DNA of 49,773 nt from Acidobacteriota bacterium (GTDB lineage: Bacteria > Acidobacteriota > Terriglobia > Bryobacterales > Bryobacteraceae), in the NCBI GenBank assembly GCA_025354525.1, contig JANXMS010000206.1:1-49773 (forward strand), written 5' to 3'. Below, piece by piece: positions 1-49,773 of the stretch. The translations under genes and the position numbers were made by a program. The first letter of the stretch is position 1, and the number at the start of each line of letters is the position of its first letter. The notes under the pieces are model-generated. The model made no database searches and was not told the origin of the DNA. It was given only the letters and a program-made list of their open reading frames with translations.

Positions 1-170
1 TTTCCAAAATCGAATCCAGCTTGGATAGACTGTGTCATAGCGAAAGCCGTTGCTCCTTGGTCTCTAACTCTTTGTCGTCAAACATAGTTATGCCAGAAAC
101 AACGGCTTTTTGCTAGCCCTTGGTGAGAAATAGCGGCTAGCGTACCGGGATTCAATGGCGGGCCAGCCTG
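1..170. other. Left window edge, no gene
   Basis: I see no convincing reading frame here. Two inverted repeats are visible. One is a 10-bp perfect stem (43-52 with 100-109, AAAGCCGTTG/CAACGGCTTT) enclosing 47 nt and followed by two more Ts, so it could act as a long-loop terminator on the plus strand or be a mobile-element end. The other is a 7-bp stem (112-118 with 135-141, GCTAGCC/GGCTAGC). Neither can be assigned without the sequence to the left. Confidence 0.4.
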
Positions 171-181
171 CTATTGAATCC
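148..181 (-). terminator. Inverted repeat over the stop codon of the TPR gene
   Basis: GGATTCAAT at 148-156 pairs with ATTGAATCC at 173-181. On the minus strand this 9-bp stem starts within the last codons of the TPR gene and closes just past its stop. It is placed correctly to end the four-gene operon. There is no clear T tract after it, so it may only protect the mRNA 3' end. Confidence 0.35.
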
Positions 182-2075
182 CGAACATCTCCTTGAGTTG
201 TAGGGTGTCGCCAGCCGTGGTTGACCCATCGAGCGAGTTCAGGTCAGCTTGGGAGAGATCGAGCTTGGCGGCGAAGGCCCGGCGATGGATCTCCTTCGCG
301 AGCAGGCGGGCGGTTAAGGTGGCATCGGGTAGCTGGACGACGGAAGCCTGCATAAACACCGTTCCATCTCGCCCGGAGAGGCGTGCGGCTAGGCGGTTTC
401 CGGTCGCGAAGACCGACAGCGAAAAGCCTCGTCCGCGGACGAAACGCGGGCTCTTTTCGAGGAAGACCACCGTGGCTTTCGCCGCTTCGCTAGCGTCGGG
501 CGAAAAGGTCACCGGCAGTGCGAGATCGAGAGTGCGGAAGAGCCCGGGGTTCCGTTCGAGCCCGTTCCGATAGGCCGTAATCGAAGCGTCGCTTTGTCCG
601 AGCCGTTCGTTGGCGTAGCCGATGAGCACTTCGATGCGGGCCCGGAGCAGGACCTCTTCCTGGGGTAGCCCGTTGCGGGCGGCAGCGAGCGCGGCGAATC
701 CTTTGGTGTAGGCTCCCTGGCCAACCAATGTTTCGCCCATCGCGGCCTGAACATAGGGCTTTTCGCGATCTGCGTTTTTGCCGGTCCGCGCCAGGAGTTT
801 TTGCAGCTCTACCTGTACGAGCCCGTCACCGACCGGGTTATGGAGACCTGGGCGCATCCACTCCACGATCGGGGAATCCGGCGCGTACGGGCGTAGAATC
901 CAACTTAAACGACTCTGCGGCACGAGCAAGGAGTTCAGCCGACTGTTGGCGGCCCAGAGCTCTCGCTCTATCTTGACGCGCTCCCAGAGGGCGACCGCCC
1001 ATTCCGGCACGGTGTTCCAGCTCATCTCCTCTCGAAGTTGCTCGCGCTGCAACTGAAGCGCTTCCCGATAGAGATACAGCAGCCCGATTTCGGCCTGTTC
1101 GGCATTACCGCTGGTGACGCCGCGACGGTCTGGCTTGTTGCGGATTTTCCGCAAGATGTTCAACGCCTCGGTATTGTAGCCGGCGGCCAATAAGATGATC
1201 GCGGTCGCCTGTTGACCATCGTTCCAGCGCTGTTGTTCCAGCGTCGGATCGCTCCGCTTGTCCCACGTGTGCATATTGCGGAGCGCCCCGAGCGCTTCGG
1301 CCAGCCGTCCTTCGCCCACATAGAGTAGCGAAAGGGACATCCACGGGTTCGAATTGCTCGATGGATGAAAGTGTTTGGTGGCGTAGAGGGTATCGGCCTC
1401 GGCCTCTTGGAAACGCAAGAGCACCGTGGCCACTTCGGCCCGGTTTCGCACGAGGGTCGCAATATTGACGCGATCCCGATCGGTCAATTCACTCTTCAAG
1501 ATCGTGAACCAACGGAAGGCCTCTTCGTAGTTGCCCAGGGTCATCTCGATGGAGCCGATCGTGTTCAAAGCGCCGCGGCGGATGTCGGGGTCTTTCGATT
1601 CCACGTAGCGCCGCATCAGCTTTCTCGCTTCGTCGTTCCGCCCCAACTTCATGAGCGCCCAACCCGTGCGCTCGCCAAGGTCGATCCGGAAAAGCCGGTT
1701 GAACTCCGCGACAATTTTCAGTTGCTCGTCGTGCTTCTCCGTTAAACCAGCCACCAGCAGCAGCTCAAACAGCACGTTCGAGTGGAGCTCGGAGCGGTTG
1801 TTGTCAAAACCGACCGCTTCGGCTTGCTCCACCAGCGTGCGGGCTCGGCCCAGATAGTAGCGCGCTAAAGGGAGATTGGCTTCGCCCCTATGCATCGCCA
1901 CGCCCATAAGGTAGTTACCCATGATGGATTTCTTGTCCTCTCGTAGGGTCTGTTCGGCGATCTCCCGGATCCGCACGAAGCGCCCCGAATCGATGAGATT
2001 GCGGGCCGAGGCCAGATCGAGATCCTCGGCCCGCAGGGCCGAGAAGGAAAGAACGAGCAGCAGCAGCAGGCGCAT
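171..2075 (-). CDS. Secreted TPR-repeat protein of the MoxR operon
   Basis: This is a 634-residue protein with an N-terminal signal sequence (hydrophobic residues about 2-15, cleavage probably after SALRA). The rest is helical, with tetratricopeptide-like repeats such as the stretch around residues 160-190 (NTIGSIEMTLGNYEEAF). TPR proteins act as scaffolds; no catalytic motif is visible. Its ATG shares one base with the TAA stop of the upstream MoxR gene (TAATG), so translation is probably coupled. It is the last gene of the DUF58-transglutaminase-MoxR operon and probably supplies a periplasmic interaction module for that system. The exact partner is unknown. Confidence 0.8.
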   Translation of the reverse strand: MRLLLLLVLSFSALRAEDLDLASARNLIDSGRFVRIREIAEQTLREDKKSIMGNYLMGVAMHRGEANLPLARYYLGRARTLVEQAEAVGFDNNRSELHSNVLFELLLVAGLTEKHDEQLKIVAEFNRLFRIDLGERTGWALMKLGRNDEARKLMRRYVESKDPDIRRGALNTIGSIEMTLGNYEEAFRWFTILKSELTDRDRVNIATLVRNRAEVATVLLRFQEAEADTLYATKHFHPSSNSNPWMSLSLLYVGEGRLAEALGALRNMHTWDKRSDPTLEQQRWNDGQQATAIILLAAGYNTEALNILRKIRNKPDRRGVTSGNAEQAEIGLLYLYREALQLQREQLREEMSWNTVPEWAVALWERVKIERELWAANSRLNSLLVPQSRLSWILRPYAPDSPIVEWMRPGLHNPVGDGLVQVELQKLLARTGKNADREKPYVQAAMGETLVGQGAYTKGFAALAAARNGLPQEEVLLRARIEVLIGYANERLGQSDASITAYRNGLERNPGLFRTLDLALPVTFSPDASEAAKATVVFLEKSPRFVRGRGFSLSVFATGNRLAARLSGRDGTVFMQASVVQLPDATLTARLLAKEIHRRAFAAKLDLSQADLNSLDGSTTAGDTLQLKEMFGIQ

Positions 2076-3127
2076 TAGTTTACCGGAGCGACGGGGAACG
2101 GATCAGCCGACGAAGCGGGGACAGGGGATTGCCCTGCCAGCGTCATCCGCGTTAGCTGTTCCAGCGGACCGGCCAGGCACTCGTGGACGACCTTCTTCAT
2201 CTCGCCCGCACCGGGAGCGATCACCAGACGGTGGCCGAAAACGTAGGGAGCCAGATAGTGGATGTCTTCTGGAGAGACAAAGTCTCGACCCGCCAGCATC
2301 GCCATCGATTGCAGCGCCGGGATCATCAGGACGAGACTGCGGGTGCTCAGCCCCTGCAAAACTTTCTTGTGGGAACGGAGATTCCGGGCGGTGTCGACGA
2401 GGCAGTGGTTGATCAGCGGATGGACGTAGACGTACTGTTCGATCAACTGTCGGGCTACGACGACCTCGTCGCGACCGACCAGACGCTCCGCCGGGGCCGA
2501 GCGGCGCTCGCGGCGCGTGTTGAGTACCTCGACTTCAGACTCCCGATCAATGTAATCCATGTTGATTTTGAAGAGAAATCGATCCAGTTGAGCAATTGGC
2601 AGCGGGTAGGTTCCAGCGAGGTCGCGCGGGTTTTGCGTCGCGATAACGAAGAATAGTTGGTCGAGCGGATAGGTGACGTTGTCGACGGTCACCTGCTTTT
2701 CCGCCATCGATTCGAGCATCGCCGATTGGACCTTGGGAGAGGTGCGGTTGATTTCGTCGGCTAGTAGGACATGCGCGAAGATCGGCCCGGGACGAAACTC
2801 GAAGCGACCGGTCGGTGGATCGAAAATGCTCACACCGGTGATGTCGCTCGGCAGCAGGTCCGGGGTGAACTGGACGCGGCGGAAGGGAGCAATGTGATTG
2901 CCGTTAGCGTCTGTTATCGATTCGCCGAGCGCCTTAGCCAATGTCGTTTTTCCCGAGCCGGGGTAGTCTTCGAGAAGCACGTGCCCGTCGGCGAAGAGCG
3001 CGGTGAGAATGAGATTAATCACCTCGTCACGGCCCTTGATAGCGGCGCGTAAGCGATTGCCCAGGACGCGAGCGACCTCAGCGGCTGGCGAGAGGGGATG
3101 AAGAGCGGGGTTGTTAGAGGGGTCCAT
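2075..3127 (-). CDS. MoxR-family AAA+ ATPase
   Basis: A 350-residue AAA+ ATPase of the MoxR/RavA type, which acts as a chaperone-like remodeler of partner proteins often encoded beside it. Walker A is YPGSGKTT (about residues 55-62), Walker B is LLADE (121-125) followed by the MoxR-typical INRTSPK, and sensor 1 is IATQNP. The frame is open 20 codons further upstream, but that would overlap the transglutaminase gene. The ATG at 3127 lies 2 nt after that gene's TAA and starts a normal MoxR N terminus, so it is preferred. With the DUF58 and transglutaminase genes it forms the recurrent MoxR-DUF58-TGase cluster; the substrate is unknown. Confidence 0.93.
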   Translation of the reverse strand: MDPSNNPALHPLSPAAEVARVLGNRLRAAIKGRDEVINLILTALFADGHVLLEDYPGSGKTTLAKALGESITDANGNHIAPFRRVQFTPDLLPSDITGVSIFDPPTGRFEFRPGPIFAHVLLADEINRTSPKVQSAMLESMAEKQVTVDNVTYPLDQLFFVIATQNPRDLAGTYPLPIAQLDRFLFKINMDYIDRESEVEVLNTRRERRSAPAERLVGRDEVVVARQLIEQYVYVHPLINHCLVDTARNLRSHKKVLQGLSTRSLVLMIPALQSMAMLAGRDFVSPEDIHYLAPYVFGHRLVIAPGAGEMKKVVHECLAGPLEQLTRMTLAGQSPVPASSADPFPVAPVN

Positions 3128-3129
3128 GT

Positions 3130-5349
3130 TTACGAAACTTTCCACCAAGAAAGCGGATGGAGCACTCCGAGTGCCCGCCGCCACCATTGAATGCCTTTGC
3201 CAGCTTGGCGAGCAACTGCCGCCGAGAGAGCCAGATATTTTGCCCGTCCGACCAGGGGGACGTCAGGGCCCAACGCCGCTCGCATATGCAGGGCGGTTAA
3301 GTCTTCCAGCTCCGGTGCCCGATCGGCCAAACGTTTGGCGAACGCTTCGCGGGAGGTTCCGTAGTCGCGGTAGAAACCGAGATCGGCTAGCCCATCGAGC
3401 GTCGCCCGGTAGGACGCGACCGGCAACCGGGCCGGGCCGCAGAAACGCGGCTCCATCCGGCGCCAGATTTTCATCAGGTACAGCGCAACCAAGGTCAGTA
3501 GGATTACCGGCACCATCGCTTGGCTTAATCCCCGCAGCGCTTCGGCCAGCGCCTTCCGTAAGTCGCCATCACCCGCCGGTGGGTTCTCTTCTTTCGGCGA
3601 TCCCGGCGTCTGCCGAGCCATCTCGCCCAGCATCCGCTGCAAGTCCTGATCGACCTTCTCTTCCTGCGGAGGAGTAACCACCTTCTCCGGCGTTATGTCC
3701 AGCACCACCCACCCGAGACCGCGAACGTAGACCTCCGGCCAGGCGTGGGCGTCGCCATTGCGAATCAGAATCGTCGAACCGTCGCCCCGTTGCCGAGAAC
3801 CAACCGCATAGCCCAAGCTGACCCGCGCCGGAACGCCCAGCGTCCGGAACAAGTAGACCGCCGAATGCGCCAAGTGGACGCAGTACCCATTGCGGTCACC
3901 GAACAGGAAATTCGCCACCGGGTCGGCGTCCTCGTCAAGCTTCGGCACCTTCAGGTTGTAGGTGGTGTTCTTGTCCATCCAGAACTTTACAGCCAGCGCC
4001 TGCGCGATTGGGATGCCGCGCAAATGCGCCGGCAGCAGCAGTTTCGCTTTTTCGGTGATTTCGCGATAGCGCGGATCTTCCGGCACCTCGGTATAGTGCT
4101 GCCACATCTCTGGCGACCATTTCTCGGAGCCGAGCGACCGGTTCAAGAGCGTTCCAAAATCCGCGTCAAGAACGATCGATTCCACTTTATAGGCGCGCTC
4201 GAACCGCTTCGCGTCCGGGTTCGGGGCGGGTTCCAACTTAGCCACGTCGATCAACCCAAACGGCTTCGAGTGGGGCGTCATCAGCGCCACGGTCGTCCGC
4301 AGACGATGGGCTACCCGCTCGCGCGAACCGGCACTGGGCAAATCGGCCCGATCCCGTAACGGCACTTCGATGGCCTCGGCCGGAAACGGCATGCCGACGT
4401 CGGTATCGAGCTTGCCCGACGCATCGCGGACCAAGCGGCGGCCGTTATAGTTGCTCAATGTATCCTGACGGAAATAAAACGTCCCATAGGGAGGCTTGTA
4501 GTCGTCGTGCAGACTGACGACGGCCACCGGAAAGCTCTTCCGCCCCTCCCCGTTCGAAGGGTCCGGATCCTGATTTTGGCCTTGATTCTCTTGATCCTGC
4601 TTCTGATCGCCTTTACCGCCCTGTCCCCCGTGATGGGGCTTCTCTTTCTTGCTCTGATCGCCCTTGCCTCCTTCCCCGCCGGCGAAGGCCGACAGTTGCC
4701 GCAGCTTGCCATCGGGCAGGAACAGGAATAGCGCAACAATCATCGCAATCAGCAGCGCCGGATCGAGCAACGTCCGTTTGGCCGTACTGCGGCTCAACAT
4801 CCACACGACCAACATGATGCCCAGCAAGGCACCAGCCCCGAGGAAGAACGGCATCGGATCGTAATTCCGTTCGAGTAGCCAATCGGTCAGAAAGAACGGC
4901 CTATGAATCGACCCATCCCGGTGGGCCGCCAGAATACTGGAGAAAATTCCGACGAGCGACGCCGCCTCTAGCGTCAGGAACAGCGAGTACCGCTTGGCCG
5001 AAAGCAGCACCGGCACCAGCCAGCACAGCACCCCCATGAACCAGTTGGTAGACTCCGTGAAAGCGTAAATCGCCTCGCTGCCAAAGACAGCGACTACTCC
5101 GCTATTGCCCCGCAAGAAGGAACTGAGCAGCACTGTAAAGCCCATTGCCAAGCCAGCACAGAGCCACACGCGGCTTAATCGAAGCGAGAAGCTCTCGAGC
5201 CAATTCGCCAGCGCAAACGCGCTGACCACCCCGCTGAGCGCGAACAAGATTCCGGCTTTCGATGTGTAACCGACCGCCAGCAAGCCTACGGCGGCCATCC
5301 AGATGACCACGCCGGGCAGCTTCCACCAAATTGAGTTACGCGAAGTCAT
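3130..5349 (-). CDS. Membrane-anchored transglutaminase-like protein (DUF3488/TGc type)
   Basis: A 739-residue protein with several hydrophobic helices in residues 1-215, then a low-complexity Gly/Lys/Asp/Gln-rich linker (about 222-268), then an extracytoplasmic transglutaminase-like domain. The Cys-His-Asp triad is visible: Cys in GYCVHLAHSA (about residue 489), His in DAHAWPEVY and Asp in VLDITPE. A further helix near residue 620 and a short cytosolic tail resembling DUF4129-type tails follow. Proteins of this family are predicted peptidases or cross-linkers that work with MoxR and DUF58 partners. It begins 1 nt after the DUF58 stop (TAAaATG). The hydrophilic linker is longer than I would expect for the family. 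Confidence 0.9.
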   Translation of the reverse strand: MTSRNSIWWKLPGVVIWMAAVGLLAVGYTSKAGILFALSGVVSAFALANWLESFSLRLSRVWLCAGLAMGFTVLLSSFLRGNSGVVAVFGSEAIYAFTESTNWFMGVLCWLVPVLLSAKRYSLFLTLEAASLVGIFSSILAAHRDGSIHRPFFLTDWLLERNYDPMPFFLGAGALLGIMLVVWMLSRSTAKRTLLDPALLIAMIVALFLFLPDGKLRQLSAFAGGEGGKGDQSKKEKPHHGGQGGKGDQKQDQENQGQNQDPDPSNGEGRKSFPVAVVSLHDDYKPPYGTFYFRQDTLSNYNGRRLVRDASGKLDTDVGMPFPAEAIEVPLRDRADLPSAGSRERVAHRLRTTVALMTPHSKPFGLIDVAKLEPAPNPDAKRFERAYKVESIVLDADFGTLLNRSLGSEKWSPEMWQHYTEVPEDPRYREITEKAKLLLPAHLRGIPIAQALAVKFWMDKNTTYNLKVPKLDEDADPVANFLFGDRNGYCVHLAHSAVYLFRTLGVPARVSLGYAVGSRQRGDGSTILIRNGDAHAWPEVYVRGLGWVVLDITPEKVVTPPQEEKVDQDLQRMLGEMARQTPGSPKEENPPAGDGDLRKALAEALRGLSQAMVPVILLTLVALYLMKIWRRMEPRFCGPARLPVASYRATLDGLADLGFYRDYGTSREAFAKRLADRAPELEDLTALHMRAALGPDVPLVGRAKYLALSAAVARQAGKGIQWWRRALGVLHPLSWWKVS

Positions 5350-5350
5350 T

Positions 5351-6688
5351 TTAGCCCCTACCTCCGAGGATATCGTGGAATAGGTGCCCGGTTCTCCGCT
5401 CTGCGACTCCCGCCGTACTCGCCATCCCCGCCGCGCTGGTGGCGAGTTTCTGTAACTCCGCTAACGTAACTTCGCTTTGATCTCCAGGCCGAAGAAACCA
5501 CTGTGCCACCCGCTCCTGCCAACGCAAGGGGCCTTCGCGCTCGGCGCGGACTGCCTCCACGCCAGTCAAAATCTGCATCCGCATAGTGCCCCCGGCTGCC
5601 CCTTGGTCAACCGCATGTTCCCAAGCACCCGCGTCCGGCGGCAGCAGCAGAATGCAGAATTGGTACCCCTCCGATTCCATTTTGGAAAGGAATTCCCCTA
5701 GGCCACCACCTCGTGCGTCGAAATCCGCTTCTCCGCTCCGCGCTAGCACCTCTAAAGCCTCTTCCCGCTCCGTCGCATGGCGCAGCACGCCGTCGGCCGC
5801 GAAGCACCAATCGTCGCCCAGGAGGCCTCGCTCGATCGCAATCCGCGCCACCGCCGCCGTCGCGTCATCATGCTGACTCGTCACCAAATATGCACACCCT
5901 TTACGCCGCTCCGCCACGCTCCGCTCCGGCGTCCGCACCATCATCCGATTCGTCCGCGCGTACACTTTCCAAAGAACCATACGCAGCGGATCGCCCGGTG
6001 CATACTGGCGCATCTCCACTCTATCCCCGCGCGGCTCGGCATAAATGTCCGAAATATCGTCGCCATCGGCCATACCGGCCGGCGGCGGCATCTGGGCCAA
6101 CAAACCGCGCTCCGGCAACACCCGCAGACTCACCGTCTCCGTCCGCCGCCACGCAATCTCCGCAAATCCGAACAAATCCTTCACCGCGAACCGGCGCACC
6201 ACCCGTTGCACGATGCAACGACGTCCCGGCGACGCCAATTCCACCAGTTCTCCACCTTGGCGTTCCAAAGCGATCTTGGCCGCCGTCTCTCCTCCGCCAT
6301 CGTCTACCCACTGCCACTGGGCCACCGTAAACGGAATCCAGCGCGGATAGCGCAAGCGGTAACCGGTTGGCTGCGGAATCGCCGTCTCCAAATCCAACAA
6401 CCCCGGCGTTGCAGCCCGCTTTGATTTCCAAAAAAGATACGTCGATCCCAAAACGACACACAGCAACAGCGACAGCACCACCATTAGCCCCGCCAGACCC
6501 GCCACCAGCAGCACAAGGTCCAAGTGGAGCACACCCTGAAACCACACTGCCAGGGCAAACATCGCCGAAAATGCCACGCCCGTCCGCGTTAATGGGAACG
6601 CTCCGTGAATCGGGCGCATCCACGGACGTAGAAATCGGCGCGAGAATCCCGCCGCCCTCCGCCGAAAGTTTGTCAGCCAAGCCGCCAT
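5351..6688 (-). CDS. DUF58 domain membrane protein
   Basis: A 445-residue protein with two closely spaced transmembrane helices near residues 35-85 and a cytosolic DUF58 domain. The diagnostic YAPGDP motif is at about residues 229-234, followed by WKVYART. DUF58 proteins have a degenerate von Willebrand A-like fold and are encoded with MoxR ATPases; their biochemical role is not settled. The first gene of the four-gene operon. A TTG start at 6712 is possible, but the ATG at 6688 is closer to the family N terminus. It is transcribed divergently from the sulfatase, leaving only 45 bp between the two starts for both promoters. Confidence 0.9.
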   Translation of the reverse strand: MAAWLTNFRRRAAGFSRRFLRPWMRPIHGAFPLTRTGVAFSAMFALAVWFQGVLHLDLVLLVAGLAGLMVVLSLLLCVVLGSTYLFWKSKRAATPGLLDLETAIPQPTGYRLRYPRWIPFTVAQWQWVDDGGGETAAKIALERQGGELVELASPGRRCIVQRVVRRFAVKDLFGFAEIAWRRTETVSLRVLPERGLLAQMPPPAGMADGDDISDIYAEPRGDRVEMRQYAPGDPLRMVLWKVYARTNRMMVRTPERSVAERRKGCAYLVTSQHDDATAAVARIAIERGLLGDDWCFAADGVLRHATEREEALEVLARSGEADFDARGGGLGEFLSKMESEGYQFCILLLPPDAGAWEHAVDQGAAGGTMRMQILTGVEAVRAEREGPLRWQERVAQWFLRPGDQSEVTLAELQKLATSAAGMASTAGVAERRTGHLFHDILGGRG

Positions 6689-6733
6689 GTATTGATTTTG
6701 ACGTATGATCAAAGCGTTCTGGTGCCGTAAATC

Positions 6734-8146
6734 ATGAATGTTTCTCGCCGCACGTTTCTTTCAAGCATTTTAGCTGCCAATCTGCCCGCCGCTCCGGCAA
6801 AACGGAGCGTCGTCCTCATGCTCGTCGACGATCTCGGCTGGCGCGACTTCGGCTGCACGGGCCACCCTTATCACGAAACGCCGCATATTGACGCACTCGC
6901 CCGTGACGGTCTCCGCTTCACCCAGGCCTACGCCGCCTGCCCCGTCTGCTCGCCCTCCCGCGCCGCGCTGCTCACTGGGAAGTACCCCGCCCGCCTTCAA
7001 ATTACCGATTGGATCCCCGGCCGCAAGCAGTGGCCCACCGCCAGAGTGCTGACCCCGGCTTTCGAGCAGCAGTTGCCGTTGGCCGAAACCACCATCGCCG
7101 AGATCCTGAAACCAGCCGGCTACCGCACCGCAAGCATCGGCAAGTGGCACCTCGGCGGCGACGGCTTCGGCCCCGAGCAGCAGGGCTTCGAGAAGAATGT
7201 CGCCGGTACTTCCAAGGGTTCGCCCGCCGGCTACTTTGGGCCGTTCGATCTACCCGGGCTCCAAGGCGGCACGAAGGACGACCTCCTCACCGCCGCTCTC
7301 ACCACCGAAGCGGAGAAGTTCCTCGATTCGGCCAAGGGCAGCCCGTTCTTCCTTTACTTCCCCCACTTCACCGTCCACACCCCAATCCAAGCGCCCGCCC
7401 CGCTCGTCGAAAAATACAAGCAGAAGATTGAGTTCATGGGTCTCACCGGCAACGCCACTTACGCCGCCATGATGGAGACCCTCGACGACTCCGTCGGCCG
7501 TCTGCGCCGCAAACTCGTCGAACTCGGTCGCGCGGACGATACCGTCTTCCTGCTCACCGGCGACAACGGCGGCCTTCGCTTCGAAGGCAAGGCTAAGGCC
7601 CCGATCACCGACAACGCCCCCGCGCGCAACGGCAAGGGTCACCTGTACGAAGGCGGCATCCGCGTTCCCTTCCTCGCAGCCGGCCCCGGAGTCGCCAAGG
7701 GTATCAACGCCACTCCCATTTCAAGCATCGACTTCCTCCCCACCATCTGCGAACTCGCCGGGCTCCCCGTTCCCAAAGCGATCGACGGCGTCAGCCTAAC
7801 GCCGGCCTTGCAGCAGCAGGCCCTCAAACCCCGCTCCCTTTTCTGGCACTACCCCCACTATTCGAACCAGGGCGGCCCCCCCGGCGGCGCGGTCCGGGAC
7901 GGCGACTGGAAGCTGATCGAGTTCTACGAGGATAACCGACTGGAACTGTACAACCTTGCCCGCGACCCCGGCGAAAAGAAGAATCTGCTCAATCAGCACG
8001 GCGATGTTGCAGACAAGCTGAAGCAAGCGCTATCCAAATGGCGCAAGGCCGTCAAGGCCACCATGCCGAAGCCGAACCCGGGTTATCTGCCCGCGCAGGC
8101 CGACCAAGGCCTGACGGGTGCCGAGGCACCCACGCCCCCAGCCTAG
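6734..8146 (+). CDS. Type I sulfatase, Tat-exported
   Basis: A 470-residue arylsulfatase-family enzyme that hydrolyses sulfate esters, probably on polysaccharides or glycosides outside the cytoplasm. The N terminus has a twin-arginine-type signal (SRRTFLSS). The active-site motif is CSPSR (Cys72-Arg76), whose Cys is converted to formylglycine in this family. Metal-binding VDD is at residues 31-33, followed by GKWHLGG near 135 and TGDNGG near 275. It is a single-gene unit facing away from the MoxR operon. Its stop shares the CTAG palindrome with the convergent TauE gene. The substrate cannot be told from sequence. A formylglycine-generating enzyme is needed, but none is in this window. Confidence 0.95.
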   Translation: MNVSRRTFLSSILAANLPAAPAKRSVVLMLVDDLGWRDFGCTGHPYHETPHIDALARDGLRFTQAYAACPVCSPSRAALLTGKYPARLQITDWIPGRKQWPTARVLTPAFEQQLPLAETTIAEILKPAGYRTASIGKWHLGGDGFGPEQQGFEKNVAGTSKGSPAGYFGPFDLPGLQGGTKDDLLTAALTTEAEKFLDSAKGSPFFLYFPHFTVHTPIQAPAPLVEKYKQKIEFMGLTGNATYAAMMETLDDSVGRLRRKLVELGRADDTVFLLTGDNGGLRFEGKAKAPITDNAPARNGKGHLYEGGIRVPFLAAGPGVAKGINATPISSIDFLPTICELAGLPVPKAIDGVSLTPALQQQALKPRSLFWHYPHYSNQGGPPGGAVRDGDWKLIEFYEDNRLELYNLARDPGEKKNLLNQHGDVADKLKQALSKWRKAVKATMPKPNPGYLPAQADQGLTGAEAPTPPA

Positions 8147-8919
8147 CGCCGCGTCGGCAAAAACAGAAGTACGGTAGCCGCGAACGCCAGCACGATCACT
8201 GCCGTCAAAAACGCCCGCTCCGGAATTCGCGAAATCAGCTTTCGGCCAACGATGGCACCGGCCAGCGTAGGCGCGATCATGACGGCGTCAAACAGCAGCG
8301 ACTGCTGGCTGAAGAGTCCGTGGGCCAAATAAACTGGGATCTTGGACAGATTTACAAAAAAGAAGAACCAAGCGCCGGTCGCCACGAACTCTTCCCGCGG
8401 CAGGCGCTTGGAGAGCAGGTAGATGTTCATGATCGGCCCCGCGGCGTTCGCCACCATCGTCGCAAACCCCGCCGATGTGCCGAAGAAGCCGGAAAACCAC
8501 CAGCCTGTTGGCGGCGTCGGGCTTGCGTACCGCAGCCGCCAAAGGAACAGCAGCAGCATCGAGAACGTAATCGCACCCACCAGCGGACGAATCACCGTAT
8601 CCGGATAAACCAGTACCACCGCACCCAAGGCCATGCCGCCCATCACCCACGGCAGCAGCGAAAACAGCGCGTTTGCTGCAGCTTTCTTGCGGTACGCAAT
8701 GACGGCGTAGCAGTCGGCGCAGATCAGTATTGGCAGCAGCCAAGCAGTGGATAGCCGTGCATCGCCCACTGTAAAAACGAACAGCGGTACGGCTAGAATG
8801 CCGATTCCCGGGACGCCGGTCTTGGCGACGCCGATCAAGAAGGCGCAGAGGGCACCCAGTAACCATTTCCAAAGAGCGAGTTCCGGCACGTGTAGTGAGT
8901 AGGGAGTGAGGCAAGCCAA
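8143..8919 (-). CDS. TauE/SafE-family permease
   Basis: A 258-residue integral membrane protein with about seven or eight hydrophobic helices in the two-repeat arrangement of the TauE/SafE (formerly DUF81) family. The family is predicted to move sulfite, sulfoacetate or other small organic anions. The family N-terminal pattern is visible as FLIGVAKTGVPG. The called start is TTG at 8919; a GTG at 8889 is the alternative, and neither has a strong ribosome-binding site. Lying tail-to-tail with a sulfatase suggests, but does not prove, a sulfur-related role such as sulfite export. The two genes overlap by 4 bp. Confidence 0.88.
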   Translation of the reverse strand: MACLTPYSLHVPELALWKWLLGALCAFLIGVAKTGVPGIGILAVPLFVFTVGDARLSTAWLLPILICADCYAVIAYRKKAAANALFSLLPWVMGGMALGAVVLVYPDTVIRPLVGAITFSMLLLFLWRLRYASPTPPTGWWFSGFFGTSAGFATMVANAAGPIMNIYLLSKRLPREEFVATGAWFFFFVNLSKIPVYLAHGLFSQQSLLFDAVMIAPTLAGAIVGRKLISRIPERAFLTAVIVLAFAATVLLFLPTRR

Positions 8920-8946
8920 TCAGCTAAGCCGCCCTTGTTAGCTCCT

Positions 8947-9153
8947 TCATCGAGACTGCGCCTTGTTAAAAGCGAAGAAAAACACTGTGATGCTGAGGCT
9001 GGCCAGCAGGTAGACCAGAGATCGCAGCAACGACATCAAAGGCACCACGTCACCGAGAAAGCCGGAAAATGTCCGGACAAAATCCAACGCCATCAGGATT
9101 GTGAGCAGCAGCGCTCCAATCAGCGCCAGAAGCGCCGCACTCTTAGGGGTCAT
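8947..9153 (-). CDS. Small two-helix membrane protein, unknown function
   Basis: A 68-residue frame starting at an ATG, with two hydrophobic segments (about residues 8-30 and 38-62) and a basic C terminus. I do not recognise a family. It lies between the tRNA-Sec gene and the TauE permease on the same strand and could share their transcription. Hydrophobicity, length and lack of overlap with other genes support it; a chance frame remains possible. Confidence 0.55.
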   Translation of the reverse strand: MTPKSAALLALIGALLLTILMALDFVRTFSGFLGDVVPLMSLLRSLVYLLASLSITVFFFAFNKAQSR

Positions 9154-9200
9154 GGTTGCAGTATGAGCGCTCTCGGGTTCAGGCGCAAGGTGAGATCAGG

Positions 9201-9295
9201 TGGCGGAAGCCAGTGGGAGTCGAACCCACCGCGCCGCTTACGCGACGCACGCTGGTTTTGAAGACCAGGCCCAGCACCGGCCAAGATTGGCTTCC
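9201..9295 (-). tRNA. selC: tRNA-Sec (anticodon TCA)
   Basis: This 95-nt gene has all the marks of a bacterial selenocysteine tRNA. The acceptor stem has 8 bp (GGAAGCCA with TGGCTTCC). The anticodon stem CTGGT/ACCAG carries the loop CTTCAAA with anticodon TCA. The long variable arm is a 7-bp stem with a GTAA loop. The T arm is GTGGG/CCCAC with TTCGACT. Discriminator G and an encoded CCA follow. It reads UGA as selenocysteine, so the organism should carry selA, selB and selD elsewhere. It sits 4 nt downstream of the HD-domain gene on the same strand and may be processed from a shared transcript. Confidence 0.95.
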
Positions 9296-9299
9296 GCAA

Positions 9300-9863
9300 T
9301 TAAACCGTCCCTTGCAATCCTAGCAACTCCGCCCGGCCCCGCAGCGCACCGATGCAAAATTCAATGTGGGCATCAAGGTCCAAGCCCATCTCGGCGGCAC
9401 CGTTAATCACGTCGTCCCGGTTCACGGCCCTCGCGAACGCCTTATCCTTCAACTTTTTACGCACCGATTTCCCGTCCACTTCGTGGATGCTCCGCGACGG
9501 CTTCACGTAGGAACAGGCCATCAGAAATCCAGAAAGTTCATCGCAGGCGAATAGCGTCTTCTCCATCAGCGAATCCCGCGCGACCCCGGTGAAGTCCGCA
9601 TGCGAAAGGATCGCCCGCCGGATTTCCTCGGAAACGCAGCGTTCTTTCAGAATCGCCTCGCCCTTGGTCGGGTGATCCGGCAAGGTCGGGTGGATCTCCC
9701 AATCGAAGTCGTGTAGCAACCCCGTCACTGAGTAGGCCTCTTCGTCGCCCCCGTGCTGGCGGGCGTAGGCCACCATGCAGGTCTCCACGGCCAGCATATG
9801 TTTGCGCAATCCATCGGATTGCACAAATTCACAAACAATCTGCCATGCTTCGTCTCTTGTCAC
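9300..9863 (-). CDS. HD-domain metal-dependent phosphohydrolase
   Basis: A 187-residue protein with the HD-superfamily metal-binding pattern: His22, HD at 51-52, further histidines near 64 and 87, and Asp in ACDELSG. The family comprises phosphohydrolases acting on nucleotides or related compounds; this compact version is a stand-alone cytosolic protein of unknown substrate. The start is GTG at 9863, chosen because AGAGAAG lies at the right distance upstream. It points away from the tRNA-Ala gene and its 3' end abuts tRNA-Sec. Confidence 0.85.
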   Translation of the reverse strand: MTRDEAWQIVCEFVQSDGLRKHMLAVETCMVAYARQHGGDEEAYSVTGLLHDFDWEIHPTLPDHPTKGEAILKERCVSEEIRRAILSHADFTGVARDSLMEKTLFACDELSGFLMACSYVKPSRSIHEVDGKSVRKKLKDKAFARAVNRDDVINGAAEMGLDLDAHIEFCIGALRGRAELLGLQGTV

Positions 9864-9904
9864 AAGTCTTCTCTGATGTTATCCTATGAAGGTTGCCCCA
9901 AAGT

Positions 9905-9980
9905 GGGCCTGTGGCGCAGTTGGGAGCGCGCTTCCATGGCATGGAAGAGGTCAAGGGTTCGAATCCCTTCAGGTCCACCA
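9905..9980 (+). tRNA. tRNA-Ala (anticodon GGC)
   Basis: A 76-nt tRNA with a paired 7-bp acceptor stem (GGGCCTG/CAGGTCC). The third pair is the G3-U70 wobble that is the alanine identity element. The anticodon stem is CTTCC/GGAAG around ATGGCAT, giving anticodon GGC. The T arm is AAGGG/CCCTT, the discriminator is A, and CCA is encoded. It borders the island-like stretch that ends in a degenerate copy at 13360-13434. Confidence 0.95.
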
Positions 9981-10130
9981 AAAATTTCTCCAGGTTACGG
10001 TGAGCGGCGAGTAGTTAAAGCAAGGCCCTCCGTAACCCTAGCGCAACCCAGATGCGCTCTCCTTTCGAGCAACCGCGAAGAAACAGCAGTGATACGATTG
10101 AGGAGAATCGATCGTCGGAGGTTGTGGCGA

Positions 10131-10622
10131 ATGAAGGCTCCCACTTTTTTCTTTGCTGTTCTGCTTGGCCTCGGAGTAGCAACTACCGCACCCGCCCAAT
10201 CTGCGCCGGTCATCACCGTGGAGAAGGTGATGACGGGAGAGGAGCTGCGAACAACCGGCGTCGCTAGCCTCACTCCTGCTCAGCGCGCTGCCTTGGATCG
10301 CTGGCTCTCCGCTTACACCATGCAGATCCTCCAGTATGCGCAGGGCGCGGGCAAGCCTGGCAGTTTGGTTTCTAGCGCCTACTCAGGGACTAGCGGAGGG
10401 CACTGGATCAAGTCTAAGGCGGCCAACGGAGGCATCATTATCCTTGAAGATGGATCGATGTGGGAGATCAATTCAATTGACCGAATCGACACCTCATTGT
10501 GGCTGCCCATTAGCAACGTGACCGTTCTTAAGGCGAGTTCGCCGGTGGGCGAGTTCAAGTACACGCTCATCAATACAGATGACGGCGAGAAGGCATTGGC
10601 AAAGTTTCTCGGTAAACAATAG
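10131..10622 (+). CDS. Secreted protein of unknown function, cassette gene 1
   Basis: A 163-residue protein with a clear signal peptide (hydrophobic core FFFAVLLGLGVA, cleavage probably after PAQS). The frame is open further upstream, through the tRNA, but the ATG at 10131 is preferred because it has a GGAG upstream and starts the signal peptide. The mature protein has a helical segment (LTPAQRAALDRWL) and then a beta-rich part with DGSMWEIN and TLINTDDGEKALA. I do not recognise the family. It is the first gene of a tight three-gene unit with a 6-nt gap to the next. Confidence 0.75.
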   Translation: MKAPTFFFAVLLGLGVATTAPAQSAPVITVEKVMTGEELRTTGVASLTPAQRAALDRWLSAYTMQILQYAQGAGKPGSLVSSAYSGTSGGHWIKSKAANGGIIILEDGSMWEINSIDRIDTSLWLPISNVTVLKASSPVGEFKYTLINTDDGEKALAKFLGKQ

Positions 10623-10628
10623 GAGGAG

Positions 10629-11153
10629 ATGATGGCCACGATTCAACCAGACCTGCATTGGTACACGGAAGTCAGCACCAGCAAGAATCTAGCGCCACGC
10701 TGCCCCTATGCCTCAGTACATCGGTGTCCGCGTTATTTTGAAAGTACGTCGCTGCTCGGTCAGGTTGGCGTGACGACCTCTATCGATCCGGCTGAGGATC
10801 AACGACTGGTGGAAAAGTGGAAGAGATCAGACCTTTGGCCCGTCACCCAGGAGCAGGCTTCGCAAGTTATGGGGTCGGAGGGGAAGCCGTCTCTCTTTCT
10901 CAATTTTTGTCCCGAAGTGTCTTTTGAACGATTTGGCTGGTTCTCGTCGGACCTCTCCTATCACGCAGACGAGATTGATGTAGATGTTGCTCACCGCAAC
11001 CTTGCAAGGGAAGGTGCAACGGCGCACGACTGGCGCTGGACGTGGAGTTTGGCGAAGGCGCTCCACTATTCAGATTGTTCGCTCTATTCTCCTCTGTTGA
11101 TAGGGGCCAATGAAGTCGAGAAGAACAAGTTACCAATTGGATTCGGACACTGA
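10629..11153 (+). CDS. Conserved-looking hypothetical protein, cassette gene 2
   Basis: A 174-residue protein with no signal peptide or membrane helix. It begins ATGATG directly after a strong AGGAGG-type ribosome-binding site; either ATG (10629 or 10632) could be used. The N-terminal part has a Cys-Pro pair (CPYASVHRCPRY), which might bind a metal. Aromatic residues are frequent in the rest. I recognise no named domain. Position between two secreted-protein genes, with gaps of 6 and 3 nt, indicates co-transcription and probably a common job. Confidence 0.72.
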   Translation: MMATIQPDLHWYTEVSTSKNLAPRCPYASVHRCPRYFESTSLLGQVGVTTSIDPAEDQRLVEKWKRSDLWPVTQEQASQVMGSEGKPSLFLNFCPEVSFERFGWFSSDLSYHADEIDVDVAHRNLAREGATAHDWRWTWSLAKALHYSDCSLYSPLLIGANEVEKNKLPIGFGH

Positions 11154-11156
11154 AGT

Positions 11157-12185
11157 ATGAGGATCTCCGTACCAACAATCACTCGGGTAGTTTGCGCCCT
11201 TGTAATCGTGGGGGCCACTGCCTTAGGTCAGGTCCGCGTCCGTGGTCATGTTCGACGTGATGGAACATACGTGCAACCGCACTACCGCTCGAATCCCGAC
11301 GGCAGCTTCTACAACAATTGGTCTACCCAGGGCAACGTCAATCCTTACACGGGTGAACCGGGGAAGCGGGTCACGCCACCTGTCGGCGCACCCGCCGCGT
11401 CAGGATATAGCTACGGAGCGCTTCTTGATTTCTACCGCAATAGCAAAACAGTCCCGGAGCCAATGATCGCTTCCCCCAATAGCCCATCTCCATCATCAGC
11501 GAGAGTTCCCTGGACGGAGCCACCTGGGGTAAGCAGCCTGCCCGAACTCTCTGAAGCTCTTCCTACCGAGGAAGTTTCGAGGTCAGACAAGTACTGCGGA
11601 TGGCTATACGCTCGCGACGAGCTATCGCTCACCAGATGTCAAGCACAGCAAAGACGTGTTCTTGCGTCAATTGTCTTGCCGGACTACAGCGAGTTCCCTC
11701 AAACCGAGGTTTCGCGTAGTGGTCGATATTGCGAGTGGCTGTACGGTGACAATCGAGCAAGCTTCTATAACTGCTTCAATCAACAGGTCCTCCGGTTGGC
11801 CAAGGGAGAGGCGACCTTTTCAGCCGACACGCCACCCGGCGAGGCTTCTCGATCCGCGAAGTGGTGTGAATGGCTTTATGGCGACAACCGCGCCAGCTAC
11901 CGCCAATGCGTGGAAACTCAGGCGCGACAGCTTCAATCGTCTATGCGCATCAATTCCAGCGATCTTCCTAAGGACGAATGGCAGAGGTCACGGAGCTATT
12001 GTGAATGGCTGTACGGGAACAATCGGGGAAGTGCGATGCAGTGCTTGCAACAACAAGCCGGAACTCTGCGCCAGCATCTTAGCCTCGTCGGGAAACCAGT
12101 GCCAGAGAACGCACAATCCTATTGCGAGTGGCTTTACAGCAATAACCGCGCGGGCTATTGGAACTGCGTCGCTCAGCGCAGGTGA
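11157..12185 (+). CDS. Secreted protein with five Cys-pair repeats, cassette gene 3
   Basis: A 342-residue protein with a signal peptide (residues about 1-24). After it comes a module seen in many secreted bacterial proteins (RRDGTYVQPHYRSNPDG, then NVNPYTGEPGKR). A Pro/Ser-rich linker leads to five tandem repeats of about 35-45 residues. Each repeat has the core C-[EG]-W-L-Y-x9-C (Cys-x13-Cys), as in CEWLYGDNRASYRQC. The paired cysteines would form one disulfide per repeat in an oxidising compartment. Repeats 2-4 are more alike than 1 and 5. Function unknown; adhesion or ligand binding is a guess. Confidence 0.78.
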   Translation: MRISVPTITRVVCALVIVGATALGQVRVRGHVRRDGTYVQPHYRSNPDGSFYNNWSTQGNVNPYTGEPGKRVTPPVGAPAASGYSYGALLDFYRNSKTVPEPMIASPNSPSPSSARVPWTEPPGVSSLPELSEALPTEEVSRSDKYCGWLYARDELSLTRCQAQQRRVLASIVLPDYSEFPQTEVSRSGRYCEWLYGDNRASFYNCFNQQVLRLAKGEATFSADTPPGEASRSAKWCEWLYGDNRASYRQCVETQARQLQSSMRINSSDLPKDEWQRSRSYCEWLYGNNRGSAMQCLQQQAGTLRQHLSLVGKPVPENAQSYCEWLYSNNRAGYWNCVAQRR

Positions 12186-12188
12186 GTT

Positions 12189-12560
12189 TCACATCACCAT
12201 CGCCGGAGCATTCGCCCGCCAAGCCATGAGGCATCGCCGCCGCGCCCGCCGCTTCTCTTCCTTTCGGAACCGCCGAACCCTTCCCCTTGCGTCCGCCAGC
12301 CACAGCCGGAATCGCCGCAAGTCGCTCTTGTCGCAACCGACGCTAGCATAGACGCCGTACCGGTCCCGGAGGAAGGCCCGGACCGTGGCCGTGCCGGAGC
12401 GCAAGCGGCTTTCAACTTCGGCTGCTTCTCCGGTGCAGACCAAGTGATGGGCGACAAGATCCAAGATTTCCGCGAACGAGTAGCACCCGCGGCGATCATG
12501 GTCGCGCAGAAGAGCACGACGCAGGGTGACCAGCCTGCCCCCGTGCCTTGTCGCTGCATT
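12189..12560 (-). pseudogene. 5'-truncated reading frame remnant
   Basis: On the minus strand one frame stays open over more than 110 codons and looks protein-like (segments such as LLRDHDRRGCYSFAEILD and VYASVGCDKSDLRRF, ending in an Arg-rich tail). I find no good start: the longest version has only non-ATG candidates, and a TTG-initiated form would begin at 12464. I do not recognise the family. It is most likely the remains of a gene on the island, or a small gene with an unusual start. Confidence 0.3.
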
Positions 12561-12580
12561 AAAGCCGCCCCGTGTCTTTA

Positions 12581-12614
12581 TAATATTTGCCTTATATTAG
12601 CTGTGGGTTATAAT
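12581..12614 (+). promoter_or_regulatory. Promoter and candidate operator of the toxin-antitoxin pair
   Basis: A -35-like TTGCCT (12587-12592) and a perfect -10 TATAAT (12609-12614) are separated by 16 bp. The -10 ends 6 nt before the GTG of the toxin gene, so the transcript is probably leaderless. An inverted repeat TAATAT-N7-ATATTA (12581-12599) covers the -35 and is a natural binding site for the HTH antitoxin encoded second in the operon. Confidence 0.55.
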
Positions 12615-12620
12615 TGTGGC

Positions 12621-12998
12621 GTGACGTGGGAAGTCGAGGTTACCGATGAGTTCAAAGTCTGGTGGAGTGGGCTGACCGAAGCAGAATGCATATCGGTCGA
12701 AAGAGCCGTTTTGTTGCTGGAAGAGCGTGGCCCCCATCTCCCTTTTCCGTACAGCAGCAAGGTAAACGGCTCGCGCCATTCCGCGTTGCGTGAGCTCCGC
12801 GTCCAACACCAGGGACACCCCTACCGGGTGCTTTACATTTTTGATCCCCGCCGCGTAGCCCTGCTGTTGCTGGGTGGCGACAAAACCGGCGATGACCGCT
12901 GGTACGAAAAAAACGTACCGCTGGCAGATCAGCTTTACGAAAACTACCTTGCCGAGATCGAGGAGGAAGACGATGTCAAAAACGACAAAATTCAGTGA
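12621..12998 (+). CDS. HigB/RelE-type toxin (phage Gp49-like, DUF891)
   Basis: A 125-residue protein of the phage-derived Gp49-like/HigB group in the RelE superfamily, ribosome-dependent mRNA endonucleases. Family features visible are the middle LRELRVQHQGHPYRVLYIFD strand pair and the C-terminal LLGGDKTGDDRWYEKN followed by a helix. The frame is open much further upstream, but homology-like sequence starts at the GTG at 12621, just 6 nt after a consensus -10. It overlaps the antitoxin gene by 26 bp, in the toxin-first order typical of HigBA. Confidence 0.85.
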   Translation: MTWEVEVTDEFKVWWSGLTEAECISVERAVLLLEERGPHLPFPYSSKVNGSRHSALRELRVQHQGHPYRVLYIFDPRRVALLLLGGDKTGDDRWYEKNVPLADQLYENYLAEIEEEDDVKNDKIQ

Positions 12999-13308
12999 AC
13001 TTCGGGCGAAGATGCAACCGGAGGCCAGGGTCGAAGCCCGACGCCTCGCCGACCAGGATCTCAAGGAGATGCCCCTGCATGAGCTGCGTGCCGCCCGCCA
13101 CCTGACACAGCAACAACTCGCGCAGACCCTGGATATGACGCAGGCGGCGGTTTCACAACTGGAGCAACGCACGGATGTCTACCTCAGTACGCTTGGGAAC
13201 TTCGTTGAAGCGATGGGCGGACGATTGGAAATATATGCCGTATTTCCCGATGGAAAAGTGAAACTGGGTCTTGATCGGGAAGCCTCCAGGCCTTCGGTCG
13301 GGGACTAA
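12973..13308 (+). CDS. XRE-family HTH antitoxin (HigA-like)
   Basis: A 111-residue protein with a helix-turn-helix in the middle (LTQQQLAQTLDMTQAAVSQL, about residues 49-68) and a C-terminal part that ends LEIYAVFPDGKVKL. Antitoxins of this kind neutralise the HigB partner and repress the shared promoter. The ATG at 12973 lies inside the toxin gene's 3' end and is preceded by GAGGAGGAAG, a strong ribosome-binding site. Sequence before it in the same frame has no family resemblance. No other gene follows before the degenerate tRNA copy. Confidence 0.85.
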   Translation: MSKTTKFSELRAKMQPEARVEARRLADQDLKEMPLHELRAARHLTQQQLAQTLDMTQAAVSQLEQRTDVYLSTLGNFVEAMGGRLEIYAVFPDGKVKLGLDREASRPSVGD

Positions 13309-13359
13309 ATCTGAAAGGCGCCTGCATCCGCGAGCGGGCAAGCACGCCGAGCGCCAGTT

Positions 13360-13434
13360 CCCGGTGTGGCGCAGTTGGGAACGGCTTCCATGCCACGGAA
13401 GAGGTCAAGGGTTCGAATACCTGCGGGTCCACCA
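13360..13434 (+). pseudogene. Degenerate tRNA-Ala copy
   Basis: This segment matches the tRNA-Ala at 9905-9980 along most of its length: 15 identical bases at 13366-13380, 22 identical bases at 13397-13418, and the same GGTCCACCA end. The acceptor 5' side no longer pairs with the 3' side, the D arm has lost bases, the T stem has mismatches, and the anticodon position reads GCC instead of GGC. It should not be functional. It may mark the right boundary of an inserted element. Confidence 0.8.
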
Positions 13435-13517
13435 AATTTTAGAAACTGTCCCCCGTGATAATGAGCACATGCTCTCGGGCTCGTTGGTGGTGCTCACACT
13501 GAACTATACGGCCTGAA

Positions 13518-13818
13518 GAGTTATTGCCTCTTCGCTGTTTGGCGTGGGTAAGGTCGGGCGTGCGCAAGGGGGCATTCGGTTCTCGGAGGCGTCGGCGAGG
13601 ATAGAATCTCGAAGGGATGAGGAGCGTGCGAGTGAGTCGGGTTCGCCTCTTTGGGGTTTGAAGTTAGAAACGACAATATCGCCGTCGCGGCGGTGGGACC
13701 GCCATTTCCACGGCCGGTCTTGCGGGCCGAATGCTCCTGCCACTGTAGGCTACCCTCATCACTGGCGATCTTGCGCCGGCTCTTCTACCCACACCAAACA
13801 GCGAAGAACCGAGTTATT
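13518..13818. mobile_element. 285-bp MITE-like element with ISL3-type ends
   Basis: Terminal inverted repeats of 25 bp lie at 13526-13550 and 13786-13810 and differ at four positions. They are flanked by a perfect 8-bp direct repeat GAGTTATT (13518-13525 and 13811-13818), read as a target-site duplication. Ends beginning G[CG][CT]TCTTCGCTGTTT and 8-bp duplications fit the ISL3 family. The 235-bp interior is too short for a transposase and shows no remnant I recognise, so movement would need a transposase from elsewhere. Confidence 0.75.
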
Positions 13819-13908
13819 CAATCAACGCAGATAGCTATCGTGAGGCGGGTGCCTCCCTCACCGGCGCTTCGCTGTCTGAGGACCGATGTCAAAGGCTGTT
13901 CTCCAGAC

Positions 13909-14181
13909 TCATTCAGGGTCGGGGTAATCCGGTTTCTCAACTATGTATTGGGACCAGACCCCGGATCTGTCCTGCTTGCACCATGCTTCGTCGTCAAGCC
14001 CTGATGGTTTCATCCAGCGGATTTCGAAATGGGAGACCTGGAGGCCCCACCACTTGGACTCCGCTACGAATACCCCTGGACTGTAAGGCTAAACGTAAAT
14101 CTCTTGCTTCAATGTAGGGCCGACAATGACCGCCACCACGCCCGCAAATACAGCAACGAGGAAGAGATTGGTTCTATTCAC
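13909..14181 (-). CDS. Small membrane peptide gene with in-frame TAG, or broken 90-codon gene
   Basis: A GTG at 14181 with an excellent Shine-Dalgarno (GGGAGGAGG, 14188-14196, spacing 6) opens a frame for a 30-residue peptide: short polar start MNRTN, one hydrophobic helix (LFLVAVFAGVVAVIVG) and a charged tail ending at TAG (14089-14091). The same frame then continues for 59 protein-like codons (for example ESKWWGLQVSHFEIRW) to a TGA at 13909. Either the 30-residue peptide is the product, or a 90-residue single-helix protein has suffered a nonsense mutation. An 11-bp perfect inverted repeat links the Shine-Dalgarno/start to the TAG region. I recognise no family. Confidence 0.5.
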
Positions 14182-14190
14182 GTTTAGCCT
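14086..14190 (-). promoter_or_regulatory. Fold-back pairing that would hide a ribosome-binding site
   Basis: AGGCTAAACGT at 14086-14096 is the exact reverse complement of ACGTTTAGCCT at 14180-14190. In the minus-strand mRNA, the 5' arm covers the last AGG of the Shine-Dalgarno and the first two bases of the GTG start. The 3' arm covers the TAG stop. Pairing would block translation initiation until opened. Confidence 0.4.
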
Positions 14191-14274
14191 CCTCCCTTGC
14201 CGTGAGATTTTATCAGAAGTGAATGTGCTAGCCGAGCGACTAGGGCCGCAAATGCTTCAGCCACACCGTCCGGT

Positions 14275-14487
14275 TACCTGCGGAAGGAGAAGGCTCTGGA
14301 GGCGATACGGAAGGCCTACGAAGCGCAGCCGCACAATAACCGGCACATGCGCTTTGAAACTACTAACGCCCTTATGGCGCACTACGATTTTCGGCTGGCG
14401 TGCCATCAATCGCCGGCCATCACGCACGCCTCCGGGAATGAGTGTGCTGGCATGATTCTAGCCTGGATTTATCACCAACCACTTTGA
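14275..14487 (+). pseudogene. Gene fragment, C-terminal end
   Basis: One plus-strand frame reads about 70 codons of protein-like sequence (KALEAIRKAYEAQPHNNRH, later MAHYDFRLACHQSP) to a TGA at 14485. There is no plausible start in this frame; a neighbouring frame upstream (ILSEVNVLAERLG) may be its continuation across a frameshift. I cannot name the family. It fits the decayed character of 13.4-14.5 kb. Confidence 0.3.
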
Positions 14488-14512
14488 GCGCGCAGCGACT
14501 TCCGGATTCAGC

Positions 14513-15538
14513 TCAGGCCTCCCGCAACACCGCCAAGTACCGTTCCGCCACTCCCCCCAAATCATGCTCCCGCCGCACCCGTTCCCGAACCTCTAAGCCA
14601 TACTCCCGCACCCGACCCGGATGCTCCGCGCACTCCCGCATCGTCTCCCCCAACATTTCCTCCTCCCCCACCCCCGCAGGCACCTCCAACCCCTCCCCGT
14701 CGCTCGTCAACACCACCTTCCCGATCCCCATCATCCGTAACCCAATCCCCGACGTCTCCCCGCTCGCCGGATACCGCAAGTTCACCACCACATCCACCGC
14801 ACTCCCCACCAGCCAAAACTCCCGTTCCGTCATGTGCCCCACCCCCATCACCCCCTCCCACTTCATCGCCCGCGCCAAATCAGTCGACCCGATCTCCCCC
14901 GCCAACACCAGCGCCACATCACCCCTCTCCGCCCGCAGCCGTCGAAACGTCCGCACCACCGCCATCACCCGCTTCGACTCCCGCAAATACCCCATCACCG
15001 CAAATAAAGTTGTTGACGGTCTTATCCCCCGCTCCGCCCGCCAACGCTCCACCGCCCAACCCTCGGGAAGCACCGGCGCCTTGAAATAATGCGGAATTAT
15101 CCGCGCCTTCTCCCCCACGCGTCGCGCCGCCTCCGCGTTATGCACGATCACCGTCCGGGACCGCTCAATCAACCGCCGCAACATCCCATACCGGAAGTAC
15201 CGTGGATCCGTCGCCGACCCCGACCGCCCCCGCCAAAGTTCCCGCCCTAACTCGCGCGACCACTCCCCGTAGTTGTAAACAAACTCGTCCACATATTCCT
15301 CCTCTCCCATCGACCCCAAAAAGAAGTGGTGCAGCACCGCATCATGCAGCACCACCACCCCCGGCTCCCGCAGCGCCCGACCGTAAATTTCCCGATGCAG
15401 TTGATTGTTCCCGACGTGATACAAATTCACGTCACCCGACCGATTCACAACCGCCGGCAGCAACGGCAGCAGATCCGCCGCGTAGTCCGCCACCCCGGAT
15501 TTCGCCGGAGGCAGCGGCGAAAAGAACCCCACCGTCAT
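14513..15538 (-). CDS. Glycosyltransferase, GT4-like
   Basis: A 341-residue GT-B fold glycosyltransferase. The N terminus has the pattern FFSPLPPAKSGVADY typical of GT4 enzymes. The donor-binding half has GYLRESKR and then NLRYPASGETSG, the family E-x-x-G region. Such enzymes transfer a sugar from an activated donor to lipid, polysaccharide or other acceptors; the specificity is unknown. No membrane helix is seen. Its ATG overlaps the TGA of yggS (ATGA), so the two are translated together. The codon choice gives an extreme C-rich plus strand here. Confidence 0.88.
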   Translation of the reverse strand: MTVGFFSPLPPAKSGVADYAADLLPLLPAVVNRSGDVNLYHVGNNQLHREIYGRALREPGVVVLHDAVLHHFFLGSMGEEEYVDEFVYNYGEWSRELGRELWRGRSGSATDPRYFRYGMLRRLIERSRTVIVHNAEAARRVGEKARIIPHYFKAPVLPEGWAVERWRAERGIRPSTTLFAVMGYLRESKRVMAVVRTFRRLRAERGDVALVLAGEIGSTDLARAMKWEGVMGVGHMTEREFWLVGSAVDVVVNLRYPASGETSGIGLRMMGIGKVVLTSDGEGLEVPAGVGEEEMLGETMRECAEHPGRVREYGLEVRERVRREHDLGGVAERYLAVLREA

Positions 15539-16203
15539 GCCTTCTGCCGACGGCCAAACAGCGCCGTCCCCACGCGCACAATCGTCGAGCCCTCCTGAAT
15601 CGCCACCTCTAAATCGTTCGACATCCCCATCGACAATCCCTGCAACCCCTGTGCCGCTGCCAACTCCCGCAGCCGAGCAAAGTAAGGCCGCGACTTCTCC
15701 GCGTCCTCATCCCACGGCGGAATCGTCATCAGCCCCGTTAGCCTCAGATTGGCCGACCTGCGAATGGCCTCCACGACCGCCGACAGCTCCGCCGGGTCGC
15801 ACCCATGCTTGGCCTCCTCGTCCGCCAGTTTCACCTCCACCATCACGTCCATCGGCTTTCCCAACTCGTCCAGTCGCCGCGCTAATTTCGGCCCGTCCAC
15901 CGTCTGCACGACATCGAACAACTCGCCGGCCTTCTTCGCTTTGTTCGACTGCAAATGCCCAATCAGGTGAAACCGAGCCCCCGGCAACTCTGAAAGCAGG
16001 GGACGCTTGCTTTCAAACTCCTGCACGTAATTCTCGCCGAACTCCCGCATCCCTAAGGCGTACGCTTCTTCGATCACGGTTGCCGGAAACACCTTCGTTA
16101 CCGCCAACAGCAACACTTCGCTTTCCGCTCGACCCGCCTTGGCGCATGCCGCGCTGATGCGCTCTCTCACCCCGTCCCATCGTTCCCGTAAACTATCCTG
16201 CAT
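15535..16203 (-). CDS. yggS: YggS/PROSC family PLP-binding protein
   Basis: A 222-residue single-domain protein with the alanine-racemase-like TIM barrel fold. The PLP lysine is in LLAVTKVFP (Lys37), followed by FGENYVQE and HLIGHLQSNK, both family signatures. The C-terminal SMGMSNDLEVAIQEGST and VRVGTALFG form the phosphate site. The family keeps pyridoxal phosphate and amino-acid pools in balance and has no known catalytic activity of its own. Length is normal. It is first in a two-gene unit with the glycosyltransferase, a pairing that does not suggest a shared pathway. Confidence 0.95.
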   Translation of the reverse strand: MQDSLRERWDGVRERISAACAKAGRAESEVLLLAVTKVFPATVIEEAYALGMREFGENYVQEFESKRPLLSELPGARFHLIGHLQSNKAKKAGELFDVVQTVDGPKLARRLDELGKPMDVMVEVKLADEEAKHGCDPAELSAVVEAIRRSANLRLTGLMTIPPWDEDAEKSRPYFARLRELAAAQGLQGLSMGMSNDLEVAIQEGSTIVRVGTALFGRRQKA

Positions 16204-16612
16204 TACTTGAAAGTTTACGCGACTTCACGCGGCCCAATCTTCCGCAGCGCGAATCGAAGTGCCCGCCGAGACGGATAGAACCATCACTCCGCCGTGGCCG
16301 GATGGGCGGCGGGAGAAACGGAAGCGGATTTCATTTCGACGAGTAAGCGTTTCCTGAACTCTTCCGCGCTCGGGCAAAATTGAGGGCAGTGGGGCTGCTC
16401 AATTAATAGAAAAGAAAACTCACGAACAGCAACATCAAAGTCGGTGGCATCCGCATCAACCACAACCAGGCCGTTCCTTAGTCACCGTCTCGCCCAACTA
16501 TACCTCATCGCCTTGGGCTGTTACAGCCCGTCTCGGGCTGCCCCGGTCGCGCGCAAAGCCATCTCCCCCCCAGAATCGAAGGCCGCCAAAATCCCGCATT
16601 GTCTGAGATTTT
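16204..16612. other. Intergenic spacer with one weak minus-strand frame
   Basis: This 409-bp gap separates the divergent yggS and nuclease-like genes and must hold both promoters. A minus-strand frame from a GTG at 16463 to a TGA at 16284 encodes 59 protein-like residues (EFSFLLIEQPHCPQF, then EEFRKRLLVEM). It has no strong start signal and is probably a gene remnant. Confidence 0.4.
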
Positions 16613-18130
16613 ATGCTGCCTAACCCAACGTATGAACAGATGCCCAAGTCCCGCCGCCCCGTTGCTCCGGTTGACAGTGAACTCCTCGAAGTAGCGATCA
16701 AGGCCTTCGTCAGCCGCTGTCGTCAGCCGGTCGTCCAGGAACCCGGCGACGAAGCCTTTCCCCTCCTTCCTGATCGCCATCAGTACGGCCTCAGCGCCGG
16801 TCGCCTTATCCTCTCCGCCTGGGACGACGTCCGCAACTGGAACCGCCGCGTCCTCGCCGTCGCCCACCATCAAACTGGCCGACTCACCTTGGTCATCGAA
16901 AAATTCGGCGGCCGCCAAGCCGAAGCCTGGATCTTTGATTCGGACCGCCCCGAAGCCCTCCAATGGGATCGCCAAGGCGACCGTATGATCGTCCGCGAAC
17001 AGTTCCGCACCATGCTCCGCCGATCCTTCGTCGGATGGGAACTCGACGACCTCTCCACCGAACGCGACCTGCAACACACGCTCTCCGCCAACTATCCTCG
17101 CGCCGTCGTCCGCCAAGGCAAACGCGCCTGGGCCGCCATCCTCGCGCCTCCCGAAGCCCCCCACGCCCTCTCCTTCGGGCTCATCTGGCTCGACTACGTC
17201 CGCCGCCGTCGCCAACCCAAGGTCACCGTCGAAGGCCTCGCCCTTTTCCTCCCTGCCAACGAAACCCAAGCCATCGCCCTCCGCCTCCGCTGGCTCGACC
17301 CCGCCAAAGCGCTCTTCACCCTCTTCGTCTACTCGCCCGACGGCCACGCCACGCCGCTCGACCATACCGATTGCGGCAACCTTCAAACCAGCCTCGAACG
17401 CTGTCAACACTCCATCCTCGCCCTGCCCGACTGGGTCGCGCAACTCGCCGCTTGGCCCAACGTCGAACGCGTCTCGCTCGCCGGCGGCATCGCCAGCTTC
17501 CGCGTTTTCGGCCTGGAATTCGCCCGCTGGCGAAACGGAGAACTCCGCGGCGGCCTCGACGACAAAAGCGTCCTCCACCCCAGCAACCTCCCCGAATTGC
17601 GATCCCTCGTCGCCGAACTCGTCAGCCTCCGTAGCGAACACGGAAGCATTCTGCACCAGCGCGCCCCGGAAGCCTGGCTCGAAATGCGCGTCCGCGAATC
17701 CATCACTACCCTCGACGCTCGCCTCTGTCCCGAACCCATCTACGGCCAAGTCCCGGCACTCGCCGGCGTCGACCGCGGCATCGCCGACCTGCTCTCCATC
17801 GAACGCTCCGGCCGCCTCGTCGTCCTCGAAATCAAAGCCACCGAAGACATCCATCTTCCGCTCCAAGCCCTCGACTATTGGATGCGCGTCGCCTGGCACG
17901 CCGAACGAAGCGAGTTCACCAAACACGGCTATTTCCCCGGCCACGCCATCTCCACCGACCGCCCCCGCCTGCTCCTCGTCGCCCCGGCGCTCGAATTCCA
18001 TCCCACGACCGAAACCATCCTCAGCTTTTTCTCATCTGTAGTTGCAGTGGAGCGCATGGGCGTCGGGTTAGAATGGCGCCAGGAACTCCGCTTGCTCTTC
18101 CGGCTCCACGGCGCAGCTCGACCGGCATAA
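16613..18130 (+). CDS. Large protein with C-terminal PD-(D/E)XK nuclease-like domain
   Basis: A 505-residue protein without signal or membrane helices. Near the C terminus, Asp392 in GIADLL, then Glu406-x-Lys408 in VVLEIKA, form a D-x13-E-x-K pattern of PD-(D/E)XK nucleases, followed by LQALDYW as in many members of that fold. The first 350 residues have no domain I recognise. The next gene starts 2 nt after its stop and encodes a DUF697-like membrane protein, so the two probably work together. A second ATG ten codons in (MPKSRR) could also be the start. Nuclease activity is inferred from the motif only. Confidence 0.75.
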   Translation: MLPNPTYEQMPKSRRPVAPVDSELLEVAIKAFVSRCRQPVVQEPGDEAFPLLPDRHQYGLSAGRLILSAWDDVRNWNRRVLAVAHHQTGRLTLVIEKFGGRQAEAWIFDSDRPEALQWDRQGDRMIVREQFRTMLRRSFVGWELDDLSTERDLQHTLSANYPRAVVRQGKRAWAAILAPPEAPHALSFGLIWLDYVRRRRQPKVTVEGLALFLPANETQAIALRLRWLDPAKALFTLFVYSPDGHATPLDHTDCGNLQTSLERCQHSILALPDWVAQLAAWPNVERVSLAGGIASFRVFGLEFARWRNGELRGGLDDKSVLHPSNLPELRSLVAELVSLRSEHGSILHQRAPEAWLEMRVRESITTLDARLCPEPIYGQVPALAGVDRGIADLLSIERSGRLVVLEIKATEDIHLPLQALDYWMRVAWHAERSEFTKHGYFPGHAISTDRPRLLLVAPALEFHPTTETILSFFSSVVAVERMGVGLEWRQELRLLFRLHGAARPA

Positions 18131-18132
18131 CT

Positions 18133-19017
18133 ATGGCCATCACATCCTTTCTCAAAACCGTCGCGACCTCCATCAAAAACCTGAACCCTCAGGAAGTCCG
18201 GAAGTTGGCTGACCGAGAAATCAACATCGGCCTCACCGCCTCTTCCGAGAACGAGCTGAATCGCATGTGGGCCTTTCTAGCCCCGGATAGCCTCTCCGAG
18301 AAGAAAAAAAACGAACTCGTCCGGTTCGTCCACCCCCTCGGCCCCCGCCTGCCTTCCATGCCTCCGCCTCCCGCGCATGTCGATCTCGAACTGTGGGAAG
18401 AAGGCCTGAATAAGCCGCGCCACGCCTTCACGTTCTACAAGCAGGACCCCGCCCGCACCGTCCGCGAAATCCTCGAAAAATACGATGATCTCAGCCTTGC
18501 GTTGGCACGCCACTTCGTCGCCTTCCGCAAGCCGGTCTCGGAAAAAATCATCAGCGCGGCCAGCCAGGAAAACGCTCTATTCTCCATCGCCACCTCGCTG
18601 CCCAACATCGTTCCCAGCTTTCTCTCGCTGCCCTTCGCCGTCGGCGAATTCGCCAGCGACACGGCGTTCATCACCGCCAACCAGCTCCGCATGGCCTTCA
18701 TGCTCGCCGGGGCCAACGACCGCTCCATCGGCTATCGCGAACAGAAAACGCAAGTCGCCTCCGTCATCGCGGGAGCCTTCGGCTGGCGCGCACTCGCTCG
18801 GGAACTCGTCAGCAAAATCCCCTTCGGCGCGGGCGTCGTCAGCAAAGCCACTGTCGCCTACGCCGGCACCTGGCTAGTCGGCCGGGGCTTGCAACAGCTG
18901 TACAGCTTCGGAGGCCAACTCTCGCGCGACGAGCGGCATCACATCTACGACGAAGGTCTCGCCAAAGGCAAAACGGCCGTCGCCAAATTGATGCAGCGAT
19001 TCAAGAAATCAGCCTAG
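18133..19017 (+). CDS. DUF697/EcsC-like membrane-associated protein
   Basis: A 294-residue protein. Residues about 1-140 are charged and helical; the second half has hydrophobic segments and ends in the pattern LVSKIPFGAGVVSKATVAYA and GTWLVGRGL, which resembles DUF697 and EcsC-type proteins (KIPG, then T, A and G at fixed spacing). Such domains sit at the inner membrane and often follow GTPases or stress proteins; the biochemical role is unknown. The ATG at 18133 is preferred because it follows the previous stop by 2 nt and starts a good N terminus. It is co-transcribed with the nuclease-like gene. Confidence 0.75.
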   Translation: MAITSFLKTVATSIKNLNPQEVRKLADREINIGLTASSENELNRMWAFLAPDSLSEKKKNELVRFVHPLGPRLPSMPPPPAHVDLELWEEGLNKPRHAFTFYKQDPARTVREILEKYDDLSLALARHFVAFRKPVSEKIISAASQENALFSIATSLPNIVPSFLSLPFAVGEFASDTAFITANQLRMAFMLAGANDRSIGYREQKTQVASVIAGAFGWRALARELVSKIPFGAGVVSKATVAYAGTWLVGRGLQQLYSFGGQLSRDERHHIYDEGLAKGKTAVAKLMQRFKKSA

Positions 19018-19030
19018 CTACAATATCGGT

Positions 19031-19441
19031 ATGGTCACCGTCGAAATTTTCGAAGACTTGCAGTGCCCCGATTGCGCGCGCCTCCAACACCTGCTCGACG
19101 ACCAGCTTGTTTCCGCGCTTGGCGAAACCGTCACGTTTGTCCGCCGCGACTTTCCCCTCGTCAAGCACCCCGCCGCCCGCCGCCTCGCCGAAGAGGCCCA
19201 GTTCCTCCGGCTCACCGAGGGCACCGAGGCCGAATGGGAGTGGCGTCGCCGCTGCCTGTTCGCTATCGGTCATGTCCACGCCCCGGCGGCCGGCCGCGCC
19301 TCCGCCGGGGTCGACGCCGACCTCCTCGAAGCCCACTCCCGCGGCGTCGTCAAAACGCCCACGGTCTTCGTCGGCAACCACGTGCTGGTCGAAAAATTCA
19401 CCCCCGACGAACTCCTCAGCGCTATCAAAGATTCCGAATGA
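19031..19441 (+). CDS. Thioredoxin-fold protein, DsbA-like
   Basis: A 136-residue cytosolic protein with a thioredoxin fold of the DsbA type. CPDC is at residues 12-15 after [11 protein letters not shown], and the cis-proline segment is VKTPTVFVG near residue 110. There is no signal peptide, so it is probably a cytosolic dithiol reductase or protein-interaction partner rather than a periplasmic oxidase. It is shorter than classical DsbA, with a reduced helical insert. It lies 13 nt after the DUF697-like gene and its TGA overlaps the SDR start (ATGA), so 16.6-20.2 kb may be one operon. Confidence 0.82.
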
Positions 19442-20175
19442 ATAAACCCGTCGCCCTCATCACCGGTGCCAGCCGAGGCATCGGTCGCGGCATCGCCACC
19501 GAATTGGCCAAATCGCATTCCATCGTCGCCACCTACCGTGGCCGCCTCGATGCCGCTGAATCGCTCCGCGCCGAAACCGGAGCCGAAATCATCCAGTGCG
19601 ATATTGGCAACGGCGAAGACCGCGCTCGCCTTCTCGCCTTCACCCGCGAAAAGTTCGGCCGCCTCGATCTGCTCGTCAACAACGCCGGTATGGCGCCCCG
19701 TGTCCGCGCCGATATGCTTGCCGCCACCGAAGAGAGCTTCGACGAACTCATCAACACCAACCTGAAAGGCCCTCACTTCCTCACCCAGGCCGCCGCCAAC
19801 TGGATGGCCGAACAGGGCGATGGCCGCATCATTTTCGTCACGTCAATCTCGGTCTATACCGCCTCGGTCAACCGCGCCGACTACTGCATCTCCAAAGCCG
19901 GTCTCGCCATGTCCGTCTCGCTCTACGCCACCCGCTTAGCCGAAAAGGGAATCAAGGTTTTCGAAATCCGGCCCGGCATCATTCGCACCGACATGATCTC
20001 CGCCGTCGAGTCCCTCTACGAAGAGAAAATCGCCAACGGTCTTCTACCGCAGCGCCGCATGGGCGAAACCTCCGACATCGCGAAAGCCGTCCGCGGCATC
20101 GCCGACGGCCTGCTCGACTACTCGACAGGCCAAGTGCTCAACGTAGACGGCGGCTTCCACCTCCGCAGCCTCTAG
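19438..20175 (+). CDS. Short-chain dehydrogenase/reductase
   Basis: A 245-residue classical SDR. The NAD(P)-binding motif is TGASRGIG (about residues 9-16), with NNAG near 82, catalytic Ser in VTSIS, and the Y-x3-K pair in YCISK. The C-terminal GQVLNVDGG is typical of the FabG-like branch. It reduces or oxidises an alcohol/carbonyl substrate that cannot be named. The ATG at 19438 overlaps the preceding stop. Its stop codon shares the CTAG palindrome with the convergent metallo-beta-lactamase-fold gene. Confidence 0.92.
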
Positions 20176-20975
20176 CGGCTAGCCCGCTCCTTGGCCAGCT
20201 TTTCTTTGAACTGCTTCTCGTAGTTCGCTACCGCCGTCGTATACCCTTCCGGGTCAATAAACGACTTCTTGGCGTACTTCGCCTCAAGCCCATACTGCGA
20301 CCCGTGCCCTGCCACCCACAGCGTCGGGTGCAACTGCTTTAGCTTCCCAAAGGTCGTCTCATAGTCTTCCACGATACCGGGGTACCCCTTGTTGCCGACC
20401 AGCTTGATCACCACCGACGGAAGATTCACAATCAGCACCCCGTTCACTGAGTACCCAGCCGCTCCCCGCGTGTGGCCGGGAAGGGAGATCACCTTCACCT
20501 CCGTCCCGCCCAGTTTCACCGTGTCCCCGTCCTTCAACCGCCGATCTACCTTCACCGGCGCGAAGCTGAAATCCTGATTGGCGAAAGACAAAAACAGAGG
20601 ATCGCTCTTGCCGCCCTCCTCCAAGTACGCGGCATCACCTGCCGTCGCATATACCTTCGCTCCCGAAAGCTTCTGCACCTCCGCAAACGCCGCCACATGG
20701 TCGTAGTGCGCCTGCATCGTCAGCAGAATCTTCACGTCCTTTAAATCAAAGCCCAGCTTCTTCGCGCTCGCCTGCATCAGCGGCACCGAATCGGCCAAGC
20801 CCGTGTTAATCAGGATGTGGCCCTGTGGTGTCGTAATCAGGTAGCAAGCCAAATCTTTCGTACCCACGTAGTGCAGGTTCCCGGCAATCGTGTGCGCCGG
20901 GAACGGTGCCCTCCAATCGGGGTTCTGAGCGGGCAGCAGCAAGGCGGCGAAGAGGAGCAAGAGGGTAAGACGCAT
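20172..20975 (-). CDS. Secreted B3-type metallo-beta-lactamase-fold hydrolase (Gln variant)
   Basis: A 267-residue protein with a signal peptide ([15 protein letters not shown]). The zinc motif reads QAHYDH: Gln88, His90, Asp92, His93, with His168 in LPGHTRG and His224 in AGHGSQYG. This is the layout of subclass B3 beta-lactamases, with Gln in place of the first His as in GOB-type enzymes. Length and signal peptide also fit B3. It may hydrolyse beta-lactams, or be a related lactonase or other hydrolase. It is transcribed divergently from the MFS transporter across only 26 bp, which suggests shared control. Confidence 0.85.
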
Positions 20976-21001
20976 AAGCTATATGGTATAAAAGTGCATT
21001 C
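20976..21001. promoter_or_regulatory. 26-bp divergent promoter region
   Basis: Only 26 bp separate the starts of the MBL-fold and MFS genes. A plus-strand TATAAA lies about 10 nt before the MFS ATG, and a minus-strand CATATAG-like element lies close to the MBL ATG. The -35 elements must fall inside the opposite gene, so the two promoters overlap. Confidence 0.35.
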
Positions 21002-22282
21002 ATGGAAAAGAGCCCGAGTAAAAGTTTTTATGGCTGGTGGATCTCCATTGCCGCTTTCTTCACATTTGGTTTAGCGGTCGGTATTCCGTACTACGGAATG
21101 CCGTTCTACTACGACTACTACGAGAAGGCCTTCGGCTGGGCCCGCCCTGACATCACCCTCGGCTTTCCCATCGCCGCCACATTGACCCTCTGGGTCGGCC
21201 CGGTTTTCATGCACCGCTTCAGCCCGCGCAAGCTGATGATCGTCGGCACCGGGCTCACGGCCCTCTCCTTCATCGGCTTCGGTACCATGGGCGGAAACAT
21301 CTACGTTTATTGGGCTTATTGGCTGCTTTACATGGTCGGCTATCTCTTCTCCGGCCCCATTCCGCACCAAGTCATCATCTCCCAATGGTTTAAGAAAAGC
21401 CGCGGCAAAGCCATGGCCGCCACCTACCTCGGCGTCGGCATCTTCGGCGCCATCTCCGCCAAGTTCATCGCCAAACCGCTCGTCACCGCCTTCGGCTTTC
21501 AAACCGCGCTCATCATCACCGGCCTCATTCTGCTGCTCGTATGGCCCATCGCCGGGTTTATCATGCGCGATAAGCCCTCAGAGATGGGGCAAACCCCCGA
21601 CGGCGAACCCATTGCCATCAACGAAAAGCCCGAACCGCCCCGCGGCTTCGCCGAGCTTCTCCGGTCCCGCTCCTTCTGGCTACTGATGATCGGTAGTTTA
21701 TGCTCCATCGGTTCCATTGGCTCAATCAATCAACACATGAAGTTCGTCTTCAAAGAGCAGGGGTTCACGAACCAAGCTACGCTTGACGCCCTCTTTGCCG
21801 ACGCCCTCTTCTGCATCATGATCTCCTCCACCGTCGGCCGCATCGTCATGGGCGTTCTCGCTGACAAGTTCTCGAAAAAATGGGTCATGGTCGCAACCTA
21901 CATGCTCGTCGCCGCCACCATACCGCTGCTGCTCCTGGCCACGCCAGAAAACCCCACTTACGTCTATATCTTCGCCATCCTCTTCGGCTTCGGCATGGGT
22001 GCGGACTACATGCTCATCCCCCTCATGGCCGCCGAACAATTCGGCGTCAACACCTTGGCCCGTGCCATGGCTATCATTCTGCCCGCCGACACCATCGGCC
22101 AGACCTGGTTCCCCTACCTCGTCGCCCAGATTCGCCAAGCCCAGGGCTCAGCCAACACGAGCTACGGCCCCGCACTGAACATTGTCTTCGTGCTCGCCTT
22201 CATCGGCGCGGTCGCGATTCTCCTGCTGCCCAAACACGCTTTCACCAACAATGCCGCGCCAGTTCACTTACCAAAATCTTAG
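21002..22282 (+). CDS. MFS transporter, OFA (oxalate/formate antiporter) type
   Basis: A 426-residue major facilitator with 12 hydrophobic helices. The N terminus FYGWWISIAAFFTFGLAVG, the loop SRGKAMA after helix 4-5 and the RIVMGVLADKFSKK loop between helices 8 and 9 are typical of the OFA/monocarboxylate branch. Transport of a small carboxylate is likely, but the substrate is unknown. The 3' end overlaps the next gene by 32 bp, which suggests that the transporter and the OYE reductase belong together, perhaps for uptake and reduction of one compound. Confidence 0.9.
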   Translation: MEKSPSKSFYGWWISIAAFFTFGLAVGIPYYGMPFYYDYYEKAFGWARPDITLGFPIAATLTLWVGPVFMHRFSPRKLMIVGTGLTALSFIGFGTMGGNIYVYWAYWLLYMVGYLFSGPIPHQVIISQWFKKSRGKAMAATYLGVGIFGAISAKFIAKPLVTAFGFQTALIITGLILLLVWPIAGFIMRDKPSEMGQTPDGEPIAINEKPEPPRGFAELLRSRSFWLLMIGSLCSIGSIGSINQHMKFVFKEQGFTNQATLDALFADALFCIMISSTVGRIVMGVLADKFSKKWVMVATYMLVAATIPLLLLATPENPTYVYIFAILFGFGMGADYMLIPLMAAEQFGVNTLARAMAIILPADTIGQTWFPYLVAQIRQAQGSANTSYGPALNIVFVLAFIGAVAILLLPKHAFTNNAAPVHLPKS

Positions 22283-23678
22283 TCAACTTCAGCAAGACGC
22301 CGAGACCCGCACCCAGCACGTCCGCTTCGAAATCGATAAGCAGGCCGTCAAGGCCGTCCTCGGTCGCAAGGTTCGAATCAGCGATTCCGTCACCCTCGGC
22401 AACGCCATGGCCATCCATCCCATGGAAGGTTGCGACTCTACCCTCAACGGCAACCCCGACGAACTCACCTGGCGTCGCTACGAACGGTTCGCCCTCGGCG
22501 GTGCCAAGCTCCTCTGGTTCGAAGCCACCGCCATCCGCGAAGACGGCCGCGCCAACGCCCGCCAACTCTGGATCCACGAAGGCAACGTCGACGAGTACGC
22601 GCGCCTCCACGCCCGCATGATCCAGCTCCATCAGGACAAGTTCGGCTCTACCGAAGACCTGCTCATCCCCATCCAACTCACCCACTCCGGCCGCTATTCC
22701 TACCCCAAACGGATCATTTTTTACCACAACCCCGTCATCGACCAAAAGACTGCTACCCCCGCCGATTACCCCATCTTCTCGGATGCCGAAATGGAGGCCC
22801 TCGAAGATCAATACATCGTCGGCGCCAAACTCGCCTGGCGGGCCGGCTTCCGCGCAATCGACCTCAAAGTTACCCACGGCTACCTGCTCGCCGAAATGCT
22901 CGGTGCCCGCGCCGGCCGCGAAGGCCAATACGCCGGTTCCCTCGAAAATCGTACCCGCTTCATTCGCAACGTCCTCGCCAAACTCCGCGCCGAATTCGGC
23001 CCCGCCCTCACCATCTGCATGCGCCTCGGCTGCTTTGATAGCGTGCCCTACAGAAAAAACGAAGCCACCGGCCTCGGCGAGCCGCTGCCCTATCCCACGC
23101 CTTACCCCTGGGGCTGGGGCGTCAACGACCAGGATCCTCTCTCGGCCGAACTCAGCGAAGTCAAAACCGCCATCGGCTGGTTTAAAGAATGGGGCGTCCA
23201 ACTCCTCAACGTTTCGATCGGCTGCCCCTACTACAACCCCCACATCGGTCGCCCCTTCGAAAAAGCCGACGAGGGGAACTACGAAGAACCCGAACACCCC
23301 CTCGACGGCGTAGACCGCCACTTCCGCATCGCCGGCGAACTCCAACGCGCCCACCCCGATCTCCCCATGGTCGGTACTGGCTATAGCTGGCTCCAAATCT
23401 ACGCCCTCAACGCCGCCGCGTACAATCTCGCCGCTGGCAATATACAAGTCTTCGGCATGGGCCGCAACGCCCTCGCCTACCCCGATTTCGCTATCGACGC
23501 CATCGAAAAAGGTGAACTCGAAGAAATTCGCGTCTGCAAAACGCTCACTTACTGCACCTTCCTCATGCGCCAGAAAAACCACCCGCTCGGCCAATTTCCC
23601 AGTGGCTGCCCCCCCTTCGACAAACTCGTCTACGGGCCCATCATGAAGGAAGCGCGCGCGAGCGTTCGAAAAGGATAA
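22251..23678 (+). CDS. OYE-family NADH:flavin oxidoreductase
   Basis: A 475-residue TIM-barrel flavoenzyme of the old yellow enzyme/2,4-dienoyl-CoA reductase family. Visible are QLTHSGRYS, the active-site stretch THGYLLAEMLGARAGREG, then QYAGSLENR and the FMN-phosphate region MGRNALAYP. A Cys-containing CKTLTYCTF follows, but the full iron-sulfur and C-terminal NAD domains of larger family members are absent. The family reduces activated C=C bonds. The ATG at 22251 is inside the transporter gene, and a good family N terminus begins there. No strong ribosome-binding site is seen, consistent with translational coupling. Confidence 0.9.
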   Translation: MPRQFTYQNLSQLQQDAETRTQHVRFEIDKQAVKAVLGRKVRISDSVTLGNAMAIHPMEGCDSTLNGNPDELTWRRYERFALGGAKLLWFEATAIREDGRANARQLWIHEGNVDEYARLHARMIQLHQDKFGSTEDLLIPIQLTHSGRYSYPKRIIFYHNPVIDQKTATPADYPIFSDAEMEALEDQYIVGAKLAWRAGFRAIDLKVTHGYLLAEMLGARAGREGQYAGSLENRTRFIRNVLAKLRAEFGPALTICMRLGCFDSVPYRKNEATGLGEPLPYPTPYPWGWGVNDQDPLSAELSEVKTAIGWFKEWGVQLLNVSIGCPYYNPHIGRPFEKADEGNYEEPEHPLDGVDRHFRIAGELQRAHPDLPMVGTGYSWLQIYALNAAAYNLAAGNIQVFGMGRNALAYPDFAIDAIEKGELEEIRVCKTLTYCTFLMRQKNHPLGQFPSGCPPFDKLVYGPIMKEARASVRKG

Positions 23679-23680
23679 CC

Positions 23681-25345
23681 ATGAATCGCCGAGATGCTCT
23701 AAAAACTGCCGCCCTCGCGGCAGCAGCTACCAGCTTGTCCGCCGCTCCGCCGCCGACCCTTCTCCAAGCCAAAATCGACGCGCACGACAAAGCCGCCGAT
23801 GATCTCATGAAACGCCAGGAACTCGGACCCACCCACCGCCACCGCGGCAATGTTTCCGGCGCCGATGGCCTCTTCTACGGAGGCTCCCCGGCGGGCATCC
23901 TCGATACCTTCGTCACCGCCTACCTCCACCCCCAATCCCGACACTTCCATCATCCACTGGTCCTCGAACGCATGAAGCTGGCCGCCGAATGCTTCGCCCG
24001 CGTCCAAACCCCCGACGGCAACTGGAACCTGCCCATCACCAATTTCAATTCGCCCCCCGACACCGCCTTCATCATCCAGGGCATCGGCCACACCCTGCTC
24101 AACGCCCGCCAATACGGCTTCCCCGAGTTCGAAGCCCTCGTTCTCCCCGCCGTCAAAAAGGCAGGCGAAGCCCTCATCCGCGGCGGCATGCATACTCCCA
24201 ACCATCGTTGGGTCGCCTGCTCCGCCCTCGCCCTCCTCAACCACCTCTATCCCGACCCCCGCTACCTCCGCCGCATCGACCAGTGGCTCGCCGAGACCAT
24301 CGATATCGACGCCGACGGCCAATATACCGAACGCAGCTCCATCGGCTACAACGGTATCTGCAATCGCGCGCTCTCGATCTGCGCCCATCACCTCAATCGG
24401 CCCGAACTCCTCAACCCCGTCCGCCAAAACCTCCAAGCGATGTTCTACCTCATCCATGCCGACGGCGAGGTCGTCACCGAGATCTCCCGCCGACAGGACC
24501 TCAACCAACGCGGCACCATGTTCAACTCCTGGCTCGGCATCGCCTACCTCGCCTGGAAAGACCGCGACGGTCAAATGGCCGCCCTCGCCCGCAGCGTCGA
24601 AGCCCAAGCCGCCGGCGTCTCCACCTATCTCAGCTACCCCCAACTTCTCGACGCCCAACTCCCCCCCTCGAAGCCTCTCCCCGACAACTACGAAAAGCTT
24701 TTCCCCCTCACCGGCTTCGCTCGCATCCGCCGAGGGCCAATGTCGGCCACCATCCTCCGCGACCGCGACCGCTTCTTCACCTTTCGCCACGGCGACGCCG
24801 TCGTAAACGCCGTCCGCTTCTCCACGGCCTTCTTCGGCAAAGGCCAGTTTAAAGCCAAAACCCTGGAAAAGAAGGCCGGCTCCTTCGTCTTGGCCCAGCA
24901 GCTCGAAGCCGGTTATTACCAGCCCTTCTCCCCGCCCCGGCTCATCACCACCGAAACCTACGACGATACCCGCGAAGAACGCCGGCGAACCGAAATTTCC
25001 CAACTCAATACCGTCGCCGAACTCACCGAAACACCGAATGGCTTCCGCCTACGAATCAAGGCCACCGGCACCGACGAAGTCCCGCTCACTATCGAAATCA
25101 ATCTCCGCGAAGGCGGCTCCCTCGAAGGAGCCGAAAAGCACCCCACCGTCAAGGACGCCTGGGTACTCCGCCATGGCCACGCCACCTACACAAAAGGAAA
25201 AGACAAGCTCCGCATCGGGCCAGGCAACTCCCCGCATACTTACGTCGAAGTACGCGGGGCGCTGCCAAAGCTCGCAGGGACTTGTCTTTATGTGACCGCG
25301 ATTACGCCAGTCGATCAGGTGATTGAGTTTGAGCGCATCGCCTAA
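23681..25345 (+). CDS. Secreted (alpha/alpha) toroid protein, heparinase-like
   Basis: A 554-residue protein with a Tat-like or Sec signal (NRRDALKTAALAAAATSLSA). The body is a series of paired helices with TPDGNWNLP, TERSSIGYNGICNRAL and FNSWLGIAYLAW, followed from about residue 370 by a beta-rich C-terminal domain (MSATILRDRDRFFTFRHG). This plan matches polysaccharide lyase/heparinase-type toroid plus beta-sandwich enzymes, so action on a uronic-acid polymer is plausible, but I cannot assign catalytic residues. It starts 2 nt after the reductase stop and is probably the last gene of the MFS-OYE operon. Confidence 0.78.
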   Translation: MNRRDALKTAALAAAATSLSAAPPPTLLQAKIDAHDKAADDLMKRQELGPTHRHRGNVSGADGLFYGGSPAGILDTFVTAYLHPQSRHFHHPLVLERMKLAAECFARVQTPDGNWNLPITNFNSPPDTAFIIQGIGHTLLNARQYGFPEFEALVLPAVKKAGEALIRGGMHTPNHRWVACSALALLNHLYPDPRYLRRIDQWLAETIDIDADGQYTERSSIGYNGICNRALSICAHHLNRPELLNPVRQNLQAMFYLIHADGEVVTEISRRQDLNQRGTMFNSWLGIAYLAWKDRDGQMAALARSVEAQAAGVSTYLSYPQLLDAQLPPSKPLPDNYEKLFPLTGFARIRRGPMSATILRDRDRFFTFRHGDAVVNAVRFSTAFFGKGQFKAKTLEKKAGSFVLAQQLEAGYYQPFSPPRLITTETYDDTREERRRTEISQLNTVAELTETPNGFRLRIKATGTDEVPLTIEINLREGGSLEGAEKHPTVKDAWVLRHGHATYTKGKDKLRIGPGNSPHTYVEVRGALPKLAGTCLYVTAITPVDQVIEFERIA

Positions 25346-25360
25346 TATTGAGCCTAGTCC

Positions 25361-28300
25361 TTACTGGATCACCCACGCCCCCATTGCATGCCATCCACTA
25401 TTGGCTCCGCCCAACGTCTGCGTGCCACCATAGATGATCTTCCGCCCCACAAAGCCGGCCTTGAACGTGATTTTCACCGTCAGCGTCATCGTGTTGCCAG
25501 AGATCGATCGACTCGACCCCACCGCGTCCACCCGACATTGGCTCTTCTCTGTGAACCCAGACGTCGCCCCCGCCGTAATGCCGGGCACGATCAGATCGAC
25601 ACCATTATCCTTCACCAAGTAAATCTCATTGGTGCTGTTCACGAAGGCGATATAACAGGCGTTCGAAGCGTCCAGCGCACGGCCAATTAGAATCTGGGAC
25701 GGTTGTAGGTTAGTGCCTGCCGTCGCATCCCGATACGTCAGCGTCAGCGTAGCCGTCGCCCCCGTCCCGGAAGCCGGCGACAACGACACCACCATCGGAT
25801 TGGTCGCCAGCGGCGTCGCAACACCGTAAGCACCCATCGGCTGCCAGTCCGAGTTGTTCTCAGCCAAATCGCGGGCTGCAACATACAGGATCTTCCGGCC
25901 CGCAAACGCCGTCGCGTTAAATTGCACCACCAGCGTCAGCGCCAACGAATTGCCGCTCAACACCGCCGAAGAGCCCGAACCCACAATCGTGCATTGCCCG
26001 TTGGACGTTGTTCCCGATCCATTCAACAGAAGCGAAGTTAAATTGCTGCCATCGTTGGTCACAAGGTACACCGTGTTCAGCGGTCGGGAATACGCAATGT
26101 AGCAAGCGTTTCGGCCGTCCAGGAAGTTATTGATCAGTACGTTCACAATGCCCAGGTCAGCCGCTCCGTCAGGATCAGCCACCGTGAACGTAAACGTCTG
26201 TTGCGTGCCCGACGTCGCCGTCGGAGTAGCCGAGATTACCGTGGGCACCTGCCCGCCCGGAGTGATATTCACCGTATATTTCGTCAGGTACGCAATGAAT
26301 CCACCTGGCGTCGCCGACTGAAATGCGTTCTTGGTTTGGAAGCCAAGCCCGTCCGTGATCCCCGTCACGTAGATGTGACCTCCAGCAGTGGCGGAAATCC
26401 CCCCCCCATAATCCTCACCCGTGCCGCCCAAGTAAGTCGAGAAATCCAACGCATTACCCGCCGGAGTTAGCTTGACAACGAAGACCTCCTGCAGTATCCC
26501 CGCCGAAGGGGCCTGCTGCGAGTCTTTTTGAACGATATCGGTAGAAAACGTCGTCCCGATGAGGGCCAGTCCGCCAGACGGATCCACCGATACTCCCTGA
26601 ATATAATCGTCGGCCGAACCGCCGAGATAAGTCGCGTAGACAAGACTGTTGCCCGCCGGGGAAAGCTTCAACGCGAATCCATCCTGCGATCCACCAATGG
26701 CGCTTCGAAAAGGCGATTGCAAAGAGAGGTCCGACGACTTCGTGGCTCCTCCAGCGTACAAGGCACCCGTCGAATCGATGGCGATGGAGCGAACGGTGTC
26801 CTGGGCCGTACCGCCGAAATGCGTGTAGTACAAAAACGCCGTCCCGGCCGGATTCAGCTTCCCCAACACCCCGTCGTCAGATCGATTCTGCAAAAGTCCA
26901 GGCGGCGCGTTTACCGCCGGATAACTCGGGCGAAGGGCTTGATTGTCCCCACCGAAGTAGATTCCTGTCGCATCCGCCGCAACGGCGCTAAGCACGACAT
27001 CTCCCAAATACGTCACTCCTTGCAAAGCGCTCCCTGCCGGCGTAAACCGGAAAATCACTCCCCGGGCCGCCGATGCATTCAAAACCACTGGTGCCGGAGT
27101 GTACGTCGCTGCACCAGACTGGTAGGCTCCGACGATCATACTCCCGTCCGGAGCCACCGCGATCCCCCGAGATATCGAGCCGTCCACCGAACCAAGATAA
27201 GTCGAGAAAACAAGCTCATTTCCCGCCGGCGATAGCTTCGTCACAACCGTATCACCCACCCCCGGATTGGTCGACACCAAGGTCGATTGGATCGGTGTCT
27301 TCACGGGGAAGTCGGTCGACTGACTGGAGCCCTGTATGTACGCCGCACCTGCCCCGTCGACCGCTAAGGCGTACGGGATTTCCGACGACCCGCCTCCAAG
27401 ATAAGTGGCATAGATCAACTCCGATCCAGCCGCATTGAACTTCGCCACGAATAAGCTGCTATCCGTATGCGCTGACTGAAACGGGCTTACGAACGGAAAC
27501 GAAGCAGTAAACGATTGCCCCAACAGGTAAACCTGTCCCGCCGCATTCGCCACCACCGAATTCCCGGAATTCAGCGACGTTCCCAAATAAGTCGAGTACA
27601 CCACGACCGCCGGATCGATCACCAATGGAAGCGTGCGATCATATCGCGCCAACTCAAATCCCGCACCCTCGTTCGGTCGCAAAGAATACCGGGCTTCAAT
27701 CTTCACCTCCCGACCGTTTACCATCTGGTAAACGTACGGTCGCTGTTGCACCACCTGCCCATACATCGTATCCAGCACCAGGTTCCCTGTCGCATCCACG
27801 GTCATCGACTTCGCGCCGTTCCACGCAATCTCCACCTTCGAAGCGTCCACGCCCGGAGCCACCACTAGGTCATACTCCAGCTTCTTCCCCTTGCCATACC
27901 AAACCAAATCCACGCCGGGTTTAACTCCTCTCGCCGTCGCCGACGCAAACGACGGAACGTCCCGCCTCCACCGCGCCGAATCCTGACCTTGAAAATAGCT
28001 CGTCATCCCCGGCAATGCCTTGCCCGACTCCCACGCCCGGGCGGCACGCGCACCACGCACGCTCATGCGCAGCGTCGTGTAGTCCATCCCGTCTTTCAAT
28101 TCCTTGCCCCGTGCCTTGTACAGCACCAGAACCGACTCCGTATCGGTCAGATACAGGTCATAGCCATTTGAACGCGCCACATAGCGAACCGCCGACGGAA
28201 ACTGCCCCTCGTTCAATTCAAACCGCTGCGGCAACTCGCCTAACGCCTTCTGCGTCGATCGCGGAAGTTCCCCTGGTGCCCACACTTTGCCTACGGGATC

Positions 28301-28399
28301 AATCCCCCGGCGAATCTCTTGCTTACCTGGCGCTGCATTTAAAGTCGCCACTACCGAAAGCGCAAGGGCGCTTAGCGAAAGTTTAACCGAAATCGGCAT
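25361..28399 (-). CDS. Giant secreted SBBP beta-propeller protein
   Basis: A 1012-residue exported protein. After the signal peptide comes a module (about 50-260) starting FELNEGQFPSAVRYVARSNG, of the DUF7948 type. Then come seven or more SBBP repeats (about 265-700) with recurring YSTYLGG and similar strings, forming a beta-propeller. The C terminus has two copies of a roughly 135-residue domain, each with a Cys-Tyr-Ile-Ala motif (NACYIA) and ending GRKI[LI]Y. Such proteins are abundant in Solibacter-type acidobacteria; the role is unknown, possibly surface binding. A GGAGGAACG ribosome-binding site precedes the ATG at 28399. Confidence 0.9.
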   Translation of the reverse strand: MPISVKLSLSALALSVVATLNAAPGKQEIRRGIDPVGKVWAPGELPRSTQKALGELPQRFELNEGQFPSAVRYVARSNGYDLYLTDTESVLVLYKARGKELKDGMDYTTLRMSVRGARAARAWESGKALPGMTSYFQGQDSARWRRDVPSFASATARGVKPGVDLVWYGKGKKLEYDLVVAPGVDASKVEIAWNGAKSMTVDATGNLVLDTMYGQVVQQRPYVYQMVNGREVKIEARYSLRPNEGAGFELARYDRTLPLVIDPAVVVYSTYLGTSLNSGNSVVANAAGQVYLLGQSFTASFPFVSPFQSAHTDSSLFVAKFNAAGSELIYATYLGGGSSEIPYALAVDGAGAAYIQGSSQSTDFPVKTPIQSTLVSTNPGVGDTVVTKLSPAGNELVFSTYLGSVDGSISRGIAVAPDGSMIVGAYQSGAATYTPAPVVLNASAARGVIFRFTPAGSALQGVTYLGDVVLSAVAADATGIYFGGDNQALRPSYPAVNAPPGLLQNRSDDGVLGKLNPAGTAFLYYTHFGGTAQDTVRSIAIDSTGALYAGGATKSSDLSLQSPFRSAIGGSQDGFALKLSPAGNSLVYATYLGGSADDYIQGVSVDPSGGLALIGTTFSTDIVQKDSQQAPSAGILQEVFVVKLTPAGNALDFSTYLGGTGEDYGGGISATAGGHIYVTGITDGLGFQTKNAFQSATPGGFIAYLTKYTVNITPGGQVPTVISATPTATSGTQQTFTFTVADPDGAADLGIVNVLINNFLDGRNACYIAYSRPLNTVYLVTNDGSNLTSLLLNGSGTTSNGQCTIVGSGSSAVLSGNSLALTLVVQFNATAFAGRKILYVAARDLAENNSDWQPMGAYGVATPLATNPMVVSLSPASGTGATATLTLTYRDATAGTNLQPSQILIGRALDASNACYIAFVNSTNEIYLVKDNGVDLIVPGITAGATSGFTEKSQCRVDAVGSSRSISGNTMTLTVKITFKAGFVGRKIIYGGTQTLGGANSGWHAMGAWVIQ

Positions 28400-28473
28400 G
28401 CTCTCGTTCCTCCAATAAAACTCCCCAATCCTTGGGACTTCAGGATATCATGATGGTTTTCCCTTTCCCGCTG

Positions 28474-29505
28474 TTACAGAAGTTGGGTAGAGCCTACAGT
28501 ACTCCCCCCAACCAGTACGCCTCGCAGTCGCTCCGCCGCCGATTCCGGCGTTATATCGCGCTGCGGCCCTCCCAACATCTCGAATCCCACCATAAATTTA
28601 CGCACCGTCGCCGACCGCAACAAAGGCGGGTAATAGTGCCCGTGCCAAGTAAAGTTTTCATACCTCCCCCCGTCCACCGGCCGCTGATGGAAACCCATCG
28701 AATAAGGAAACGGCACTCCAAACAACCCGTCATATCGCTGCCCGATCTCTTTCAGAATTCCCGCCAACGCCCCCTGCTCAACCGCCCGCATTTCATCGAA
28801 CCCCGTAAAGTGCCGCCGCGGCAACAACAACAGCTCAAACGGCCAAACCGCCCAAAACGGCACCACCGCCACGAAGTGATCGTTCGAACAGACCACCCGC
28901 TCACCCTTTCTTAACTCCACCGCCAAGTAGTCCATTAACAATGGCCGCTCCATCGCCCGAACCTCTTTCGCCAACTCATTCGGAACGCTCGCCGTGCACC
29001 AAATTTGCCCATGCGGATGCGCATTGCTGCACCCCATCATCTCCCCCCGATTCTCAAAAATCTGCACCGCCGCAATTCCAGGCTCCGCCCCCAACCCCGC
29101 AAACTCTCGGCACCACAACGCAACCACTTCTTCAATCCCCTCCAACCCCATCCGCGCCAGCGTCAAACTGTGGTCCGGCGAAAAACAAACCACTCGGCAT
29201 CGCCCCGCCTGCGCTTGCGCCACCAACAATCCCCCCTCCGACAGCTCACCCGCCGGCGTCTCCGGATACAGCGCCGCAAAATCGTTTTCAAAAACGTACG
29301 CCCCCTGGTAATCCGGGTTCCGTGCCCCCCCCATCCGCTCATTCCCCGGACATAAGTAACACCCTCGCTCGTACGCTGCCGCAGCCGCCACCGCCACCGC
29401 CTCCACCTGCCCCTGCCACGGTCGCTTCATCCGATGCGGCGACACCAGAACCCAGTCCCCCGTTAACGGGTTAAATCGGCGATGCGGATGGTCGAAGAGC
29501 GACAA
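28474..29505 (-). CDS. galT: Galactose-1-phosphate uridylyltransferase
   Basis: A 343-residue GalT of the Leloir pathway, swapping UMP between UDP-glucose and galactose-1-phosphate. The active-site HPHGQIW lies in [10 protein letters not shown] near residue 160, with the nucleophilic His in the centre. The zinc-site Cys pair is CYLCPGN near residue 52. The start [22 protein letters not shown] is typical of the family. It is downstream of an SRPBCC-protein gene with a 4-nt gap and is probably translated from the same mRNA. No galK or galE is in the window. Confidence 0.93.
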
Positions 29506-29509
29506 GCCT

Positions 29510-30130
29510 TTACTGTAACGCCTTCGCCGTCGCCGCCAACATCGCCTCTACAGACTCTCGCGGCATGTCCCGCACGAGCGGCTTCACCATCCACCCCAAC
29601 CCATGCGGCACATCTCGCGAAATCGAAATCGATCGGCATTGCACCTTAACGCCGCCCTGCGCCGCAGTAATCGTCCAATACGTGTTCAACCGCCACAAAA
29701 ATCCATGGTCGGCCCCCTCCGACTCTTCCACCTTCGTACTCCGAGACAACACCCGCCACCCGCCTCCCGCCAGCGCCTGATAGTCAACATCGTACTCGGT
29801 GTTCAAAATCACGGTCAGCACTTTATGCCGCTTCAATTGCAAAGCCGCCCTAAACTGGTTCCCCTGCCTCGAAATCAACCGGGATTCCGTCACCTCCGGA
29901 TAAATCTCATGGTAGCGATCATAGTCTTGCAAAAGTTTAACCACCTCCTCCGGAGTCCGGTTCGCAATAAACCTCTCCGCCGACCAGTCGTGGATCAATC
30001 CACCCCTCACCTCCCGGGTCACCCCGACCGTGTCCGCCAGTCGCGACTCCGCATGCTTCACGTAGGCGTCAAACTCCATCCCCGCCCCCACCGGCAGCGA
30101 AAACAGCAACAAAATCAAAGAATTCATCAT
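29510..30130 (-). CDS. Secreted SRPBCC/START-like protein
   Basis: A 206-residue protein with a short signal peptide ([15 protein letters not shown]). The mature part resembles the START/polyketide-cyclase (SRPBCC) fold: a central beta-sheet with alternating hydrophobics and [21 protein letters not shown], a pattern common at the front of these domains. They bind hydrophobic ligands. No catalytic residues are evident. The ATG overlaps the TGA of the broken dehydrogenase gene (ATGA), and galT follows after 4 nt. Confidence 0.8.
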
Positions 30131-31040
30131 GCCACCACGTGCCGACGCCTCGGCCCATCAAACAAAGCCAAATTTTCAACCGCCACGCCCATTAACCTCT
30201 CCCGCGCTTCCCTCGTCGACCAGGCAATATGCGGTGTAATCGCGCAATTCCTCGCAGAAAATAGCGGCGATCCTCCAGCCGGCGGCTCCACGCAAAGAAC
30301 GTCGACGCCTGCACCGGCGATCCTTCCCGCGTTTAGAGCATCCCCTAGGTCCTGTTCCACCACCAGCGGTCCGCGCGAGGTGTTCAATAGAAATGCCGAA
30401 GGATTCATTCGATCTAGTTTAGATGCACAAATTGTCCCCCGCGTTTCGGGAAACAGCGGACAATGCAAACTCACGACGTCACTCACCTCCAGCAACTCCT
30501 CCAGCCCAATCCCTCCCGACCACCGATGCATCACCAGCCGCATCCCCATCGCTGCGGCAATCCGTCCAGTCTATGCTCCAATCCGCCCGTACCCAATGCA
30601 ACCAAGCGTCTCCCCGTCAACTCAAAAGCTCCAATCCGCGTTCGCCGACCACTCTCCCGCCTGTACCGCCGTGCTATGCGCCCCCACTTGGTAACACAAC
30701 TCCAGCAACAACCCAATCGTCAACTGTGCCACCGAATCCGTCCCATACGTCGGCACATTCGTCACCACCACGCCCCTCTCCCGCGCCGCCCCCACATCCA
30801 CAACGTTGTACCCCGTCGCCAATACCCCGATGTACCGCAAAGCCCCCGACTCGGCCGGTTCCACCCGCCCCAACGGCGTCTTATTCGTCAGCAAGGCGTC
30901 CGCCCCCCCGCCCGCTCCAACAGCAGCTCCGGCGGCGTCCGGTCGTACACCGTCACCTCTCCCAGCGCCTCCAGCGCCGCCCAACTCAAGTCCCCCGGGT
31001 TCAAAGAATAGCCATCCAAAACGACGATTTTCATGCGCAT
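30127..31040 (-). pseudogene. D-2-hydroxyacid dehydrogenase, frameshifted (glycerate dehydrogenase-like)
   Basis: Read across frames this is a full D-2-hydroxyacid dehydrogenase: MKIVVLDGYSLNPGDLSW, then LTNKTPLG, LRYIGVLATGYNVVDV, GYGRIG, ISPR-equivalent SRGPLVVE and ITPHIAW. Three lesions separate the pieces. The first is a shift in a 7-base C run at 30903-30909. The second is a shift near 30640, after ADWSF. The third is an in-frame TAG at 30571-30573, inside the nucleotide-binding loop after IGA. The N terminus resembles hydroxypyruvate/glycerate dehydrogenases. The start is at 31034 or 31040. The first lesion could be a sequencing error; three together suggest real decay. Confidence 0.85.
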
Positions 31041-31101
31041 TCCCGCGCCCTCTACTCTAACGAAATTGTGGGAGTCGCGGGCCCTGTGGTACAAAGAAAA
31101 T

Positions 31102-31362
31102 ATGGCATATGTGATCGCTGAGCCCTGTGTGGGCACCAAGGACTCCGCTTGCGTAGACGCTTGCCCCGTAGACTGCATTCACCCCAGGAAAGATGACGCC
31201 CGCTTTGAGGAAGTCACCATCCTCAACATCGACCCCGTTGAATGTATCGATTGCGGCGCCTGCGTCCCCGTCTGTCCCGTCTCGGCGATCTTCGCCCTCG
31301 AAGACCTCCCCGAGAAGTGGAACGAGTTCACCAAGATCAACGCCGACTACTTCGGTCGCTAG
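31102..31362 (+). CDS. 7Fe-type ferredoxin
   Basis: An 86-residue ferredoxin with Cys9-x7-Cys17-x3-Cys21-x3-Cys25 and Cys48-x2-Cys51-x2-Cys54-x3-Cys58. This matches the cysteine layout of [3Fe-4S][4Fe-4S] ferredoxins such as FdI of Azotobacter. It carries low-potential electrons in the cytosol; partners are unknown. The ATG at 31102 fits the conserved start MAYVIAEPC. A frame open upstream lacks resemblance to the family. It is divergent from the broken dehydrogenase and its stop shares a CTAG with the convergent decayed gene. Confidence 0.95.
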   Translation: MAYVIAEPCVGTKDSACVDACPVDCIHPRKDDARFEEVTILNIDPVECIDCGACVPVCPVSAIFALEDLPEKWNEFTKINADYFGR

Positions 31363-32110
31363 TTCTCCTTTAAAAACTCAATCACCGCTTTCCCCTTCGG
31401 TTCCCGAACCGATTTCGCAAGGATCAATAAATTCTCGTTGGCCCCTTTGCCAATCCCCAACCCCTCCGGGTTGTCCCCGGGCCATCCACCGCGCCCGGGG
31501 ACGAACACGTGCCCGTACTGTTTCGGACACGCTGTATACTCCACCGCCCTGCCGCACGTTCAAATTCGTCCCCCCCCAATGGAAAGAATCGCCCCGGTTC
31601 TTCGCCACCTGCATGGTGCACCGGCAAAAAGAGCACCTTGGCGAGATCGTCCGCCTCCACGCTGGTAGAACAGATCCATCGCCCGCCCCGCCTCCGGCGT
31701 CAACGCGCCAACGTCGTCCCCCAACATAAACTGCCCCCCGTTCAATGCCAGAAGGGGCGTGCTGATCTGCGCATCCGTCGCCGCCTTATTCATCCTGTAC
31801 GTCCCCGGCCCAACCAGCGGCCGCCCCACCCGCCAACCCAACTCATAACCCACAGCCTCCAGCTACCCCACCAAATGCTCCCGCCCATTCGGAAACAGTT
31901 GCGTATTCCCACCCAGCCAAGCCCTCGGCAACCGATCCCGAATCGCCTTCGCATTCCGCGGCGCTACCTGTCCGTAGGTCTCAACGTTGAACGGATCCCG
32001 CCTACGACCATCCCGACCAACCCGTCGGCACCGTCTCCGGAAGCTTGGCCTTGTACCGCTCGTCTTTACCGTTTCCACGGCACGACCTACCTACCCCGCC
32101 CTAACGCGTC
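31359..32110 (-). pseudogene. Decayed gene of unknown family
   Basis: Protein-like pieces on the minus strand follow one another in different frames: DPFNVETYGQVAPRNAKAIR, then ELGWRVGRPLVGPGTY, ISTPLLALNGGQFMLGDD, LTPEAGRAMDLFYQRG, and finally ACPKQYGHVFVPGRGGWP to a TAG at 31359. At least three frame changes or stops separate them. I do not recognise the family. Together they suggest a gene of about 250 codons or more that no longer works. The strong G bias of its neighbours is kept. Confidence 0.6.
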
Positions 32111-32120
32111 CACCCCCGCA

Positions 32121-33167
32121 TCACAAGGCCGCCGCCACACGATCCCCCATCTCCGTCGTCGATAGCTTCCCGCCCATGTCGCACGTCCGCGCCGTTGTGT
32201 CCGCAAACACCTTGCTCACCGCCGCCCGAATCATGTCCCCGCCCCGCCGCGTCTCCGGATGGTCCAGCCAATCCAGCATCAACGCAACAGACAAAATCGT
32301 CGCCACCGGGTTCGCAATCCCTTTGCCCGCAATATCCGGCGCCGACCCGTGCGAAGGCTGAAACACCGCGTGTTCATCCCCAATGTCCGCCGATGGTGCC
32401 ATTCCCATCCCACCCACGAGCGCCGCCGCCAAATCCGACAGAATATCCCCGAACATGTTCTCCGTCACCATCACATCAAAGCTCTCCGGCCGCTGCACCA
32501 AATACAACGCGCACGCGTCCACGTAAACCCGCTCCGTCGCAATCTCCGGAAACTGCTCCGCAATCTGGTCAAAGATGCTGCGGAAATAAGCCATCGTCGG
32601 CAACACGTTCGCCTTATCGACCAACGTAACTTTCTTCCTTCGTAACGCCGCAATCCGAAACGCCGACCGGATCACCCGCTCCGCTCCCGTCCGCGTGATC
32701 CGCAACTGATCCGTCACTTGGTCTGCTTCCAAGGAATACGGATCCAGCCGCGAAACAAACAACCCCTCGGTGGATTCCCGCACCAATGCAAAATCAATCA
32801 CCGTCTTGCCTTTGATCGGCGTATCGTCCGCATGGTACAACATAATCGGCCGCAGCCCACAGTACAAGTCCAGCTTCTCCCGAATGTCGATCTGCGGTGC
32901 CATCTCCCGTCCATCCGGCCACCGTACATTCGGAATCCCCATCGCCCCCAACAAAATCGTCGAGTGCTTCGCGATCTCCGCAAACGTCTCCGGCGGCAGC
33001 GGATCCCCGCTCCGCAAAAATTCCCCTGCCCCCACCGAAAACTCCTTCGTCGAAAAGGTAACTCCAGTGAGCTTGGCTTCCACCGCCCGCAGCACCTTCA
33101 ACCCCTCAACCACCACATCGGGACCAATCCCATCACCCGGCAGCACAGCAATCGGAAAATTCGGCAT
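32121..33167 (-). CDS. Isocitrate/isopropylmalate dehydrogenase family protein
   Basis: A 348-residue enzyme of the beta-decarboxylating dehydrogenase family. The start PIAVLPGDGIGP, the substrate loop RESTEGLF, the Lys-containing DKANVLP, the metal site VTENMFGDILSDLAA and the NAD-binding HGSAPDIAGKGIANP are all present. RESTEGLF differs from the loop usual in 3-isopropylmalate dehydrogenase, so tartrate or another hydroxyacid dehydrogenase is possible. Length is complete. It stands alone between two decayed regions, without leuC/leuD nearby, so a role in leucine synthesis is not supported by context. Confidence 0.88.
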   Translation of the reverse strand: MPNFPIAVLPGDGIGPDVVVEGLKVLRAVEAKLTGVTFSTKEFSVGAGEFLRSGDPLPPETFAEIAKHSTILLGAMGIPNVRWPDGREMAPQIDIREKLDLYCGLRPIMLYHADDTPIKGKTVIDFALVRESTEGLFVSRLDPYSLEADQVTDQLRITRTGAERVIRSAFRIAALRRKKVTLVDKANVLPTMAYFRSIFDQIAEQFPEIATERVYVDACALYLVQRPESFDVMVTENMFGDILSDLAAALVGGMGMAPSADIGDEHAVFQPSHGSAPDIAGKGIANPVATILSVALMLDWLDHPETRRGGDMIRAAVSKVFADTTARTCDMGGKLSTTEMGDRVAAAL

Positions 33168-34112
33168 AAACCGTATAATATCAGCCTCCCCTCATAGCTT
33201 TTTTCGACGACCTCTTTTTGGACCAAACTCAACCGCCCCACCCCTCCCGTCTTCAACCAAAAGCTAAGCGACCTCTTCGCCAGCGGCCAAGTCAAACTCG
33301 AATCTGCCCCCGTCCGGCAACCCCTCACTGCCTCCCTCCGCGACATCCAAGTCCAGATCTTCACTCATCCAGACTTCAATTACGATCACGATCAACCCGC
33401 CGAAGAGATCCCCGGGCCGCGTACTCTGGCCAAACCTCGCCAACCGTCACGATTACGACGCTGTCGCCATCAATCCCCACAGCGGACGCACCACTTAGGG
33501 CCCCCCCAGTCCCTTCCCCCTCCCAGGCCGAACTCGCGCTCTCTCTCGATCTCACCAACCTCTCTCGGCAAGGCCGCAAACCCATCACCGCCCCCCTCGA
33601 CTCCACCAAATCCTCTGTGCCGCGGCGATGGCCGAAAAGCTGAGAAACGCCGAACGCTGGGTCCCGGCCCGCACCGAAATCCTAGCCCTCATCCCCGGCC
33701 AGCAAACCCAAAGCCCCGCACCGCCCTTGGTTCCTCCGCCTGAACCCCCAGTACGCCCACCGAGCCTGGGTCCGCCGGGCGGTCAGTTGAGCCATCCGAC
33801 TCAGCCCGCCCGGTTCAAACAACCCGTCGCAGAATGGCCCTGGGCCTCGGCATCGCCGCCCCTGCCATAGCGGCTTTCCCAAGTCCGGGCTGGAAGCGCT
33901 GAGGCAAACGCCCTACGGCAAACCAACCACCCCCCCCCAATCTCTACCGAAAAGCCCGCGACCATCGCCGACCTGCTCCAGAGCAGCTCCGAAGTCTGCC
34001 GACCCGGCGGCAGCCCGGAAGGCGTGGCGGCCACCCCGCCCAGCGGCTCGACGCACCCCGGCTCCGTTCCCGCCACAGACTTCCTCGCCATGGCCGACAA
34101 AGTCATCGCCAC
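33168..34112 (+). pseudogene. Decayed coding DNA, no intact gene
   Basis: About 0.94 kb without a convincing complete gene. Pieces of protein-like sequence appear in changing plus-strand frames: SDLFASGQVKLESAPVRQP, VAINPHSGRTT, ELALSLDLTNLSRQGRKPI, AEKLRNAERWVPARTEIL, then FLRLNPQYAHRAWVRRAVS and ALGLGIAAPAIAAFPSPGW. Stops and frame changes fall between them. I do not recognise the family. The base composition (very C-rich plus strand) matches the neighbouring genes. A single frame near 33950-34130 (ATIADLLQSSSEVC) may be its last part. Confidence 0.5.
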
Positions 34113-35540
34113 TCAGGTCCCGCAAAAAGTCTTATACCCCACGTTCCCATCCGCCGCCGGCCCCGCATACCCCTCCCTCCCCGGTCGCTCCGTAAACGGC
34201 TCCGCCAACACATCGCACAGCGTAGCAAACGGCCCAAAATCCTCCCGCTCCGTCGCCGCCGCCAACGCCGCCTCCACCTGATGATTCCGCGCGATATACA
34301 CCGGATTCACCCGATCCATCGCCTCTCCCCGCATCTCCACCGTCGCTCCCTCCCTCGCCAACCGCGCCCGCCACCGCTCCCCCCACGCCCCCAACTCCAC
34401 CCCCCGCGCCAACCCCCGAAATGTCTGTGTATAGTCCAATCCACCCGTCTCCATCGTCTGAAGCAACCCCCGAGCCAACTCCGCGTCCCCCGCCTCCTCG
34501 GTCACCAATCCCAACTTAGCCCGCATCCCCCGCTCCCAATAGCGTTCATATAAATCACCAAACCGCTGCAACTCCGCCGTCGCCACCTCGACATCCCCAC
34601 CAACCAAGGGCAGCAGCGTCTCCGCAAACCGAGTCAAATTCCACAGCGCAATCTCCGGCTGTTGCCCATACGCATACCGCCCACCCCGATCAATCGAACT
34701 AAACACCGTCAACGCCCGATACTGATCGACAAACGCGCAAGGCCCATAGTCAATCGTCTCCCCCGAAATCGCCATATTGTCCGTATTCATCACCCCATGA
34801 ATAAACCCAATGTGCATCCACCGCGCGATCAACGAAGCCTGCGCATCAATCACCGCACCCAACAACCCCACATAGCCTTGGACCCCCGGATAGTGCCGTC
34901 GAATCGTATAGTCGGCTAACTGCCGCAGCTTTTCCGTCTCCCCCCGCGCCGCGAAGAATTGAAACGTGCCCACTCGAATATGGCTCGCCGCCACCCGCGT
35001 CAGCACCGCCCCCGGCAGCGGCTGCTCCCGATACACCATCTCCCCCGTCGTCACCGCCGCCAAAGCTCGCGTCGTCGGCACCCCCAAACCATGCATCGCC
35101 TCGCCCAGCAGATACTCCCGCAGCACCGGCCCCAGCGCCGCCTTCCCATCCCCGCCTCGCGAGAACGCCGTCCGCCCCGAACCCTTCAACTGAATATCCC
35201 GCCGCTGCCCGTGGACGTCGATCATCTCGCCCAGCAGCAGCGCCCGCCCATCGCCCAACTGCGGCACGAAGTGGCCGAACTGATGCCCCGCATAAGCCTG
35301 CGCCAACACCATCGCCCCTTCCGGCACCGTATTCCCGGCGAAAATCGCCGCCCCGGCCTCGGAGTCGAGCGCCTCCCCATCCAGCCCTAACTCGGCCGCC
35401 AGCCCCCGGTTCAACCGAACCATCCGAGGAGCCGGAACCTGCGCCGCCGCCCCCGGAGCATAGCAGCCAACCAGTTCCCGTGCATAACTGTTATCGAACG
35501 CGAATAAATTGTGTCTCAAACCAAAGTATAGTATCTGCAT
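34113..35540 (-). CDS. selO: Protein adenylyltransferase SelO (YdiU family)
   Basis: A 475-residue pseudokinase-fold enzyme that transfers AMP from ATP to protein hydroxyl groups. The family signatures are YAGHQFGHFVPQLGDGRA, the lysine in LKGSGRTAFSR, HGVMNTDNM and DYGPCAF. The last residues are TFCGT, the Cys form of the penultimate redox residue that is selenocysteine in some animals. The called ATG at 35540 sits head-to-head with the next gene's ATG inside GCATGC; a TTG at 35519, five nt after a minus-strand TATACT, is an alternative start. Confidence 0.92.
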   Translation of the reverse strand: MQILYFGLRHNLFAFDNSYARELVGCYAPGAAAQVPAPRMVRLNRGLAAELGLDGEALDSEAGAAIFAGNTVPEGAMVLAQAYAGHQFGHFVPQLGDGRALLLGEMIDVHGQRRDIQLKGSGRTAFSRGGDGKAALGPVLREYLLGEAMHGLGVPTTRALAAVTTGEMVYREQPLPGAVLTRVAASHIRVGTFQFFAARGETEKLRQLADYTIRRHYPGVQGYVGLLGAVIDAQASLIARWMHIGFIHGVMNTDNMAISGETIDYGPCAFVDQYRALTVFSSIDRGGRYAYGQQPEIALWNLTRFAETLLPLVGGDVEVATAELQRFGDLYERYWERGMRAKLGLVTEEAGDAELARGLLQTMETGGLDYTQTFRGLARGVELGAWGERWRARLAREGATVEMRGEAMDRVNPVYIARNHQVEAALAAATEREDFGPFATLCDVLAEPFTERPGREGYAGPAADGNVGYKTFCGT

Positions 35541-35541
35541 G
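35525..35541. promoter_or_regulatory. Overlapping divergent -10 elements
   Basis: The plus strand has TATAGT at 35527-35532, ending 6 nt before the hydrolase ATG. The minus strand has TATACT at 35530-35525, inside the 5' end of selO. The two -10 boxes overlap, so only one polymerase can bind at a time, and the hydrolase message is probably leaderless. Confidence 0.45.
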
Positions 35542-36642
35542 CGAAACGCGGCCCTACTCGCCCTGATCCTCGGCTCCCTCTGCTTCGGCGACGACAGCCG
35601 CCGACTCCTGCGGCTCGATCACTACGTCCCCGTGAAATCGACCGTCCCCTCCATCGCCGGCCAAACCACCCACATCTACGTCCGCGAGGTGGTCCAAGCG
35701 GGATCACCCATGCGCGGCGGCGCAGCCAAAGTCGTCCTGTTCATCCACGGAGCCGGCACCCCTTCCGAGGTCGCCTTCGACGTGCCCTACCAGGACTACA
35801 GTTGGATGGCCTTCCTTGCCCGCGCCGGCTACGACGTCTTCGCCATGGATATGACCGGCTACGGCCGCTCCACCCGCCCCCTGGCCATGAACGATCCCTG
35901 CAATCTAGCCGAAGACCAACAAAAGTCGCTCTTCGGCAAGGTATGCGCCCCCTCCTACGGCCAGCAGATGACCACGCTGGCCTCCGATTGGAACGACATC
36001 GGAACAGTCGTCGATTACCTCCGCCTGCATGCCCCCGTCGCCAAAGTCGACCTCATCGGCTGGTCGCTAGGCGGGCCCAGAGCCGGCGGCTACACAGCCC
36101 ATCATCCCGACAAAGTGAACAAGCTCGTCCTCCTCGCCCCCGCATACCGCCGAGGGGCGCCGATGGAAGCCCCCACCCAAGTCCCCGCCAAAGGCCCCGC
36201 TTTTGCCACCCAATCCCTGCTCGAGCTGAACGCCAATTGGGACCGCCAAATCGGCTGTCCCGATCAAGTCGATCCCAAAGCCCGCGAAGCCGTCTGGACC
36301 GACATGCTAGCCTCCGACCCCCAAGCCGCCACCTGGGGCCCGGGAGTCCGCCGCGCCCCGCTAGTAACCACCTGGGGCTGGAACGAAGCCGTCGTAAAAA
36401 AGATGCAAACGCCAGCCCTCTTCGTCGCCGCCGCCCTGGATAAGCAAGCCCTGCCCGCCGGCGTAAGATCGCTCTATGACGATTTCGGAGCTAAAGAAAA
36501 GGTCTTCCTCGACCTCGGCTGCGCTTCCCATAACGCCTTATGGGAAAAGAATCACCTCCTGCTCTTCCAGGCCTCTCTCGAATGGCTCCGCGACGGCACC
36601 GTCAGCGGAAGCAAACAGGGCATCGTCAAGCTGGGATACTAG
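35539..36642 (+). CDS. Secreted alpha/beta hydrolase
   Basis: A 367-residue hydrolase with a short signal peptide (NAALLALILGSLCFG). The oxyanion stretch is LFIHGAGTP, the nucleophile elbow is GWSLGG (about residue 178) and a late His lies in CASHNALWEKN. An insert with CNLAEDQQKSLFGKVCAP carries a Cys pair that may form a disulfide. The substrate is unknown; esterase or lipase action is the usual role of the fold. The ATG at 35539 is favoured because it begins the signal peptide and follows a -10 box. Uma2 follows after 5 nt. Confidence 0.85.
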   Translation: MRNAALLALILGSLCFGDDSRRLLRLDHYVPVKSTVPSIAGQTTHIYVREVVQAGSPMRGGAAKVVLFIHGAGTPSEVAFDVPYQDYSWMAFLARAGYDVFAMDMTGYGRSTRPLAMNDPCNLAEDQQKSLFGKVCAPSYGQQMTTLASDWNDIGTVVDYLRLHAPVAKVDLIGWSLGGPRAGGYTAHHPDKVNKLVLLAPAYRRGAPMEAPTQVPAKGPAFATQSLLELNANWDRQIGCPDQVDPKAREAVWTDMLASDPQAATWGPGVRRAPLVTTWGWNEAVVKKMQTPALFVAAALDKQALPAGVRSLYDDFGAKEKVFLDLGCASHNALWEKNHLLLFQASLEWLRDGTVSGSKQGIVKLGY

Positions 36643-36647
36643 ACGGT

Positions 36648-37220
36648 ATGGCAGCACCGCACCTTACCTGGATTTCTTCGGATGAGTTCTTAGATCAAGA
36701 AGAGCTCTCCGAGGCCAAGCATATGTACTATGCCGGCATCGTTACGGCTATGGCGGGCGGGACGTTCGAGCACGGGAGGCTTGCCATGAATCTTGGCGGC
36801 CAGTTGTATGGGGCGCTACGCGGGCGTGGCTGTGCAGTGTTAGGAAGCGATGTACTGTTTGAAACAGGGTCACAAGACATGCTCACCTACCCGGACCTCA
36901 TGGTGGTGTGCGGGCCCGTAGAGCGGAAGCCGGGCAAGCGCAATGTCATCACCAACCCGATCTTTCTCGTCGAGGTCCTCTCGCCCAGCACCGAAGCAAT
37001 TGACCGGGGAGCAAAATCCCGCGAGTATCGATTAAGCCCCTCAATCCGCCAGTACGCCCTGGTGTCCCAGGATCAGCCCCTCATCGAAATCCACACCCGA
37101 GCCGCGGATGGCCATTGGTGGATTAGCGAAGTCACGGGCCTCGACGCCGATTGCGCGTTTTCGTCCCTCGAATGCACCGTGCCGATGGCCGCCATCTATG
37201 AAGGCGTCCTGGAAGAGTAG
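36648..37220 (+). CDS. Uma2 family (DUF820) restriction-endonuclease-fold protein
   Basis: A 190-residue protein of the Uma2/DUF820 family, which has a PD-(D/E)XK fold. The core is TYPDLMVVCGP followed by FLVEVLSPSTEA, giving the D...E-x-L-x-P-S/T pattern of the family, and then a conserved Lys-x2-x-Y. These proteins are very numerous in some bacteria, especially cyanobacteria, with unknown physiological role. The start ATG at 36648 follows the hydrolase stop by 5 nt. Base use is less C-rich than its neighbours, which may mean recent arrival. Confidence 0.88.
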   Translation: MAAPHLTWISSDEFLDQEELSEAKHMYYAGIVTAMAGGTFEHGRLAMNLGGQLYGALRGRGCAVLGSDVLFETGSQDMLTYPDLMVVCGPVERKPGKRNVITNPIFLVEVLSPSTEAIDRGAKSREYRLSPSIRQYALVSQDQPLIEIHTRAADGHWWISEVTGLDADCAFSSLECTVPMAAIYEGVLEE

Positions 37221-37241
37221 CTCCTCCATAACCATCAGACG

Positions 37242-37583
37242 ATGCAAAACCGGGCTGAAAGCCCCACCCACTCGCCATCGGAGCCCATCACAGCAGGAAT
37301 CGTCGCAGCGGGCCCCGACGTCATCGAGGAATGGAAGTGGAAGGGCGCTCCCGTCTGGTCCCACAACGGCCTCCTCTCCACCGGCGAATACTGCAAAAAC
37401 GTCGTAAAACTAACCTTCGCCAAGCGCGCTTCTCTCCCCAATCCCGCCCGTCTCTTCAACGCAAGCCTCGAAGAAAACGTCCGCCGCCTCATCGACCTCC
37501 ACGAAGGCGAACAAGTTGACGGCTCCGCCTTCAAGGCTCTAGTTCGGCAAGCCGTCGCCCGCAACAGCTCTCCCAAGTCCTAA
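37242..37583 (+). CDS. DUF1801 domain protein, short N terminus
   Basis: A 113-residue protein whose body matches DUF1801 (YdhG/Fra-like) proteins: PDVIEEWKWKGAPVWSHNG, then GEYCKNVVKLTFAKRASLPN, LFNASLEENVRRLIDLHEGE and a C-terminal helix. The usual first 25-30 residues seem shortened or diverged here (MQNRAESPTHSPSEP), so the gene may be 5'-truncated. The family has been linked to iron delivery, but evidence is thin. It lies 21 nt after Uma2 on the same strand. Confidence 0.75.
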   Translation: MQNRAESPTHSPSEPITAGIVAAGPDVIEEWKWKGAPVWSHNGLLSTGEYCKNVVKLTFAKRASLPNPARLFNASLEENVRRLIDLHEGEQVDGSAFKALVRQAVARNSSPKS

Positions 37584-37591
37584 ACCCACCC

Positions 37592-39769
37592 TCATCGTCC
37601 CCCCGCCGGCAAATGCTCCATCAAATACCGCCCCATCAGCGCATGTATATGCAGCGACGTCCCCTTGCCCTCATTAATCGAGTGCGACCGATTCGGATAC
37701 GCCATCATGTCAAACGGCTTCCCCAACTCAACCAGCCGATTCGCCAATCGCTCCACCCCCTGATAGTGGCAATTATCATCCCCCGTCCCGTGTACCACCA
37801 GTAACTTTCCCTGCAACCCCTCCGCAAAGTTGATCGGCGACCCCTCCCGATACCCCTTCGCATTATCCTTCGGAACCCCCATATACCGCTCCTGATAAAT
37901 CGTGTCGTAAAGCTGCTGGTCCGGCACCGGCGCCACGCTCATCCCCACTTTGTACAACTCCGGCGTCCGAAACATCGCATTCAACGTATTCGACCCGCCC
38001 CCGCTCCACCCCCAAATCGCCACCCGCTCGCCATCCAAATACGGACGCATCGCCAGCAAAGCCTTCAGCCCCGCCGCCTGCTCCGCCGCCGAAAGCACCC
38101 CCACCGACCCATACACCACCTTCCGCCAAGCCCGCCCCTTCGGCGACGGAGTCCCCCGGTTGTCCATGCTCACCACAATGTACCCCTGGTCCGCGATCGC
38201 CCGATGATACATCCCCCGCGCGCCCTGCCAACTATCCGTCACCGTCACCCCCGCCGGCTCCCCATACACGTACACCAACACCGGGTACCGCAGCGCAGCA
38301 TCGAAATTAGCCGGCTTGATCATCCAAGCGTCCATCTCCACCCCACCCGAAATCGCAATCTTGAAAAACTCCGCCGGCGGACTCTTCGTCGCCACCCGAT
38401 TCTCCGCCAACACCCGCACCCGTCGATGGTCCGGCAAGCTCACCAGTTCCGTCGTCGGCGCATCATTCATCGTCGAGTAAGTATGGAACGCATACTCTCC
38501 CGATCCCGCAATGTCGTAGCTATGCGTACCGCCCCCCGCCGAAAGCCGCTCCGCCGCCCCGCCCTGCAGGCTCACCCGATACAAATGCCGCTCCGTCGCC
38601 CGTTCCGGCGACGCCACGTAGTAAATCTGATCTTTAGTAATCCGAGCCACCCGCATCACGTCCACCCCCGCCGGCGTCAACGCCGTCGCAGCCCCATTCA
38701 CCACCCGATACGCCCGCCGCCATCCATCCCGTTCACTCAGCAGCACAAAGCTCCCATCCGCGAAGAACTCCGGCTCATGGGCGTCCACCCAAGTCTCGTC
38801 CTCATCCCGGAAAACCTGCTTCACCTGCCCCGTCTTCGCATCCGCCACCAGCAAGTCCTGCCGATTCTGCAGCCGGTTCAACTGTTGCAAAACCAGCCTC
38901 TTCCCCTGCCACCGCAGCCCCGCAATGTAGTTCTCCCGCGGGTCACCCGGCACCGCCATCCACTTCGTCTTCCCCCCTCTACCCGACACCACCCCCACCC
39001 GCACCGCCGAATTCGTCGTCCCCACTTTCGGATACGCAATCGGAATCAGTTTCGGATACGTCGACTCCGTATTGTTGATCAGGTTAAACACCCCCACCCC
39101 GCTCGAATCAAACTGCCAGTACGCAATCGACTGACTATCCGGACTCCACCGATAACCATCGCGAATACCCAACTCCTCCTCATAAGCCCAATCGGAGGTA
39201 CCGTTGATCAAGGTCGCACTTCCGTCCGTCGTCAACTGCCGAATCCGCCCCGTCTCGACGTCTTCGCGATACAGGTTATTCCCCCTCACGAAAGCGACAC
39301 TCCTCCCATCCGGCGAGAACTTAGCGAACAGCAGCGATGCCTCGTCTCCCTTCCCACCAACCTGCCGCAGCTTCCCGCTCGTCCGATCAAGCATCCAATA
39401 ATCCCCCCGCATATGCAGCCGCCAAACCTTTCGCGTGTTAGTAAACACGAGCAGCCGCCGCTGATCGGCAGTCCACGAATACCCCGCGACCGTCAACGGC
39501 TTCGGCCGCCCTTCCGGCGTCAACTGTTTCGCCGAAATCAGCACTTCCCGCGCCCCCGACGCGGTTGCGTAGCGAACGATCTCGTTCGCCTCCAGCGTCG
39601 TATACGCGGCCCCGTTCTCAAACCAATCCGCCGGCCCAAAGCTTTTCATCCGTGGCGCGCCCGGCCCGAAGATCCCCGCCAGACGAGCCGGCAACCCGCT
39701 CTCCTGCGCCGGCATCACCGCCGCCGTACAAATCAGAAGAGGCACAGCCAGAAAGCGAAGGAGCAGCAT
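37592..39769 (-). CDS. Dipeptidyl-peptidase IV-like S9 serine peptidase, secreted
   Basis: A 725-residue exported peptidase. A signal peptide (LLLRFLAVPLLICTAAVMPA) leads to an eight-bladed propeller, then the alpha/beta hydrolase domain. The propeller has the DPP-IV double-Glu segment WAYEEELGI, which holds the substrate amino terminus. The triad is Ser in GWSGGGS (about 589), Asp in TGDDNCHYQG (about 667) and His in NRSHSIN (about 696). GWSGGG replaces the usual GWSYGG. It removes N-terminal dipeptides, probably after proline, from peptides in the periplasm. It forms a single-gene unit. Confidence 0.93.
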   Translation of the reverse strand: MLLLRFLAVPLLICTAAVMPAQESGLPARLAGIFGPGAPRMKSFGPADWFENGAAYTTLEANEIVRYATASGAREVLISAKQLTPEGRPKPLTVAGYSWTADQRRLLVFTNTRKVWRLHMRGDYWMLDRTSGKLRQVGGKGDEASLLFAKFSPDGRSVAFVRGNNLYREDVETGRIRQLTTDGSATLINGTSDWAYEEELGIRDGYRWSPDSQSIAYWQFDSSGVGVFNLINNTESTYPKLIPIAYPKVGTTNSAVRVGVVSGRGGKTKWMAVPGDPRENYIAGLRWQGKRLVLQQLNRLQNRQDLLVADAKTGQVKQVFRDEDETWVDAHEPEFFADGSFVLLSERDGWRRAYRVVNGAATALTPAGVDVMRVARITKDQIYYVASPERATERHLYRVSLQGGAAERLSAGGGTHSYDIAGSGEYAFHTYSTMNDAPTTELVSLPDHRRVRVLAENRVATKSPPAEFFKIAISGGVEMDAWMIKPANFDAALRYPVLVYVYGEPAGVTVTDSWQGARGMYHRAIADQGYIVVSMDNRGTPSPKGRAWRKVVYGSVGVLSAAEQAAGLKALLAMRPYLDGERVAIWGWSGGGSNTLNAMFRTPELYKVGMSVAPVPDQQLYDTIYQERYMGVPKDNAKGYREGSPINFAEGLQGKLLVVHGTGDDNCHYQGVERLANRLVELGKPFDMMAYPNRSHSINEGKGTSLHIHALMGRYLMEHLPAGGR

Positions 39770-39993
39770 CGCTTAATGCTAATACCAATTCTCTTCCTGA
39801 TCTTCTCTCGCGTCCGCGCTTTCGAGCGCGGTAGCGAGTTCCCGCATCATCACCGCTATAAGCACAGCCGTGCTGACACGCCACCACGCAAGGCTGAAGA
39901 ACAGCCACGTCAGCGGGCTTTTACCAGCGCTGTACCCCACTCCCGCTACATCCCCTGCGCTTGCCTGGCGAGCTACAGCTAAGCGGACCTCCT

Positions 39994-40053
39994 TGACACC
40001 GGCGGAGAGATGTGAAAACATTTCCACATCGAGGGAGAGAGGATCTCCCTCGC
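39994..40053 (+). promoter_or_regulatory. LacI-type operator, promoter and 5'UTR hairpin of the DUF1549-DUF1501-LacI operon
   Basis: TTGACA at 39994-39999 is a perfect -35. A 22-bp near-palindrome at 40010-40031 (GATGTGAAAAC/ATTTCCACATC) covers where the -10 must be, and its core TGAAAACATTTCCA resembles LacI/GalR-family operators. Just after it CGAGGGAGA pairs perfectly with TCTCCCTCG (40031-40039 with 40045-40053), a 9-bp hairpin in the untranslated leader 27 nt before the ATG. Repression by the LacI-family product of the third gene is the obvious model. Confidence 0.55.
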
Positions 40054-40080
40054 CGCCATTTTTCGAGGAGTCGCACCGCA

Positions 40081-42261
40081 ATGTTCATCCGGCACGGAAT
40101 CATCCTTTCCGCCCTAACCATTCTTCCCCTTTCCGCCGAGAGCGCTCCTAAGTTCAACGCGATCCAGAAAAAGTGGTGGGCCATTCAACCGGTCGTCGCC
40201 GTCGCTCCTCCCGCTGTCGACCCCGCCGGCCAAAAATGGGTTCGCAATGAAATTGATCACTTCATCTACGACAAGCTCAAGGCCAAGAATCTGACGCCCG
40301 CTCCTCTGGCTAGCCGCGACGTGTTTCTCCGCCGCGTTACGCTCGACCTGACCGGACTGCCGCCCACCCCGGAGGACGCGCAGGCCTTCCTGAACGATAC
40401 CAAGCCCGGTGCCGAAGATCGCTTGGTGGATCGGCTTCTGGCAAACCCTCGCTACGGCGAACGCTGGGGCCGCCATTGGCTCGACGTCGTCCGCTACGCC
40501 GACTCTGATGGCTTCAAACAGGACGACACCCGCCCGAACATGTGGCGCTACCGGGATTGGGTGATCCAAAGCTGGAACGAAGACAAGCCGTTCAACCGGT
40601 TCATTAAGGAACAGATCGCCGCCGATGAGCTCTACCCCGGCGATACAAAAGCTCTCCCCGGCCTCGGCTACCTCCGCCTCTTCGAAGATGAGTTCAACCA
40701 GGCTAACATCCACCTGCGACGTCAGGAACTCCTCAACGACGTTACGGATAACACGGCGTTCGCGTTTATGGGCGTCACCCTGGGCTGCGCCCGGTGCCAC
40801 GATCATAAATTCGACCCGCTCCTGCACAAAGACTACTATCGGCTGCAAGCCTTCTTCGCCAATATGAAGATTGACGACGAGTCGACCACCGCCACGCCGC
40901 GGCAGGTGGGCGAATATCAAGCGCAAATGGTCCAGTACCGGGCGGCCGCCCAGCCTGTCCTCGACAAGCTCGAAGCCCTCCTGGCTGCCCCTCGCGCCGC
41001 ATACCGGAAAGAATATACAGAGCGATTTCCTCCTGAGGTGCAGGCCGCCCTCGGCAAGCCCGCAAAGGATCGCGACCCGCTCGACTGGCAGATTTTTCAT
41101 AAGGCGATTACCCAGGTGGAAATTGCCGACGCCGACGTGATGAGCAAGCGCGGTAACGCCGCTACGAAGGCTAAGTACAAGGCCCTCATAGCCGAACTGG
41201 AAGCCTTTAAAGCGTTGCTTCCAAAGCCGCTCCCGGTTGTTCAGATCATGCGGGACCAGGCCGCGACCTCCCCGCCCACTTACATTCTCAAGGCCGGCTC
41301 CCTGTATTCCCCTCTCGACGAAGTCGCACCGGGCGGACTCAGCATCCTCGATCCGGCCCCGGCTGCCATTCAACCACTGCCCGAGCTCAACTCCAGTGGC
41401 CGCCGGGCAGCGCTGGCCAACATCCTGGCCGACGCCAAGAATCCTTTGACGACCCGGGTGATCGTCAACCGCATTTGGCAATATCACTTCGGTCGGGGCA
41501 TCGCTGGTTCCCCGAACGACTTTGGCTTGATGGGCGAACGCCCCAGCCATAGGGAACTGCTTGACTGGCTCACCGCCACCTTCACTGGACCCGACGGCTG
41601 GAGCATCAAGCAACTGCACAAGCGCATCGTCCTGAGTGCGACGTATCGTCAGGCTTCTGACTTCCGGACTGACGCGGCGGCCATCGACAGCGACAACAAA
41701 TACCTCTGGCGCTATCCCCGTCGTCGGCTGGAATCGGAAGCCATTCGCGACTCCATGCTTGCCGTCTCGGGTCTGCTGGACCGCACGATGGGCGGCCCGG
41801 GCGTGTTCCCCCGCGTACCGGAAGGCACCGAAATTCAAGAAGGCCGCCACTGGCGAAAGTCCACGGGTGCCGCCGATGAAAATCGCGCCAGCGTCTACAT
41901 CTTCGCCCGTCGCTTGGTCCGCTATCCGATGCTCCAAAGCTTCGATACCCCGCTCGCGATTGAGAGTTGTGGCCGCCGTCAGGAGACAGTGACGGCGGAC
42001 CAAGCGCTGGAACTTATGAACGGCGATGCGAGCGCGAACTTCGCTCGTGCCCTCTCCCGGCGCGTCGCCAATGACTCTGGACAATCGTCGGCCTCGCTGG
42101 TTGAACGAGCTTTCCGGCTCACGCTTGGGCGTACGCCGTCTCCCGCCGAACGCGAACGCAGCGAAGGCTTCTTGGCTAAGCAAGCTAAGCTCGGCCCCGC
42201 CGCGCTCGACGACCTCTGCCTGGCTCTGCTGAGTTCCAGCGAATTTCTTTATATCGACTAA
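40081..42261 (+). CDS. DUF1549/DUF1553 protein (PSCyt2/PSD1 type)
   Basis: A 726-residue exported protein of the kind abundant in planctomycetes and Solibacter-type acidobacteria. After a signal peptide (about 1-22) the DUF1549 domain shows FLRRVTLDLTGLPPTPEDA and RWGRHWLDVVRYADSDG, with a CARCHDHKFDP motif that looks like a heme-binding CxxCH. The DUF1553 domain follows (about 440-690) with LTTRVIVNRIWQYHFGRGI and RRRLESEAIRDSML. The biochemical role is unknown, probably linked to carbohydrate breakdown. GAGGAG precedes the ATG at 40081; the upstream in-frame ATG at 40012 lies in the operator and is rejected. Confidence 0.92.
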   Translation: MFIRHGIILSALTILPLSAESAPKFNAIQKKWWAIQPVVAVAPPAVDPAGQKWVRNEIDHFIYDKLKAKNLTPAPLASRDVFLRRVTLDLTGLPPTPEDAQAFLNDTKPGAEDRLVDRLLANPRYGERWGRHWLDVVRYADSDGFKQDDTRPNMWRYRDWVIQSWNEDKPFNRFIKEQIAADELYPGDTKALPGLGYLRLFEDEFNQANIHLRRQELLNDVTDNTAFAFMGVTLGCARCHDHKFDPLLHKDYYRLQAFFANMKIDDESTTATPRQVGEYQAQMVQYRAAAQPVLDKLEALLAAPRAAYRKEYTERFPPEVQAALGKPAKDRDPLDWQIFHKAITQVEIADADVMSKRGNAATKAKYKALIAELEAFKALLPKPLPVVQIMRDQAATSPPTYILKAGSLYSPLDEVAPGGLSILDPAPAAIQPLPELNSSGRRAALANILADAKNPLTTRVIVNRIWQYHFGRGIAGSPNDFGLMGERPSHRELLDWLTATFTGPDGWSIKQLHKRIVLSATYRQASDFRTDAAAIDSDNKYLWRYPRRRLESEAIRDSMLAVSGLLDRTMGGPGVFPRVPEGTEIQEGRHWRKSTGAADENRASVYIFARRLVRYPMLQSFDTPLAIESCGRRQETVTADQALELMNGDASANFARALSRRVANDSGQSSASLVERAFRLTLGRTPSPAERERSEGFLAKQAKLGPAALDDLCLALLSSSEFLYID

Positions 42262-42272
42262 GGTCAACACCG

Positions 42273-43682
42273 ATGAACCAACACACTACTCGCCGCGCCC
42301 TTCTTCGTGGTGCCGGCAGCGGCCTGGGCGCGATGGCCATGGCCGCCCTCCTCGCCGAACAGTCGCCCGCTGCGACCGTTCACGATCCTACGGTTCCGCG
42401 CCAACCCCACCACAAGCCAAAAGCCAAATCGGTAATCTTCCTCTTCATGGAAGGCGGACCTAGCCACATCGATCTGTTCGACCCGAAGCCGAAGCTCAAC
42501 GAACTGAGCGGCCAACCGATGCCGTCCAGTTTTGGACGGCCCATCACCGCGATGGGTACAGCCGGCAACACGCTGATGGGCAGCCCTCGCCAATGGGCTC
42601 AACATGGCAAAAGTGGCTTGTGGGTTAGCGAACTGTATCCCCACGTCGCTAAGCATGCTGACAAACTCGCTGTGCTCCGCTCCTGCCAGTGCGACGGCTT
42701 GAACCACGCCGGCGGAGTGAGCCAGATGAACACGGGCGACATTCTCTCCGGTCGCCCCAGCCTCGGCGCTTGGGTCAACTATGGGCTCGGCTCGGCGAAT
42801 AAAAACTTGCCCGCCTTCGTAAGCATGATCGACGAACGGGAACCCTTCGGCAACGCGAAAAACTGGGGCTCCGGCTTCCTTCCGGCCTCCTATCAAGGCA
42901 CCCTGTTCCGCCAAGGGCCCAACCCAATTCTCAACACCAAGCTGCCGGCTGGACAGGATGACGACCGCCAACGGGCCCGCCTCGCTTACCTGGAATCGCA
43001 GAACCGAGAGTACGCCAACGGCCGCGAGGACGACACCAGCCTCGACGCGCGAATCCGCAGCTTTGAACTCGCCTACGCCTTGCAAAAGTCTGGCCCCGAG
43101 GTGGTCGACCTATCGCAGGAAACCGCTGAAACCAAGGCTCTTTATGGCCTCGATAGTCCGGAGACCGCCATCTTCGGCCGCAACTGCCTGCTGGCCCGCC
43201 GCCTAGTCGAACGCGGGGTTCGGTTCGTCGAACTCTACTGCGGCTCCGGGTCCGGTTGGGACGCCCACACGAAGCTCGAAGCCAACCACGCTAAGTGGTG
43301 CAAGGCCTCCGACCAGCCCGTTGCTGCGTTGATTGAAGACCTTGCCCGTCGCGGCATGTTGGACGACACATTGGTCGTTTGGGGCGGCGAGTTTGGCCGG
43401 ACCCCCTTCAATGAAAAGGGCGATGGCCGAGACCATAACCCGTGGGGCTTCACGATGTTCTTCACGGGCGGCGGCGTCCGCGGCGGTCAGACGATCGGTG
43501 CCACGGATGAAATCGGCCTCCGGGCCATCCAGCGGCCTGCTCATGTCCACGATATCCACGCATCTATACTCTGGCTTCTAGGCCTCAACCATCTACAGCT
43601 CACCTACCAACACCATGGCCGCGCCGAACGACCCACCATCGTCGCCGGCGAGCACATGGTGAAAGAACTCTGGGAAGGGTAA
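42273..43682 (+). CDS. DUF1501 protein, Tat-exported
   Basis: A 469-residue protein with a twin-arginine signal (TTRRALLRGAGSGLGAMAMA). The body shows FLFMEGGPSHIDLFDPKP and WGGEFGRTPF, typical of DUF1501 proteins, which belong to the alkaline phosphatase/sulfatase superfamily but lack an assigned reaction. DUF1501 and DUF1549/1553 genes are found together again and again and probably function as a pair. The 11-nt gap before it and a one-base overlap (TAATG) with the LacI gene after it make a three-gene operon. Confidence 0.93.
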   Translation: MNQHTTRRALLRGAGSGLGAMAMAALLAEQSPAATVHDPTVPRQPHHKPKAKSVIFLFMEGGPSHIDLFDPKPKLNELSGQPMPSSFGRPITAMGTAGNTLMGSPRQWAQHGKSGLWVSELYPHVAKHADKLAVLRSCQCDGLNHAGGVSQMNTGDILSGRPSLGAWVNYGLGSANKNLPAFVSMIDEREPFGNAKNWGSGFLPASYQGTLFRQGPNPILNTKLPAGQDDDRQRARLAYLESQNREYANGREDDTSLDARIRSFELAYALQKSGPEVVDLSQETAETKALYGLDSPETAIFGRNCLLARRLVERGVRFVELYCGSGSGWDAHTKLEANHAKWCKASDQPVAALIEDLARRGMLDDTLVVWGGEFGRTPFNEKGDGRDHNPWGFTMFFTGGGVRGGQTIGATDEIGLRAIQRPAHVHDIHASILWLLGLNHLQLTYQHHGRAERPTIVAGEHMVKELWEG

Positions 43683-44737
43683 TGCCCACCATCCGCGACG
43701 TTGCCGCTGAAGCGAAGGTCAGCGTCGCTACGGTCTCCCGTGTCTTGAACGATAGCGGTTATGCCGACAGCGAAACCCGGGTCCGCGTCATCAAAGCGGC
43801 CGCCGACCTTGGCTATCGGCCGAACGTGAACTGGAGCCGCCTGAAGAGCAAAAGCGCGCAAACGATTGTGTTCCTGTTGGGCAACCGCCAGTCGTTCAAC
43901 GCGATGCACATGCGGCTGCTGGTGGCGTGTGAAAAGACGCTGCAAGCCCGGGGGTACGACCTCATTTTTAGCCGCTTCGAATACTCGGGCCAGCTGCGGC
44001 CGAATGAACTCGTGCTGCCACGGATGCTGGATCAGACGGGTGCCGTTGATGGAGTTCTGCTGGCAGGGGTGCACCATCCGAACCTGCTCCAGGCGCTGGA
44101 AAAGCGAGGCGTCCTTTATACGCTGATCTCGAACACTTTCGAGGGTCCAGCTACACATAACAGCGTTTGCTATGACGACCGGGGCGGCGTCGAAGACGCT
44201 GCTGGTTATCTGATCCGCCTGGGCCACCGTCGCATCGCCTATCTCGGCAACGTCGCGCTGCCATGGTTCCAAAGGCGCTATCAGGGCTATCTGCAAGCGA
44301 TGGAGACGCACGGCCTGGCCCCGCTGGCCGTGAGTGAGAACTGGCAGGTCAGCAATACCGACTACGGCCAACTCGCTACCGCCCACCTGTTGCGTGAATC
44401 CCGTCCGCCCACCGCCATCCTCGCCGGCAACGACGAACTGGCTGCTGGTGCCTGGAAAGAGCTCACGAAGCGTAAAGTCTCCATCCCCCAAACGATAAGC
44501 CTGATCGGCCTGGGCGACCGTGCCGAGTTCGCGATTCTCGAACCGGCGCTCACCTCCATTTCGGTCTTCGAGGACCAACTCGGAGAGCGGCTTACGACCA
44601 TGCTTTTGGCCCGGATCGAAGATCCCACGCAGGAACCGATATCCGAAACCTATCCCTGCAAACTCGTCGAGCGAGCCTCCTGCGGTCCGTTCACCGAGAT
44701 TCGAAACGTCCAGGAAATCATAAGAAAAGCACCCTAA
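43682..44737 (+). CDS. LacI-family transcriptional regulator
   Basis: A 351-residue regulator with the N-terminal LacI helix-turn-helix (TIRDVAAEAKVSVATVSRVL) and hinge region (LGYRPNVNWSRLKSK). The periplasmic-binding-protein-like sensor domain follows, with AGNDELAAGAWKEL and SLIGLGDRAEF near the end. The ligand should be a sugar or related compound. Its start overlaps the DUF1501 stop by one base, so it is co-transcribed with the genes it probably controls, and the palindrome at 40010-40031 is the likely operator. This gives an autoregulated operon. Confidence 0.93.
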   Translation: MPTIRDVAAEAKVSVATVSRVLNDSGYADSETRVRVIKAAADLGYRPNVNWSRLKSKSAQTIVFLLGNRQSFNAMHMRLLVACEKTLQARGYDLIFSRFEYSGQLRPNELVLPRMLDQTGAVDGVLLAGVHHPNLLQALEKRGVLYTLISNTFEGPATHNSVCYDDRGGVEDAAGYLIRLGHRRIAYLGNVALPWFQRRYQGYLQAMETHGLAPLAVSENWQVSNTDYGQLATAHLLRESRPPTAILAGNDELAAGAWKELTKRKVSIPQTISLIGLGDRAEFAILEPALTSISVFEDQLGERLTTMLLARIEDPTQEPISETYPCKLVERASCGPFTEIRNVQEIIRKAP

Positions 44738-45022
44738 TAGCAAGTCTTGACTTAACAGAGGGCAAAGCCGCGACGTCTGAAGAGATCCGGAGCAATGTCG
44801 GGAGAGAGGAAGAGGGATAGAGCCTCGGCGAGATCGACGACAAGCGCATGCATTGACTGGGCCCTGAGCTGGGACAAACGTAGTTTGCAGTCCGCCCAAT
44901 ACGGGGCCGGTAGTTCGGGTTTCCAGAACGCCTCCATTAAGGCGGGTATCGCTCCAGGCATCACCCTACGAAATCAGATTTGCGGGACGACGTAAACCAT
45001 GGAGTTGGTCGTACGCTTACAG
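44738..45022. other. Gap between convergent genes with one weak frame
   Basis: About 285 bp. A minus-strand frame of 70 codons (44752-44964; for example EAFWKPELPAPYWADCKLR) looks partly protein-like but has no strong start signal and no family I know. I regard it as a possible fragment. No clear promoter is visible. Confidence 0.3.
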
Positions 45023-45072
45023 GCGACTTTCAGTCGCAACTGACCCCCACCGCCTTGAGGCGGTGGGGGTTT
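45023..45072 (+). terminator. Double hairpin, terminator or IS200/IS605-type end
   Basis: Two perfect stem-loops lie in a row: GCGAC-tttca-GTCGC (45023-45037), and an 11-bp stem CCCCCACCGCC with loop TTGA (45044-45054 with 45059-45069) followed by TTTA. Position between the convergent LacI and Gfo/Idh genes suits a terminator. A stem reading xxGACTTTCAGTCxx next to a GC-rich hairpin also resembles the right end of IS200/IS605 elements. The first reading is safer. Confidence 0.55.
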
Positions 45073-46411
45073 AGACTTCCAGCTTCCACGGGGCCCGATA
45101 CTTGGGCTTCAAGTGGGGCACCACTTCCTTCTGCTTCACGGTCCAGTTCTGGGCGTCCCAGTCCAGACGGGTCTTGAACCGCATCGAAAGGTTGGCCAGA
45201 ATACAGGTGGTCGACGACCGGACGCAGGTTTCGATTTCGCTCCGCGGAGCTTCGCGCGACTTAATGCAAGCCACCCAATTCTGCCAGTGCGGCAAGTTCG
45301 TCGGCGCCATGTCCGGATGCGATTGCCGGTCCCAAGTTTCCGCCTTTACCTTGTCGCTCTTCGAGCTGTTCGGGATTAGCCAACAGCCGCTCCGGTTGAC
45401 GAGCAGCGAGGCCTGCGACCCGTGAATCAACGTGCCCGCGTTCTGGTTCAAGCCAAACGGGGGCAGCGGATTGGCCGTCCGCGACTCGTAGCTCGCAAGG
45501 AACTTCGGATACTGGAAGGTCGCCAGCATCGTGTCAGGCGTATCCCGGGTATCGGTCACATAAAATTTCTCGCCGAGGGCCACGATCGAGGTCGGCATGA
45601 CCTCATCGAAGCACTGGTGCAACGGGTCGATCAAGTGGACGCCCCAATCGGTCATCGCTCCGCCGGCATAGTCCCAAAAGTAGCGAAAAGTGGGGAATCC
45701 CGTCACTTTCACGCCCCACTTCACGGGATCAAACTCCGCCTTCGGCGCGGGGCCCAACCACATGTCCCAGTTCAAATCGGTCGGCTGTTTGCCGTTGTCG
45801 TCGGGCTTGGGCACAAAGCCTTTCTTGTCCGTCATACCGCTCTGGAAGGCATGGACGAAGGTCACCTCGCCGAGCACGCCGGAGTTGACGAGTTCCTTGG
45901 CTTTGAGAAAGAACCCTCCCGACCGCTGCATCGTGCCGGCTTGCACGATCCGCTTGTACTTGCGGGCCGCCTGCACCATCTTTTGGCCTTCTTCCACGTA
46001 GACACTGGCCGGCTTTTCGACATAGACGTCTTTGCCCGCCTTGCAGGCGTCGATCATCATATAGGCATGCCAATGGTCGGGGGTTGAGATACAGACCGCA
46101 TCAATGCTCTTGTCCGCCAGCACCTGCCGGAAATCGCGTTTGCCTTCGATCGCGTAGCCGCCCTTCTTGGCCGCGGCCACGGCCCGCTCCAGATGCGGTT
46201 CGTAGACGTCGCACAGCGCCACCGGCTGCAACTCCGGAACTTTCATCGCATGACCGAGATTGCCCGAACCCATCGCGCCAAGCCCGATGAACCCAATCGC
46301 GATCTTATCGTTGGCACCCTTCACGTTCCCGGTGAACAGGTTGGTCGTGAACAGAGCGGTCGCCGCGGCGGTCACCTCGCGCCGGGTCGGGGTTGAGTTG
46401 TTCTTTTTCAT
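45071..46411 (-). CDS. Gfo/Idh/MocA-family oxidoreductase, probably Tat-exported
   Basis: A 446-residue NAD(P)-dependent sugar oxidoreductase. The Rossmann motif is GFIGLGAMGSGN, EKP occurs in VYVEKPASV, and DYAGGAMTDWGVHLID marks the C-terminal domain. The N terminus has a twin-arginine-like segment (TRREVTAAATALFT), as is common for such proteins in acidobacteria. The ATG at 46411 (KKNNSTPTRRE) is preferred over one 16 codons upstream, which would run into the divergent Hfq-like gene's promoter. It oxidises or reduces a sugar that cannot be named. Confidence 0.9.
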   Translation of the reverse strand: MKKNNSTPTRREVTAAATALFTTNLFTGNVKGANDKIAIGFIGLGAMGSGNLGHAMKVPELQPVALCDVYEPHLERAVAAAKKGGYAIEGKRDFRQVLADKSIDAVCISTPDHWHAYMMIDACKAGKDVYVEKPASVYVEEGQKMVQAARKYKRIVQAGTMQRSGGFFLKAKELVNSGVLGEVTFVHAFQSGMTDKKGFVPKPDDNGKQPTDLNWDMWLGPAPKAEFDPVKWGVKVTGFPTFRYFWDYAGGAMTDWGVHLIDPLHQCFDEVMPTSIVALGEKFYVTDTRDTPDTMLATFQYPKFLASYESRTANPLPPFGLNQNAGTLIHGSQASLLVNRSGCWLIPNSSKSDKVKAETWDRQSHPDMAPTNLPHWQNWVACIKSREAPRSEIETCVRSSTTCILANLSMRFKTRLDWDAQNWTVKQKEVVPHLKPKYRAPWKLEV

Positions 46412-46439
46412 TGCCCTGTATTGTACGATAGGAGATTCC

Positions 46440-46670
46440 ATGGCGAAAGCAAAGACCAAAGCTCCCGATACGACTTTCCTCGAAGCGGCTTATCTCCGTG
46501 AACTGATCGCCAGCCAACAGCCGGTCCGCATCACGCTTGAAGATTCGACCGTGCACGACGGGGCGATCGAGTATTTCGACCAGGGCTTTATTCGGTTAAC
46601 CGCCTCCGCCGGGCCCAATTTGTTTATCTACAAAGACGAGATCAAGTATCTTGCCGAGTTACCTCAATAA
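46440..46670 (+). CDS. Hfq-like Sm-fold protein
   Basis: A 76-residue protein resembling the RNA chaperone Hfq: a starting helix (FLEAAYLRELIASQQPV), the Sm1-like strands RITLEDSTVHDGAIEYFDQG and a closing FIYKDEIKYL in the place of the Hfq YKHAIST motif. The canonical YKH is replaced by YKD, and the length is slightly shorter, so RNA binding at the proximal face may differ. The ATG at 46440 follows AGGAG at good spacing. The inositol monophosphatase gene follows after 3 nt. Confidence 0.7.
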   Translation: MAKAKTKAPDTTFLEAAYLRELIASQQPVRITLEDSTVHDGAIEYFDQGFIRLTASAGPNLFIYKDEIKYLAELPQ

Positions 46671-46673
46671 CCT

Positions 46674-47492
46674 ATGGCCGCCTACTTAGAAGCCGCAATC
46701 GAGATCGCCCGCGAGGCCGGAGCGCTCGTCTCCAACTTCGCTGAGCGACGCATTCCGTTCGAACTCAAAGGCGATTTCGACCTCGTCACCGAAGCTGATC
46801 GCGCCAGCGAGAAGCTTATCGTGGAGCGGTTACAGACCCGTTTCCCGACCCACGCCATTCTCGGCGAAGAGAGTGGAGATCACGCCAATTCGAGCGAATA
46901 TCGGTGGTATGTCGACCCGGTCGACGGCACGACCAACTTCGCGCATAGCTTTCCGGTTTACAATGTTACTCTCGGCTTAGAAAAGGCCGGTGAGTTAATC
47001 GCCGGAGTCATTTTCGATCCTACTCGGAACGAGATGTTCGCGGCGGAAAAGGGCGGCGGGGCGTATTTGAATGGTCATCGCATCCATGTATCGAAGGCCG
47101 CCAGCGCCGATGTCGCGTTGGTTGCCACGGGCTTTCCAAGTCGGCGGCGGCACAAGAACATCAACATTCATTTCTATTATCAATTGGCGATGATAACGCA
47201 CGGTGTCCGCCGCGCTGGTGCCGCCGCGATTGACTTGGCTTACGTCGCTTGCGGGCGTTTGGATGGCTTTTGGGAGTTTGGACTGAGTCCGTGGGACATG
47301 GCGGCCGGAATCCTGCTCATTGAGGAGGCGGGCGGCACCGTCAGCGATATGCACGGCGCTCCGCACCACCTGAAAAGCCCCCACATCCTCGCCGATAACA
47401 CCGGCATCCACGCTGACATGCTCCACGTGTTTTCGGAGGTATTCGCTGGCCGTTCGCAGTTTCCGATCCCCGTAATAAACCCGACTCCATGA
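46674..47492 (+). CDS. Inositol monophosphatase family protein (SuhB-like)
   Basis: A 272-residue Mg-dependent phosphatase. The family metal sites are GEES (64-67), DPVDGTTNF (81-89) and a late WDMAAG, in the usual order. It hydrolyses inositol-1-phosphate or related sugar phosphates; in E. coli SuhB also acts in rRNA antitermination. Length is standard. It lies 3 nt after the Hfq-like gene and overlaps the next gene by 4 bp (ATGA), so these three form one operon. Confidence 0.93.
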   Translation: MAAYLEAAIEIAREAGALVSNFAERRIPFELKGDFDLVTEADRASEKLIVERLQTRFPTHAILGEESGDHANSSEYRWYVDPVDGTTNFAHSFPVYNVTLGLEKAGELIAGVIFDPTRNEMFAAEKGGGAYLNGHRIHVSKAASADVALVATGFPSRRRHKNINIHFYYQLAMITHGVRRAGAAAIDLAYVACGRLDGFWEFGLSPWDMAAGILLIEEAGGTVSDMHGAPHHLKSPHILADNTGIHADMLHVFSEVFAGRSQFPIPVINPTP

Positions 47493-48250
47493 CCTTTACG
47501 CAGCTCCTCTACGACGTCTCGGATCGTCTTGCGACGATCACCCTGCATCGGCCGGATAAGCTGAATGCGTGGACGATGACGATGGACGCCGAGTTCCGTC
47601 AGGCGGTGGCGGCTGCGGAGGAAGACCCAGAAGTTCGGGTGATCCTGGTGACCGGGTCGGGGCGCGGGTTCTGCGCCGGGGCGGACATGACGCTGCTGCA
47701 GACTCGGCCGATCGTCGACTTTATCCAGCCGTTCACCTTTCTGCAAGAGTTGACGAAGCCGATGATCGCGGCCATCAACGGCCCGGCGGTGGGTTTGGGG
47801 CTGATCCTGACGCTCTATTGCGACCTTCGGTTCGCTTCTACCGATGCCCGCTTTGGCACCGCGTTCGCCCGACGAGGCCTTATCGCGGAGTATGGGATGG
47901 CTTGGATGCTGCCGCGCTTGATCGGCCCGGCGCAGGCGCTGGACATTTTGATGTCAGCCCGTATTTTTGACGCCGAGGAGGCGCTGCGGCTGAATCTGGT
48001 CAACCGGGTGTACCCTGGCCCGACGTTCCAGTTTGACGTTCGCGCTTACGCGACAGAGTTGGCGACGCAGGTTTCTCCGCGATCTCTGGCGGTGATCAAA
48101 CGCCAAGTGTTCACGGCTATGACGCAGACACTGGCCGAAGCTTCGGTGACTGCCGAGCGGGAGATGGTGCTGAGCTTGGAGTCGGAAGACTTCAAGGAAG
48201 GGGTGGCCCACTTTCTAGAGAAGCGGTCGCCCTTGTTCACTGGCGCTTGA
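47489..48250 (+). CDS. Enoyl-CoA hydratase/isomerase family protein
   Basis: A 253-residue crotonase-fold protein. The oxyanion-hole segments are GRGFCAGADM and GPAVGLGL, and a Glu sits in AEYGMAWMLPRL, where the second acid of enoyl-CoA hydratases lies. It acts on a CoA thioester, perhaps in fatty-acid or amino-acid degradation. The ATG overlaps the preceding TGA (ATGA). The 3' end overlaps the convergent DUF1080 gene by 14 bp, so both mRNAs are antisense to each other at their tails. Confidence 0.92.
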   Translation: MTFTQLLYDVSDRLATITLHRPDKLNAWTMTMDAEFRQAVAAAEEDPEVRVILVTGSGRGFCAGADMTLLQTRPIVDFIQPFTFLQELTKPMIAAINGPAVGLGLILTLYCDLRFASTDARFGTAFARRGLIAEYGMAWMLPRLIGPAQALDILMSARIFDAEEALRLNLVNRVYPGPTFQFDVRAYATELATQVSPRSLAVIKRQVFTAMTQTLAEASVTAEREMVLSLESEDFKEGVAHFLEKRSPLFTGA

Positions 48251-48860
48251 CGCTGATCTCTTTGAAATAGACCGTGTCTTTGGCCCCGTGGTTTTGGATG
48301 CCGATGTAGCCTTTGTAGGCTCGCGGGCCGCGGACGGGTTCGAACCACATTTTGCGTTCGGGGACGGCTTGGTCGCCCTTAAATTCGTTGACGAGTTTGC
48401 CGTTGAGCTTCACTCTAGTTACGTCGCCCTTTAGTTCCACCTCCATCGTGTTCCACTGGCCGAGGGGCTTGGCATTGCGGGCGGAGACCTTGCTTAAGGA
48501 GTAGAGCGCGCCGGTGGAATGCCAGTCATCGCCGGTGGCGTCGATCTGCACTTCGTAGCCGTTGTGGACGCCGTACCAGGCATCGCGCGGCTTTTCGGGC
48601 ATGCGGATGTAGAGGCCGGAGTTGGCGCCTTTCTCGGTCATCGTCTTGAAGACGACCCGGATGGTCGAGTTCTCGAAGGCTTCGTTCTCGTAGAAGAGTA
48701 GGCCCATGCCTCCGGTGGTTTTGAGGGCTCCGCCTTCGATGACGAAGTTGCCCCAGCCGACCTGTTTCCAGCCGGTGATATCTTTGCCGTTCCAGAGCTT
48801 CTGCCAACCCGCCGCCGGCAGGATTGCCGCGGCCAACAAGAGACCAAGTAAGGTACGCAC
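48237..48860 (-). CDS. Secreted DUF1080 (3-keto-disaccharide hydrolase-like) protein
   Basis: A 207-residue beta-sandwich protein with a signal peptide (TLLGLLLAAAILPAAG). The family pattern is WQKLWNGKDITGWK, GLYIRMPE, GYEVQID and GYIGIQNHG. DUF1080 domains are concanavalin-like and several cleave 3-keto-glycosides, matching the nearby Gfo/Idh oxidoreductase type of enzyme. The start is GTG at 48860; an upstream TAA leaves no room for a longer frame. Its promoter region is the 20-bp repeat array, which begins only 9 bp before the start codon, an unusual placement. Confidence 0.88.
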   Translation of the reverse strand: MRTLLGLLLAAAILPAAGWQKLWNGKDITGWKQVGWGNFVIEGGALKTTGGMGLLFYENEAFENSTIRVVFKTMTEKGANSGLYIRMPEKPRDAWYGVHNGYEVQIDATGDDWHSTGALYSLSKVSARNAKPLGQWNTMEVELKGDVTRVKLNGKLVNEFKGDQAVPERKMWFEPVRGPRAYKGYIGIQNHGAKDTVYFKEISVKRQ

Positions 48861-48868
48861 GACACTAT

Positions 48869-49407
48869 CTTATCGAACCCGCCGTCAGTTGAGCGAAGCC
48901 GTAGTCAGTTGAGCGAAGCCGTCGTCACTTGATCGAACGCGTCGTCAGTTGATCGAACTGCCGCCAGCTGATCGAATTCGTCGTCAATTGATCGAAGCCG
49001 CCACCAGCTGATCGAAGCCGCCGTCAGGTTATCGAACCTGCCGCCAGTTGATCGTAGCCGCCGCCAGGTTATCGAACCTGCCGCCAGCTGATCGAAGCCG
49101 TCGTCAGTTGATCGTAGCCGCCGCCAGATGATCGAAGCCGTCGTCAGCTGATCGAAGCCGCCGTCAGCTGATCGAAGCCGTAGCCAGATGAGCGAAGCCG
49201 CCGTCAGTTGTGCGAAGCCGTCGTCAGTTGATCGAAGCCGTCGCCAGTTGATCGAACCCGTCGTCAGCTGATCGAAGCCGCCGTCAGTTGTGCGAAGCCG
49301 TAGCCAGATGATTGTAGCCGCCGCCAGATGATCGAAGCCGTCGCCAGATGAGCGAAGCCGCCGTCAGTTGATCGAAGCCGCCGTCAGCTGATCGAAGCCG
49401 TAGCCAG
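48869..49407. repeat. Tandem array of 27 degenerate 20-bp units
   Basis: Units follow one another without spacers: all are 20 bp except the fifth, which is 19. A common form is TTGATCGAAGCCGTCGTCAG. The first base varies (T, C or A), positions 14 and 17 vary, and units differ at a few bases each. The period is not a multiple of three, so it does not encode a repeat protein in one frame. Twenty bp is close to two turns of DNA, putting each unit on nearly the same face. It fills the upstream region of the DUF1080 gene and ends at an insertion sequence. Confidence 0.93.
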
Positions 49408-49412
49408 ATGAT

Positions 49413-49773
49413 CCTATATTCGGCAGTTGAAGGCTCCCCCCGCCGCGCCGTAAGCGGGAAATGACTGATACTAAACGAGATGATCGATTTCAACCCTTGT
49501 TTGACCTTTCACCCGGAAGGTGAACCCGCTGTTGGCCCCACTGACTTCCCTCCACCCCACCGTCTCGACTCCTTCGGCGGCCCTGTCAAAGCCTGCTGGG
49601 GTTCCTCCCCAGACGTCACCCGCAATGGATTGCTGGCTTACTTTATCGACTTCCTCAAAGTGAGTAAGACGTGGCGGGAGTTAGTCGACTCTTGTCCTCT
49701 GACTTACTCCAGCCCGAACGCGCCAACCAAGGAAGAGATCCTCGCCACCATGCTGTACTCGATCCTTATCGGT
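49413..49773 (+). mobile_element. Insertion sequence, left end, cut by the window edge
   Basis: The repeat array is broken after ATGAT of its 28th unit and different sequence starts with CCTATATTCGGCAGTTGAAG at 49413, which I take as the terminal inverted repeat. A transposase-like frame begins 67 bp further. The other end is outside the window, so family and target duplication cannot be checked. Confidence 0.5.
49480..49773 (+). CDS. Transposase, N-terminal part (partial)
   Basis: A frame of 98 codons from an ATG at 49480 runs off the window. It reads MIDFNPCLTFHPEGEPAVGP, then FIDFLKVSKTWRELVD and PTKEEILATMLYSILIG, which looks like the N-terminal part of a DDE transposase of the IS1380/IS4-like type, where a similar leucine-rich segment precedes the catalytic core. 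The catalytic residues are not in the window. The family assignment is tentative. Confidence 0.55.
   Translation, partial: MIDFNPCLTFHPEGEPAVGPTDFPPPHRLDSFGGPVKACWGSSPDVTRNGLLAYFIDFLKVSKTWRELVDSCPLTYSSPNAPTKEEILATMLYSILIG

Follow-up and report, generated by a model that had tools for sequence, protein, structure and literature searches.

Messenger RNAs of type I toxin systems are known to form long-distance interactions between their 5′ and 3′ regions (PMC6733600). The locus described here lies in a 49,773-nucleotide stretch of DNA from an Acidobacteriota bacterium (contig JANXMS010000206.1), hereafter the window, and it resembles hok/sok and aapA/IsoA in two respects. Its product would be small, hydrophobic and confined to a single helix, and a segment far downstream in its mRNA is predicted to base-pair with the start site. 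We examined the peptide frame, the pairing and the surrounding DNA, and compared them with related genomes. Our leading explanation, held tentatively, is that the feature marks where an orphan gene begins, one that encodes a small membrane-anchored protein, is decaying in an island scar, has probably been cut by a TAG codon and folds back only incidentally.

A short hydrophobic frame and its start site

On the minus strand, a frame that opens with GTG at 14179-14181 and closes with TAG at 14089-14091 encodes 30 residues, MNRTNLFLVAVFAGVVAVIVGPTLKQEIYV. The best 19-residue Kyte-Doolittle mean of this peptide is 2.58, and its single hydrophobic segment is followed by a short polar tail. The Shine-Dalgarno sequence (GGGAGGAGG and flanking bases) forms a duplex with the anti-Shine-Dalgarno that has an energy of −12.1 kcal/mol, compared with −10.8 kcal/mol for the best value among the best starts of the 37 long ORFs in the window. 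A duplex this strong is found at only 6 of the 4127 ATG, GTG and TTG triplets of the window. These results agree with an earlier note on this DNA, which had described a single-helix frame of 30 residues from GTG to TAG, open onward, behind one of the strongest ribosome-binding sites in the window. Farther upstream, the block TTCTGATAAAATCT resembles a −10 box (TGA.TAAAAT) but has no recognizable −35 element, and a consensus scan detected no full sigma-70 site at the peptide gene.

Table 1. Positions of the features at the peptide locus and around it, in window coordinates.
Feature	Position	Strand	Remarks
Damaged tRNA-Ala-like sequence	13364-13436	+	90% identity to an intact tRNA-Ala (9910-9982, also given as 9905-9980)
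MITE-like repeat copy	13526-13812		22-bp terminal inverted repeats at 13529-13550 and 13786-13807; about 86 internal nucleotides deleted
Open tail after the TAG	13909-14088	−	59 codons and a TGA stop (13909-13911); frame continues from the peptide
Inverted repeat, arm 2	14086-14100	−	contains the TAG; missing in the relative G006
30-codon frame, GTG to TAG	14089-14181	−	lone hydrophobic segment at about residues 6-22
Inverted repeat, arm 1	14176-14190	−	spans part of the Shine-Dalgarno sequence, the start codon and the first bases of codon 2
Shine-Dalgarno sequence	14185-14195	−	6 nt 5′ of the GTG
Block resembling a −10 box	14203-14216	−	same in G006
Integrase (tyrosine recombinase) C-terminal remnant	14276-14347	+	gene body gone

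Homologues were sought by protein, DNA and degenerate-pattern searches of the genus, the order, the class, GTDB species contigs, IMG/VR and plasmids. The locus is present in two of the 19 genus genomes, namely that of the window and a Lake Pavin Acidobacteria MAG (G006; locus L028 on the 68,455-base contig C508, which agrees with JAPKZA010000275.1 in length and match position), which is its sole genuine relative. At the sensitivity used, no other homologue was detected in 257 order genomes, 399 genomes sampled from the class or a collection of 84,980 species. The remaining protein matches appear chance-like on inspection, and four IMG/VR matches to GGAGGCTAAACGTGAAT were rejected since they encode unrelated peptides. 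The gene is present as a single copy. Membership in a known toxin family, as expected of a hok-like gene, was not found in Pfam, NCBIfam or PHROGs; Pfam and NCBIfam gave no match to a toxin or any other family even at an E value of 10, and the one PHROGs match (E value of 0.1) falls within the tail beyond the TAG and is to a family of unknown function.

The alignment with G006 covers window positions 14147-14344 at 83% identity. All 14 bases from the Shine-Dalgarno sequence through the GTG are identical, and the Shine-Dalgarno region at its full extent is retained save for one deleted base. Codons 2 to 12 carry four base differences, all four at third positions and all silent in the minus-strand frame, whereas the 151 bases upstream contain 28 differing positions (18.5%) and two gaps. 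The low substitution rate of the start block relative to this flank has a P value of 0.048 on rate alone, and the probability that all four changes within codons 2 to 12 fall in third positions is about (1/3)^4 = 0.012. Because every one of these differences is silent, the start was presumably coding, and coding constraint on a gene that begins at GTG 14181 is the simplest reading of one relative and four changes. We ruled out a frame that runs through this block on the plus strand (14029-14187), as the G006 differences alter its residues (YSNEEE to YSDEKK).

It is rather unlikely that nothing is coded here and that both the frame and the repeat arose by chance in degraded intergenic DNA. Such an origin would suit a sequence with no family, few relatives and remnants on both sides, but it does not account for the identical block from Shine-Dalgarno sequence to start codon, for the exclusively silent changes or for the lower divergence of this block relative to its flank. 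Judged from the sequence comparison, the promoter-like box, the Shine-Dalgarno sequence, the GTG and the N-terminal hydrophobic helix appear to be real and to have once been under coding constraint.

Past codon 12 or 13, the G006 sequence gives way to the 3′-terminal part of a HEPN gene that adjoins a nucleotidyltransferase gene. This nucleotidyltransferase-HEPN pair occupies positions 614-1271 of L028, and the HEPN gene has lost its 3′ end where it is fused to antisense peptide-gene sequence. Its profile match extends to position 94 of 117, and that antisense sequence supplies the final residues of its frame. Because the sequence after codon 12 or 13 becomes this truncated HEPN gene, the alignment identifies G006 as a broken copy of the peptide gene.

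Pairing between the start and stop regions

The inverted repeat that joins the start site to the stop region is exact over 11 bp, with 83 nt separating the exact arms, as the earlier note had reported. Over 15 nt, 14 positions match and the lone mismatch becomes a G-U pair in RNA, which yields a 15-bp stem. The length of the exact repeat is unremarkable, since the window contains exact 11-bp repeats no more than 120 nt apart at five places; a match at 14 of 15 positions is found only here. Among 563 ORFs of 20 to 120 codons, a single one has 11 bp of pairing between its start and stop regions, while dinucleotide shuffles give 0.05. Chance is thus expected to produce this placement in about 1 of 20 such windows.

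The predicted stem dominates the structural ensemble. Its first 12 pairs have probabilities close to 1, the start codon is fully paired, and part of the Shine-Dalgarno sequence falls outside the stem. Total folding energy is ordinary (z scores of −1.6 for 121 nt and −0.6 for 341 nt), and most shuffled sequences fold about as well. No Rfam family matches the RNA of the peptide gene. Arm 1 is retained in G006, where the same bases are needed anyway for the start and the codons. Arm 2 was sought in G006 and is absent, and codon 31 likewise lies outside the G006 copy. For the conserved long-distance pairing that characterizes hok-like mRNAs, the comparison therefore gives a stem predicted in the window and an arm missing from the relative.

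These observations bear on whether the mRNA encodes a peptide controlled by fold-back, such that arm 2, at the stop, would keep the start codon, along with part of the Shine-Dalgarno sequence, inaccessible until loss of the 3′ end or the action of an antisense RNA frees them. The strength of the predicted stem, the rarity of the placement and the small, hydrophobic product are all consistent with this arrangement, for which the long-distance interactions of type I toxin mRNAs (PMC6733600) provide precedent. Nonetheless, we consider it improbable. The only relative lacks arm 2 and is itself broken, overall folding does not exceed that of most shuffles, the stem leaves part of the Shine-Dalgarno sequence exposed, and the gene is a single copy matching neither an Rfam family nor a toxin family. 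Moreover, a scan of 13300-14560 on both strands, restricted to sigma-70-type promoter sites and terminator consensus, revealed neither a promoter nor a terminator, including for an antisense RNA. Still more doubtful, and in our view very unlikely, is that the stop-codon region itself closes the start site of a membrane peptide in Acidobacteriota, which would make terminating and initiating ribosomes mutually exclusive. The earlier note had suggested a real peptide gene with a regulatory fold-back, set against a competing view of a 90-codon gene with a nonsense TAG. Its start is supported by the four silent changes out of four in G006, but with arm 2 absent there the fold-back has no comparative support; a regulatory role is unproven, with thermodynamics and placement as the evidence in its favor.

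The open tail and the surrounding island scar

Beyond the TAG the frame stays open, and the probability that its 59 tail codons would be free of stops is 0.076 according to shuffles. By codon score, the peptide frame ranks first of the six frames, over the peptide as well as over the tail. The tail scores −0.153 bits per codon, a value that lies between the distributions for coding (0.10 ± 0.20) and off-frame (−0.34 ± 0.24) sequence, and its G+C contents of 0.58, 0.44 and 0.64 at the three codon positions follow the pattern of a coding frame. Single-sequence AlphaFold2 modeling of the read-through frame predicts a helix (residues 3-23) followed by strands (25-34 and 37-45) that run past the TAG, with a pLDDT of 59 that is too low for reliance. 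Searches of the 257 order genomes, the 84,980-species collection, IMG/VR and plasmids yielded no homologue of the 59 tail codons. Taken together, the tail statistics favor, but do not establish, a longer frame that the TAG has cut.

It could be argued against decay that a 30-codon frame with such a strong start is a finished gene. Under this alternative, a complete single-helix membrane peptide of 30 residues is still made, and the start and stop regions of its gene pair only incidentally. Its Shine-Dalgarno sequence is the strongest among likely starts, its start and N terminus are conserved in G006, and a short polar tail closes its hydrophobic segment. However, the length of 30 residues finds no support in a sole relative that diverges past codon 12 or 13, coding-like statistics run on beyond the TAG, and the gene occurs in two of 19 genus genomes and nowhere else. 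We therefore regard a complete peptide as possible but unlikely. Separately, recoding of the TAG was dropped as an explanation. The window carries a selenocysteine tRNA gene (9201-9295, minus strand), but its anticodon, TCA, reads TGA and has no bearing on TAG.

The peptide gene is located at a point of repeated breakage, because it is accompanied by an integrase remnant, a damaged tRNA copy, an internally deleted MITE-like copy and the end of an inversion. The integrase remnant is 80% and 77% identical to two copies in G011 and 76% identical to one in G002. The intact G002 integrase gene matches PF00589, and full copies adjoin tRNA-like ends in both G002 and G011. Relative to G006 (L028, C508), window positions 14345-36939 (22.6 kb) are inverted, and one end of the inversion, at 14344, lies inside the integrase remnant. 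Neither ARAGORN nor Rfam calls a tRNA at the damaged tRNA-Ala-like sequence.

Related elements occur elsewhere. A stretch of G006 (C484, 490-627) that includes a tRNA-Ala-like sequence is 88% identical over window positions 13300-13436. The MITE-like element is about 370 bp long and has more than 20 matches in its own genome (including L096, L097, L098 and L099), with diverged copies in G002, G008, G012 and G006 (loci L100 and L101 in the relatives). Many of these matches are located at contig ends.

For the decaying gene that we favor, the original frame was most likely longer, at about 90 codons, and would have encoded the helix together with a small tryptophan-rich domain. The TAG at codon 31 would then be a lesion that cut this frame, and the inverted repeat might have arisen by chance or as a side effect of mutation. 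Perfect stems can form in a single step through template switching (PMC8794818). During replication, such a switch may have written a reversed copy of the start region into arm 2, TAG included, an origin that we propose because the CTA in GGCTAAAC, which precedes the start, reads TAG on reverse complementation. Whatever its origin, the stem is predicted to engage the start codon, along with some of the Shine-Dalgarno sequence, in base pairs and to lower translation of the remaining 30-codon frame.

Relationship to known systems

Despite the similarities noted at the outset, the locus differs from hok/sok and aapA/IsoA in that our analyses found no antisense signal, recognized no leader frame and identified neither a conserved pairing nor a sequence family. 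In addition, the downstream arm in those systems lies at a processed 3′ end, whereas here it lies at the stop codon. A conserved, functional fold-back would represent a regulatory arrangement between start and stop outside the lineages in which hok and aapA have been studied.

A second resemblance is to the orphan or degraded small membrane proteins found at the scars of integrase/tRNA islands. The locus shares with them a short hydrophobic N terminus, a narrow distribution, and an adjoining integrase remnant, tRNA fragment and MITE, along with a relative broken by rearrangement. It departs from them only in the placement of its inverted repeat, which is near the level expected by chance. As read here, the locus exemplifies the retention of a small orphan gene and its later disruption at an island scar prone to recombination.
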